DNA from: Diabrotica undecimpunctata
Taxonomy: Eukaryota; Arthropoda; Insecta; Coleoptera; Chrysomelidae
DNA: 64,000 nt
Assembly (NCBI RefSeq): GCF_040954645.1
Contig: NC_092809.1
Coordinates: forward strand, 134,467,914-134,531,913
Direction of reading: 5' to 3'
Part shown: one piece after another, positions 1 through 64,000 of the stretch
How positions within the stretch are numbered: the first letter of the stretch is position 1
Layout of the letters: every line of letters begins with the position of its first letter
Made by a program: the position numbers and the translations under genes
The notes under the pieces: generated by a model
Told to the model about the DNA's origin: nothing
The model's input: only the letters and a program-made list of their open reading frames with translations
The model's database searches: none

Positions 1-403
1 TTGCATATCATTTCAGGGTTAGTAGTATTTGATATAGACTAACTTAAATTATTGCTGTCTGAGGAATGGTTTAGAGAGGAACTTTGTTGTTGTGATCTAG
101 TATATGAAGAAGTTAAAGCTTGGAGTTGGGGGCCGGCATATTGAGATGCAAAATGACCTGGTTGCTTGTACTTATAGTATCATGGATCTGTTGTAATAAT
201 ATGCGATATTTTAAGTTATCATGATTAATTTCTAATGTATGGGGAATTTGGAAACTATTTTCTGGAGGAGATATGTACACCTGCCTTCGAAAACTAAGTA
301 TGTGACTATACGCTGGATCGGTTGCTCCAATTCGTAAGAATGTAATGGGTGACTTTAGCTGTAATCCAATAGTTTTTAACTCGGTTTAAAACAAATTACA
401 TAG

Positions 404-527
404 ATCAAGATATGAGAAATATGGAAATACGTGCTTGGCGGAGGAAGGCGATGGATAGCGACGACTAAAGAGAAATTCTTGAGGAGACTAGGACCCACAC
501 AGGGTTATAAAGCCAAAATGATGATGA
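404..527 (+). mobile_element. RTE/CR1-type non-LTR 3' tail, 5'-truncated insertion
   Basis: A 124-bp insert reads, on the plus strand, as the end of an RT ORF (AWRRKAMDSDD and EILEETRTHTGL) followed by a (GAT)n tail. It is bounded by diverged target-site copies: TTAAAACAAATTACATAG at 386-403 and TTAAAATAAATTATATGC at 528-545. It interrupts the gag-like ORF1. Confidence 0.6.
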
Positions 528-926
528 TTAAAATAAATTATATGCAATTGTGGGACTTACGTTGGATAGAACAAGTCTTTGTGACGGGGTAACTAGCTTT
601 CTTACTGGTGTTACTGGTGTTACTGTGTTATTAATTTTAATAGAATGATGTTCTTTTAAAAATTTGTCTACGGCTGATTTACTTGATAAGTATACACAAA
701 CACAGTTGTTTGAAATTCTGGATGAAAAAATTATGTTTTTTTGATCTACAAGTGGTCCGAGTTCTAATAAATAATCTTGTAATTTCAGGCCATATATTGC
801 AGAAAAGATAATTGCTTGCTCTTTGCTAGGAAAAGTTATTGGTGAGTGAATCAATGCTGTGGAGTATTTATTAGTGTTTGGTGAGTTCTCAGCTTCAATA
901 TTAACATTGCCGGTATTACTATTCAT
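528..926 (-). pseudogene. gag-like ORF1 N-terminal fragment
   Basis: A 132-codon open frame containing SKEQAIIFSAIYGLKLQDYL, IIFSSRISNNCVCVYLSS and RLVLSNVSPTIA. I recognise this as the kind of short RNA-binding gag-like protein found next to 'zinc knuckle' ORF1s of insect non-LTR elements. The frame is closed by inserted sequence at 528. Degradation of the zinc-knuckle region further along shows that the copy is dead. Confidence 0.55.
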
Positions 927-1099
927 TTTGGTCGTTTTCGATTTTTCAGTTTCATCAATTCGGCTGAGTACGGATCTGTTTTATTTAAAAGTTGACGAGT
1001 AACCAGATTTTGATAATTGCTCTTTTGTGTAACATTAGAGTGTAACATTAATGTACACTTACAGCGTTTCACGTTAACAAAATAATATAGATTTGGCGC

Positions 1100-4000
1100 A
1101 CGACGAAAAAATTTAAAATATCATTGGCGGCGAGAGTGTTACTAGCAAGCACAATTTACCTTAGCTACGCCCAAGAATTCATCACAGAAAGAAGAGGCTA
1201 CCCAACAACAAAACCTTAACCTCATAACTACACTGACTGAAAAACTGACAAAGGAATCAGATACTGATAAAATTAAATCAGAAAAAAAGATTTCGGAAAG
1301 AAAAATATTATAGACCTTAAAGAAGTACTAAGAGAAGTGGAGAAGAATAAAAACGAACATAGACACGAAGAAGGAAAAAAGCCAAAATCAAGACACAACT
1401 CTACTTTAGGTACCAAAGAAAGAGTTACTACTCGGCAGCAAAGCAGTAAGTGGTAGAAATTTGTAAGACAATTATTTTTTCTTAGGTATTTCACTATCAA
1501 ATATTTTTAGTTGTTGTTATAGTATGGATCCATACATTCGTGATGTAGACTACATTCCCGTAATTATTCATAAATCTAAACATATTGAAGATTTTAATAA
1601 GTTAACTGCGGATTTTTATAAAGGTAAAAATAATGAAAATTTTACCATTTTACACCAAAATATTAGAAGCCTTAATAAAAATCTAGATCAGTTACGATTA
1701 AATATACAATAGATAACACTTCATTTTGATTGTATATGTCATATATATATTTATTTCAAATAGATAATTATAACATTTTTTATAATGAAGGAGATATAAA
1801 TCAAAATGACGGTGTCGTTGTATACATAAAAAAGAATTTAAGATTTATGTGGAAGGTTGTAAACATTATTGTATATAAGGTATTAGAGATAACTATATTA
1901 GGTAAATTTAATCAAAATACAATATTAACATTAATTTACAGACCACCATCGAGAGATGAAGAGAATTTTTGTATTGGTCTAGATAAATATTTAGAGAGAA
2001 ATTCTGTTTGTAAATATCATGTTTTATTGGGTGATACTAATATTAATATAAAAAATATGGCACCAGTGTCTTCTGAGTATCTAAGTAGGTATATTGAGTG
2101 CACATAATTTTTTACACATTTTCACACGGAAATTACAAGATATAAAAATAGTTCTAAAGGTCTGTGGAATACTATTAAAAAATTGGATAATATTAGTACA
2201 AAAAGTGAAATTAATTCCATTTTAATTCAAAATAATGAGTTAATCACTGATAGTCAGAATATAAGCAATATTTTAAATGATTATTTTTCTAATGTAGGGT
2301 GTACGCTAGCTAAAAATATTAAAATATCATCTTCTCTTGATCTTTCAAAAAATAAATGTCATAGTACGTTTTTTTCTAAAACCCGTAACAAAATCAGAAG
2401 TTCAGAGTATTATTCATTGCCTAAAACCAAAAAAATCTCCTGGCATAGACAACTTTTCCGCCGATATGTTATAAAATAATTTGAAATTATGTTGTTGTTC
2501 CGATAACTGATTTAATAAATAAAATATTTGAACATGGTATATGTCCTGACTTTTTTAAAAAAGCTGTAATTATACCTATATTTAAAAAAGGTGATACAAA
2601 ATTGATGCCAAATTATCGTCCTATATCACTTATTACCAGCCTTGCCAAAAATTTTTGAAAAGGCCTTAGCAGAACGAGTAAATCAATATCTTACAAAGTT
2701 TAACCTGCTGTCTAGAAACCAATTTGGCTTTAAGAAGCGATGTTGCACTTCAGATGCTATAACGTCCGTTAATGATTATTTATATAAGATGCTGGATATT
2801 GGCTCTCCTACTTTAGCGATATTTTTGGATCCAGCAAGGCATTTGACACTGACAGTCAGCAGCAGTTGTTAAGTGCTTTGGATGATCTTAGAATAAGTGG
2901 CATACCGTACTTACTATTTCAAAGTTATTTAAAAATAGATCGAAAATTGTCAAAATTAATATCAAAGTAAGTGCTGAAAAAATCATTGAGTATGGTGTCC
3001 CTCAATGTACTGTTTTAGTTCCTTTACTGTTTTCAATATATGTAAATGATCTAACAGCAATGAAAATAAATGGAAAGATTATTTGTTTTGCTGACGATAC
3101 TGTCATGTTTTAGACTAGTGATTTTTGGAAAAAACTTAAAACTTTAGCAGAAACAGAAACTATAAAGGTTCTAGAATGGCTAAATAGAAATTACTGACAG
3201 TTAATACTCATAAAACTTATTTCATGCCATCTTCAATACACAAAAACAATTTACCCGACTTCTTGGAATTAAATCTAAGCTATAATAACGCGTACATTAA
3301 AATAAATAGGAAAAATACATAAAATATTTAGGCGTTTCTATTTATTGTCACTTGAATTGGGATGTGCATATTGATATGGTATGTGAAACTTTAAAAATGT
3401 TACTATACAGATTTAGATATCTCAGCAATATTCTTAATTTGTCTTACTTAAAGGTAGTATACTATTCTTTAATAGAATCACGTCTTAGATATGCCATTTT
3501 AGCATGGGGTGGAATATATGCTTCTCATTTAAATAAACTCGAAATATTACAAAGGAGGTTTTTCAAAATAATGCTAAAAAAATCTCACTTATATTCATCA
3601 GAACTTCTTTATCGGCAAGCGGGTATTTTTAGTATTAGACAGTTATATTTGTTAAATATAATTTTGCTTACATACAAAAATAAACATGCTATAAAATCAA
3701 TAGATCATACTTACAGCACTAGAAGAAAAGTTCATGACTATGTTCAAATTACTAGTGCTTATAAATCAATTGGAAAACACAATTTCTCTTACTTCATTCC
3801 TAGAATATTAAACTATTTACCATACATAAGAAAAATCAACTCATTCAACATGATTAAATCCATTTTTACAAAATTTCTTAAGAACACTGAATCTGTAATT
3901 TTCGATGCGATCTTCTTTAATTGAATTCACCATGTAACTAATACTATACTGTATATTTTGTAACAATATTTTATATTATCAACCTAATGGTACTCTAGAA

Positions 4001-4160
4001 CAAATATTGAATAGCGTACATGAGTATAATCCCTGAGCACAACCTCTGGTTCATCAGGGAATTTCTTCTTTGTTTATTTTAATAACAACTATTTGTTTGT
4101 ACAAAATATTTAACTTATAATTGACTTGTAATTGTATTATATTGAACTATCATATTGTAA
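1100..4160 (+). mobile_element. degraded non-LTR retrotransposon (CR1/Jockey-like)
   Basis: In order on the plus strand there is a lysine/glutamate-rich ORF1 end (about 1160-1460), an apurinic endonuclease start (ILHQNIRSLNKNLDQL at 1524-1712) and more endonuclease (LTLIYRPPSRDEENF and HVLLGDTNIN at 1730-2107). Then come RT segments (2183-2872, IFEKALAERVNQYL and NQFGFKK; a remnant CFADDTVMF near 3080) and the RT C-terminal region at 3352-3924. Multiple stops and frameshifts interrupt it. After the last stop at 3924 there is AT-rich 3' UTR-like sequence. The clade is uncertain; CR1-like and Jockey-like are both possible. Confidence 0.75.
3352..3924 (+). pseudogene. non-LTR RT C-terminal domain fragment
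   Basis: A 190-codon open stretch with NWDVHIDMVCETLKMLLYRF, VYYSLIESRLRYAILAWGG and LEILQRRFFKIML. This is the typical thumb/C-terminal region of CR1/Jockey-like reverse transcriptases. It belongs to the degraded element that starts near 1100, whose upstream frames are broken. Confidence 0.7.
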
Positions 4161-4213
4161 CATTGTTTTATATTGTATATTGGGAAGTACAGAAACATTA
4201 TTAGGAACATATT

Positions 4214-4509
4214 ATGGAAACATTCCATTTTCAATCAGCAGAAGAAGCAGTTTTAATGAAGATCGAAGAAACTTCTAGAAAAAATGATGATATATTTGGG
4301 AATGTTTCCAAAAGATTGATGAAACGTCTCAAATTATTAAAGAAGTAGGTAGACAAAACGACGAGAAACTCGAAAATGTTTCTAGAAGATTCGACGAAGT
4401 ATTTAGTCAGAATAATGAGAAATTTGAAGAAGTTTTTAGAACATTCGATAGGGTAGAAGAGAAGATAAAACAGCTAAAAAGCATGATAACTAACACAAAA
4501 GTTTTTTGA
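4214..4509 (+). pseudogene. coiled-coil ORF remnant, possibly retroelement gag
   Basis: Starting at ATG 4214 the translation gives an imperfect heptad pattern (EEAVLMKIEETSRKNDDIFG). After one frameshift near 4315 it continues with repeated units (RQNDEKLENVSRRFDEVFSQ, then NNEKFEEVFRTFDRVEEKI) and a stop. The self-similar unit of roughly R-x-N-D-x-x-x-x-N-V-S-R-R-F-D-E suggests a short coiled coil. The origin is unknown; gag coiled coils in LTR elements look similar, but I cannot link it to a specific family. Confidence 0.4.
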
Positions 4510-5056
4510 ACAAATAAAAGGCAGATATCGAGCACAGTTTATTAATTAAATCTTGCCCAAGTACTTTGGCTTCCTAGAACATCTTCGGGGGCATTTCGTC
4601 AATTTTGGCCTATCCAACAAACATGAAATGTTATAAAAATAAAATTGTACATTACACTGCACTACTGGGTATTTTACCTACAGAAATTATGAATTATGAA
4701 AATAGAAATAAATTTAAAAATTGCTATATAAATATGATCCAATTTAATTATGTAAATTAAGTTTAAAAATAATGCGTGAAGGACCGAATCAAGCTTAAAT
4801 TGAAAAGAAACAAAAAAAAACAATTAATTAAAATAAATTAATTAAAACACAATGAAATTAATTGGATCCAAGTTATAATCATTTATCATCCGGTCGAAGT
4901 GGCCAAATGTTTTGTATAAAACTTAAGAGGTCGCTGGTTAAATGATATTAGATAACTAATAATGAAGAAAAAATGCAATATTTTGTTTGTAAATAAATTA
5001 GCGGAAAATAGCAAATACAACTGTAAATAAATTACGAAATTAACTAGCTATACTCA
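4510..5056. other. AT-rich stretch, nothing recognised
   Basis: Low-complexity AT-rich sequence with short A/T runs (AATTAATTAAAATAAATTAA near 4820). I see no open frame of note, RNA gene or clear element boundary. Confidence 0.5.
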
Positions 5057-5497
5057 TTATTGTTGTCTGTAAAAAAAACATAGACTTACCCTTTGAAATA
5101 TTGAAGTCGTGTTCTTAGTCAGTGGAATCTCGTTGGTACCACGTCGGGACGCCCTCCGAGGCTGGATAGGAAGAGAACCGATCACACTAGGTCCGTTTGG
5201 TTCGCTGTCTTGGGATGAAGTATTTTGAGACTTAAGACGGTCAGAAAAGAACCCTCTAACCGTTACGTGTGGTCCTGGTACCAAGAGGGTACACCAATAA
5301 ATCACTCTATTGTATTGCGATTTTGAGTGGCGATAATTTAAGTTAATTGTCACGGTAATACGAAACCGTACACTTGTTACTATATTTGTGACCCAAAATA
5401 CAAAAGAGAAGCCAAATTCTCCGCACTTAAAACATAATAAATGAGATAGCCAGTTTAACAATTTTACGAAATAACAGGAAGCAATATATTTTAACAA
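5057..5497 (-). other. uncharacterised ORF with a splice-donor-like end
   Basis: A 146-codon minus-strand frame whose second half is less AT-rich than its surroundings (VPGPHVTVRGFFSDRLKS, IQPRRASRRGTNEIP). Near its end the minus strand reads CAAAGG|GTAAGTC, a good donor, so it could be an exon or a spliced transposon leader. A TGGTACCAGGACC stretch upstream in the same orientation resembles a retroelement primer-binding site, so 5' leader sequence of an LTR element is an alternative. No family is recognised. Confidence 0.3.
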
Positions 5498-5639
5498 AGT
5501 CGTTAGAATACAGAATTGAATTAGATCACATTATAGTACACTAAAAGAAAAATATTAATTGTAAAAATATGAAAAGAAATAGTACATACTTTCCCAAACA
5601 ACCTTGGTCAAAATTTTAAATTTCTTGTTTGATTTAATA

Positions 5640-5830
5640 AATGTGGTTAAACTTTTAGGAAAGCACTGATAATGGAATATTAATTCCGAAAACGTTTTGT
5701 GATGTAGCCCGATAAGGTTTTTAATATTATACCTTTTATAAAGGAATTTTTAAATACATTTTTTGTGATACATGGTATACAGCCAGCTACAGGAATTTAG
5801 TTTCCTTGTGGATTTTAAATGAAATAGTTA
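5640..5830 (+). repeat. dispersed repeat, copy A
   Basis: Shares a colinear, diverged sequence with 31835-32010: a GCACTGA-x-AATGGAATA block, CCGAAAACGTT, a TTTTATAAAGGA block, TGGTATACAGCC, and TTTCCTTGTG-x-AT. It is probably the terminal part of a transposon family (non-LTR 3' end or similar), but the class is not clear. Confidence 0.55.
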
Positions 5831-6430
5831 TAATTATTGTAAAATTAGCAAAATTGAATACATTGGCGAATTGACCCTGAGGCCGTAGACATACAAACCC
5901 AAGTAAAAAAAAACAAATCGTTATTGTGACTTATTAAAACAAGCGAGTCACTACTACACTCCGTTACAATTTATATTAGTCTAAAACTTATATCTTAAAA
6001 TATCTTTATGTGTAAAATACGAAAGTGTATTTAAAAGTTATTTTTAGTGTGTTGTGTTAACGGCGCGGCGAGCGGAGAGTGAAAGTATGAATAATATAAT
6101 AATTATGAATAGCATAATTATTTCTAACTAATAGCTAACTTTTTACAAAAGGGTCTGTTTCTTGATTATAATTATTGCGAGGTCTGGACATCATAACTTC
6201 CCACACAATATGCATTTTCAACGAAACGACATTATTTATTGTCCATTGTTCATTGTTAAAAAAAAGTTGTTCGATAGTGGACGGTTTTCAGGTAAGCGAA
6301 TTGGACTAGCTACAAGGTAAACTAAGTTAGCAATAAAATATGTTGATATTTCAACTTATGAAAATAAACCAAACGATTAAGTGATTTAAGGTGTGCTGAG
6401 AAGGACTGGATTCGCTGGAAATGTAAAGAA
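5831..6430. other. no gene recognised
   Basis: AT-rich, with a short GC-rich patch (GGCGCGGCGAGCGGAG near 6061). No supportable coding exon, repeat boundary or RNA gene was seen. Confidence 0.45.
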
Positions 6431-7100
6431 ATCGAAGACTACGGACAGAAATATGACAGTTTTAGCTTTCAAAAAATGGTCAATGATATGGCTGTATCAA
6501 GTGCTTATAAAGATAACGCCCTGGGTAATCTTGTCAGAACCAACGAGCAGATAAAGATAGTAAAAAGGTATAAATATTTTGGTAGTATGTTAAGCGAATC
6601 GCAAGATCCTTCACGTAAAATAAGAGTTCGAATAGATACAGCAAGAACAGTATTTATAAAGGTCAAAACATTTCTGTATTAAAACAGCATCAACCTAAGG
6701 ATCCGAATAATGTCGAGGTGTTACGTTTTTCAACTCTGCTTTCTTGATCAGAGGCATGAAAACTAAGGAAACTGTAGTGGATAAACTTGGGACCTTTAAC
6801 AGATGGTTTTACTGCTGCATGTTAAAAATATCATGGACTTACAAAGGAAAGCATGTAGAACTTCGCCAGAGCACCCTAAAAAATAGAATGCTTGAATACT
6901 TTTTACACGTCATTAAAGTACGTAATACTGCAGAAAATATTACAGGAGAAATGGAAGGTACACGGAATTATGCAGGAGAAGAATATCCTGGTTTAAACTT
7001 GCGTGATTGATTTGGACTTACTTAGAATTATTGAGCTGTTTAGAACAGAAATAAAGTTAGATCGACAACCTCCAACGAGGAGATGGAACACAAAGAAGAA
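6430..7100 (+). pseudogene. non-LTR RT C-terminal fragment
   Basis: Several short plus-strand frames together read as the C-terminal end of an insect non-LTR RT: KRYKYFGSMLSESQDPSRKI, then FNRWFYCCMLKISWTYKG, LKNRMLEYFLHVIKVRN and a terminal LLRIIELFRTEI. The catalytic palm is missing and frames change at least twice (near 6690 and 7005), so this is a 5'-truncated, decayed copy. Confidence 0.65.
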
Positions 7101-7538
7101 AAATATAATTTCTGCACTTGTACATACTGTTTCCCTTTATATATGTATTTTATTAAGATATTATTCTTCTATTTGCAATAATCTGATTCCTACATCAATG
7201 CTGTTCTTTCATAATCATGCAAAAGGAGTTCTTTCTTTAAACCTTTTTCCTTTTGCCGTTATGTAAGTATACTTGTAACACATATATGTCATAAACTGGG
7301 TTTAGTATGGGCATAATATATACCTAAAAATCTATAAAAATTGTAATATTTCTTCTTTTTTAGCAGTTAAGTAACATTTACTTGGGAACCTGAAGATGGA
7401 CTGGAATTGTATTTTATATCATTGACTTAATTAAAACAGTTTTTTTGCTATGACTTAGACATAGAGTTAATAAAGATGTACTTTGTATATTTTTCATTAG
7501 TTAAAAATTGCATGCAAAAAAAGTGTAAAATATATTAC
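7101..7538. other. intronic AT-rich sequence
   Basis: Lies between the non-LTR fragment and the protease exon donor. The next protease exon (with the AAHC motif) was looked for on the minus strand here and not found. Confidence 0.5.
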
Positions 7539-7708
7539 CAGTCAGGACATATATATCTGAAATTAACGTTGCGGAGCATCTGAATTCGTACTGCATCAAT
7601 CCCGTAGTCCAAAACAAAGCAACCAGCCAAGGGTATTGTTCAATATTAGTGTCAGTACCATCTACTTCGTTACTAGCCGCCATTCCGCATTTTAAATCGT
7701 TGATTTGT
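7539..7708 (-). CDS. gd-like protease, exon starting the trypsin-like domain
   Basis: A 170-bp exon with acceptor GTTCGTTTTCAG and donor CTG|GTAATA. The frame begins with one base that completes the codon from the exon at 31054-31300. It reads INDLKCGM, a likely linker Cys that tethers the catalytic domain, followed by VDGTD in place of a canonical IVGG activation site. YPWLVALFW and EFRCSATLISDIYVLT match the conserved S1-protease segments that normally read like PW-x-V-x-L and C-G-G-S-L-I. The exon stops in phase 1 immediately before the expected AAHC motif, a common intron position in this family. The unusual activation site agrees with the atypical zymogen junctions of gd-like proteins. 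No catalytic residue is visible, because all are expected in later exons outside the window. Confidence 0.88.
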
Positions 7709-9458
7709 CTGAAAACGAACAGTATTAGTTAACTTTCTGTTAGCTTTTTTGCTTTTTTTTTCACATAAATAGTTGCTTGTTTAATCTGTTCAGTTAAAGA
7801 TATTTTATAATTAAAAATTAAATATCAAAGAACAGCCTGGACTTAATTTCTCATTGGCTTAACTTGACTAATTTTCTATAATTAATAAAAACCAATTTTT
7901 GTGCAGTTTTAACCCTTAACTACTGACGTGGATGTTTCAGGACGTAGACTCTGACATGCCGTATGTCATACCGTTGCCTATTCTCCTTTGTTTTTAATAT
8001 GAATTTATCTTATATCACTGTATTTGTTTTTTATATCAACTACGGAATGATTCTTCACATTGCTGTAGCATAATATACTGCTACAAGTAAAATAAACTTT
8101 ACTTTTTCAAGAATATTATGAATGCATGATTAATATTTAAAAAAATGGTGGACGTTACTACAAAATCGTTTATAAACTAAATTACAAGAAAAATTGATTA
8201 CTTGTGACTAGCAAATGGTAAAATAATGTTAAAAGAAACAGACTAATGATTTAAATTTAATGAGAAACTAAAATACAAAATTCTGACAATAACCAAAAAT
8301 TACAATAAAATAACTAGTCATTTTGCGCGCAAGGTCCGCAATTTTTCTTTGTACACTGTAAGCACACTGGTTTTCCACAAGCACACATAAAAAGTCTTTC
8401 ACTTTAATGCACTTGGGCATAAGTAACACGTCTTCTTTTTCTCAAGCCTTTCTTCAAAATCTGCTTCTTTTTGGCGTTTTTGTCCTAGTATTCGTTCAAT
8501 ACCACATAATAATTCTCTCGGAATTCTGGGATTTTCGAGTCTTCTTTGTAGATGAGGTAAAACTAATTGTTTCGCCAACTCCTTTATGTAGTTTAGCCTT
8601 TCCATATTATCTTCTTGTAGTGATTGGTACACAACATGCGAATTAACAGCAGCTATATTAATGATGCGGTAAAAAATAGTAAGTGGCCATCGGCGAGAAC
8701 GACGTTTTACAGAATATTTGGCACACTTGGCATCTAAAGTATCGACACCTCCTTTCGTACGATTATAATGGGCTATAATTTCTGGTTTTCCAGTAATCTG
8801 ATCCGTGCCTATTGAATGGTGCATCGAAGAAATAAGTAAAACAGCCCTCGATTTTTTTGGCACATGGGAAATTCGGGATAAACTTTTCGTAAATCCGTAA
8901 GTAGTTGAATTTACTTGCCTACATCGGTGTGGCTGGAATTCCGGAGGGATTTCCCGTTTATTTTTCTTGAGGGTTCCCACATACGTTAACTTCTTTACTT
9001 CTAACTGCTTTACTAATTCTATAGAACTAAACCAATTATCAGCTGTGATATTACGGTTAGTTCCATAAATAGGTTTAGCAAGCCGAAGAACAGATTGAGT
9101 TGGTTTATTCATCTTCTTTTCTTCCTCAGATAACCCAGTTCCGTCAGTGTCCTTGCCTTCATATATATAGGCATTGTATAAGTAACTTGTTCGTGCATCA
9201 GTCAGGCACATTATTTTAATGCCATATTTCACAGGCTTATTAGGCATATACATTTTAAACCTACACCTTCCCCTAAAGCCGACCAACATTTCATCAATAC
9301 AAACACATGTGCCTACGGAATACAGTTTTTGACAATTTGATATGAGTATATTAAATATGATACTAATGGCTGCTGTTGGATCTATCTTTTTTCTTTCTTC
9401 TCTATCCAGAAGGTTATCAAAACGTAAACATTTTAGAAATATTGCAAATCTTTCTTTT

Positions 9459-10056
<598 letters not shown>

Positions 10057-10960
10057 TTCTTTTGACATAACACATCTGAATATATCTTTACCAGTGCCAT
10101 CTGTAGCAAATATAGAAATTATATCTTCGTCATTGGATTTGAAAGCTGATGAGTATAAAAGCAATCCCAAAAAGACTTTTAGTTCTATTTCATCAATTTC
10201 ATTTAGTTCTGGTCTATTCATTCTTTTATAGTTTTCACGAATTTCACGTAATTTATTATTTGTCCCTTTACGTATTTCTTGTATTATATCCTCAGAAATA
10301 AGAAAATTAAAAAAAATGATGAAGTTTCGTTTCTTACATCTCTGGACCGCACAGCTGGTACTTTTGTTACAAGGTTGTGTAACGGAGTTCTTACATTTTT
10401 CGAGGGTGCTGTAGTAGACTACTTAAAACGATTTTTGCCATAAAAATATGACTTACCATTATCATTTAAATGATATTCGTTCTCAGAACTCACTTCCGAC
10501 TGCTCACTTCCGGTGTCGTGTGAACTTTCAATACATACTTCTTCGCTTGCATCGTCAACATCACTATCACTAAAATATTCTAAATCACTAGGTACTTCGT
10601 CAGCCCATTGAGATAAGACAGCCTCAAAATAATCATCTGAAAGCTTCACAGTTTTGCGGCTAAATTTAGAACAACTGGATGAACTTGCTGCCATACTATC
10701 AGCAAAAGAATACACTACACTGCTTTTAACTATAGAAACGTAAATACTGACATGCGGTACTTGATACCGCAAGAAAACTATGTCAACGTAGCTCAAAGAC
10801 TAAACGTGTACTAAAACTGCAGCAGTTGAGAGCAGGTACAATTGAACCCCACTTGAAGGTACACAGATGGTGTTCTAAGAATCTTTTATAAAACACGTTT
10901 TACAACAAAATATATTTTCGGCTCGGTATGGCATACCGCATGTCAGTGGTTAAGGGTTAA

Positions 10961-11395
10961 CCTTGGTAAAGGCAAATGACCATACTATTTTTGTTTACAA
11001 ATTAAAAATTAGGGTTTATGTAAGTGTAAGATGTTTAAATTAATGTTTTTCTTCATTTCTTTTAAATTGAAGTTTTTTATTTTTGGTGTAATTTTTTTGT
11101 ATATTTTTACAGTTTTATTTTTAGTTGTATTCAATTTATTTATTTCTTTTTGTTTGTTTTTATTGTTTTTTTTCTGAATTATCTTTTTTTCACTTTTTAT
11201 TTGCTTATTTTTTAGTTAAACACAACAATAGTTTTTGGCCTTGGCAAAACCAAATGACTGGATTATTTTTTTGTTTACAAATCAACAATGAGAGATTGTG
11301 CTAGTGTAATATGTTTAAAATTTTGTTTTTTAATTTTTTTTGTGTTTCTTATCTTTCGTGTTATTTTTTTTGTCTTTGTTAAGTCTTTTATTTAT
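10961..11395. repeat. diverged local direct duplication in T-rich sequence
   Basis: 10966-11042 and 11236-11325 share a colinear block: CCTTGG, CAAATGAC, a run of ATTTTTTTGTTTACAAAT type, then AGTGTAA and ATGTTTAAA. This indicates an old duplication about 270 bp apart. The rest is T-rich and non-coding. Confidence 0.5.
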
Positions 11396-11607
11396 ATTAA
11401 TTTATATTTAAATGGGAATAAGCCACAATTAAAGGTTAAAATACGTTTATTGACGTTTCAATTTCCACTTCGGAAATCGTTCTCAAAATACAAACATTAG
11501 TACTAATGTTTGTATTTTGAGAACGATTTCCGAAGTGGAAATTGAAACGTCAATAAACGTATTTTAACTTTTAATTGTGGCTTATTTCCATTTAAATATA
11601 AATTAAT
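11396..11607. repeat. near-perfect 212-bp palindrome
   Basis: Two 106-bp arms meet without a spacer at 11501/11502 (ACATTAGTACTAATGT at the centre). Only a few mismatches separate the arms. Each arm contains GAACGATTTCCGAAGTGG, GAAACGTCAATAAACG and TTGTGGCTTATT. A single arm of the same family is found split around an RTE insertion at 36805-36879 and 39160-39205, so this is a head-to-head dimer of a dispersed repeat or a fold-back (MITE-like) element. Confidence 0.85.
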
Positions 11608-12234
11608 TTAAAATGCCACAAGAAAATAGCTTCAGAACAATATTAAGAAATCTTTTATTTATAGTTTTCTTTATTTAATTTTTATTTATTCGATCGTCTG
11701 CAAAGCTGTGTGGAGAGTTGCAAATACCCGAGAAGATAAAAGGAATATACAGTATTGGTAAAGTAAGAAACAGCTATCAGAGTACATGTCTCACGTGCGG
11801 CAGATTACAAGTGCGGATTAAAAAGTGTTAAGATTTTATGTGTAAAATAGAGCAAAGTTGGTATGAGTAAGTAATTTGTAAAGTTACTAAATGAAAAACA
11901 CCAGAGAGGAGATAGATGGTACAGACCCCAAATAAAAACGAGTCATGAGGTTGTCGAGGCTTTAAATAGGATAAAGAATGATTAGACAGTAGGACTTGAT
12001 AGAATACCTATAGAGGTTTGGAAGGCTCACGGAGAGGAAGAGATTGGTGAGTTATGACAAATAATGAGTAGAATATATGAGAAGGAAAAGATGCATAATA
12101 CATGGAGGGAGAGCATGATGGTACCACTGTATACAGATAAAGATGATATTCAGGACTGTAAAACTATAAGGAAGAAAGTTAATGCCGCACACAATAAAAA
12201 TTTGGGATAGAACTGTAACCTCGGAAACCTTTTT

Positions 12235-12525
12235 TGGATGGTGCTAGAAAGGTCACCAATGGAGACACTGCGGGCGGCAGCCAGATGGTTGGTGGAGAGC
12301 GAGTCGTGGGTTCGAAACTAGCTTTTGGAACCAGGAATGGGTCCAACGGACGAAATAAGTAAAGATACGATAGGAGATATTAGAAAAAGATACAGAAATA
12401 AACAAAAAGATAGATGGGTAAAATTACCAAAGATAAGATAAGATAAGATATTAGAAAAAGATACAGAAATAAACAAAAAGATAGATGGGTAAAATTACCA
12501 AAGATAAGATAAGATAGGGAACAGG
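12235..12525 (+). repeat. SINE-like segment with tRNA-type B box and duplicated (GATAA)n tail
   Basis: GGTTCGAAACT at 12309-12319 is close to a Pol III B box (GGTTCGANNCC), and a weak A-box-like TGGTTGGTGG lies 23 bases upstream. Downstream, a 71-bp unit ending in (GATAA)n occurs twice in tandem (12376-12446 and 12447-12517). A tRNA-derived SINE with a GATAA tail would fit. The short A-B spacing makes this tentative. Confidence 0.4.
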
Positions 12526-14155
12526 GCGCCACTTAATTTTTTGGGGTTTAAGGAGAAAATTAAGAAACCTTAGAAAAAAAAAGAAAAAAAGAAAGATATT
12601 TTGGTTCTGAGTAAGGAAAGATCTCAACAGTTAGTTATTCAATAAATTTGGTCAACATTCTACATAAACAAATAATAAATATATTAGGTGGACTCCGTCC
12701 ATCTAATTACCTACGAAACTTAATCGGCCTAATCTTTCTACTGGTCAAAGGTATAGTAATATTTAAAGGTAAAAAGCAAATATTCAGTAATGGTTATATC
12801 AGGAAACCTTGTTAGGAGTCGACAAATAAAATACATACATAAAACAAAAACAATATATTCAACAACGCAATGATGTCGGTAGCTAAATGTACATACTAGT
12901 AATTAAAATACACCATCAACTATGAAATGGTGGTGTACACATAAAAATAAGTAGTAATATGAATAATATGTACCTTTACAAATACAACAATATAGTCATG
13001 CACAGATTCAATTATGAGCGAAGAGAGCCTGATAGTGAATAAGAAACAAATTCACCCAAGGTTGATTAAAGGTCTTTTTTTGCTGTTAATGGCATATCTC
13101 GAGACACTGGGTTAAAAATGCATAACAATTATAGCAAATAACAAAAATTAATCATACATAAATTTATAAGAATACAAAAAGGTTACCGAAATAAAAATTT
13201 AACCAAACCGCACTTGGTTATGTTGATTATCTATCTCGCACTGTTATTTAATGATGCAGAACTAAATGTTCGTAATTATATTTATTAAAATTTCTTAGTA
13301 GCTGGTGGAAAGTTCGTAAGAAAATATTAAATGTAAAAATCAATAGTTACTCTTAACTACAGGTGAAGACATGGATGAACTTAAATTCGCCCAGATGATT
13401 GAAAAACAATATGATAGAATACCATATTATTCGCCCAGATAAGTGGAGATACTAAGATTATGGTAACTTACAGTAATTCCTGAAGACTACTGCACTATTT
13501 CACTGAAGTTAATTTACTTTACTATAATACTTTACTTGTATCAAGCACTGAAGATAATTAAAATTAAAGGTACTCTATAACTATATTTAATCTAATATAG
13601 TATTAGATTGAAAGAATATAAAAGTGTATACACACTTAGAAAGAAATTGCACAGATAACGCGACACAGAGTCGATAATGAGCAAAGCACCTTTACTCGAC
13701 GAATGCCCACCGGGAAGTAACTTGGTTCCTCTAAAATTTTACCAAACTACCCAAGAAAAGGTGGGGGCATCTCCCCCCCCCCAAAATGATAGGCCAGCCT
13801 AGATAGGTTTCTAAGAAGGTAAAAAGATTCTAATGATCACCGAAACTAACGGTACCCTTCTAGCTAGGAACGTGATGAAATATAAAATCCCTTGCATTAG
13901 GTTATTATAGAAAAACATTTCTACGTGCCCCGACGATATCTAACAACTTTATCATAAAGGAACCCGGCCTTACAGCCGGAAAGAATTACCCGAGGATTAC
14001 CTAAACCGTCGTTTTTAAATAAGTAGGTAGATTGTTCCCCTTAATATTTCGGTAATTTTCAATAAACTTTTCTAACCGCGCATATATTATTTGCAAATAC
14101 GGCCATCGGCGTCTCAGCAACGGGGTAAAAGGATTAGAAATAATTTAATATATTA
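12526..14155 (-). other. inserted non-coding sequence, possibly LTR-derived
   Basis: A 1.6-kb AT-rich block with no ORFs, inside the RTE element. At its left edge the minus strand reads TGGCGCCCTGTTCCC, which resembles an LTR-element primer-binding site next to a would-be LTR end. A (C)10 run occurs near 13775. The right edge is ill-defined. LTR origin is a guess. Confidence 0.3.
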
Positions 14156-15439
14156 ATTATAAAAAAAATGTTACAGAACTTTAAAGAGCAGGTTAAGGAG
14201 AAAGACATCGATAGGAGAAAAATAGTTTGGGTTTATCTCAGGAAGGAGGACAATAGATCACTTGTTTACCTTAAAATAGTTAATAGAAAAATACAACGAG
14301 AAGAAAAGAGAGAAGAAAAATAAGTTTCTGAGAAGCAGGTAAGGCTCGTGCAGGATATGTATGAGTGAGCGAACACCAAAATAAAGACTTGTGTTGGATT
14401 AACTGAAAGTTTTCTAGTGCCGTTTGTTTTACTTCAAGGCTCGTCACTGAGTACCTATCTATTTAATATTGTTATGTATGTACTGACAGAGAAATCATGA
14501 AGGGGAAGGGAGGGGCTTCTTGATCAATGTTCTTTGCAGATGATATCGTGTTAGTGGAGAAGAGCAAAGAGATATTGGAGAAGAATTTGGAGAGTTAAAG
14601 AAGCGGTATAAAGATTAAGATTAGCAGGTCAAAAACGTAGTATATGTGGTTGGACGACACAGTAATGTTAGGAGATATTGAATTACTTAGGGTAAAACTA
14701 GAACAAGTAGAAAATTTTAAATAACTTGGCTCTTACATAACGGAAAATGAGAGAGACTAGATCGAAAAATTGCCCACATGATACAGACTTGTTGATTTAA
14801 AAGCTAAACCGAAAAATCGTAGAAGAACTGAAAGGAAATATATATAAAAATAAGATAAGGAAGATATAAAAGAATGTGCTGATGCCTGCGTTGGTGCACC
14901 GCCTTCATGGCGGTTAAGTGTGGCTTGTAATGAAGGTTCAGGAAAATAAAATGGATGTAGCCGAAATAAAAACGTTACGGTGGATGTTGGGTAAGACTAG
15001 AAGGGATAACATCAGGAACGACGTGATAAAGGACAGGGCCATTAAGGAAATAGTCTCAAAAAAGGTTCAAAAAAATAGACGGCAATAATTTAATCAAGTC
15101 AGACGTAGAAATAACAACTATGTGGAATGAAGAATAAAGCTGTTAAAAGTTAAAGGAAAGAGAGGTAGAGGAAAACCGAGAAGATGGATGGACCGTGTGA
15201 CAGAGGACTTAAAAGAGATAGCTTTAAATAAAGAAGACACAATGGACAAAAATGAGTGGCTAAGAAGAGTAGGAAACAACGATCTCTAAAAAGAGAAAAT
15301 CTAAAGAAGAAAATTTGTTTTTTGTCAGTTTTAAGTTTTTGTATTTTTATTAATTTTTCTTTTCTGCTTTGTTATTATTTTTGTTTCATTTTTTATTAGC
15401 TTAAGTTATTTTTATTTCTTTTTTTAAGACTGGCTGTAT

Positions 15440-15900
15440 TCATTTTTTTTTTCTTGATCTGTCTCATTTTTTTTTAAGATGTTGTTTGCTTCGTGGATTT
15501 TTCTTGTAATTCTGTTGGATTGCATCCTCATCAGATGCCCATACCAGTTTATTTGTCTCTTTGCTATTTTTTTCATTATTGGTGTTGGTTGGCCATTTAA
15601 TAATAGTTTCGTTGCTTAATCTATCTCATTTCGTTTTGACAACTATCATTCTCAGATATCTCATCTCCATTGCATTTATCCTTCTTTTCTTTTTCCAGAA
15701 TTGTCCAGTTTTTACTTGTATAGAGCACAGTTGGTATCATTATTTTGTTATATATTTTTATCCTTGTCTCTCGTGTAAGTTCTGTGCTTCCCAGTATGGT
15801 GGTTAACGCCTAGTATAAACTGTTTGATTAGTTTGTTCTATTTTTTATTTTCCAGTCTTTTTTTGTCGTTAGTAATTATACTTTCCGGGTACTCGTAAAC
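15440..15900 (-). pseudogene. non-LTR RT C-terminal fragment
   Basis: Reverse-complement translation gives, across frameshifts, TRDKDKNI, VLY, NWTILEKEKRRINAMEMRYL and KRQINWYGHLMRMQSNRIT. This is the usual Y-G/S-x-E-x-W-T ... WYGH-x-x-RM pattern of insect non-LTR RT C-termini. It is in the opposite orientation to the RTE to its left and the R1-like element to its right. Confidence 0.55.
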
Positions 15901-15929
15901 AGAGGAAGCAGCTGGCAAAGAACGTTCCT

Positions 15930-17880
15930 GTGACATCATAAAAATTTAGAACGAGACACAAGGCGAAGTAAGAGGGATTATGAGTGTCCTGATAAATGTG
16001 GATGAGGACGCGGTCGAAAAGATCTTGAAAATAAAACGAATAAAGGTAGACTACATATCCTACCGAGTAATAGAATCAAGGCTTAAAATACCGAGATGCC
16101 TGAGATATCTCGCCTTTGGACACAAAGGCACTGTAAGGAGCAAAACAGAAGAGGATGTTGCTTCCGATGTAACAAAGAGGATCACATAGCGCTGGAATGC
16201 AAGGAAGAAACAACCACATGCCTCAACTGCGACGTGACTGAAAATGTGACAAATTCAAGAAAATGCCCGAAGTTTAACCAACTGGTTGAAAATAGGACTC
16301 ACTGAGGACTAGTTCCAAGAAAAGTACGTGAGTGGAAACAGTACAAAAGAGACCGCAAAAGAAGTCCAAGGCTTAGAAATGGCAAACACAGGAAACAAGA
16401 CTCGAGAGCAAAGGGTGCTCCAAAACAAATGGAGCGTGAGCATAATGCAGGATCAATCACCAACGGTGGAAAACCTGGTGAGAGTTATTAAAGAAGCGAT
16501 GGGGGAAAGCAGATTAGGTCGCCGAGATGTCAACAGAATGCCATACTGGTGGAATGCGGACATCGTAGCACTAACAAATGAATTAATAGCAATAAGAAAA
16601 AAGTTAACGAGAGCAAGAGGCAGAGCAGGGATCAAACATGAGGTCATCGAGGAGATCAAGAAAGAGTAACGCGCAAGGAAGAGGAAACTTTACAGGAAAA
16701 TCCGAACAGAAAAAAGAAGGCACTGGAAAAAGCTGCGTGAAAAGCTGGATGAGGACATCTGGGGTCAAGGATACTGAATCGTTATAAAGAAGTTCCAAGA
16801 CGGCAGATGGTATGCAGTATGGAGGAAAGAGGGAGCTGAGCGGGCCTTACCCTTTACCATGAATGAACTTGTCGAGGCATTGGGTTCACTCACGACGCGT
16901 AGGTCTCCCGGTCTGTATCAGATGCCACCTGAGGTGGTAAAGGGTCTAAGACGGGTGGAGCCCTCGTGGATTCTGAAATAGCAGTACATGAATGTACTGC
17001 TGGAACCCGGGAACCACAGACATTTCCTGAGCCTCGGAGGACATCGAGGTTTGTACTTCTCCCCAAGGCGGGGAAAATATATCGCCCCATCTGTCTCTTT
17101 CCATGCATCAGTAAGCTGTATGAAAGGATGCTGCGAGTACGCATAGACGATATGGTTGAGAGGTTAGGTGGTTTATCTCGGAGGCAATTTCGTTTTTGTA
17201 AAGGGACAAACACGATTGATGTAATCGTGCGTGTGCTCGAAGCACTGCGCAACAGAGGTGATGAACATAGCTGGGCGGCCCTGCTGTTGTTCGATGTTAG
17301 GAATGCATTCAATATGCTGCAGTGAAAAGACGTAATAAAGGCAATGGAGAAGAGAGAATGTCCTGGTTATATAATGGATGTGGTGACGGAGTATTTGTCC
17401 GAGAGAAGGATAATGGTGGAGAAGGGCATGATCGTCGACGTAACGGCCGGGGTCCTCAGGGATCTATCTTGGACCTGAAGCTATGGAACCTGGCATATGA
17501 CGGGTTTATGAACTGTGAATACGGAAAGGGTACGACCCATTTCGCATTCGCGGATGACCCCGCTATACTGGCAGTGGCCCGGAATAAGGCAGATCTCAAA
17601 TACCAGGTTCGGAACGCAGGTGGTTGCACTAAAATGAAAAATGGGGGGAACACGTGCGGGAGGTGGCTGTGAAGGCTAGGAGTAGTACGGCTGCGTCGTA
17701 GAGGGTGATGCCCAACATTACGGGATCCAAATCCTAAAGGTAGAGGGCCTTTTACGGTGTTATGCAGTCGATCGTACTCTACGCGGCACAAGTCTGGAGC
17801 GGGGCGGTAGAGATAAACGGGAGGACACGAGTGTTTAAGGGCCTATCTAGGTTCGGAGAAACTGAAGAAGAATCCGCAGT
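15930..17880 (+). mobile_element. R1-like non-LTR retrotransposon, degraded
   Basis: The ORF1 end has zinc knuckles (CCFRCNKEDHIALECKEETT then CLNCDV, about 16140-16240) preceded by YRVIESRLKIPRCLRYLAFG. ORF2 follows with PYWWNADIVALTNELIAIRK (16328-16669), SPGLYQMPPEVVKGL, FVLLPKAGKIYRPICLFPC and LYERMLRVRIDDMVERLGGL (16966-17325). Then come GPQGSILDLKLWNLAYDGFM and FAFADDPAILAVA (17322-17672). The WNLAYD and YWWN signatures point to the R1/TRAS group. Frames break repeatedly, and AFADD has lost its usual downstream context. Confidence 0.7.
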
Positions 17881-18868
17881 TAAAAACGTTAAAAAATTCA
17901 AATTGTTTGAATACTTATGAGCTAAACGCATCTTTTATCAAAAGCACTAGTAAAATAATTACTAAACCTTTAACACAACTCATTAATAGTATTTTTTCAA
18001 TCAGAATATTCCCAACTTTATTTAAAAGGGCGATCGTGCCGTTGTAGAGAATTATAGACCAATTTCCATGGTCTCGATATTCAATAAAATAATCGAAAAA
18101 ATTCTGAAGAAGCGTCTTATATCGTACTTCGAAACAAATAACTTTTTGCTAGTTCACAATATGGGTTTCGGAATGATCGTTTCACAACACATGCACTTTT
18201 ATATATGATAAGTGCCATAGTTGATGGCTTTGAGAAGCATAATCACTCTTCCATAACGCTGTGTGGTCTTTCAAACGCCTTCGACAGTGTTTCTCATGAT
18301 ATTTTGCCAAAAAAAATTTCCTTTGAAACTAATTTCATTGTATCTAAAGAATAGATACCAAGCAGTCAAGTAGGGAAATTTTCTCTTTGAATTTACGCAG
18401 ATAAAGTATGGAGATCCACAAGGTTCGGTTCTGGGTCCTCTATTCTTTATATTATGTGTTAATGACTTGCTTAATTTCATGGCTCTATTTAAAACTGTTT
18501 TATTTGCAGATGACACAACTTTTGTTTTTTTCTGATAAAAATCGTTTAGTTTTAGAAACCACGTCTGAGTATGTAAATTCCAATACTCAATCATAATTCT
18601 TAGCAACTAAATGATAACAAAATTCAAAATTTAATTTTTTTGTCTACCTTCGATGTGAGTGTTGAGAAAAATAAAGTCAATTTGTTGGCCAAGTCAAACA
18701 CATTGACTTGGTATAACCATATTGACCATCTCAAAGGTAAACTTTCTAGTATCTTATTTTTACTCAGACAATTAAAACTTGTTACAAGTGTTGATACCTT
18801 GAAAATAACGTACTTTTCTCTTTTCCATTCATTTTTAAGCTATGGTGTTATTCTGTTAGAAAACTCTT
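17881..18868 (+). pseudogene. CR1/Jockey-like RT fragment
   Basis: Plus-strand pieces of an RT in order: ENYRPISMVSIFNKIIEKIL (about 18040-18110), GDPQGSVLGPLFFILCVNDL and LFADDTTFVF (18410-18535), then TWYNHIDHLKGKLSSILFLL and YFSLFHSFLSYGVILLENS (18640-18870). There are at least three frameshifts. It ends exactly where the Lys-rich 5' region of the next (Jockey) element begins, suggesting that the Jockey inserted into it. Confidence 0.65.
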
Positions 18869-19021
18869 GCAATGCAACAAAAAAGAGAAAACAAAGAAAA
18901 CCACCACTGAGAGATCGGATAGTGGTGTGACTCAAAAAAAGAGCGTCGCAGAAAGACAAACAGAAAAAATAAATGAAAGGAAAGACAAAGCGCTGGGTAA
19001 AGCTGAAAAGGAAACACAAAA

Positions 19022-20002
19022 GTGCAGTGCGGAGTAAAAAGCCGCAGAAAAAGCAGAAACAAGCAAAAAACAGGAAAAAACGAACCAACCGCAAGCAAGC
19101 GAGAAAACCAAAAAAACCCAAGCCACCGGCGATTCTTGCACCAGAAAATTCTGCAGAAAACAGCTAATAAAGGAATAATCCCCGTAAATAAGTTTGCAAA
19201 ATCAGGCAGATCCATAGTGATAAGTACTAAAAGCAGAGAGGATTATCTAGGCATGGTTCACATCTTGGAGGAACACACCCCTAAGGTTGAATTCATCGCC
19301 TACCCAATAGACAATGATAAACTGAGAAGAGTTATCATCAAAGGCTTGTCAGCAACCACAAACAAAGACACAATTCTAAACGAATTAATAAACAAAGGTG
19401 TCAACGCTACAAGAGTCATAAATATAATTTCGAAAAAACCCGACAAAAAAATACTCCCACATTTCATACTCACAATTAAAGAGGAAGACTATGCAAAGAT
19501 AAAATCAATAACGGATCTGTGCTGTATACGAAGCTATATAGAAGACGAAATTAAAATAACCAAGGAAACCCTGCAATGTTATAATTGCCAAGGGTATTAC
19601 CATAGCTCTAAGGCTTGCCATTGCGGCTTCAGGTGTGTTAAATGCGGAGAAAGCCATGTAAGTAACGAATGCGAAAAAAGTAGGGAAACAAATCCAATAT
19701 GCGCAAACTGCGATGAAGCTCACACCGAAAATTACCGTGGGTGCTCCAGGGCCCCAAAGAAGAAGACCACTGCCCCCAAAAAACCAGCGGGCAGACCTAT
19801 AAATAGCGCCTCAACTAACAACGGGGTCAGCTACGCTCAAACGACCAAAAAGTCTCCTGAAGTCATCCCAGAAACCCCTGCCCCCTCGCAATCGGTGCAA
19901 GACGCATCGCGAAACAACAAAATGTTGTTTCGCAACAAAGCAACGAAGCAAAATGAAAAATGCAACGAAGATGATGACAGCATTTGGAGAGGCCGCCCGT
20001 AA
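19022..20002 (+). CDS. Jockey-type ORF1 (gag-like nucleic-acid-binding protein)
   Basis: A 326-codon uninterrupted ORF. It has a basic, Lys-rich N-terminus (residues 1-50), then a domain containing KVEFIAYPIDNDKLRRVIIK and PHFILTIKEEDYAKI that resembles the region preceding C2HC knuckles in Jockey gags. Three zinc knuckles follow: CYNCQGYYHSSKAC, CVKCGESHVSNEC and CANCDEAHTENYRGC (about residues 180-240). The tail is Ser/Thr/Pro/Lys-rich. Such proteins coat the element RNA. The open frame is notable because ORF2 of the same copy is broken. It could also start downstream of residue 1, since the Lys-rich leader is low-complexity. Confidence 0.75.
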   Translation: MQCGVKSRRKSRNKQKTGKNEPTASKRENQKNPSHRRFLHQKILQKTANKGIIPVNKFAKSGRSIVISTKSREDYLGMVHILEEHTPKVEFIAYPIDNDKLRRVIIKGLSATTNKDTILNELINKGVNATRVINIISKKPDKKILPHFILTIKEEDYAKIKSITDLCCIRSYIEDEIKITKETLQCYNCQGYYHSSKACHCGFRCVKCGESHVSNECEKSRETNPICANCDEAHTENYRGCSRAPKKKTTAPKKPAGRPINSASTNNGVSYAQTTKKSPEVIPETPAPSQSVQDASRNNKMLFRNKATKQNEKCNEDDDSIWRGRP

Positions 20003-21720
20003 ATGTTAAACGCATAGGGTCGTGGAACTCCAGTAAAATTTTCAGAAAGATCAATTTTCTAGACGAGATCATAAACAGATTAGAACTTGATATCGTAATA
20101 CTTCAAGAAAACAAATTAGTTGAAAGGAAAAAGACAAAATTCCCAGGCTACGATATCTACAGAACGGATCATAGAGCCAACTCAATAGGAACTGCCATCG
20201 TGGTGAAAAAAGAAGTAGAACATCAACATATACCAACACCAGATGGCTTGTTCACAATGAAAGCCACGATCATCCGGCTAATGGACAAAAACGAAACAAT
20301 AAAAATAGTTTCTGCATATGTCAGACCTAATGATCCAATATTTACCGAAGACTTGAGCCTAATACTGAACTCAGAAGAGCCCACAATTATCATAGGCGAC
20401 CTGAATGCGAGATCTCCCAATTGGTTCGACAGGACGACCAATCGTAATGAAAGACTGCTGTGCGGCTATCTCGAAGAAAGATACCCAACACTTACGTAAT
20501 CGGACCAACAGATCCGACATGTTTTCACGGAATACTTTCCACGCATCTCGATATTGCAATCCTATACAACGTGGGTCAACAATATGAAATACATTCATTA
20601 CATGAAGGTGATTCGACGCTCAACCTAATCGTCCTGACCCTGGGTGAGAACATCGCCATTATCCCAACAATTAACAATATAAGAGAGCTCGAAGAAAGCG
20701 TAATAAAACTAGAACAAACAATAACAAATGCCAGCTCCAAAACGGAAACAATCACCACACAGAGAGGAAGATTCAGGGATATCAGCGCAGAGCTCAAAAG
20801 CCTAATCAAAGAAAAAAAACAGAAAAAGAAGAAGAGCGTAGCGCACAAGCACAAGAGAAGACAAAAGCATTGCAAACGAGCTAGACAGGGAAGTGAAAAA
20901 ACAACTTCAAAACCGCAGGAACGAATGCTGGGACTCCTATATCCAAAAGCTAAACCCAAACAAATCCGCGTTTTCGAAATTATCCAAAATTCTCCGAAAA
21001 AAACAAAAAACCAATTCCCCCCTTACACAGGAAAAATGGCATTGTTCACACGAAAAAAGAAAAAGCAGAAGTCATGAAGGACGAATTCGAAAGGGCCTGT
21101 AGCAATAACGAACACCCACACAAAGATCTTCCCAAAGAGGTAGAAAGAATAGCAAGAAGAATAAAAAGAAGAAAGGGCAAAATTACGCATAATGCACATA
21201 TCTCCTGAAGAAATTAAACAACTAATAAAGTTGACAAATGCAAAAAAACCCCAGGACCAGACAATATAACAAACAGAGCTCTGAAAGATCTATCAGCTGA
21301 AGCTACAGTATACATCGCAAACATAATAAACAGTATGCTTAAATTAAGATATTTCCCTGGCAGATGGAAGGACGCTCATGTTATCATAATTGCAAAGCCA
21401 GGGAAAAATGGCACGTTTTCTCAAAACTATAGACTAATCAGCCTACTATCGTCTTTAAGTAAAATAAAGGAAAGAGTCATACTGAAAAGACTCAACAAAG
21501 AATCACAGGCACTAGGCACTATTCCGGAAGCTCAATTCAGGTTTAGAAGCGAACACTCCTGTAAACTACAGGTACTAAGACTTACAGAATTTATAACGAA
21601 ACGATAAAACGAAAAAATTTACACGGCAACAGCATTTCTGGACGTCAGTAAAGCTTTTGGCAGAGTCTGGCACCAAGGACTCCTCTATAAAATGAGCGAT
21701 CTGGGGTACAGCGAGGTGAT
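19984..21720 (+). pseudogene. Jockey-type ORF2 (endonuclease and partial RT), frameshifted
   Basis: It overlaps the ORF1 end by 19 bases. The endonuclease shows LDIVILQENKLVERKKTKFP, YDIYRTDHRANSIGTAIVV, TIKIVSAYVRPND and TIIIGDLNARSPNWFDR, then after a frameshift near 20480 THLDIAIL. The linker is Lys-rich with a probable second frameshift. The RT start at 21335-21607 reads RYFPGRWKDAHVIIIAKPGK and AQFRFRSEHSC. No YADD box is present, so the copy is incapable of reverse transcription. Confidence 0.7.
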
Positions 21721-21870
21721 GACATACCTCCTTTCGTCATAGGGGCAACCCTATCCGAAGTTTCCAGCGTTATAGCAATACCCAAATACCAAATACCCTG
21801 GTCTCTGAAGGATAAAAAAAAAATTAAAAAAGCAAAAAACCCGCGAGGAACCAAAAAAATTTAAAAACAA

Positions 21871-22331
21871 CATATAAAAAAGTGGTTTTTTACTGGTATT
21901 TTGCTTTATTTCCATATTTTACGCAAAATTTAAATAGTTTCCGTTTAATTGACCTGCAAAATTAGAAAATCTAATTTATAAGAGTTGGAATGGTACTTTT
22001 ATTTAACTCTATTTGTTAGTCAATATGTGAACTATAATTAAATAAAAGTTCACACACTTTCATCTTTATTTACGTTAAAGTCATTGACACAAAGCTACAT
22101 CACTTTTTCGGTCTTAACAAATTTTCATAATTTTTGGCACTCACATCCTTTTTTATATTAAGTCTTCAATTATTGACTACTGCACTGTTCTATTATAGCA
22201 TATATATGTTAATTTTTAATTTAATGTATATGGTGGATTAGGCCTACATAAAAAACGCGCAAAAACTCAGGGTGGTGTGAAAACGAGTTTGGTATTTTGG
22301 TTTTATTGTATTTACGCGAAATTATTTAATA
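21871..22331. other. AT-rich, nothing recognised
   Basis: Lies between the Jockey remnant and the left LTR of the gypsy element. The last four bases before the LTR (TTAC, 22332-22335) are the gypsy target duplication. Confidence 0.5.
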
Positions 22332-22335
22332 TTAC

Positions 22336-22433
22336 TGTAATGTCTTTTTTTTATTTATAATTATTTATATTTTGTTGTGAATTAGTCATAATATATTTAC
22401 GGTTAGTTTTAGGCCATGATATTTATCGTAACA
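22336..22433 (-). repeat. gypsy 3' LTR (98 bp)
   Basis: On the element strand it begins TGTTACG and ends CATTACA. It is identical to 27902-27999 except for one base (GGTTAGTTTT against GGTTATTTTT). It is preceded by the flanking TTAC and followed internally by the polypurine tract. The pol stop codon lies inside it. Confidence 0.9.
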
Positions 22434-23838
22434 TTGCCCCTCTCTTAAAAGATGGTTCCTCCTGGAATCTTGTCGGGACTGGAACCGGAACGGTTTGCTG
22501 GTATCGGCAACTGGACCCTCTTTTACAACTTCCAGTTGTATAAAAATGACAAGGGACGGTTTTCTCTCCGCACCAGTAACTATGCGGATTGCAACAGACT
22601 AACACCTGGACTTCGGTGTCTTTAAAGATCTCTTCCACCATATTTCGGATAACCCTCCAATCTAATTGGCGGCACTCCAACTTTGGCATGGCTAACTTTT
22701 GCACGTCGGACTCTAGTACGTGCTCTCTCAATTGAAGTAATGCTTCCCATACATCTCGGTAGGTAGGTTGGTCACGGGCAGTGTCTTTTGTTACCAGGTA
22801 GAAAAGGTAACGTGATGCATCTTGGAGTTTCAAGATTTTACCGGGAGCTGGCACTTGGCATTGAAGTTCTGCAACTCGACCAAACTTCCTTCGAAAGACG
22901 GATGCCAACTCTGGTGCGTCTTTGATACTGGCCGGGATGGTAAGGGCCAGCGAGTGGTCATCGGGGAGCGCGAGTAGATCTTGCTTTTCTTCAGTGGTAA
23001 CACCATGTCTTGCTTTACCGGTACCTCCATAGGCACCCATGAATTCCTCAAACGTGAGGTCAGACACATCTTGGACTTGGTTTACTTCCACTTCTTCATC
23101 TACGTCGTGGTCACCTTCGAAAGACGCCAGCCGGTTATGGTGTACTATCATCGGCTTTTCCCTCGGAATCTTGCTTATTCGGTAGATGACATCGTTGATC
23201 TTCTCCATAATGAGGTATGAACCTTCCCAAAACTGCTGCAATTTGGGAGAACAACCTTTTCGCTTCTTGGGATTATACAGCCATACTTTGTCGTTCTTCT
23301 TAAAGCAACCCTTTTCGGCTTGTGTATCGTACCGTTTCTTTATTCGGTCGCTAGCGATCTGAAGGTGGGAACGGACCAACTCATGTACATCGTCCATTCT
23401 TCTTCGTAATTCGATCACATAATCTTCACCTGCTACATCTTCTCCAGGTCGACATCCAAACTCGAGATCACAAGGTAGTCGCATTTCGCGTCCGAATAGG
23501 ACTTTGGCTGGTGTCTGGCCTGTTGATTCGTTAACAGCAGATCTGTAGGCCATTGTGAAGAACGGAAGGTATTGGTCCCAGTCTCGCTGATGATCGGACA
23601 CCATCTTTGTCAAATACTTGCCAACTGTCCTATTCATTCGTTCTACCATACCATCCGATTGCGGATGATACGCGGTAGTTCTTGTTTTCTTCATGCCTAG
23701 TCTATCACATATTCCTTGGAATAGATCGCTTTCGAAGTTCCTGCCTTGGTCACTATGTATCTCCAAAGGCACTCCAAATCGGCTGATATATTCTTGGATC
23801 AACTTATCTGCAACGGAAGTGCGTAAATCTCGACCCAC
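22423..23838 (-). CDS. gypsy pol, 3' part: integrase core plus TARG1-like macro domain and CCCH-like finger
   Basis: A 471-codon frame that continues the integrase after two frameshifts (near 24050 and 23820). The integrase core shows HSDQGRNFES and TTAYHPQSDGMVERMNRT, and the C-terminal integrase segment ends with MIVHHNRLASFEGDH (~residues 230-244). It continues with a non-retroviral domain at residues ~283-417 (22588-22992): LPDDHSLALT, FRRKFGRVAEL, SRYLFYLVTKDTARDQPTY, KLAMPKLECRQLDW and EEIFKDTEVQVLV. This follows the motif order of the TARG1/OARD1 subfamily of macro domains (ADP-ribose binding or hydrolysis), with the KFG Lys and the late Asp retained but the Gly-rich loop altered. Residues 430-448 (CHFYTTGSCKRGSSCRYQQ) resemble a CCCH finger with Gln in place of His. 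The stop is inside the 3' LTR. Confidence 0.88.
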   Translation of the reverse strand: MGRDLRTSVADKLIQEYISRFGVPLEIHSDQGRNFESDLFQGICDRLGMKKTRTTAYHPQSDGMVERMNRTVGKYLTKMVSDHQRDWDQYLPFFTMAYRSAVNESTGQTPAKVLFGREMRLPCDLEFGCRPGEDVAGEDYVIELRRRMDDVHELVRSHLQIASDRIKKRYDTQAEKGCFKKNDKVWLYNPKKRKGCSPKLQQFWEGSYLIMEKINDVIYRISKIPREKPMIVHHNRLASFEGDHDVDEEVEVNQVQDVSDLTFEEFMGAYGGTGKARHGVTTEEKQDLLALPDDHSLALTIPASIKDAPELASVFRRKFGRVAELQCQVPAPGKILKLQDASRYLFYLVTKDTARDQPTYRDVWEALLQLREHVLESDVQKLAMPKLECRQLDWRVIRNMVEEIFKDTEVQVLVCCNPHSYWCGEKTVPCHFYTTGSCKRGSSCRYQQTVPVPVPTRFQEEPSFKRGAMLR

Positions 23839-23953
23839 TTAGTGAAGTAATCCATTACTACCAGCATGTACTTGCCTCCATTTTCACTTTCTGGAAATGG
23901 CCCAGCGATGTCCAAAGCTATTCTTTCAAACGGGCTTCCAACATTATATTGTC

Positions 23954-26900
23954 TCATAGGAGCTCTCCTTTTTCGGTAAGGCCCGTTACTCGTGGCACAA
24001 ATAGTACATTTCTTACACCAGTCTTTACATCGTCGGAACTGTTCATCCAATAAAACCGTTCCCGAATTCGCTGAAGGGTTTTCCTTACACCAAAATGCCC
24101 TCCCGATGGACTGTCGTGTAACTGACGAAGTACTTCGGCTATTCTGCTCTTTGGGATCACCAACTGTCTTCTCTTCTCTGAACCGTCATCATTTTCCAGG
24201 ACTCGTTTGAGCAAGCCATCTTCGATGATAAATGAGTCCCACTGGGCCCAATACGTCTTAACTACTGAGCATAGGTTTGATATTTCCTGCCAAGGTGGTC
24301 GACGGCTTTCCTCTTTCCATTTTCGGATTTTCTGTATAACTGGATCTCTCTCTTGTTCTTCCCTTATCTTAGTAGGCGTCCAGTCGTCGTTGACAATCGT
24401 CGTTCTTAGCACTGCTGCTTCCTTGGATTCCGTTTTGTTGCAGTGGGGACACTCTGCTGGGCATGGCCGTCTGGAAAGAGAATCAGCGTTTCTGTGGCTA
24501 ACTCCGGCTCGGTGCTCAATCTTAAAATCGTATTCTTGGAGTCGTTCGATCCACCTGGCTATCTGACCCTCTGGATTCTTAAACTGCATCAACCACTTAA
24601 GGGCGGCATGGTCGGTTCGGATTAAAAACTTCCTTCCATAGAGGTATTGATAGAAGTGCTCCACTGATTTCACTACTGCCAGAAGTTCTCTTCTCGTGAC
24701 GCAATAATTCCGCTCAGGTTTTGAAAGAACTTTACTAAAATATCCGAGGACTCGTTCCTGTCCTCCTTGAATCTGAGACAGCACTCCTCCAATTCCCACA
24801 TTACTTGCATCTGTATCTAAGATGAACTCTCCTTCTGGCAGTGGATACCCTAAAATTGGTGCTGTTATTAAATGCTTTTTCAAGGTCTCAAAGGCATTTT
24901 GGCAGTCTGTATCCCAGCGGTAATCTCTTGCTTCCTCCGTAAGTCGCGTTAATGGCTTAGCGATATCTGCAAACTTCTTAATAAACCTCCGGTAGTAAGT
25001 ACATAGTCCAAGAAAACTTCTCACTTGATGTTTGTCAGTTGGTTTTGGCCATTCCTTAATGGAATCGATTTTTCCCTTATCCACGGCCACTCCTTCTTTA
25101 CTGACTATATGACCCAGATAATTGACTTTACCTTGAAATAGCTGGCACTTCTTGGGGTTTAACATCAATTGGGCAGCTTTAAGTCGATTAAAAACGTTTT
25201 CTAAATTCTTCAGATGTTCTTCGAATGTCTCCCCCAAGACGATTATGTCATCCAAATAAACCAGGCATGTTTTCCAAGATAACCCTCTCAACACATTTTC
25301 CATAAGCCTCTCAAATGTCGCAGGAGCATTACAGAGTCCAAATGGCATAACGTTGAATTGCCACAATCCAGATCCTGTGGTGAAGGCCGTCTTTTCTTTA
25401 TCTACTGGGTCCATTTCTACCTGCCAGTATCCAGACTTCAAATCCAAAGTAGAAAACAATTTACTTCCAGCCAATGTGTCCAATGTGTCATCGATCCGAG
25501 GCAGAGGATAACTATCTTTCTTGGTAACGTTGTTCAGCAAACGGTAATCCACACAGAACCTCGTCGTTCCGTCTTTCTTCTTAACCAGGACCACCGGAGA
25601 GACCCATGGGCTCGTAGAAGGTTCTATCACCCCGTCTTTCTTCATTTCCTGAACAATCGTTTCAGCTTCCTCTCTTTTCGCCTGTGGTAAACGTCGAGCT
25701 GTTTGACGAATTGGCTTAGCATTACCAGTATCAATTTTATGCTTAACAACGGTAGTTCTTCCCGTCTTTCCTCCTTTCGGTACGAAAATATCACGATACT
25801 GCCGAAGAAATTCCCTTAATTTCCTTTTCTCCATCTGATTTAGAGACTGTCCTGCAACTGCAACCATTTGGTCGAATTTGTCGTTGGAATTATCAGATGT
25901 TGTCGCCTGACGGATTATTGATGTCGCAGGTACACAAGTTCCTAATTTTGTCTCTTTCTTGATGGTCACTGGGTAGTCGTTGACATTGATAAGTCTCACA
26001 GGAATTTCTTTAGCCGAAGTCACCAATTCCTTTCCAATTATGATTCCACGGCCAACCTCATCGTCGTGGTTCCAAGGCTCCATCATAACAGGTGTCCCTT
26101 CGTCTACAATTCCCTGTAGTCGCGCTACTATGATCGTTTTGCTTCTTGCAGGCACGACTGTATCTTCTTTAATGGCTGCTTGCACAGTGTTGTTATTATG
26201 TGGATGAAGAAATACCTCCTCGTTGCCAACTTTGATTACCTTATTCTTAAAATCCAATTGGAATCCATGCATATTCATTACGTCCATTCCTAATATAACA
26301 TCCTCTTCGATGTCAGCAACTATAACAGTATGGACGAACTTTTCTGCTCCAATTCCCAATTGTACCTGGATTTCTCCATGAATGTTGGCATTTTCACCTG
26401 TAGCGGTCCGAAGTCGCAACCTCGTTGGTAACAGTTTCTTTCGGCTGTTTATAACTGTCGGGCGTATAATGGTTCTGGTCGCTCCGGTATCCACCAACAA
26501 CGTATGCTTTTTACCATTTATGTCTCCATCTACATAGACACTATCTTCACGACATTTCAAAGAAGCTATTAGTATAAGAGGGTCTTTGGAAAAGTTCCGG
26601 GTCGAAGCTGCTCCCCTAAAGCCGACTCGTTCTGGTTTTCCTGATGGTGAGTTTCTTGATTTTATGGTCTTCGTTTTCTTGCATGTAATACTTTTCATCA
26701 TATTAACGAGCTGGTCAAGTTTATCTTCATCTCCTTCCTCTTTTACAGTCCTAACTTTACTGCACCCGCCAGAGGCCTGCGTAGCTGACTCGTATTCGAG
26801 GGCGGCGGATAAGACATCAACCAGCGTCTTGTGACGAGCTAATCGTAGTGTTCTCTGCATTTCATGATCACGAAGACCATCAATAAACGTTTGAACGGCC

Positions 26901-27871
26901 AATTTTTCCATCATGTCTTCGGGAGCTGTTGGATAAGCATATCGTACTAATCTGGCAATATCTACCTCATATTCTTGAAGAGCCTCATCTTTCTTCTGTC
27001 GACGATTTTTAAGCTGCGACTGATATACATGCTCCAAATGTTCGTGGCCATATCGCATATTTAACCTCTTCAGTTGTTCGAAATCATCGGTCTCCTCTAC
27101 GGCTATGGTCTGAAGCACATCTAAGGCATCTCCTCGAAGAGCGATAGTCAGGTTTACAGCCTTTTCTTTTTCAGACCATCCATTCGCTCTTGCGGCTGAT
27201 TCGAACTGTTTCATGTAGTTGTTCCATGATGATTTTCCGTCGAAAGTTGGGACTTTAACATGAATAGAACCTCCACTTCCTTTAAATTTCGGCCGTGTCT
27301 CCAACTTACATTTTGTCTCGTCTTCTTTTATCTCCACTGTAATCGGATTGTTACCTCTCTCTGCTGTCCCTGTTTCCTCCATCTTCCTTTCCATCTCTTT
27401 CATCTTTTCTTCGAAGGCCAACATATCGGCAGCAACTTGGTTTTTTAACGAAGATATTCTATCGTCAAGGGCAGACATCTCAGAAGTTACTTTAGAGATT
27501 TCCGAAGAGATGTTAGCCGAAACTTTGCTTTCCAGGGACGAAATCTCGTTAGAAACTTTGTTTTCTAATGACGCAATGTCACCAGAAACTTTAGCTACAT
27601 CGGAAGAAACTTTCGAAATATCGTCAGAAACTTTGTTCTCCAATGATGCGATGTCACCAGAAACTTTGACTACATCACCAGAAACTTTCGAAATCGACGA
27701 GAGGACAGCATCTTCAAATATATAAGTCTCAGGATCTAGTCCTTCTTCTAGCAAAGCGTTCTTTAGTCGTTGGACTAACTCAGCCTTTTTTCCGGTAGAA
27801 GCTAATTCTCTGTCTTCGAGATGTCTTCTTAAATTTGTCACTGTGAGCTCATAAATCGTCGTCATTTTCAC
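23954..27871 (-). CDS. gypsy gag-pol, 5' part: SAP/coiled-coil gag, protease, RT, RNase H
   Basis: A 1305-codon ORF. Residues ~4-45 resemble a SAP DNA-binding motif (LTVTNLRRHLEDRELASTGK). Residues ~55-165 form a coiled coil with internally duplicated units (KVSGDIASLENKVS occurs twice). The capsid-like core starts near residue 205 (VPTFDGKSSWNNYMKQFESA). I see no CCHC knuckle in gag. The protease has LLVDTGATRTII (~457) and the RT FCVDYRLLN (~770) and YLDDIIVLG (~873). RNase H has LDTDASNVGIGGVLSQ (~1023), and the start of the integrase zinc-binding region (SGGHFGVRKTLQRIRERFYW) comes near the end. A frameshift near 24050 moves the rest of the integrase to another frame. Start: the first ATG after the 5' LTR (27871, or 27865 two codons on). 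Confidence 0.92.
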   Translation of the reverse strand: MKMTTIYELTVTNLRRHLEDRELASTGKKAELVQRLKNALLEEGLDPETYIFEDAVLSSISKVSGDVVKVSGDIASLENKVSDDISKVSSDVAKVSGDIASLENKVSNEISSLESKVSANISSEISKVTSEMSALDDRISSLKNQVAADMLAFEEKMKEMERKMEETGTAERGNNPITVEIKEDETKCKLETRPKFKGSGGSIHVKVPTFDGKSSWNNYMKQFESAARANGWSEKEKAVNLTIALRGDALDVLQTIAVEETDDFEQLKRLNMRYGHEHLEHVYQSQLKNRRQKKDEALQEYEVDIARLVRYAYPTAPEDMMEKLAVQTFIDGLRDHEMQRTLRLARHKTLVDVLSAALEYESATQASGGCSKVRTVKEEGDEDKLDQLVNMMKSITCKKTKTIKSRNSPSGKPERVGFRGAASTRNFSKDPLILIASLKCREDSVYVDGDINGKKHTLLVDTGATRTIIRPTVINSRKKLLPTRLRLRTATGENANIHGEIQVQLGIGAEKFVHTVIVADIEEDVILGMDVMNMHGFQLDFKNKVIKVGNEEVFLHPHNNNTVQAAIKEDTVVPARSKTIIVARLQGIVDEGTPVMMEPWNHDDEVGRGIIIGKELVTSAKEIPVRLINVNDYPVTIKKETKLGTCVPATSIIRQATTSDNSNDKFDQMVAVAGQSLNQMEKRKLREFLRQYRDIFVPKGGKTGRTTVVKHKIDTGNAKPIRQTARRLPQAKREEAETIVQEMKKDGVIEPSTSPWVSPVVLVKKKDGTTRFCVDYRLLNNVTKKDSYPLPRIDDTLDTLAGSKLFSTLDLKSGYWQVEMDPVDKEKTAFTTGSGLWQFNVMPFGLCNAPATFERLMENVLRGLSWKTCLVYLDDIIVLGETFEEHLKNLENVFNRLKAAQLMLNPKKCQLFQGKVNYLGHIVSKEGVAVDKGKIDSIKEWPKPTDKHQVRSFLGLCTYYRRFIKKFADIAKPLTRLTEEARDYRWDTDCQNAFETLKKHLITAPILGYPLPEGEFILDTDASNVGIGGVLSQIQGGQERVLGYFSKVLSKPERNYCVTRRELLAVVKSVEHFYQYLYGRKFLIRTDHAALKWLMQFKNPEGQIARWIERLQEYDFKIEHRAGVSHRNADSLSRRPCPAECPHCNKTESKEAAVLRTTIVNDDWTPTKIREEQERDPVIQKIRKWKEESRRPPWQEISNLCSVVKTYWAQWDSFIIEDGLLKRVLENDDGSEKRRQLVIPKSRIAEVLRQLHDSPSGGHFGVRKTLQRIRERFYWMNSSDDVKTGVRNVLFVPRVTGLTEKGELL

Positions 27872-27901
27872 AATTTATTTTATATCACACTTCTGCACCA
27901 C

Positions 27902-27999
27902 TGTAATGTCTTTTTTTTATTTATAATTATTTATATTTTGTTGTGAATTAGTCATAATATATTTACGGTTATTTTTAGGCCATGATATTTATCGTAACA
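27902..27999 (-). repeat. gypsy 5' LTR (98 bp)
   Basis: The partner of 22336-22433, followed on the plus strand by the TTAC duplication. At under 100 bp this is a very short LTR for a full-length gypsy. It must hold the promoter and polyadenylation signals; AATAAAAAAA near its end (element strand) could serve the latter. Confidence 0.9.
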
Positions 28000-28009
28000 T
28001 TACAAACCA

Positions 28010-28192
28010 AATGTAAAGCGAAGTTAACTTATATGCATCAAATTAAGTATTCTGGAAATACTAAATTTCGTACGCTTATGAGTTTCACAGATATCACCAT
28101 TTCCTATTTAGATGAAACCTGGCTAAACAAAAATCTTAGAGTTTCAAACGTATGGGTAGATAAAAATATTACAAGTTCTTGACAAGCTTTTC

Positions 28193-28193
<1 letters not shown>
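28010..28193 (+). pseudogene. mariner-like transposase fragment
   Basis: The plus strand reads ITISYLDETWLNKNLRVSNV and WVDKNITSS. This is the first catalytic-Asp region (YLDETW) of the mariner-like family also seen at 32.2-36.7 kb. The gypsy element inserted next to it or within it. The fragment runs into a (TA)n tract at 28194. Confidence 0.6.
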
Positions 28194-29809
<1,616 letters not shown>

Positions 29810-29836
29810 AGTGATTTTAGTTTGACCCATTTACCT

Positions 29837-29887
29837 GACGTTTGCAGGAAAAGTAATAGTTTTAAGTACCTAGGATCGGTAATATAG
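29837..29887 (+). pseudogene. tiny RT remnant
   Basis: TTTAAGTACCTAGGATCGGT at 29861-29880 reads FKYLGSVI, the strictly recurring motif of non-LTR RTs, preceded by a short in-frame stretch and followed by a stop. It is too short to classify. Confidence 0.35.
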
Positions 29888-31053
29888 ATATATACGTATT
29901 AATAATTATAGTCTAATAAATCTAATACCTTAGAACGTTTCACATTTGCCAAAAACAATACAGGTCAGAGTGAGTTTGCTTAAAGGTCAAACTGCTAATA
30001 AACTATTAATTAAAAGAGAAAAAAATATGCGTCGAGTCACCTTCTGTAACGGAAGCACAACAACGCCTGCTTGAGATGCTTGAGTTTTTAATTTTTGTTT
30101 AGTTGCCTAAAAAGTTTCAAACAGGAATTTGGAAATTTCTAACAGATTCGTTCTGGGATGTTTAGCAAGTAACCTTTTATAGCCAGGGGCCTACAGTTTT
30201 TCACGTTGGAGAAATTAGAACGCAAAATTTCTCTAAGTAGATATGATCGAATTATTGTCCACAGAATATTAAAAAGCTCAAAAACGACATACATACTCCA
30301 AATCTGTTCAACATTAATCTTATTAATCTTAAAAAAGATGGCTAACTAAACAGGGTGGGTACCAGAAAATACAAAACTTTTCTCAAGGCGCACTAAAATG
30401 TTTAATATATACACAGACATAAAATATAGTATGTACTTGATTACGATAAAAGACAAAATAGTTATGATAGAGTAAGCTTATTTGGTGTCCACTATATTGT
30501 CATTTAAATAGAGGTTTTAAAATTGTTAAACTTTTTATATAAGAAAAATGAGCAATTATAACAAATATAATAAATTCTTCCTTGACACGCCTGCTAGACT
30601 CGCTAAAATAATTTACTTACGATATTGCTTATATTTCTATTATACTGCCCATTTCCGTTTCATTTAAAACATTAATCAAATTTACTAAGCATTTATGCAA
30701 CCTTAGTTGAATGCATTTCTACTTTTTTAAAACACCCACATAACGTATACACCCGACCTCTACTTTGTATCTCACATAATTTTAACATATATACCTCAGG
30801 TCGACTCAGCCTGAATAAAATGAGTACCTTGGGTAAAATCAGGGGTAATAATAGGCGGTTAAAGCGTAGCACTGGCCATGTTACCTTCCGTGTATACCGT
30901 AGGCCCTAGATATAGCAGACTATCCTGCTATACTCCCAAAGCCGCGAGCGGTATAAAACGGGAGACTATTATTATACCTCTGTTTGTTAAGCATAATATG
31001 CATTAAAAAAGAAAGTTTTAAAGTTTTATAGTAAAATATTTGGATATACTTAC
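29888..31053. other. intronic sequence with one GC-richer conserved-looking block
   Basis: Mostly AT-rich. 30795-30990 stands out: less AT-rich, free of low complexity, and containing GGTCGACTCAGCCTGAATAA and small inverted repeats such as ATAGCAG...CTGCTAT. It looks like part of a dispersed repeat family rather than host exon, but I cannot name it. Confidence 0.35.
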
Positions 31054-31300
31054 TTCATATTTAATTCTGGATTGTTTGATGTATTAATGTAATGAATATG
31101 TGATTCAGGCCGTCGTGGAATATTAGGCGGTGTCCATGCTGGGTATTGTTGAGGTACCGTTGGTGTTTCATCTGGACTTTTAAAAGGAATATCGGTATCT
31201 GAAGTATCTGTTTGAGTTTCTGGTTTGTTGAATTCATATTCTTCTTCTGAAAACATGAAGTGGGTTTGGGACCAAACGTTAGTAACTTCTTTGCTTTCTT
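31054..31300 (-). CDS. gd-like protease, third coding exon: acidic/proline-rich linker
   Basis: A 247-bp exon with acceptor TTTTGACTCTTAG and donor GAA|GTAAGT. Its first two bases (AA) complete the G left by the exon at 44407-44557. Its last two (AA) are completed by the first A of the exon at 7539-7708 to give Lys. The 81 complete codons encode a low-complexity segment rich in Glu, Thr, Pro and Asp (for example FSEEEYEFNKPETQTDTSD, then TPTVPQQYPAWTPPNIPRRP). This suits the disordered linker between the N-terminal domain and the catalytic domain of gd-like proteases. Linkers are poorly conserved, so the assignment rests on splice signals, phase and position rather than homology. Confidence 0.75.
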
Positions 31301-31574
31301 CTAAGAGTCAAAATAAAGAATATGTTAATATTTCAATAGATTATTAAATTTCAAGATCTTAAATTTCCAAAGAGAATGAACATAATATACTTTAATTATT
31401 AAAGTACTGATAAACGAAGAGATTATTTTATCAATAATTGTAAAGTTAATATATAATAAGTTTTTATGTATAAGTTTTTAATATTGGAGCACAGAATAGC
31501 TTGTCTAAAAGTATTATCATTATCAGGCTGTATATAGATTAGAGAAGTTTTAATACATAGTAGGAGGACATAGG

Positions 31575-31830
31575 AACTTCTTCTTCTTTATATGCCTTGT
31601 CCTTCAAGAACATTGGCAATCAGTCGCATGATCTATACTTCGTCTGCAGCAGACCTAGATAGTGTCGTGGTGCTGGTTCCATATCACTGGCGGATAGTTT
31701 TGAGACAAAATCTTCTTGGTCGTCTACGACTACATTTCTCTTCTTTTTGTCCTAAATAATTACCGTACCCTCTACTGTTCTCAGTAAAAATAGATCTACT
31801 TGAGGAATGTAAGCTGCTATTCTAATTTTA
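31575..31830 (-). repeat. non-LTR 3' end fragment with (GAA)n tail
   Basis: On the plus strand it begins CTTCTTCTTCTTTATATGCC, the reverse complement of a (GAA)n-type non-LTR tail. The following AGTCGCATGATCTATACTTC...CTGCAGCAGACC is typical of 3' UTR/RT-end fragments. No protein remains. Confidence 0.4.
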
Positions 31831-31834
31831 GGTA

Positions 31835-32010
31835 GCAGCACTGAAAGTGGAATACGTATTCTGAAAACGTTCTGTAATTTAGCCCCAAAGAGTTCTTTTA
31901 AATAAATACACTTTTTATAAAGGATCTTTAACTTAAACTTTTTGTCATATAATGGTATACAGCCGACTAACAGGAAATCAACATTTCCTTGTGAATATCA
32001 TTTTAGTAAA
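31835..32010 (+). repeat. dispersed repeat, copy B
   Basis: The second copy of the repeat at 5640-5830 in the same orientation. Shared blocks include TGGAATA, CGAAAACGTT-like, TTTTATAAAGGA, ATGGTATACAGCC and TTTCCTTGTGAAT. Confidence 0.55.
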
Positions 32011-32388
32011 TTTTCGTAGTTAATTCAATTGACTTTAAATTAATAGGAAAAAAACGTAAAAAACATTGATTACTTCAACAAAATACATTTAGTAACCGAT
32101 ACGTTTTAAAAATACACTTCCTGTATAAACAGAATGTGGGCCGGTTTTAACGCATCGGGAATCTGGAACGTATGATGTTATACTAAAATGCTTTTATTTT
32201 GTCACACCAAAAATATTCTATGCAGATTTATGTACAGTGAAAGTCAAATAAAGTTGCGGTCACGTCATCATTGTGAACATTTGCAGCGTTGTCAGATGGT
32301 TTATGAAGTATGAAAATTTACAGAAAAGAACTGAAGTAAACAAAAAAAAACGTATGTGGCAGTCCAGTGGTACTGCCGGTAGAAGTTA

Positions 32389-33645
32389 TACTTCTATACA
32401 CGCGTTCGTCGATAATAATTTATATGGGAGTCAATCTGCACAATCATTACATATGTAATGCTATAAGTAAGAGAGAGCAGAAAGAGAAAAAGAATTAGGT
32501 ATATGGTGCATCGTTTGCTGTATATAAACATTTGACCTGTAATAGCAGTATAGTAAGTAAATGAAGGATTGAATCAATATTTTAATGAAAATATATATTT
32601 TTATTTTTATATATGTATAAAAGGAGTTGAATGCAAAAAAATTTTTTTACACATATTTAGTATGCGTAAAATAATACAGTAAAATTCATTGTTCATTTTG
32701 TTATTAATAAAAAAATACAATACAATACACTGCCACATAATTCAATATTATAATACAATACAAATTAAAATGTAATATTCATAAGTATTTAAAAATGACA
32801 ATATACATAACTAACGCATATGTTTAATTTATCATGATAATAATATTAATAAAAAAATAATAATATTAATAAATATTAAATATGTTTACAAAAGGAACAT
32901 TTTTATTCTCGAGAGTGAAAGAGAGAGAAAATATATTTTCTGTCTCTCTCTTACCTATATCTTACATATGTAATAATTTTGCCGATTCACTCAATATATA
33001 CGAATACACACAAATTTCCAACGTCGAACGCGGGTATAGAAGTATAACTTCAAAAATTGTTTGTGGAAGATAAAAATAAAAAACCAACAACTCGGATTAT
33101 GTTGTAAATTTTCATTTAATTTAAAAATTTAGCATTTTTGCGTATATTACATATATTTAATAAGACTAACGTGAGGTTTTTAAATGTTTCAAAAATAAAA
33201 TAGGAAATTCATATTGGGATTCAAACTCACATACACCAGCGTATGAACCAAACATGTAAAATATTTGCCAATTAGACATGACACAAATATATTTCAAAAT
33301 TGACAGTTCTCGGTCATACAGTGATTTATTGAGATAATTATTTTTAAATACAAAAGACCAAAATAATTATGAACATTTAATAAATAATACAAAACATATC
33401 ACATAAATAATAATATTAATAAATATTATATTATATATATATATGTACATTATTCTATATATAATATATATATTATTAAATATATATACAAAAGGAAAAA
33501 TTTTATTCTCGAGAGAGGAAGAGAGAGAAAATACATCTTCTGTCTCTCTTACTCATTATCTTAAATATGTAATGATTTCACCGATTCACTCCCGTACAAA
33601 TTTCCAACGTGGAGCGCGCGTATAGAAGTATAACTTCAAAATGTG
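32389..33645. repeat. three-copy internal repeat (one inverted, two direct)
   Basis: Copies at 32882-33060 (+) and 33484-33645 (+) share AAAAGGAA-x-ATTTTATTCTCGAGAG, a GAGAGAGAAAATA block, TCTGTCTCTCT, ATATGTAAT, CCGATTCACTC, AAATTTCCAACGT and TATAGAAGTATAACTTC. 32389-32500 is the inverted version (GAAGTTATACTTCTATACAC...). All lie inside the left arm of the mariner-like element. The GAAGTTATACTTC end is itself palindromic. Confidence 0.7.
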
Positions 33646-34490
33646 AAGATAGCAAATTTTACACTATATTAAATGGAATTTGAAAATGAGTGTTTTTTTT
33701 TCATTTGTTTTTTGTTAATTAAATTCATGAATAGATTTCACAAAGTAAGGAATTCCACAATAAAAGTGGTAAGGTTATTACTAAGTTACCAAACAATAGA
33801 TATAATCAAAAAAAAAAAATAATGAACGTATTTTCAAAGACAAAACATGACATTAAAAAAACAACATCAACGAACTAAACATTTTCTGAATCTGATTTCA
33901 CATTAGTGTCACTCTCTCCACTATTAACATTTATTACTATTGGACTAATTTCTTGACGATTAGATATTCTTTCTCTCTCATACCATTTAAATATTTCTCT
34001 TTCAGTATGATTGGTAGAGTTTTTCCACATATCAGGAGTAATCATGTAAAGTGCCTCATGCCACATGTTTAGGCAGTTGTTAGCGCTGTTATCATCTCTA
34101 CCAATGTGCCTATTGTAATAATTTTTTGCTATGTCATACCGTCCATTACATATATTTGGTTTGTGGTTTATTTCTAAAAAAATGTTTAAAATAAATGAAA
34201 TTTATATGTAAGATTATATCTGTATATTTCCTGAGAAATGATGCGCAACAGTTATGTTTTGAACATCTTATGGGAATAGGAAATGTTTTTTTCTATCAAC
34301 ATGATAATGACTAAGTTGAGTTTTTGAACAAAATATTGCTTCAGCATCCACTATAAATCCGGTTTCGTTTCCAGCATAGAGTATCATATATCTGCAATGA
34401 TATTATTTAAATGTTCATATAATAACTTATGTTAATACAACAAACCTTTTGCCATCCGTTTTGGTGGTTTTAACACTCTTTATATTTTCA

Positions 34491-35612
34491 TTTTCAAAGG
34501 TAGACCGGTCCATCTGGCTTTTGTTGATCTAAAGAAAGCATATGACTCAATACCTAGAGTCAAATTATGGGAAGCAATGAATGATCTCGGAATCCGACAA
34601 ACACTAATAAAAGCAGTTAAAGCACTATACAAAGAAAACAAAGTAGCTATTAAATGTGGAAATAAAACCTACAATCCATTTAAGACGACAAAAGGACTTC
34701 TACAAGGCTGTGCTACGTCCCCTACTCTGTTTAAAATATTCTTGGAAAAGACACTCAAACCATGGAGGAGAAAGTGCGAAGGAATGGGCATACCAGTAAG
34801 AGACGAATACCTATACACCTTAAGTTTTGCCGACGATCAAGTAGTCATCGCACAAGATGAAGAAGATCTCAGCTTTATGCTCAGAAAACTAGAAGAAGAA
34901 TATAAAAACAACGGAATGGAAATAAACTTAGAGAAAACCGAATACCTAACAACAGAAAACAAGGATATGAGAAACCTAGAGATAGACGAGGGAAGACAAA
35001 TAAATGGAACAGATAAATTCAAGTATTTAGGAACCATAATATCGAACCAGGGAACAACAGAAGAAGATATAAACAACATACTGAGACAAACAAGAAACTG
35101 TATAAGACAACTAAACTCAGTGTTGTGGGATAAGAACATTACGATAAAGACAAAAAAGAGAATATATAACACCCTGACAAGAAGTATCCTGACATATGGG
35201 TCCGAAAACTGGACAATAAACAAGAGAAATAGAGGTAGAATAAGAGCGGTAGAAATGGAGTTCCTGAGGAGAAGCTGTAGACTTACAAAAAGAGACAGAA
35301 TTGAAAACGCAGAGATTAAGCGGAGAATGGGAGTGCAATCAGACATAAACGACTATATAGAGGAGAATAGACTATCCTGGTACGGCCACGTCAGAAGAGC
35401 GGACAGAGGACGCTGGATAAACAAAATCACAGAATGGAGCCCGATTGGAAGAAGAAAGAGAGGAAGACCCCGAAGGTCATTCAGAGATGAAATCGACGAG
35501 GCTATGGAGAAAAGAACCCTGCGAGATGGAGACTGGAATGACAGGGAAAATTGGAGAAAACGGTTGAGTGAAGGAAGACAGTGAAAACTGTGGAAATCCT
35601 TAGTAGTAGTAG
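34491..35612 (+). mobile_element. 5'-truncated non-LTR insertion inside the mariner-like element
   Basis: An exact 10-bp target duplication TATATTTTCA lies at 34481-34490 and 35613-35622. The 3' end has an (AGT)n tail. Removing it restores the mariner-like reading frame across the junction. Orientation is opposite to the mariner transposase. Confidence 0.9.
34577..35584 (+). CDS. non-LTR reverse transcriptase, C-terminal half, open
   Basis: 335 codons without a stop. The upstream part of the insert is also open in this frame (FVDLKKAYDSIPRVKLWEAM). Motifs: GLLQGCATSPTLFKIFLEK, YTLSFADDQVVIAQDEEDL (catalytic FADD), DKFKYLGTIISNQG, ILTYGSENWTINKRNRG, LSWYGHVRRADRGRW and GRRKRGRPRRSFRDEIDEAM. 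The palm and C-terminal domains are intact, while fingers and endonuclease were lost by 5' truncation. The same family occurs in decayed form at 51709-52512 (minus). The intact frame suggests recent insertion. Confidence 0.85.
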   Translation: MNDLGIRQTLIKAVKALYKENKVAIKCGNKTYNPFKTTKGLLQGCATSPTLFKIFLEKTLKPWRRKCEGMGIPVRDEYLYTLSFADDQVVIAQDEEDLSFMLRKLEEEYKNNGMEINLEKTEYLTTENKDMRNLEIDEGRQINGTDKFKYLGTIISNQGTTEEDINNILRQTRNCIRQLNSVLWDKNITIKTKKRIYNTLTRSILTYGSENWTINKRNRGRIRAVEMEFLRRSCRLTKRDRIENAEIKRRMGVQSDINDYIEENRLSWYGHVRRADRGRWINKITEWSPIGRRKRGRPRRSFRDEIDEAMEKRTLRDGDWNDRENWRKRLSEGRQ

Positions 35613-36804
35613 TATATTTTCAGTTTGCCAATAATGACCAATGATCCCATTTTGAAATATCCAAGTTTCATCGAGAAACACGAATTGGTATATACCTTCA
35701 TATTTCGCTTCTTTATAAGTTCTCAAGAATTGTACACTTTAACAAACAACGTTAGGTAATTCCATAAGTCCTCGTCGTGAATTATCCTTAATCCGCTCAA
35801 ACCCAAGTTCTTTGATCAATCTTTTTAAAGAAGAGATACTACCATTAAATAATTCTTTATCTTTCAGTTGGAACCACAGTGATTGAACCGTCACGTTCTA
35901 TTCTAAAAGCATACAGAAATAAGATTATGTTAAATGTATATTTGTTATAATCATACTGACTTCTCTGTTACATATTGTAAATGGTATCACGAATAGAGCT
36001 TGTATTTAAAGTTGTTGTATTTGCTACTTGTTTATAAGTGCAACGCTTTTTCTTAGGTGACTCGAACTGTTTACCTTTTTTCTGAATTTGACATATGCTG
36101 CTTACTGTTCTTACACTGATTTTTAAATCAGCAGCTACACGTTAAAATAATACAAATTTTTGTAAAGTAAAGTAATGATATTTTATTCGCATATTACCTC
36201 CTGCACAGCGTTTAAGGATAACAAAGGGCCATTATTATTCCTTCCTTCTTCAAAATAGTTAACTAATAAAGATACAAGTTCTTTGCATCGACTATTCAGG
36301 GGCATTTTGGAAAATGAATAAATGTTTTTCACAAGATAACCTCAAAAATCGATGATACCACAAGTACAAAAGTCACAGAACACTGATTGAAAACTCAACA
36401 AACGACGCGTCAACATGACAATATTTCTGGTAGTGTCTAATACTCCATCATTAATTGGTGGTTTCTTCATAAACATTTCAACACAAAATTTTACAATGAG
36501 GGACGTCTAAATTCAAAAAAGCTATATTTTATATACATTATTTGGTTTCTTTAAATAATGTTTATTAATAACAGTTTCTTATTGATCGGGTTATTTTTAG
36601 AAGTGATTGTTTAGCAAACTAAAGTAACATACACTTTTCTATAGAAATGTAGCCACACATACAATAGAATTACGACCTTGATGACGTGCACGCAACTTTA
36701 TTTGGCTTTTACTGTATGTCTGAATTGTCAATATAAATGAGTCAGATAAAATTGAAGTATTAAAAGAATTTTTCACAAAAAAAAAACAAAATTTGTTTAA
36801 TTTA

Positions 36805-36879
36805 CTAACGTTTGTATTTTGAGAACAATTTCCGAAGTGGAAATTGAAACGTCAATAAACTTGCTTTAACCTTTAATTG
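36805..36879 (+). repeat. single arm of the palindrome repeat, left part
   Basis: Matches the right half of the 11396-11607 palindrome (ACGTTTGTATTTTGAGAAC, TTTCCGAAGTGGAAATTG, AAACGTCAATAAAC) and stops at AACCTTTAATTG, where an RTE element inserted. The remainder resumes at 39160. Confidence 0.8.
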
Positions 36880-36883
36880 TTAT

Positions 36884-37708
36884 ATGTTAAGAGGTATACA
36901 TGAAAAATTTGTTGAATATAACATACCTATTTACAACTTGTATATCGATTTTAAACAGGCGTTTGATGGAGGAGATCGACAAAAGATGTTAAAGCAACTA
37001 TCTATATTAAGGATACCCAATAAGTTGGTTAAACTTATACGAATAACTCTGGAGGGTTCCAAAGCTATGGTTAGAATAGATGGAGATATGACGCACGCCT
37101 TTGATATTGAAAATGGAGTTAGACAAGGTGATGTCTTATCAACAACACTTTTTAATCTAACTTTAGAAGCTGTTGTTAGAAAACTGGATATAAACGGCTG
37201 TATTAATACAAGATCAATGCAAATATGCGCATATGCGGATGATGCTACCATAATAAGCCGCAACAAAAGGGTATTAAGTGAAAAAGTTATAGAACTGCAA
37301 CGAGAAGCTGCTACGTTTGGTCTATATATAAATGAAAGCAAAACAAAATATATGAAGTGCGCAAAATCGAATGAACATGAGAATCTGAAGGTAGACAACC
37401 ATACCTACAAATATGCCTCCACCTTTCCCTACCTAGGCTCAATAATAAATGACAACAACATCAGTCAAGAAATACAAGCACGGATTCTTAGCGGTTATAA
37501 GTGCTTTTATGCATACCAAGACTCAATGAACAGTAAGTTACTGAATCTTGAGTCTAAGCTTAGAATCTACAAAACAGTAATTAGACCAGTGGTCATATAT
37601 GGATGTGAAACGTGGACCCTCTCAACCACTGATGAAAATCAACTAAGAATATTTGAGCGCAAAATATTAAGGAAGATATTTGGACCAATCCAATTCAGCG
37701 ATGGTTAG
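36884..37708 (+). pseudogene. RTE-like reverse transcriptase, N-terminal piece
   Basis: 274 open codons: NLYIDFKQAFDGGDRQKMLK, GVRQGDVLSTTLFNLTLEAV, MQICAYADDATIISRNKRVL (catalytic YADD), YLGSIINDNNISQEIQARI and VIRPVVIYGCETWTLSTTDE. The stop at 37706-37708 comes shortly before the hAT insertion. Continuation is at 38847-39144. Confidence 0.85.
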
Positions 37709-37732
37709 TGGAGAATTAAAATGAACCACGAG

Positions 37733-38846
37733 CAGTGGCGGCTTTTGGGGGTAGGCAGGATAGGCCGGGCCTACCCAATAATTTTAAGAGCTTTAAAATT
37801 AAAAAACATATATTTAAAAATTATGTTAATGCATGTAAATAACTTTTAAATGTACTAAATCACTCAATACATTAGCGTCCGTTAAAACAACTATGTTATT
37901 ATATTACCACAGAAAGCATCGAATCGTATTCAGGCATTTTAAATATCATTAATAGGCCCGATCGGAACTGGCCGACCCAGCTCACATAAGATCCCTGTAC
38001 AAAACGCGTTTGAAGTTAAGCAGCTTGCCGGACAACGATTTATATTGTCGTGTTTATGCTTGGTGTTTAGGCACCAGACGATCGGGCCTACGACGACCAT
38101 CGTTGTCACTTGTACTTAATTATCGAATTGTAATATAAATTTTCTTTTAAATTATGATAAAAAATATGTAACATAATCTATAAATCTAACATATTTTTAA
38201 ACAAACATCACCATTGCAAACAAGTGCATGGTTGCCCAAATAAATTCTAAAAAATTCGTAAAATTTGAAGAAAAAAAATCACATTTGCATGATTTCTATA
38301 TCGCCTTATTGTATGCAACTTATATATGTGAGATTGTTTTATAACTGATACATAAAAATGAGTTTTTATGACGCTTTACCAGGTTGCAGTAATAGTAATG
38401 TAATACTTGTATTTGCTCTTGGTATGATGTCTACAAATGGTTGTCTGGAAGTATTACGAAAATCAGACTATATTGTTGGCCGTGTTTGTTATTTTCTAAT
38501 AAGAAATGTGTATGGAATTATGAAGGATACTTTGATTTAAAAAATATGTCTGCTTCCTTAAAAAACATTCCAGTTGCAAGGAATATTTAAGTAATTTCCT
38601 GTCCTTTAAGGATGTACAGAAGAGGGCATTTTCTGTTCGCGATTTGCTAGATGAAAAATCAAAAATCGCAAAAATTAGATACAACGCAGAACTTAAAATG
38701 AACAGAACAATCATTAAAAAATTAGTTAGGGGAGGGTCATGACCCCGTGACCCCTCTCTCTGAATCCGTGACTGATTACACATAGCTATTAATATGTAAT
38801 TTGCTGGCTTGGCCTATCCAAAATTTTACCACACCAGCTGCCACTG
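37733..38846. mobile_element. non-autonomous hAT element
   Basis: A 1114-bp insert with a perfect 8-bp target duplication ACCACGAG (37725-37732, 38847-38854). The ends are CAGTGGCGGCT and CAGTGGCAGCT (reverse complement), and both ends share a subterminal GGATAGGCC. No transposase motif was seen in either strand. An internal inverted repeat (TAGGCCCGATCG...CGATCGGGCCTA, 37953-38090) stands out. Confidence 0.92.
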
Positions 38847-39144
38847 ACCACGAGCTGGATGAACTAATGCAAAGCGCAAATATTGTTAGATTTGTAGTCA
38901 CAAAGACTAAACTGGCTTGGTCACCTAGAAAGAATGCCAGATAATTGAGCTGTAAAAGTAGTCCACACATAGAAGCCCCAAGGAAACAAAACAAGAGGAA
39001 GGCCCCGTAAAAGATGGATAGACGACGTAGAGAGAGATATTAAAACCACGAACATCAGGCAGTGGCGAAGGAAAGTATCCGACAGGGCAGAATAAAATAA
39101 CATTGTTAAGCAGGCCAAGACTCACAAAGGGTTGTATCGCCATT
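38847..39144 (+). pseudogene. RTE-like reverse transcriptase, C-terminal piece
   Basis: Starts at the second copy of the hAT target duplication. With frame changes it reads ELDELMQSANIVRFVVTKTK, WLGHLERMPDN, TRGRPRKRWIDDVERDIKTT and NIRQWRRKVSDRAE, then a final KTHKGLYRH. This is the standard RTE-like C-terminus. Decayed by at least two frameshifts. Confidence 0.75.
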
Positions 39145-39159
39145 AGAAGAAAGAAGACA

Positions 39160-39205
39160 AACCTTTAATTGGGGCTTATTCCCATTTAAATATTAATTCC
39201 TGTTA
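39160..39205 (+). repeat. single arm of the palindrome repeat, right part
   Basis: Begins with the duplicated AACCTTTAATTG and continues GGGCTTATTCCCATTTAAAT, exactly as the palindrome arm does after the same motif. This is therefore the other side of the RTE insertion. Confidence 0.8.
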
Positions 39206-40139
39206 CTTTAACTTACAGATAATTTTAATTGTTGAAATACTAAATAGTATGTGAGTCGAAATATTGGAAAATATTGAAGCTAGGTATTACTGAACATCTG
39301 TTTAGCAAAAAAAAGCCAGAGTAATAGTTGAAAACACTTTTATTACTTGAGTATTAAGTCACATTTTTTAATAAAGAAAATCCAGGTAAAATATACCAAG
39401 ACACTTTTTTCAAAAATTTGTAGGGTTAATGTTTTTTTATGTTTAGTGTCAAAAATATGACCGTTGCAAAAACATTTGACCAAATTACAAAATATTTTAT
39501 TTCACTACTTAGCAACACTAGTGCTTTGAAGATAGCTAACAACTTCAATCGTCATTTTCTCAATAATTCACTTTTGTGACTTTACCTCTGATGTGCTGAT
39601 ATATTATGGCATTGGAGCATAAATTAGTCAAACTTAAACGGCTGACGAAGTAGAGGTACTACAAAGTAGAGTACCCCTAGTACTGACATAACTCTTATAT
39701 CGTTCTATTGATTCCGATTCAGACTTGAAAAGTTTGACTAAACCGACCTTATAACGGCCCAGTTAAGGAATATCACCCACACATACATCCGATAGCTTCC
39801 AATATTAAAATTAAACTGACTAATTCTGTAGAAAATATAATGAGGTTTTTGAAACAGGACATGCCATTTTCATCAGATGATGTGACGTCATCAGAACAGA
39901 TGGTCCCACGCATCGCCAATAAATTAAAATTACTTCATTAAATCTGCAACGATAAGTGCTATTAATTATTAACAAATATATGTTATTAATTCAATACATA
40001 TATTTACACGTGTTTCCGGTATAATATCATCATAGCTCTAGAGGGGAACGACAGTTCGTAAAAATAATTATAAATATCAAGATCAAATATCATTTATTCA
40101 AAGATATCACGACATATTGCTGAAAAGCAAGAAAAAAGT
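39206..40139. other. no gene recognised
   Basis: AT-rich. A short palindrome (GATGATGTGACGTCATCAG) lies near 39877. No supportable element or exon. Confidence 0.45.
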
Positions 40140-40870
40140 GTATTGAAGGTGTGACTTCTAATATTATCAACGTTTCGGCAGGAAAACCCAAAACTTAAAA
40201 AATCACATGCTGTTTACGAGATACCATGTATTAACTGTGAAGGTGTCTATATCGGTCAAACTAGTCAACTGCTTCAATCCAGAATTCGCTCTCACAAATA
40301 TGACAAGAACAACGTCACGGCGCTCACAAAACATGAAAGTGAGAAGAAGCATAAATTTAATTTTGAAAACATAAAAGTTTTAAAAACATAACAAAACAAA
40401 AAGAAGAGGAAGATATACGAATCAATAGAAATAAAAAGAAATACCAGCGCAATAAATAACAAAAAAAATACACAAAACCTAAATAAAATATATTTCAATC
40501 TGATTTAAATAATAATGATTATAACACCATAAAAAGCTCTTAAAGTCATAACATATCTCCATTTTACCTCTGTCAAAAACATCAAGGATACGCTCATATA
40601 AAAATAATTATATACTAATGACAGTAAACCATGAGATATCAGATATCAACTTTTATTTGTCAGTTCATTAATGTCTGTGTCCCGTTTTACGTTTTGGGAA
40701 GTCATATATATATACATATTTTACAATAACTGTTTGTCTTATACATGTATATTTTAGAATCTTGACAAAGGCAAGAATTTCCTGCCGAAACGTTTATTGC
40801 AATGGAAATTAAAATCTAGTTCCACACTGTCATGTTTATGTTTATGTTCAAAAGTGATCATATTTAAGGT
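40140..40870 (+). mobile_element. Penelope-like element, 3' fragment
   Basis: Contains the C-terminal GIY-YIG region (40170-40507). About 240 bp further on there is a terminal-repeat-like segment (ATCTTGACAAAGGCAAG and CCTGCCGAAACG, 40758-40795) of the type that ends Penelope-like elements. ATCAACGTTTCGGCAGGAAA at 40166 is a related motif upstream. Confidence 0.7.
40170..40507 (+). pseudogene. Penelope-like GIY-YIG endonuclease domain fragment
   Basis: The translation gives HAVYEIPCINCEGVYIGQTS, with the Cys pair and the GVYIGQT core typical of Penelope-like elements. It continues QSRIRSHKYDKNNVTALTKH and KKHKFNFENIKVL (His-containing part of the CCHH motif). After a frameshift near 40390 the C-terminus reads ESIEIKRNTSAINN and ends LNKIYFNLI at 40507. 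The reverse transcriptase upstream is absent. Confidence 0.8.
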
Positions 40871-41099
40871 GCACCATATTATTATTTTAATCTCTGACTA
40901 AATATTTATTAATATGTTTATTTGTTGTACCGTTCCTGTTATTGATTTTAGTTTATTGACTGTGTTTTTTCGAAAAGACTTCATCTTAATATAATGTCTA
41001 CAGTACTGATTGTTAAAACTGTTCTCAGTTTATTAATTTTGCACATATATTATATGCCTAAATATCAACAATAATTTGATCTGTTTGGATATAGGTTTT

Positions 41100-41290
41100 C
41101 AACAATAGTTTTCACAAATAATACTCTTTGTTATTCTGTTGTCGCTCATTCTTTGGACGTGTCCATACCAGCGTAGTTGTGATGTCCTTCGTTATTCTGT
41201 GTATAACGCACATAATTTCTTACGATTATGTCATTTCTTACTCTAACAAATTTCGTTTTTCCGACAGATTTTCTTTAGCGATTGTTCTGT
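41100..41290 (-). pseudogene. non-LTR RT C-terminal fragment
   Basis: The reverse complement reads RRTSQLRWYGHVQRMSDNRI, the WYGH-x-x-RM motif of insect non-LTR RTs. It is followed upstream by decayed sequence and the minisatellite. Confidence 0.55.
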
Positions 41291-41600
41291 CTAATCTTGC
41301 GTCTGATATACGTCTGCTATACGTTTGATAAGAGTTAGATTGCGTCTGCTATATGTCTGGTATGAGTTAAATTGCTTCTGCTATAAGTTTACTATGCGTT
41401 AGATTGCGTCTTCTGTACGTCTGCTATACCTGATGTACGTCTCATATACGTTTGATAAACGTCTGCTATACGTCTGATATGCGTCTGCTATACGTCTTAT
41501 ATGAGTTAGAACGCGTCTGCTATACGTCTTATATGCGTTAGATAGCGTCAGGTATACGTCTGCTATATGTTAGATCGCGTTAGATATCTGTTAGCTGATG
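41290..41600 (+). repeat. CGTCTGCTATA minisatellite
   Basis: About 300 bp of imperfect tandem units of 10-12 bp built on CGTCTGCTATA, with variants CGTCTGATATG, CGTTTGATAAA and GCGTTAGAT. At a higher level, pairs and triplets of variants alternate. Confidence 0.85.
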
Positions 41601-41689
41601 TTTAAGCACTTAAACTACGTTTTAAGTATATTAATATAGCGTGGTTGACATTTTGGTGTTATATTTGCCTTTGTTTTTTGTGATAATAT

Positions 41690-41915
41690 AATCATTAGCC
41701 CATCCTCTTTCATTTACCGCTTCATACGTAGTAATTGAACCAATAACAACGAAGATACGGTATAGTGCTATTTTGGCAATGTTGCCATGTTTGATTTGAA
41801 TGTTGTTATATTCGATATCCCATCCTCTTTTATTTGACGTCTCACACGTCAAAATCGGACCAATAACAACGGGGATACAATATATAGTGCCGTTTTGGCA
41901 ATGTCTTTCCGTCTG
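41690..41915 (+). repeat. two-unit tandem repeat, ~123-bp period
   Basis: 41696-41785 and 41819-41910 are colinear: CCCATCCTCTTT, ATTT-x-x-CGTCTCACACGTCAAAAT-like, CCAATAACAACG, GATAC and ATTTTGGCAATGT. They diverge at roughly a fifth of positions. Confidence 0.65.
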
Positions 41916-42033
41916 TTTTTTGTGTTAACGTATTGTTAAAAACTCGCATTGTTTTATTAAAAATTCACACACTGAATGCACAAAAATTTTAATCATGTTT
42001 CACCGACGATAGCAAAACTAGAAATGATTTTAA

Positions 42034-44164
42034 CACGGCGCCAGTGTGATGGGGTATGACATACCTACCCCAGTGATTTTAAAATTAGAGCCAATATTTT
42101 TATCGGTAAATTAGCGTGACAGGCATTTCAGTACCTTTCGTTAAAACCTTGAAGGAGGTCTCGCAGTTGTTGATTTACTTTAGAAGTGAACGCACGCATC
42201 GCTGTTTTGATCCAAACGTCGTTGGGGTATTATATACCCCACCACATAGGTAAGTTAATATATTTATGGTAGTATTATTTGAATTGAGCATTCACATTTT
42301 TATATAATTTCTGTTGAAAGTATTTATTTTTAATGAAAATGTAAAATTTTATACATAAATTATTTATGTTTTTGTTCTAGATTATGGCTTATCGATATGA
42401 ACGGGAGCAGGCGATGCTTCAAGCTTTATGGGACGATTCTCAAGACGATGATGTAGTAATTGGATCTGCAAGCGAGAACGAATCCGACAATGAAGATAAC
42501 AGTAGCCACAACTCTGACAGCGAGGAAGATGCTATTGATTTAGAACAGTCGGTGGCTGATATAGAAATCGAAAATAAACTTTTGGGACAAGGACAGGAGA
42601 GTCAAAAGAAACATTACGTAGGTAAGGACGACACTAAATGGTCTTCAACATGCTTTCCTATAAATGTAAGAATACGCTCAGTAAATATCATTAAGCATTT
42701 ACCAGGTGTAAAACGAAATGCAAAAATGACGAAAACTCCCTTAGAATGTTTTAATTTACTTTTTACACCTAGTATGACGGATGATGTCGTAACTTGGACT
42801 AATATAAAAATAAGAAGGAAGTCCACTTGCTACGATGAAAACCATCAGTATGCAGTTCGCAAAACCAATGCAACTGAAATAAGAGCATTGTTTGGACTAT
42901 TGTACTTGGCTGGGATGTTCAAGTCTGCTCGGCTAAATTTAGAAGATCTTTGGTCTACTGATGGAACCGGAATAAGCTTATTTAGAGAGATGATGTCTTT
43001 ACAACGATTTATTTTTTTGCAGCCTTGTCTACGTTTTGACAATATAGAAAATCGAAAAGAAAGAAAAAAACTTGATAAAATGACTGCAATTAGAGCAATT
43101 TTTGAAAAATTTGTGCAAAATAGCCAAGCGAATACCTTACTATTGATGAAAAGCTGGAGGCATTTAGAGGCCGCTGTGGTTTTCGCCAGTATATGCCAAA
43201 AAAGCCTGCACGATACGGATTAAAGATATTCGCTCTCGTTGATGCAAAATCATATTATGTTTTGAATTTAGAACTATACGTGGGATTGCAGCCAGAGGGA
43301 CCATTTCAATTAAGCAATAAACCTAGCGACGTAGTTCTGCGACTTGTAACTCCGATATCTGGAACCAAACTAAATGTAACATTCGATAATTGGTTCACCA
43401 GTTATGAGCTGATGCTGAAGCTTTTAAAAGATCATCAACTGACGTCTACTTGAACTGTAAGAAAAAACAAAAGGCAAATACCTGAAAGTTTTATAACATC
43501 TAGGAACAGGCCAGTATATTCCTCAAAATTCGGATTTCAAGAGAGTATAATGTTAGTTTCACATGTACCAAAAAAAGGAAAAGTAGTTCTTCTAATGTCA
43601 ACTTTACATCACACTCCTGATATTGACGATAATACTGGCGAAAGTAAGAAACCAGAAATAATTTCTTTTTATAACGCTACAAAATGTGGGGTAGATGTGG
43701 TAGATGAATTTTCGGCTTCATACGATGTTTTACGTAATAGCAAAAAGTGGCTCATTCCAATTTTTTATACGATACTCAACTGTGCAGGTATAAATGCTAG
43801 AGTAATTCATCAACAAAATACTGGCGATTTTCAGTCAAAACGAAGGAAATTTTCGAAATTATTAGCAATACAGTTACTAACAGAATACAAACAAATTCGG
43901 TCTACCAACTTAAGGCTTCCGCGAAATTTACAAGTCCATCCTGAAGGAACTGTAACAAATGATGAAGTGCAATCAGGTAAACGAATGAAAGTAGCCAAAA
44001 GATGTAATGTTTGCCCGAGAAAAAATGACAGAAAGACCTATTATAATTGTGTGATTTGTAAAAAAAGGTATATGTTTAGAGCATTTCAATTTTTTTTTAA
44101 TGTTGGGTATCAGATACCCCACCACACAGGTTTTTACATTTTAGTCTACCACACTGGCGCCGAG
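42034..44164 (+). mobile_element. piggyBac element 2
   Basis: TTAA duplications at 42030-42033 and 44165-44168. The inverted ends are CACGGCGCCAGTGTG and CTCGGCGCCAGTGTG. Several palindromes of the type GGGGTATnnnATACCCC lie near both ends. At 2131 bp it is a typical size, and it contains one transposase gene on the plus strand with two lesions. It ends about 240 bp from the donor of the protease exon at 44407-44557. Confidence 0.93.
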
Positions 44165-44173
44165 TTAACATGA
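42384..44173 (+). pseudogene. piggyBac transposase with one frameshift and one stop
   Basis: The start MAYRYEREQAMLQALWDDSQ is followed by a Ser/Asp/Glu-rich leader. FNLLFTPSMTDDVV, ALFGLLYLAGMFKSARL and DLWSTDGTG are family motifs. A frameshift near 43127 moves the first catalytic-Asp motif (TIDEKLEAFRGRC) out of frame. Frame 2 then gives FDNWFTSYELML. A TGA at 43451-43453 interrupts just before TVRKNKRQIPE. The last part has ATKCGVDVVDEF (third Asp) and a Cys-rich end CNVCPRKNDRKTYYNCVICK. The frame then runs on into the right terminal repeat. Few lesions imply a fairly young copy. Confidence 0.9.
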
Positions 44174-44406
44174 ACTTTATTAGTAATTACCGCTGTAATA
44201 ATATGTAAACATAAATAAATAATATGTAAACAAACCGTAAATTATTTTTCGCTACTAATCGCTATATTTGGGATTTTAGTAGGAGAAAAATAATTTTACT
44301 TTTACCTACTTAGTACACCATTGCCGTCCTCATAGATAAAGATATTTATATGAATGAGAGAAGAATGCAATTGAACAAAATATGATGTGGTTTTTAAAAG
44401 ATTTAC

Positions 44407-44557
44407 CTGGTCTACCCTTACAGTAGATTCTATCGTTATACCTGAGTTCAGTGATTTTAGGAATAACGTCGGTAAATGGGAAAAATATGTTGTATATAAG
44501 GGTCGACGTACCATCGTTAAGCTCACGTTGTTTAGTTACTTGTTCCAGTCTTAGTTC
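44407..44557 (-). CDS. gd-like protease, second coding exon: end of GD_N domain
   Basis: A 151-bp exon with acceptor TTTTAATTGTAG and donor CAG|GTAAAT. It opens in phase 0, matching the end of the exon at 62683-62902, and closes in phase 1 with a lone G that the next exon completes as GAA (Glu). It encodes 50 residues with LIYNIFFPFTDVIPKITELR and YNDRIYCKG. These fit the second half of the gd N-terminal domain (I-x-Y-x-x-x-FP ... P-K-x-T ... YN-x-x-x-x-C-x-G), and the Cys presumably pairs with the Cys in the previous exon. It sits between a piggyBac element (ending at 44164) and unclassified sequence, so it is one of the few non-repetitive segments here. Read alone it is easily missed, because no ATG opens the frame. 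Confidence 0.85.
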
Positions 44558-45480
44558 CTACAATTAAAAGTTAAGTTGAATAAAAAAATAAATTTATATG
44601 AACATATAAATATACATAAAAATACATGCAGTTTCAAAATTTTAAACTCAGAAGTGCCAATATACATATTCTCCCTTTTCTGTTTGTTGACTCTCGGAAG
44701 AGTATGGGGACATTGTATCTAGATTGCTTCGAGTTGACAGATACGATATTTTTTAACAACCACAACACATTTCGTTAACAATTCTTTACTTTTTACATTT
44801 TTGGCCATGACTTGTCAATAATTTAAAAAATTCACCGGACCAACTGTAGGAAAAATAGAGGTTGAAATTATCGAGGTATAATCTGACAAGCTATCTGAAA
44901 GAGTAATGCATATTTAGCTCAGCAGGGTGCTATTGTACCGAGGTGTGATATTCCATAAATAAGGATTTTAACTGTTTTATGAAATGATCCCTTGTTTTTG
45001 TTATGTCCCTCTTCCAACAATAGCACCAGTCTAAGCTGAATATTAATGAGTGAGATAGCGTGTTAGACTATACAGAAAATCCAAAAAAAATGAGATACCT
45101 GGCGAGTCAAAGTCACGGGAATACGTTATTTCTCTGGGCTACAATTCGCCCAATCGTAGCTGATGAAGATTTATCAAGAAACTTATTTTAAAGAACATAT
45201 AAATAAACAAATATTGGGACATATTACTTGTAGGTGAGACATCTAACAACAAAGAGTAGTAATAAACATTACACATACAATTTCAGTTGTACCAAATTGT
45301 GATTATACATACCAGTCCTTATGTTAATGAGATCGAGTCATATAAATATTACTATTATCTAAGAATTAACTATTATCGAAGAAAACAAGTGGGAGATTTA
45401 CGAATTCTACTAAAAAATATGATGACTAAAATAATTGTGCAATACCAATTAATAAATTCTCTCTGCGAAACACATATATT
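44558..45480. other. intronic, nothing recognised
   Basis: AT-rich sequence upstream of the second protease exon. No further exon or element could be supported. Confidence 0.45.
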
Positions 45481-47360
45481 ATAGCATTTGAAATTTATTG
45501 GAATCCCCTCGTATATGTGTTAATTGAAATCCCCTTATATATGCATTACAATAACGAAGAATTTTTTTAATGTTTCTTAGTTCGTATCCTTCAATTTAAA
45601 ACCTAAATAATCTTTTTCGTTCTTTTTAGGTTGCCGCCATCGATAATAAATTGTTTTATTGTTTATTTATGTCACAGGCGCAAATTCTTCGATATTTCTT
45701 TGTTCAAACCGCCTGATATTGCGTTTTCAAATTAATTCACGTCTTAATTTCCGTTGTGTTTAGTTTATACCCTAAGTGCTTTGTTTGTTCTAACTTATGC
45801 GAGCAATTTTTAAAGATAATTTCGTCACTTTCGTTGGAGCCGTGGTGAAGAGCGGCCAGCGTTATGTCAAAATTCATCCATCGAATTTGTGGTTTTCTGT
45901 TTTTGGTCCCTTTTTATGGAAATATGTAGCAGTGAAAAGTAGTTTTGTGGCAGTTAATGCTTCAATTAATGTTTTGAGTGAGGATTGGAAGAATCGTCGT
46001 TTCCATCCTCGTTTTGTTTCTCCCTGTTTGTCATCCAAGGCTTTTTGGCAGTATGGAGATGGATTTGTTCGTGTGTTCGTTACGCAGAGAGTGGAGCCCA
46101 GGTCTACCCCCAGTTAGTTGCAGTTATGGTTCCAGAACATTCAAAGTGTGATTTGGTGAATTAAGGTAATTTTTGTTTCAAATTTTAAAGTAAAGACAGA
46201 CATTTTTTTTAAATAATAATTTGCTTTTATACAGGATAAAAAATTGTAATATTTAAAGTAGTAAATTTTATGGTTTGACTTTAGCTGTCATTTTATTTGA
46301 TTAGTTTTGTTTTAAATTTAATGTTAACATATGACAGATTGATTTATTGTTTTCGATATTTATTTGTTTTGTTTGTTTTAAAGAAAGGTTCTGTGCGATA
46401 ACACTTGTAAGTTTATGTAGTATCTCCAACTCCTGGAGTTTGTAAACGGATGACATGTAAGTTTTTCTGTATTTTTTTTGAATTGTGACTATTAATATAA
46501 AGTTTTTATGTTCTCTATGTTTTGTAACTGTTTGTGGTGACACAAAAATAAATGTTAAATTTTGTTTCTTAACATTTGTTAATTTTTTTTTAATTAACCT
46601 TTTTTTTTGAGTTTCCATTTGAAAAAAAAATGTTTTTTATGTTTAATAATTATATCTCTAGTTACAACTAGCTGGTTGTAATAGGTATAATTAGGCACCT
46701 CAAGTGGCGCCCTATATTAAATTTCTTGAGGTGTTTCCTGTTTCTTTTTGTTTTGTTTGTCCCAAGAGATTTATGACCCTTTATTTTATTTTTCTGTAGT
46801 TGCACCAATTCAAACCCCCTTGTCTTTTACTTATCCACGACCCCAGCTCTCCAACTAACCCCTGGGTGCCCGTTCGCATATGTTTCGATTATTTTGCTTG
46901 CCCTTCTCCACCCCCAGTAGTTTCTTCCCCCAATTTTCTACCCCTTGTATTAATGCCCCGTGTGGTAGGCAAAATATATCGTTACAATGTCAGTGATAAA
47001 AAATGCCTCTTTTTAGGTTTTTCTTTATTAATAATATAGTAATAGGTTATAAACATCAATACGCTAGGTATATTACATATTGAGAGTTAGTAATAAACTA
47101 GAGCAAATAAATAAGATAAATATAACATGATTATTGTAACAAGAAGAATATATTTGAATACGCCTTAAACTGCCAAGTGACAGTTCGACAACGTTCGACA
47201 CGTTAATATAAATAAAAGAAGACGAGAACAATGTGGTCATGGCAATAAAATGAATTGTATTTTATTTTACCGTTTAGGTCAGGTTTGGGTAAAAATGTAT
47301 TTTCAGCACCGATAAGGTAAAATGTTTTAAACATATTGTTAATCAGATTTGGGTTCCTCT
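45481..47360 (+). other. possible LTR and leader of a degraded gypsy-like element
   Basis: At 46690-46710 the plus strand reads CACCTCAAGTGGCGCCCTAT, where TGGCGCCC resembles a primer-binding site following an LTR end. CACCTCAAG pairs with CTTGAGGTG 20 bases on, forming a hairpin. A gypsy RNase H fragment lies downstream in the same orientation (47362-47810). A second LTR was not found. ORFs in 45797-46117 show no recognisable domain. Confidence 0.3.
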
Positions 47361-47361
47361 T

Positions 47362-47810
47362 AAGAAAATGCCTTCACCGAAGTGGAACGTCTATTGACTC
47401 TCTCCACGATACTGTGTCAAGGTGACCCTACGAAGTCATTATTTATCATTAGGACCGACGCTAGTTCATATGCATTAGAAGCAGCTTTACTTCAGGGGGA
47501 GGGTCCCGACAAAAGGACCGTAGAATATACAAGTTATTTATTGACCGATTTTCAGAAGAGTTACCATACAACAGAACGTGAGGCTCTAGCCGTAGTATGG
47601 GCTTTTTCGAAATTTTGTGGATACATAGAGTCATCCCCTGTCATTGTTTAGATTAATCACAAGCCCTTTCGCTGGCTTATGTCATTAAAGTCGTCAGCAG
47701 GAAGACTTCCAAGATGGGCTTTTTCGTTACAACCATATGATACAAAAATTGAATATTTGCCAGGAAAACAAAATTCCTTAGCAGATTGTCTAGCCTGTTT
47801 ATCTTAACTT
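47362..47810 (+). pseudogene. Ty3/gypsy RNase H fragment
   Basis: Reads LFIIRTDASSYALEAALLQG, YTTERE-type segment SYHTTEREALAVVWAF, then after a stop HKPFRWLMSLKSSAGRLPRW and YLPGKQNSLADCL. These are the RT-connection/RNase H motifs of gypsy pol. No RT core or integrase accompanies it. Confidence 0.8.
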
Positions 47811-50732
47811 CCGATGATATTGAACGAGATTTTCGTGCTATAATAAGTGTAGCATATATGTATAATAAGTACAAAGATAATATATCATTATTATTGTTGG
47901 GCGCCATTTTTGACTTAATCCACGAATAACACAAGGTAATAACGCAACGCGTCATTATATACACATTTAGAAATACGCACAGAAAAGGAATGAGTTAATA
48001 GTTCAAAATTGGGTACATTAAAGTTCTACGAAGACAAGCCTTAATAAGTTTACTGGGAAAGGTAAACATCAGAATTTCTGAAAGACATTACTCTATTTAG
48101 AAACAAAAAAAAACTGATGTTTAGTTATTAGTATGACTAGAATTTGTGATAATTAACGCGTATCATACGCCTGTAATAGGGACAACATCGGTAGGTCAAC
48201 TTCGGGTAAGGTCTAAATAATTCTAGGTTACATAACTAAACAAGTATTGGAGAACTAAAAAAAGTTTCCTGAAGCGGAAGGCTGTTATTCTAGATTTATT
48301 ACTAAAATACAATTATGAATGGCTTATCATTTCGACGAGTCAACTAGCGAGAATCCGCTTACTTCATCTCTAGCCTTCCTCAGTGTCTGGCCATTCAGTA
48401 TACAAGATATTGGACAGCAATAATCTTTTTTAAATATTATTTTGGGGTTTTGAATAGAGGGTCGAAATTCGAAGGTCTTCACATTAAGAGTAAAACTTAG
48501 GCAAAATAAACAGATACTATAATGAACTATCATTGGTAACTGGACAGAGGAATCTTGATATCTTTGGTATAGATACCAAAAAAATAATTGGATTTATAAA
48601 TCCGTAAAATAAGATAAATTGAATTTTGTATCCACTTGAAGATAACTAACGGTATGTACAATTCATTGTAATATAAACTAAAATAAGCATAAAAATATCA
48701 TATTCTACAAAGGCATTCAAAAATAAAATGAAATTAAATTTTGCAAACACCCTTAAAATTAATATAAGTTCTTGGTAGGGATAGCAAAAACTCAAGATCT
48801 CGATAAATACAAACCAGGAAGAAAATGGTACCGAAGCAGAATAGGATGAGATAAAAATAAAATTTATATTGAAAAGAAATACGATATATTATATAGACAT
48901 ACTAAACACAATAAATTATCAATATTATAATAATAAAAAGTAAAACCGTTCAACGAACTGGGGTGCGAGCCAAACTGAGTTGCTCTGGAGATCAACGTGC
49001 GGAGTCTCCTACACTACTTCCAGAGGCTCGTCTCTTTGCGACAACATGTGAGATACACAAAATTATTAATTGGAATAGGGATAGGTCCACTAATCCACTT
49101 GACTATAGCAGGATGGTCCCTGATTAATCGTCAACATCGCCAACATAAATAAGGGTTGTCGAGACAGCTCAAAAAAAAATTGAAACGTGTCAATTTCCTG
49201 AAGGAAAAAAGCACTAGGGGACGGATCTGCCGAAGCAAAGTGGTATTCAATGTACTAAGTACTAGAGTATCAGTGCAGTACTGACCATACGCCAAAAAAA
49301 ATTTGGAAAGGAAACGAATCCTCTCCAGGATAAAATTCTCGTTAGTGCAACTCTTCCTGTACACGGGCCACGGAGGGGTTGAATAATCGCTGAAGAGGGT
49401 AGCAAAGATTAAGTACGCAAAGTCGTGAAGGGAATCAACAAAATATTAAAAATTAAGAATGGGCTAAACATTTTAGAAGAAAGGTATTAAACATTTAAGA
49501 AAACAGATTTATTCTGTTTCAGACAAATCTGAATCATCCGATGAAATACTGACTAAGTTTTAGGTCTGAATCAGACAAAAAAAAAACAAACAAAAATTAA
49601 ATTTACATTCAAAATAAAACTGGATACTGGACTTGATGAATCGACACCAGGTACAGTTCATTGACTATTAGGCACAACGACCAACTGTCAGCTTTCTATA
49701 AACATAGCTCTAGCCTAACGAATAAGGTGGAACAGACCAGTGTTTAAGTTTCTGAAAGCGAAAAGAGGGGTGCTTCCAGCTCAACAAAGGCAAGTGGCCA
49801 ACAAAGTAGCTTTAGCAAGCTTCGCTATAGTTATTAACTAGGTAGATAACCTAAATAGCATCAAACAATAATACAGTCGACTATGACAGTCAAACAATGA
49901 ATGCTCGAAGTTCCAACTACTGGTTGAAAATCGAACTAACGCAAAAGAAGAAAGATAGGATGGCCAATAGTTCCATGAGAATATCCTTCCAGATTGATCA
50001 CAGTGGAAAATTTCCAAGCAAGGAAACTCCCAGAAGGACAAAAGAAGAAAATAAATCCAAAACGTTAATACACAATCTTGGAAAAGAAAGAAAGGGGATA
50101 TATGGCATACAAGCCACAATCGACACATAAACAGTTTAGTCCATCCCTTTATAGTTCCAAAATTTTTTATTCACTTTAATTTGTTGTTACGTAATACATT
50201 TGCTTTATATCGAAAATGAAAGAACAAATAATATCGAAAATTAACTAAAAAACGAGGTGGCCTTTTAGAAGCAGTAGTAAACGTGTCGATTAGCGACACA
50301 CCTCGAACGTCATATAGACTGGCGTCGAAACTAGTACGAATTTTGGAGACAAGAAATAAAATAAAATGATTTTTGAAAACTGTGTAAGAGTATTACGAAA
50401 TAGATTCAGGAACAGATTCAGGAACTTCCACCATATGTTGGGAAGTAATAAAATCCTCCATGAAGTTAACATATGTCTATTTGATATTGGAAATCTGCCT
50501 GAAAGGGTTCTTTAACATACAAAACGACGATATGCATAAGAATAACGAACAAGTATCGAAAAAAAAAAAAACAAAACAGAGAAAAGAGACTGATAAATAA
50601 AAGGGATTGGGTTGCAGAAACGGTGTAATAGCAGAAAATCTGCCTGTTCACTTTGGGAATATTAACAAATTAAAAATATAAAATTACTCACTGAGAAATA
50701 TTCTTCACGAGCTTGGTCGTGGCGGGATAAAA
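47811..50732. other. no gene recognised; likely decayed retroelement
   Basis: Nearly 3 kb without a convincing frame. Because a BEL/Pao protease fragment on the minus strand begins at 50733, this could be the decayed pol of that element, but I found no RT motif. Short ORFs at 49838-50130 on both strands have no recognised domain. Confidence 0.35.
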
Positions 50733-51305
50733 CTAGCAGGTACTGTTTTTGACTTCCCCAAACATTTGTAGAAAAGACCTATGTTTGTGTCCATAGAAGT
50801 AACGAAATGTGTGAAACAAAAATTTGGAATAATTCGTAGAGACTCGTCGTTGTAGAACATAATTGAAAATGATTCCTATGGCCACAGGGTGATTTGATTT
50901 GCCAAAAACTTGACCAGAATTAAAGATACGAATAACCAACAATTTAACAACTATGAGCATGTCTATAGGAACTGGTTGCTCAAATGTGTAATCTGGTAGT
51001 TTCATTTTATGGATATGAGTGAGATCGCTTACACTAATTGCATCGAATAAAAAAATTGAACCGCCACGATCACATTTAATGAGACAGAAAGTAGTACCCT
51101 GAGTGGTACGTGTCGACATTTTATTCAGACCTTCCGCAGGGATTAATACCTTATTACGAGGAAGCCCTAAACGCCAAATACAACTGTCCAAACTAAAATT
51201 GGCGAAAATACGACATACGAATTTTATGAAAAATTGACGAAACATATTTGATATGTATGAAATATCTGAAAAAATAGACGAGGACATTAACGGGTTAAGC
51301 GCCAA
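50733..51305 (-). pseudogene. BEL/Pao aspartic protease region fragment
   Basis: A 190-codon open frame with MKLPDYTFEQPVPIDMLIVV, GQVFGKSNHPVAIGIIFNYV and a preceding variable region. It matches the second half of the BEL/Pao retropepsin region (…LADP-x-F…PIDILLGAD…G-x-P-x-A-x-x-T-x-x-G-W-V-L). The active-site D-S-G is not visible and the 'GAD' is altered to VVK, so it is non-functional. Confidence 0.55.
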
Positions 51306-51637
51306 GGATTTTTCACCAAAATGTTCCCCTGAACCAAAGCAATATTAAACAAAATTTTAACATTTAATCCGCATTCAAATCGAAACCCCACTATTTGAAC
51401 CATTTTTTGATAACATTTTAAAAAAAATAGAGCTGTCATCGGTGTTCTCTTTGGCCTGGTACAAACTACGTATGGACACCGGTGTCCACCATGGCCCACC
51501 GAAGACGTTCAAAACGAGCGGACACCATATTCATCGAGGTGTCCGATGACGCGACGAAAGAAAATTGCACAATTTCTAGGTTTACTGGGCTACATGGGAA
51601 TAGTGCAAATGAATTACATTCGGGATTATTGGTCAAC

Positions 51638-51640
<3 letters not shown>

Positions 51641-51708
<68 letters not shown>
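51641..51708. repeat. (TA)n microsatellite, ~68 bp
   Basis: Uninterrupted TA repeats at the 3' end of the minus-strand non-LTR fragment that follows, mirroring the arrangement at 9465-9567. Confidence 0.9.
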
Positions 51709-51712
<4 letters not shown>

Positions 51713-52512
51713 GGGATTCTACAGTATTCACTGCCTTTCCTCGATCAACCGTTTCCATCTCTCTCTGTTGTCCCATTCTTCATCGTTTAGGTCTCTCTTA
51801 CTCATGGCGTCGTCTACTTCGTGCCTCCAGGATTTTCGGGGTCGTCCTCTTTTCTTCCTTTCTATGGGGCTCCATTCGGTTATTCTCTTAATCCATCTGC
51901 TGTCGCTGGTTTTTCTTACATGGCCATACCACTTTAGTCCTTTTTGTTCTATATATGTTAATGTCTGTTTCTATTGATGTTCTTTGCTTTATTTTGTCAT
52001 TACTTCTCCTATCCATTCTTGTTACTCTGCAGCATCTTCACAGGCATTCCATCTCTGTTGCTACTATCTTACTGCTCTTTTTTTGTTTATGATCCAATTT
52101 TCAGCCCCAGATGTCATAATACTTCGCACTAATGTTTTATAAATCTGTGTTTTTGTCTTCATATTTAGGTGTCTATCCCACCATACTGAGTTAAGTTGTC
52201 GGATTGCTGTTCGTGTTTGTCCTAATCTTTGTGTAATTTTTTCCTCTGTTGTTGCCTTTTTCGTGATTATAAACCCCAAGTATTTGAATTTATCCTTTCC
52301 TTTGGTTGTTACGTTGTCATCAATCTGTAGATCTTCTATGTCTTCTTCACTTGTAGATAGGTACTCTGTTTTCGCGAGATTAATATCTAGGCCAGCCTTG
52401 GTATATTCTTCTTGTAGTTTCTTCATCATGTAGCTGAGGTCGTCTTGGTCTTGTGCGATCACTGCTTGATCGTCTGCAAAGCTTAGCGTATATAGGTATT
52501 CTTCCGTACCAG
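51709..52512 (-). mobile_element. 5'-truncated non-LTR element inserted in piggyBac 3
   Basis: The minus strand carries EEYLYTLSFADDQAVIAQDQ, INLAKTEYLSTSEE, KFKYLGFIITKKATTEEK and QLNSVWWDRHLNMKTKTQIY, interrupted near 52064. A decayed C-terminus runs to 51709 (KWYGHVRKTS-like region). It is the same family as 34491-35612. Its 3' end is the (TA)n tract. The piggyBac frame resumes at about 52515. Confidence 0.75.
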
Positions 52513-53241
52513 TACGGTTGTTGTTCAAAAATAATGTTGCTCCTAATATTATGAGACGCAACCGATTTGAGTTACTTCTGAAAATGTGGCACTTCTCTCT
52601 AAGTGCAAACACTTATAGACCAAATCATAAGCAACTATTAAAAAATATTTACACCAGGGAAAACATTTTGCATAGATGAAAACATGGTACATGGTACATG
52701 GTACATGGTTTCAGGGACGTTTACTTTTCAAGCATTATAATCCACAAAAGTGCCATAAATATGGCATTATTATATTTAAATTATGTACTCAGAATAGTTA
52801 TACGTGGAACCTAAGTGTATATCCAGGCCAAGAGAAGTATGGTGAATTAGCAGCATCTGCCAGGGTAGTGCTAAAATTGTCGCGAGGACCTTTAGGGTCT
52901 GATGGAATTTGTGTAACTGATAACTGGTATACAAGCCTTCAATTAGCGCACATCCTTTTGAATAACAAGTCCCATTGTCTCGGAACTTTGCAAAATAATC
53001 GCAAGGGTAATCCAGCCTACGCAAAAAATAAAGAACTTAAAAACGGTGAAGTAATTGCCAAAAAAAAATGTAAGAGGAATATGTGTCCTCCAGTGGCATG
53101 AGAAAAAAGATGTTTAGGTTTTATCCACCTGCCATGACGCTGAAATGGTCCAACTTCAACGTCGGGAAAATAATATTCAAAAACCGAAAGCGCTAATTGC
53201 GGTAAAAACTCCATTGATTTATCCGATCAGATGTCGAGTTA

Positions 53242-53996
53242 AGCTACGGTTTGTTAGAACAGTGCGCAGCGCACAGCATACACGTACAGCAGAATCTGTT
53301 GTACTCGACTCACGGCAGTTTTGGTTGAGTCGGTTTGTTAAATTAATTCGCATAAATATTCTGTCGCTCTAAAAACAAGTTTAGAAATTAGTTTCACGTT
53401 TATTCTCGCAAAGGTTGTACGTTTAAAAAATTAATTCTCGCAAACTTAACGCAATAATTTTATTGCTCTTCGAAGAGGAGAAAGAAGATGATAACGTTAA
53501 ATCTAAATAAAAGAAATAAAAATGTAGACGAAATTTTTTCATGTTTTAATACAGAAGGTGCTTTTAAATTAACAGTCAAAGAAAGATTGTGTCAAAACGA
53601 GGAAAAACTTCGAGAATAGATTAGACTTTCCAGGGATATATTTGGAACTATCTTACAATTTGTACTAGATCCACTAGTCTTTCATCTTCCTCGGGAGAAA
53701 ATTTAGTAGATATCACCTAATTATTACAATAATAATTACTATATAAAAATACAATTATAATTTCGGTATAGATGTGTACGCTGTGAGCTCAGCTGAACGT
53801 TTGCGTCCAAATCAAATCGCAGTTGATTCCAGCGCACACCGTCGACGTACACGGCTATCGCTCTGCAGGGCGCGCAGCTCAGCAGAAGCAAACAAACCGT
53901 TATCATAGAAAACCATTACTTTGATTTTGACGAACGTGCACGGCGTTCGACCAACTGTGAGTTATGCGTCGCTCACTGTTCTAACAAATCCTAGCT
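53242..53996 (+). mobile_element. PIF/Harbinger-like element, internally deleted
   Basis: 755 bp with inverted ends AGCTACGGTTTGTTAGAAC and AGCTAGGATTTGTTAGAAC and a 3-bp TTA duplication (53239-53241, 53997-53999), the Harbinger signature. The interior has a decayed frame (VKERLCQNEEKLRE, then LSRDIFGTILQFV and FHLPREK) that resembles the start of a Harbinger transposase. It interrupts piggyBac 3. Confidence 0.7.
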
Positions 53997-54528
53997 TTAC
54001 AGTATGGCGCTGCGACGAACTGTCCGTTGGTACCAAAAAACTACTATAGAAATTTTATTAGGTATAATAATAGGTATAATATAATAATAATAATTAGGTT
54101 TACTTCAATTGTTAATGGCCATTTCATCTACAAGGAGGCCCAACACACCAACATATCTATAAATGATTTTCGATATGCAGTTATTGAAGAAATGTTAAAA
54201 TTTGAAGGCGGCCAGTTTTATGAACGTTTACGTCGTACAAAAGTAAACCTCGCTGCTCACGTATTTACAAAATTTGACTGTAAAGCACGCGGAAATAGAC
54301 GGTACTGCAAGGGATGTTACAAGAGAAAACAAGATAAACTGATAGTTCAAAATAAAGTGAAGAAAGTAATAACGTACTGTGCCCAGTGCAAAAATAGTCC
54401 TAGGTTTTGTCTGGAATGTTTCAATTTATTTCACAAAACTCATTATTTGTTTTTTAAATAAATGTATTTCTATTGTTTATTTATTTAATACATTTTTTTA
54501 TCAATTGTAGGTGTTCATATTTCTATAC

Positions 54529-54785
54529 TTAACTAGCGGACCCGACAGACTTCGTTCTGTCAAAGAGATTTGAAATGTGGCAGTTTATTTCTTTAATTCT
54601 CCTGAACCGAACCGTCACCTTGATGATAGGGCGGTGTGTGAGAGTCAGCTCGGGTGACTTAAGTATCTTCGCTTCCACGAACTTTTGGACCCTCAACTGT
54701 TTTTGTTCGTAAAGTATGTATCGAAAGATTGTGTTCTTAAAGAAGATTTTTTGGGCAGGATTCCTATGACCGGACAAACTCGAGG
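54529..54785 (-). repeat. repeat fragment adjacent to hAT 5' side
   Basis: An open minus-strand frame with KVTVRFRRIKEINCHISNLF and DRTKSVGSAS. On the plus strand CTAGCGGACCCGACAGACTT looks like the end of a widespread arthropod repeat, class not certain. Confidence 0.35.
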
Positions 54786-54789
54786 TAAC

Positions 54790-56246
54790 TCGAGGTATTA
54801 ATTATTTGTATAGTAAACACAATAGTAAATTTTTTAACGAGCATAGCATTGATTTGAAAAAGGTTTTTTCTGTGTGTACTGATGGTTGCCCATCAATGTT
54901 GGGGCAAAATATAGGGTTTTTTCAGCTGTTGAAAAAACACTTGGGAAATGATCATTTTTCTAGTTTCCATTGTATCATTCATCAAGAAAGCTTAGCTGCT
55001 AAATTTGATGAAAATTTTAGCTGTTTTATGAAAACACTTGTAAAGATTGCGAATGTCATAATATCAAATGAACTAAACCACAGAGAGTTTCAAGAATTTT
55101 TGAAAGAACTTATGTCGCAATATGGGGACATTAGTTACCACACAGAAGTGAGATGGATGAGTAAGGGTAAACTTTTCGAACGTTTCTTCAGCATTTGACA
55201 TGAGATGACTATGTTTTTGGCTACAAAGAATAAAGAGTTTCCTGATATTCATAATTTTAGTTGGTGGCTTAAAGTAGCGTTTCTCACTGATACAATGAGC
55301 ATTATGAATGAAACATTGACCAAATTGCAAGGAGACTACAATAGCATTGTAACGAAAATAATGAGTATTGTGGTTTTACTGAAGCAGAAGCTAAATATGT
55401 ATATTGAAGAATTGTCAAATTAGATTATTAGAATCAGATTATTCCAGCATTCCTTGCGTTAAAGCACTGTTTGATGAAAATTAAGATAAAAGTCAATAGA
55501 TTTTTGACCGACTGAAGCTGTTAGCAGACCTTAAGGATGAAATGTCTGTGAGGTTTAGTGACTTCAGGAAGTTCCAAGAACCATTTCGCTTTGTGGAAAA
55601 TCCATGGGCAATAACAACAGCAAATGTAACTCATCTTTCCATTTTTGGATACGAAGCTAGGGATTTGAAAAATGAGTTAATTGATCTTAAGAATGATACA
55701 GAGCTCAAAAGTATTTTTGAAGAAAAAAAGAAGGAAAAAGCTATTAGTTTTGGGAAGCAGTTGAAAATGGCAATTTCCTAACTTAATTGACTGTGCTCAG
55801 AAAATTTTGTGTATTTTTGCATCTACATATGTCTGTGAATCTACATTCAGTAAGCTGAAGTTCATAAAAAACAAGTACAGATCTAGGCTAACTAGTAAGA
55901 ACGTTGAAAACATTTTGAGAATTTTAGTTTCTTATATATAATTGTTATATTCTTAACATAGATGCCATTCTAGAGAGCTGTGAAAAATTTCGCCCGTCGA
56001 CTTCAAAGAATTAACAAATTCAGGACTTGAAATTCCTGGAGTCAAGTAAAAGATATTTTCGTACTTTTTACATGCAAAACAGTCCATATAATTTATAATT
56101 ATATTGTTTTTACGTAACTTGTAATAAACTTATGTTAGAGTCATATCGTTTTTAAGTTATTTCATACCACCACTTGTACTTGCGGCCCTGAGGAAAATTT
56201 CATTCAAACTATTAGGCTCTCAAAGAAATCCTAGTGAGGATCCCTG
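54790..56246 (+). mobile_element. hAT element, 5'-truncated
   Basis: Transposase remnants at 54806-55940 are followed by about 300 bp of 3' sequence ending GAGGATCCCTG. This is the reverse complement of CAGGGATCCTC, a common hAT terminus, at 56236-56246. The next 8 bases (ATCTAGAG) are a candidate target duplication, but the left end was not found. Confidence 0.7.
54806..55942 (+). pseudogene. hAT transposase fragment (GTF2IRD2/ZMYM-like type)
   Basis: Reads KVFSVCTDGCPSMLGQNIGF, FHCIIHQESLAAKFDENFSC and TEVRWMSKGKLFERFF, with CTDGCPSM holding a catalytic Asp. Then, with breaks at 55198 and 55423, LKVAFLTDTMSIMNETL, and RFSDFRKFQEPFRFVENPWA. The end ASTYVCESTFSKLKFIKNKY is the hAT C-terminal dimerisation motif. 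At least three frame breaks make it inactive. Confidence 0.8.
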
Positions 56247-56643
56247 ATCTAGAGTATGCCGTGTAGTGTGAAAAGAATTAAGAACAATCAAAAAAGAAGA
56301 CAATACAAACAGGAATTAACATCGACACAAAGAAAAAATTTGGTTTTAAACAAAATCAATCACAAACAAGTAAAAATATCCATAACAAAGGTAAATAGAG
56401 ATAGTAACAAAAGAAATGTGGTTAAATTGACATGCAACAGCTACAGAATGAGTTAGAAAGTATGATATAAAAAATAATTCACAAAAATCAGTTAACACAA
56501 AAATGTAACACAATATTAATAAATGATAAAAATAATTAGTTGAGAAAATATCAAAATATTTATACAGGCAATAAGATAAAAATCCGTACCTAAAAATTCT
56601 CAGGGGTGGCCATACTCTAGAATAAACAAGAAATATCCTCATT

Positions 56644-57178
56644 TGTCACATCGGGGGTACAATTAAGGGTCTAACCACCTTCTGTTGTCTCCGGGTGCTC
56701 TGCAGAGGGCTTCGAATATACTGTCGAGAGCTCCTCTACTTAAGTCCATTTTCGGGTTATGGACTTGGAAAATATTTATATCTTCGGTGTCTTGCCTTGA
56801 AAAAGGCAAGATATTTCTTACACAACAAATTCCTCGCCGAAAATGGTACATTAGGTCTTTCGATGGCTTGTCTTGAGAAAGACAAGATATTTTCTTACAT
56901 GACAAAGGATTGTCGAAATAAAAACACCAAGTTAAAGTTGAAAATAACTCTCAGCCACAGAGTATGGAAAATAGAACAGGAGCAGAGCCCCGAGAGCACT
57001 AAGCTCTCGGAGAGCCCGTAAGGGACTGACTTGGCTGACCTGAAAATCGCCAATATTTATATGTGCTGTTCGAGCGATAAATAGGGATTTCCAGGTTAAG
57101 AGCCAATGGGAAAATTGGAGGCGGGGCAATGCGCATCGAAATGCGTACTAGTCCACAGACTATGTGGACTCGATGACA
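56644..57178 (-). repeat. 3' LTR of short element, with hairpins
   Basis: 535 bp. Contains the hairpins CTTGCCTTGAAAAAGGCAAG (about 56794-56813) and CTTGTCTTGAGAAAGACAAG (about 56867-56886), and CCGAGAGC...GCTCTCGG near 56990. It pairs with 57808-58339. Confidence 0.88.
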
Positions 57179-57807
57179 TCCCCCCTCATCTGGAGACTCT
57201 GCGGCTGGGAAAAATATTTATTAATTAAAAAGTACAAATGTGAAAATACACAAGAAAATATGCATAAAAATACAAGTAAAATGTTCAAAAAGAAATTCAC
57301 ACAACACTGCACTACTTACAGGGGAGATCGGTGGTGATGACGGCATCTCAAGCTCCTACAGGTCCATCCTCGGTCGGCGTGCCAACTCCTCCAACGGGTT
57401 CGACCGGATCAACCGGACCAACCCTCCAACGGGTTCTTCTTCTCGGTCGTCCGGATCCCATCTGCCATATCCAACGGGGTTTCGTAGGGTACCAGTGTGC
57501 CGAAGCCTACGTGGTCGTCCAACCACTTTCGGTAGGGGGCGATGACTGGGTCTACTCCGGGACTTCCATCGGCATCTGGGGCTTCTAACTTCGAATAGGC
57601 CCGGCTCGTCAAAGGTGTCTGCACGTCGAAGGCAACAGGTCTGCAGAAGGCCTCGATGTCGGAGTGTTAGAGTATTGCTTTCTAACACTACGTGGTTCTC
57701 CCCATTCTTCTCTTGACTTCAACCCATGTTGAAGTCAATGGTGTGTTGCCTTCTGTGAATTCGAGCTGGGTCGTGGGTTCAGATTTTAACCACGTTGTCG
57801 GGCGCCA

Positions 57808-58339
57808 TGTCACCTCGGGGGAACAATTAAGGGTCTAACCACCTTCTGTAGAGGGCTTTGAATATCGCAGTCGGAAGCTCCTCTACCCAAGTCCATTTAC
57901 TGGGTATGGACTTGTAAATATTTATCTTCTGATGGCTTGTCTTGAAAAAGACAAGATATTTCTTACATGACAAAGGTGACTTACATGACCAAGTCGAAAT
58001 AAAGCATCAGGTCGTGGTCTTCTGAAGGCTTGTCTTGAAAAAGACAAGATATTTCTTACATGACAAAAATATAGGTCGAAATAAAACATCAGATTGTAGT
58101 TGAATAATATCTCAGCCACAGAGTATAATTGCAACAGCAGGAAGCAGCGCCCCAAGAGCACTAAGCTCTCGGAGAGCCCGTCAGGGACTGACCTGGCTGA
58201 CCTGAAAATCGCCAATATTTATATGTGCTGTTCGAGCGATAAATAGGGATTTCCAGGTCAAGAGCCAATGGGAAAATTCGAGGCGGGGCGATGCGCATCG
58301 AAATGCGTACTAGTCCACAGACTATGGCATTCGATGACA
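57808..58339 (-). repeat. 5' LTR of short element, with hairpins
   Basis: 532 bp, diverged from its partner by scattered substitutions and small indels. Two copies of CTTGTCTTGAAAAAGACAAG (about 57937 and 58028), each followed by ATATTTCTTACATGACAAA. Confidence 0.88.
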
Positions 58340-58343
58340 CATT

Positions 58344-60027
58344 AGTATTACATTTTTGAGAATGGTTAAATCAACATGTTTCATCTCTGTTAGCTACTAC
58401 AAACGCAAGTTTTTGTAAGAACAAAAGTTGGGTGTCTCATCAAAATTACTCACGAAAAATAAGCTTGTTTGTAATAAATGATAAAAATGGTCCTCAGATC
58501 CCGGACTATACATTTTTGTACTGTGCCCCTTTTTACGTATATATTATCGTTTTTTAAGTTATTTTGAAAAAAAATTTTTTTTAGAAATTTTCAAAATAGA
58601 CGATACACTTTAATATCACTTTTTTCAAAAATAAAGTATTTTAAAACAGTCAAGCTCCTGCATTTAATAAAGAATATTAGAATAAAAACGATTAATTTTT
58701 ATTCTTGGGGATATTAGGTTAATTGTACTGCCCTGTTTTCCTTAAAATATTTGAAGAGTCCGTCTTTTACGAGCTGTAACCTACTCAGCTTACATGCAAA
58801 TGACTTTTTGTAGTACTTATTTTAAAGGTCTGTTTATGGGCTATAAAAAACTTTTATATTATTACCCCCGAACAACCAACCATTTTTTACAATTTAACTT
58901 TAAATACATTGATCGAAATATTCGAAAAAAAAAATATCTTCTTTCACCGACCATATCCCACTGTGTATTGTATCTAGAATATCTTTTAAAGATATATTTC
59001 ATTCTTCTTTATAAGCTTTATTTTGTTTTGCAAGCTTTTTTAATTAAAGCATCTTTTAAAAAACCGTTAAAAAACGAGTTTTTTTTTTAATGAAAATTCG
59101 CTATTTTCAATCATAAATAGCTCAAACTGTATTGAATTTCTAAAAAACTGTATGGAACAAAAGTTGCCTAGAATTTAATCCTCCATCGATTCCCTTGATT
59201 ATTTTGTGCAAAAAAGGTGGAACCACCCATGGGGCGGAAGCACACATCGGCATTATATAACTTTTGCTATTTAAGCACTTTCCCATTAACGCACTTGAAT
59301 GCCCGATAAAATTGAGAGGTGAATAATCCGAGTGACTGGATTATTTAGGCAGTGTGGGTGGCCAGTTCTATCCCTCCGGAATGCCTAGCATCTATTTTTG
59401 GCCATTTTGTATCTTTTTTTATGTTAGGACGTGATCTGTATATTTATCAGTTTCTGCTTTCCTTAAAAATATGTTGTCTTAATATGTAATTAAATTCTTT
59501 TGGAAAAGTCTATTTAGCATTTTCCAATATCTGACTTCTCGTCGTGCTTACTGTACATCCCTATTAAATTCAATATATTTTACCTTCCGCTCACGCGTAT
59601 ACTTATTTTTTAAAACTTTTTTGCCAATCTTATGTAACATATTCTTCCTGAAATAGTTTTAAATACTATTATTACATGTTTAAATGCTTAGTTGCTATAA
59701 CTCTTAGAGCGTTACTCAATCTCATTTGCATTTTCTACATTTTTTTACCTAATGATCTAGTGATCTCTCTTCATTTATTCCTTTTATGGTCTTTGATCCC
59801 TGTAATATTTTGCTTCGACTTTTATTTTTTTTTTAAGTAAATACTTCTTATCGCTCAGTATGGTGTTTTGCACGGGTACGAAATCCTATTTAGCGTGACT
59901 CAAATAATCGAGACGCACGTAGTAACCTTGCGGTCATGTTATATACTAAACTCGGGATGACTGGATCGCTTTGGCTTATTCTGATTTTAAAGTATTTGTA
60001 TGCGTTATAATAAAATTATACAAATTT
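58344..60027. other. intronic, nothing recognised
   Basis: T-rich and A-rich stretches with short ORFs that show no domain. There are no repeat boundaries that I can support. Confidence 0.45.
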
Positions 60028-62255
60028 TAAAAATAAAATAAAATAATACAAAATAAAATAAAATAAAATAAAATAAAATAAAATAAAATGAAATGAAATG
60101 AAATGAAATGAAATGAAATGAAATGAAATGAAATGAAATGAAATGAAATGAAATGAAATGAAATGAAATGAAATGAAATGAAATGAAATGAAATGAAATG
60201 AAATGAAATGAAATGAAATGAAATGAAATGAAATGAAATGAAATGAAATGAAATGAAATGAAATGAAATGAAATGAAATGAAATGAAATGAAATGAAATG
60301 AAATGAAATGAAATGAAATGAAATGAAATGAAATGAAATGAAATGAAATGAAATGAAATGAAATGAAATGAAATGAAATGAAATGAAATGAAATGAAATG
60401 AAATGAAATGAAATGAAATGAAATGAAATGAAATGAAATGAAATGAAATGAAATGAAATGAAATGAAATGAAATGAAATGAAATGAAATGAAATGAAATG
60501 AAATGAAATGAAATGAAATGAAATGAAATGAAATGAAATGAAATGAAATGAAATGAAATGAAATGAAATGAAATGAAATGAAATGAAATGAAATGAAATG
60601 AAATGAAATGAAATGAAATGAAATGAAATGAAATGAAATGAAATGAAATGAAATGAAATGAAATGAAATGAAATGAAATGAAATGAAATGAAATGAAATG
60701 AAATGAAATGAAATGAAATGAAATGAAATGAAATGAAATGAAATGAAATGAAATGAAATGAAATGAAATGAAATGAAATGAAATGAAATGAAATGAAATG
60801 AAATGAAATGAAATGAAATGAAATGAAATGAAATGAAATGAAATGAAATGAAATGAAATGAAATGAAATGAAATGAAATGAAATGAAATGAAATGAAATG
60901 GAATGGAATGGAATAGACTAGAATAGAATAGAATAGAATAGAATAGAATAGAATAGAATAGAATAGAATAGAATAGAATAGAATAGAATAGAATAGAATA
61001 GAATAGAAGAGAATAGAATAGAATAGAATAGAATAGAATAGAATAGAATAGAATAGAATAGAATAGAATAGAATAGAATAGAATAGAATAGAATAGAATA
61101 GAATAGAATAGAATAGAATAGAATAGAATAGAATAGAATAGAATAGAATAGAATAGAATAGAATAGAATAGAATAGAATAGAATAGAATAGAATAGAATA
61201 GAATAGAATAGAATAGAATAGAATAGAATAGAATAGAATAGAATAGAATAGAATAGAATAGAATAGAATAGAATAGAATAGAATAGAATAGAATAGAATA
61301 GAATAGAATAGAATAGAATAGAATAGAATAGAATAGAATAGAATAGAATAGAATAGAATAGAATAGAATAGAATAGAATAGAATAGAATAGAATAGAATA
61401 GAATAGAATAGAATAGAATAGAATAGAATAGAATAGAATAGAATAGAATAGAATAGAATAGAATAGAATAGAATAGAATAGAATAGAATAGAATAGAATA
61501 GAATAGAATAGAATAGAATAGAATAGAATAGAATAGAATAGAATAGAATAGAATAGAATAGAATAGAATAGAATAGAATAGAATAGAATAGAATAGAATA
61601 GAATAGAATAGAATAGAATAGAATAGAATAGAATAGAATAGAATAGAATAGAATAGAATAGAATAGAATAGAATAGAATAGAATAGAATAGAATAGAATA
61701 GAATAGAATAGAATAGAATAGAATAGAATAGAATAGAATAGAATAGAATAGAATAGAATAGAATAGAATAGAATAGAATAGAATAGAATAGAATAGAATA
61801 GAATAGAATAGAATAGAATAGAATAGAATAGAATAGAATAGAATAGAATAGAATAGAATAGAATAGAATAGAATAGAATAGAATAGAATAGAATAGAATA
61901 GAATAGAATAGAATAGAATAGAATAGAATAGAATAGAATAGAATAGAATAGAATAGAATAGAATAGAATAGAATAGAATAGAATAGAATAGAATAGAATA
62001 GAATAGAATAGAATAGAATAGAATAGAATAGAATAGAATAGAATAGAATAGAATAGAATAGAATAAATAAAATAAAATAAAATAAAATAAAATAAAATAA
62101 AATAAAATAAAATAAAATAAAATAAAATAAAATAAAATAAAATAAAATAAAATAAAATAAAATAAAATAAAATAAAATAAATAAAATAAAATAATATAAA
62201 AATAAAATAAAATAAAATAAAATAAACAAACACAATAAAATAAAATAGAATAAAA
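60028..62255. repeat. 2.2-kb pentanucleotide satellite in four blocks
   Basis: Block order on the plus strand: (AAATA)n to about 60085; (AAATG)n to 60900, about 163 units; a two- to three-unit GAATG transition; (GAATA)n from 60911 to about 62065, about 230 units; then (AAATA)n to about 62230. Neighbouring blocks differ by one A/G transition per unit. Within blocks the array is almost perfect (one AGAAG variant near 61008). A short (AAATT)n lies just beyond. Open frames of up to 742 codons here are artefacts of a stop-free repeat. Confidence 0.97.
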
Positions 62256-62682
62256 CAAAATAAATTAAATTAAATTAAATTAATGTTTTAAACAAAAAAA
62301 ATTAAGATTTTTTAAATTTCAAAGAACTAAAAGTGCCGTTTTTTTAAATCTTTTCTCTTTTTCAGCCTTTTCTCTTTATTTTATAATCATGTAGCTTTTC
62401 GCTGAGAGATTATTAAAGTAGTTGTTTTTTAAATGTTTCTTTATTATTTATTGCTACCTGTTTTTTCACTTTATATTATGTTGGCCCTTCGTTAAATTTT
62501 CCTTTAGGTTTTCATTTCCAGTAATTGCAAGATTTTGCAATACCGATTTTATAAACTTAAATCAAAAAGTTTTAGAAATTGAAAATAAGCGGCAAAAACA
62601 ATGATAAACAGAATAAGCAACAACGTTGGACAATTAAATAATGCCTCAATAAACGTAGAAGGAAAAAAACATAAATACTTAC
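62256..62682. other. intron sequence between satellite and first coding exon
   Basis: AT-rich. Includes the donor GTAAGT of the exon at 62683-62902 at its right edge. Confidence 0.5.
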
Positions 62683-62902
62683 CGGTTGGTTAAATTTTCC
62701 CACGAAAGATGCATTTACACTAAATTCTATCCATGGATTTTTATCGTATGGTAGTTTCACTGATCCGTATACTCTTTGTTGTTGATCTTTACGGTACTCA
62801 AATCTATGAGGGCAGGGAATTGGAGGTAGCCTTTGGCTCAGCATCATTGGCATCCAAGTTAGTAGAAAAGCAAGCCCATATTTGTGCTTCATCTTTAATG
62901 AT
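62683..62902 (-). CDS. gd-like protease, first coding exon: signal peptide and start of GD_N domain
   Basis: Preceded by the acceptor TTTCACTTTCAG and ended by the donor GTAAGT (phase 0). The ATG is at 62892, ten bases into the exon, so an upstream non-coding exon is implied. It encodes 70 residues. A hydrophobic leader (about residues 1-20, MKHKYGLAFLLTW...) fits a signal peptide. It is followed by PCPHRFEYRKDQQQRVYG and IEFSVNAS, the 'CP-x-x-F-x-Y ... YG ... L/I-x-V-x-x-S' pattern of the N-terminal domain of gd-type serine proteases. The frame runs past the donor for some codons, but the GTAAGT signal and the perfect join to the exon at 44407-44557 support splicing here. A 2.2-kb pentanucleotide array lies about 430 bp downstream in the following intron. 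Confidence 0.85.
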
Positions 62903-64000
62903 CTGAAAGTGAAATAATTATTATATAAAAAAATATGTCTAGGTGTTAAAAGAAACAGGAAAAAATATAAGATTCCACCAAAGACTGATACCTCTACAGT
63001 TTTCACAATTTTTACGATTGTGTTGTTTAAACAAATATATAAATTGTGTAGTTTATCAGGTTTAAGGTATTTTGGATTTCAATCTAGATTGATTTATCAG
63101 ATATAGCATTCTCAAGTGTAGAAAAAGCCTTCATGTAATAACAATTTCATGTTGTTGTTACTCATGTTGCTTATCTAGTATTTAACATTATGATCACTTC
63201 ATAAATTCTAGCATGACAAATTCCATATATAGTTTGCTCTTCTAAATCATCTTTGATATATCGTCTAGAATCATACTAGATAGTGTCATAGTGTTGCACT
63301 CATTCTTGTGCGGCAACGTCTTTCTATATAGGCGGAATTTTTTTTTCTATTCATATGTTTTATTATTTTGAATAATAAAACCTAATTGAAAACGACCTAA
63401 AAAACAAAATAACTTTCGAGATTGAAGGACAATAATTTGAGAATTGTCGTTTTGATAACAAAATGCCTCACAATGCACACTCTAAAAGATCTTTTACGTA
63501 TGCCCCTCGAAAAGGTGATATAAAACAACGTATAAACCAAAATATGTATAAAGTGAAGGTTTGTTTAACAAACATCATTTAATTTTTTATAATTGTTTTT
63601 TATAATAAATTAAGAACAACTGAATTTAGTTGGCTAATTTCGGTTTTGACATATTATGTATTTAAAGTTCATTTAAATATAAAGTGGCGTTTAACACACT
63701 TCACGTCTATTTACTTTTTTCGTTTCACTTAAACTCAAAAAAATATGATGTAATTATAAGAAAAATAGTAAAAGCAGTTTTATTTTCCTATACAAACAGT
63801 TATATATACTGATCTTTACTACATACCATCAAATATTAACTTTATTAGATGTACCTATATGAAGTGTTTTAAAAAATGTGATTATTACTCAAAAGTAAAA
63901 TATTTTTATTTTTGACAGACTTATGTATGATTAACATTAAAAATAATTTTAAAATGTTCAACACTGTTCATCTATAATAAAAAAAAACTATACATTTTCT
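62903..64000. other. upstream intron or promoter side of the protease gene
   Basis: Begins with the acceptor of the first coding exon (TTTCACTTTCAG). A non-coding exon and promoter should lie further right. GATG|GTATGT on the minus strand near 63823 is a possible donor, but nothing else identifies an exon, and no clear TATA/Inr pair could be assigned. Confidence 0.4.

What the first reader, a model, noticed from the sequence alone, without database searches (positions are those of the whole stretch)
22588..22992. TARG1-like macro domain fused to the integrase end of a Ty3/gypsy pol
Seen: after the integrase the same frame continues for about 135 residues with the motif order of the TARG1/OARD1 macro subfamily (FRRKFGRVAEL; RYLFYLVTKDTARDQPTY; AMPKLECRQLDW; EEIFKDTEVQV). 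The nucleophile-type Lys next to FG and the late Asp are kept. Known: this subfamily removes ADP-ribose from Glu/Asp, and macro domains in some RNA viruses counter host ADP-ribosylation. Inference: the retrotransposon captured a host ADP-ribose hydrolase, perhaps to resist PARP-based defence or edit ADP-ribosylated integration factors. I do not recall a described gypsy group with this architecture, but I cannot exclude one.
Basis: partly seen in the sequence, partly recalled or inferred. Interest (0 to 1): 0.88.

Follow-up and report, generated by a model that had tools for sequence, protein, structure and literature searches.

The report
Retrotransposon carrying an ADP-ribose-hydrolase domain
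A lineage of insect jumping genes has attached a copy of an ADP-ribose-removing enzyme to the end of its integrase; most relatives examined keep the enzyme's two key residues, but the branch that is very abundant in this beetle genome has lost one of them.

Summary
The macro domain is real. It lies on the minus strand (22588-23007), after the integrase of a Ty3/gypsy element with paired LTRs and a 4-bp target duplication. It matches human TARG1 by sequence (E 4.5e-22) and predicted fold (TM 0.92). A CCCH-type zinc finger follows.

It is not a one-off. In this 1.74-Gb genome 150 of 150 scored matches (5974 first-look candidates) are 98-100% identical without stops. Of 120 listed pol relatives, 18 end in a whole macro domain and one in a partial one, in one clade. 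Named hosts are mostly beetles, plus a leafhopper and two probably contaminated records.

TARG1's Lys84 is kept in 22 of 23 retroelement domains; Asp125 in 18 of 23, but not in the window's branch.

I read this as one old capture of a TARG1-type gene, probably an integrase-tethered ADP-ribose hydrolase, later non-catalytic in the window's lineage. My searches found no description of such a gypsy element; fish endogenous retroviruses with macro ORFs are the nearest precedent. Activity is untested.

The parts
27902..27999 (-). 5' LTR, 98 bp (TGTTACG...ATTACA); target duplication GTAA at 28000-28003
   Evidence: one mismatch to the 3' LTR
23954..27871 (-). gag-pol frame, 1305 aa: SAP, gag, aspartic protease, reverse transcriptase, RNase H, H2C2 integrase zinc finger
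26273..26533 (-). aspartic protease (gag-asp_proteas, E 5.1e-11)
25103..25585 (-). reverse transcriptase (RVT_1, E 1.9e-38)
24530..24916 (-). RNase H region (RT_RNaseH and RT_RNaseH_2)
23799..24050 (-). 83-aa frame with part of the integrase; shows that this copy changes frame in the integrase region
22423..23838 (-). 471-aa frame: rest of the integrase core, Integrase_p58_C (23125-23217), macro domain, CCCH-type finger; its stop lies inside the 3' LTR
22588..23007 (-). TARG1-like macro domain; Lys84 equivalent kept, Asp125 lost
22501..22563 (-). CCCH-type zinc finger (PF00642, E 8.7e-6); in this copy the last ligand position is not His
   Evidence: weak match to CPSF4 fingers, E 0.002; copies compared by eye
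22336..22433 (-). 3' LTR, 98 bp; target duplication GTAA at 22332-22335; a purine-rich stretch (AAGAGAGGGG) lies just upstream and is itself coding

Best explanation
An insect Ty3/gypsy lineage once acquired a TARG1/OARD1-type macro domain and placed it in frame after its integrase, in many members followed by a CCCH-type finger, so that it is made as the last part of the Pol polyprotein (shown by sequence). In most lineages the Lys84/Asp125 dyad and the pocket are conserved, so the domain probably removes ADP-ribose while tethered to integrase. The likeliest substrates are the element's own integrase or cDNA ends, or host chromatin proteins that ADP-ribosylating host enzymes use to silence or repair around retroelements (inference). 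In the branch that includes the window, Asp125 and part of the diphosphate loop were lost. There the domain most likely works without hydrolysis, as an integrase-borne binding or targeting module together with the finger, much as chromodomains do on chromovirus integrases (inference).
For: Match and fold to TARG1. A relative with an intact dyad (P0138; dyad read by eye) fits TARG1 better still: TM 0.95, 42% identity. Of four relatives scanned, two pass Pfam's Macro cut-off (P0010, P0029). 18 whole and 1 partial macro domains among 120 listed pols, all inside one 26-row clade with local support 100. 27 retroelement macro domains form one group against 14 OARD1 proteins, 100/100. Lys84 kept in 22 of 23 and Asp125 in 18 of 23; the five without Asp125 are one branch. 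150 of 150 scored own-genome matches open and 98-100% identical. 12 of 13 sampled copies had LTR pairs, 9 of the 12 identical. Literature: TARG1's dyad (passages of PMC7050489 and PMC9411070); SIRT6 silences L1 through mono-ADP-ribosylation of KAP1 (passage of PMC4695847).
Against: No activity or binding was measured. The macro domain evolves faster than the core (mean pairwise identity 0.50 against 0.76 RT, 0.79 RNase H, 0.73 integrase). It looks secondarily lost in P0023 and possibly in P0016 and P0026, so it is not always needed. Seven of 23 rows have no CCCH finger (by eye). Of four relatives scanned, P0003 stays below Pfam's Macro cut-off and P0021 has no Macro match. No dN/dS could be done: the own-genome matches were ranked by protein similarity. 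No insect host OARD1 was in hand, so the donor and the number of captures are not fully settled. In the window's branch the equivalents of Cys33 and Asp37 are also changed in several members, so even ADP-ribose binding is doubtful there.
Confidence: 0.6

Rival explanations
1. Counter-defence: the captured hydrolase exists mainly to undo PARP- or Sirt6-type ADP-ribosylation that silences or blocks the element, as viral macro domains counter host ADP-ribosylation.
For: Intact dyad in 18 of 23. SIRT6-KAP1 silencing of L1 is described (passage of PMC4695847). Viral proteins with this fold include Kadipiro virus VP8 (38% identity; I recall it as insect-borne) and a thrips flavi-like virus (32%). 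The domain evolves faster than the core, as arms-race parts often do.
Against: The window's very abundant branch has lost the dyad, and sampled copies of it are recent. No target is known. Some relatives appear to have lost the domain.
Confidence: 0.35
2. Targeting module: the domain and the CCCH-type finger read ADP-ribosylated chromatin, breaks or nucleic acid and steer integration, like the chromodomain at the end of chromovirus integrases; catalysis is optional.
For: Position directly after the integrase C-terminal domain. Persistence after loss of the catalytic Asp in a branch with nearly identical LTR pairs in sampled copies.
Against: In the window's branch the ADP-ribose pocket itself is eroded. 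Seven of 23 rows lack the finger (by eye). Insertion-site preference was not analysed.
Confidence: 0.35
3. Passenger: a neutral captured fragment without function.
For: Faster evolution than the core. Probable secondary losses.
Against: Open and recognisable across the clade at about 50% mean identity, with 18 of 23 keeping Asp125 and 22 of 23 Lys84. Open in 150 of 150 scored copies, though these were selected as the best matches.
Confidence: 0.1
4. Assembly chimera or chance insertion next to a host OARD1 gene.
For: None found.
Against: The domain is inside the element, its frame ends in the 3' LTR, and it is repeated across contigs C1-C7 and in other species.
Confidence: 0.01

Closest known systems
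TARG1/OARD1/C6orf130 (terminal ADP-ribose glycohydrolase; ALC1-like macro class)
   Same: Closest sequence and fold; the Lys84/Asp125 dyad is present in 18 of 23 retroelement domains.
   Different: Stand-alone host enzyme of about 152 aa; here the last part of a retroelement polyprotein. The window's branch lacks Asp125.
DarG and SCO6735 (bacterial ALC1-like macrodomains)
   Different: Bacterial; DarG is the antitoxin for DNA ADP-ribosylation. Only 19-24% identity to the window's domain.
Fish epsilon-like endogenous retroviruses with macro-domain ORFs (Basta et al. 2009, as cited in PMC4977317)
   Same: Retroelements that carry a macro-domain gene (one passage).
   Different: Described there as additional open reading frames in retroviruses; here an in-frame extension of gypsy Pol in insects. 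I did not read Basta et al.
Chromoviruses (Ty3/gypsy with a chromodomain at the integrase end)
   Same: Extra chromatin-type domain at the integrase C-terminus (recalled, not from a call).
   Different: Different domain; no chromodomain match here.

Membership tests
Ty3/gypsy LTR retrotransposon (Metaviridae) | Order protease - RT - RNase H - integrase | tested here: met
Ty3/gypsy LTR retrotransposon (Metaviridae) | Paired LTRs and short target duplication | tested here: met
   98-bp LTRs, GTAA; 12 of 13 other copies with LTR pairs; 4-bp duplications read by eye in those 12
TARG1/OARD1 macro domain | Macro fold and closest similarity to TARG1 | tested here: met
   the window's copy does not reach Pfam's Macro model; of four relatives scanned P0010 and P0029 do, P0003 is below the cut-off and P0021 has no match
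TARG1/OARD1 macro domain | Catalytic Lys84 | tested here: met
   window K; 22 of 23 retroelement rows
TARG1/OARD1 macro domain | Catalytic Asp125 in the GCGLD loop | tested here: not met
   absent in the window and 4 relatives, present in 18 of 23
TARG1/OARD1 macro domain | Removal of ADP-ribose from substrates | not testable with these tools
   needs purified protein
Chromovirus | Chromodomain at the integrase end | tested here: not met
   no chromodomain match at E 1 in the 471-aa frame

The most novel reading that the evidence does not exclude
A clade of insect retrotransposons brings its own ADP-ribosyl hydrolase into the nucleus as part of its integrase polyprotein, and uses it on the incoming DNA, the integrase or the target chromatin to evade ADP-ribosylation-based silencing. 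One branch then turned the enzyme into a non-catalytic reader or tether and went on to multiply.
Probability: 0.4. Interest if true: 0.9.

Novelty: new variant of a known kind. Interest (0 to 1): 0.73.

Why it matters
ADP-ribose removal is known as a counter-defence of RNA viruses and as part of DNA repair. A retrotransposon lineage that keeps an ADP-ribose hydrolase on its integrase would make the role of ADP-ribosylation in transposon silencing and integration directly testable in insects. The branch that lost the active site is a natural experiment on whether binding alone is enough. It also warns that some insect genes named 'OARD1-like' are probably pieces of transposons.

Full report

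Anatomy. The element runs from 27999 down to 22336 between 98-bp LTRs with one mismatch and a GTAA duplication. The gag-pol frame has SAP, gag, protease, RT, RNase H and H2C2 matches. This copy changes frame in the integrase region: three frames (27871-23954, 24050-23799, 23838-22423) share the integrase. The macro-bearing frame ends inside the 3' LTR, and a purine-rich stretch just before the LTR is part of the coding sequence, so the extension fills the space between integrase and LTR. The finger still matches PF00642, but its last ligand position is not His in this copy and in its duplicate L002; it is His in six other copies, L003-L008 (by eye). By eye, 16 of 23 rows (the window included) have the finger and seven do not.

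The family in this genome. The window lies in an assembly of 1.743 Gb. A search with the 206 residues had 5974 first-look candidates. Of these the best 150 were scored, and 150 of 150 are 98-100% identical, without stops. Sixty of the 150 lie in open frames of at least 1779 aa and 55 in frames of 1400-1430 aa (from the column; I did not read those frames). Of 13 copies examined at both ends, 12 have LTR pairs of 312-442 bp: nine identical, two with one mismatch, one with four. By eye all 12 have 4-bp target duplications. One copy, L004, showed no pair. L002 shares the window's flank and so looks like a duplicate of this locus. These copies come from the best matches, so they say that some are very recent, not that all are.

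Relatives. A search with the last 210 residues gave six proteins, from Diabrotica virgifera (89% identity, and a partial one), Psylliodes, Aromia moschata and two unnamed sources. A search with protease-RT-RNase H-integrase listed 120 of 4905 relatives. Of those 120, 18 end in a whole macro domain and one (P0012) in a cut-off one. A FastTree of the RT region (121 rows) puts the 19 and the window in one group of 26 rows with local support 100. The six rows without the domain in that group are three that stop before the integrase end (P0024, P0027, P0034), two that stop 13-19 residues after the integrase motif (P0016, P0026), and one that keeps the later tail but not the domain (P0023). The simplest reading is one gain with at least one later loss. 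Other named hosts are Callosobruchus (P0031), and Pyrocoelia and Macrosteles. P0010 is filed under Klebsiella and P0029 under a powdery mildew, which I take to be contaminated records (inference).

Residues. In 23 retroelement domains with both sites readable, Lys84 is kept in 22 (P0009 has Arg) and Asp125 in 18. The five without Asp125 (window, P0001, P0002, P0007, P0009) form one branch in the macro tree (100/98). The window, P0001, P0002 and P0007 have a two-residue gap in the phosphate loop; P0009 has substitutions there. The window also differs at the equivalents of His32, Cys33, Asp37 and Gly43; another own-genome copy, L005, keeps the Gly. The dyad of TARG1 and DarG's Lys without it are described in the passages that I read (PMC9411070; PMC7050489, which writes Glu125). 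By that comparison the window's domain is unlikely to be a TARG1-like hydrolase; I put this at about one in ten.

Constraint. Mean pairwise identity over 19 rows is 0.76 for RT, 0.79 for RNase H, 0.73 for integrase and 0.50 for the macro domain. The macro/RT distance ratio has a median of 2.4 for 120 pairs with the dyad, 2.8 for 48 mixed pairs and 3.0 for the three pairs without it. The domain is conserved but evolves faster than the core. A proper dN/dS was not possible.

Origin. Twenty-seven retroelement domains and 14 OARD1 proteins (vertebrates and a mussel) separate at 100/100. No insect host OARD1 was available, so the donor is open and a second capture cannot be excluded. Two leafhopper proteins named OARD1-like fall inside the retroelement group.

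Mechanism. Shown: position, fold, residues, abundance. Inferred: hydrolase activity in dyad-intact lineages; action on integrase, cDNA ends or chromatin; a non-catalytic role in the window's branch. Background for an ADP-ribose-based control of retroelements: SIRT6 represses L1 through KAP1 mono-ADP-ribosylation (passage of PMC4695847). Viral structures that resemble P0138 include Kadipiro virus VP8 and thrips-associated virus proteins, so viruses of insects carry domains of this fold too.

Novelty. Full-text searches for macro domain or OARD1/TARG1/A1pp with retrotransposon or gypsy terms found no description of this architecture (open-licence papers only, listings seen; one search listed 20 of 434 and 26 of 27). 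The nearest precedent is a sentence on fish epsilon-like endogenous retroviruses with macro-domain ORFs (PMC4977317, passage). A paper on Diabrotica genome size notes that gypsy elements contribute to it and gives 1.56-1.64 Gb for the fucata group (PMC8982398, passages). The window's assembly size and its 89% match to D. virgifera fit a relative in or near that group (inference).

Noticed in passing
28615-29523 (-) with flanks near 28270 and 29680: Tc1/mariner-type transposase (DDE_3, HTH_Tnp_Tc3_2) just beside the gypsy element, with matching inverted ends next to AT repeats (by eye in the sequences).
   Followed up: partly
8399-9463 (-), 42384-43223 (+), 43550-44173 (+): Transposase pieces of the DDE_Tnp_1_7 family, which I recall as piggyBac-type.
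   Followed up: partly
19984-20499 (+), 34577-35584 (+), 36884-37708 (+): An endonuclease frame as in non-LTR elements and two reverse transcriptase frames.
   Followed up: partly
60005-62258 (-): Three long overlapping frames on one strand (742, 739, 446 aa), which suggests a tandem repeat; the two scanned (742 and 446 aa) have no Pfam match at E 0.001.
   Followed up: partly
own-genome copies: 55 of 150 scored copies share an open frame of 1400-1430 aa instead of about 1800, perhaps a spreading subfamily with a break near gag.
   Followed up: no
window LTRs 22336-22433 and 27902-27999; L003-L008, L051-L070: The window copy has 98-bp LTRs whereas 12 sampled copies have 312-442 bp that differ in their middle part, so LTRs seem to change fast in this family.
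   Followed up: partly
P0128, P0137 (Macrosteles): Leafhopper proteins named OARD1-like group with the retroelement domains, so they are probably transposon pieces.
   Followed up: partly
Domains of this fold in viral proteins linked to insects: Kadipiro virus VP8 (38% identity) and a thrips flavi-like virus (32%).
   Followed up: no
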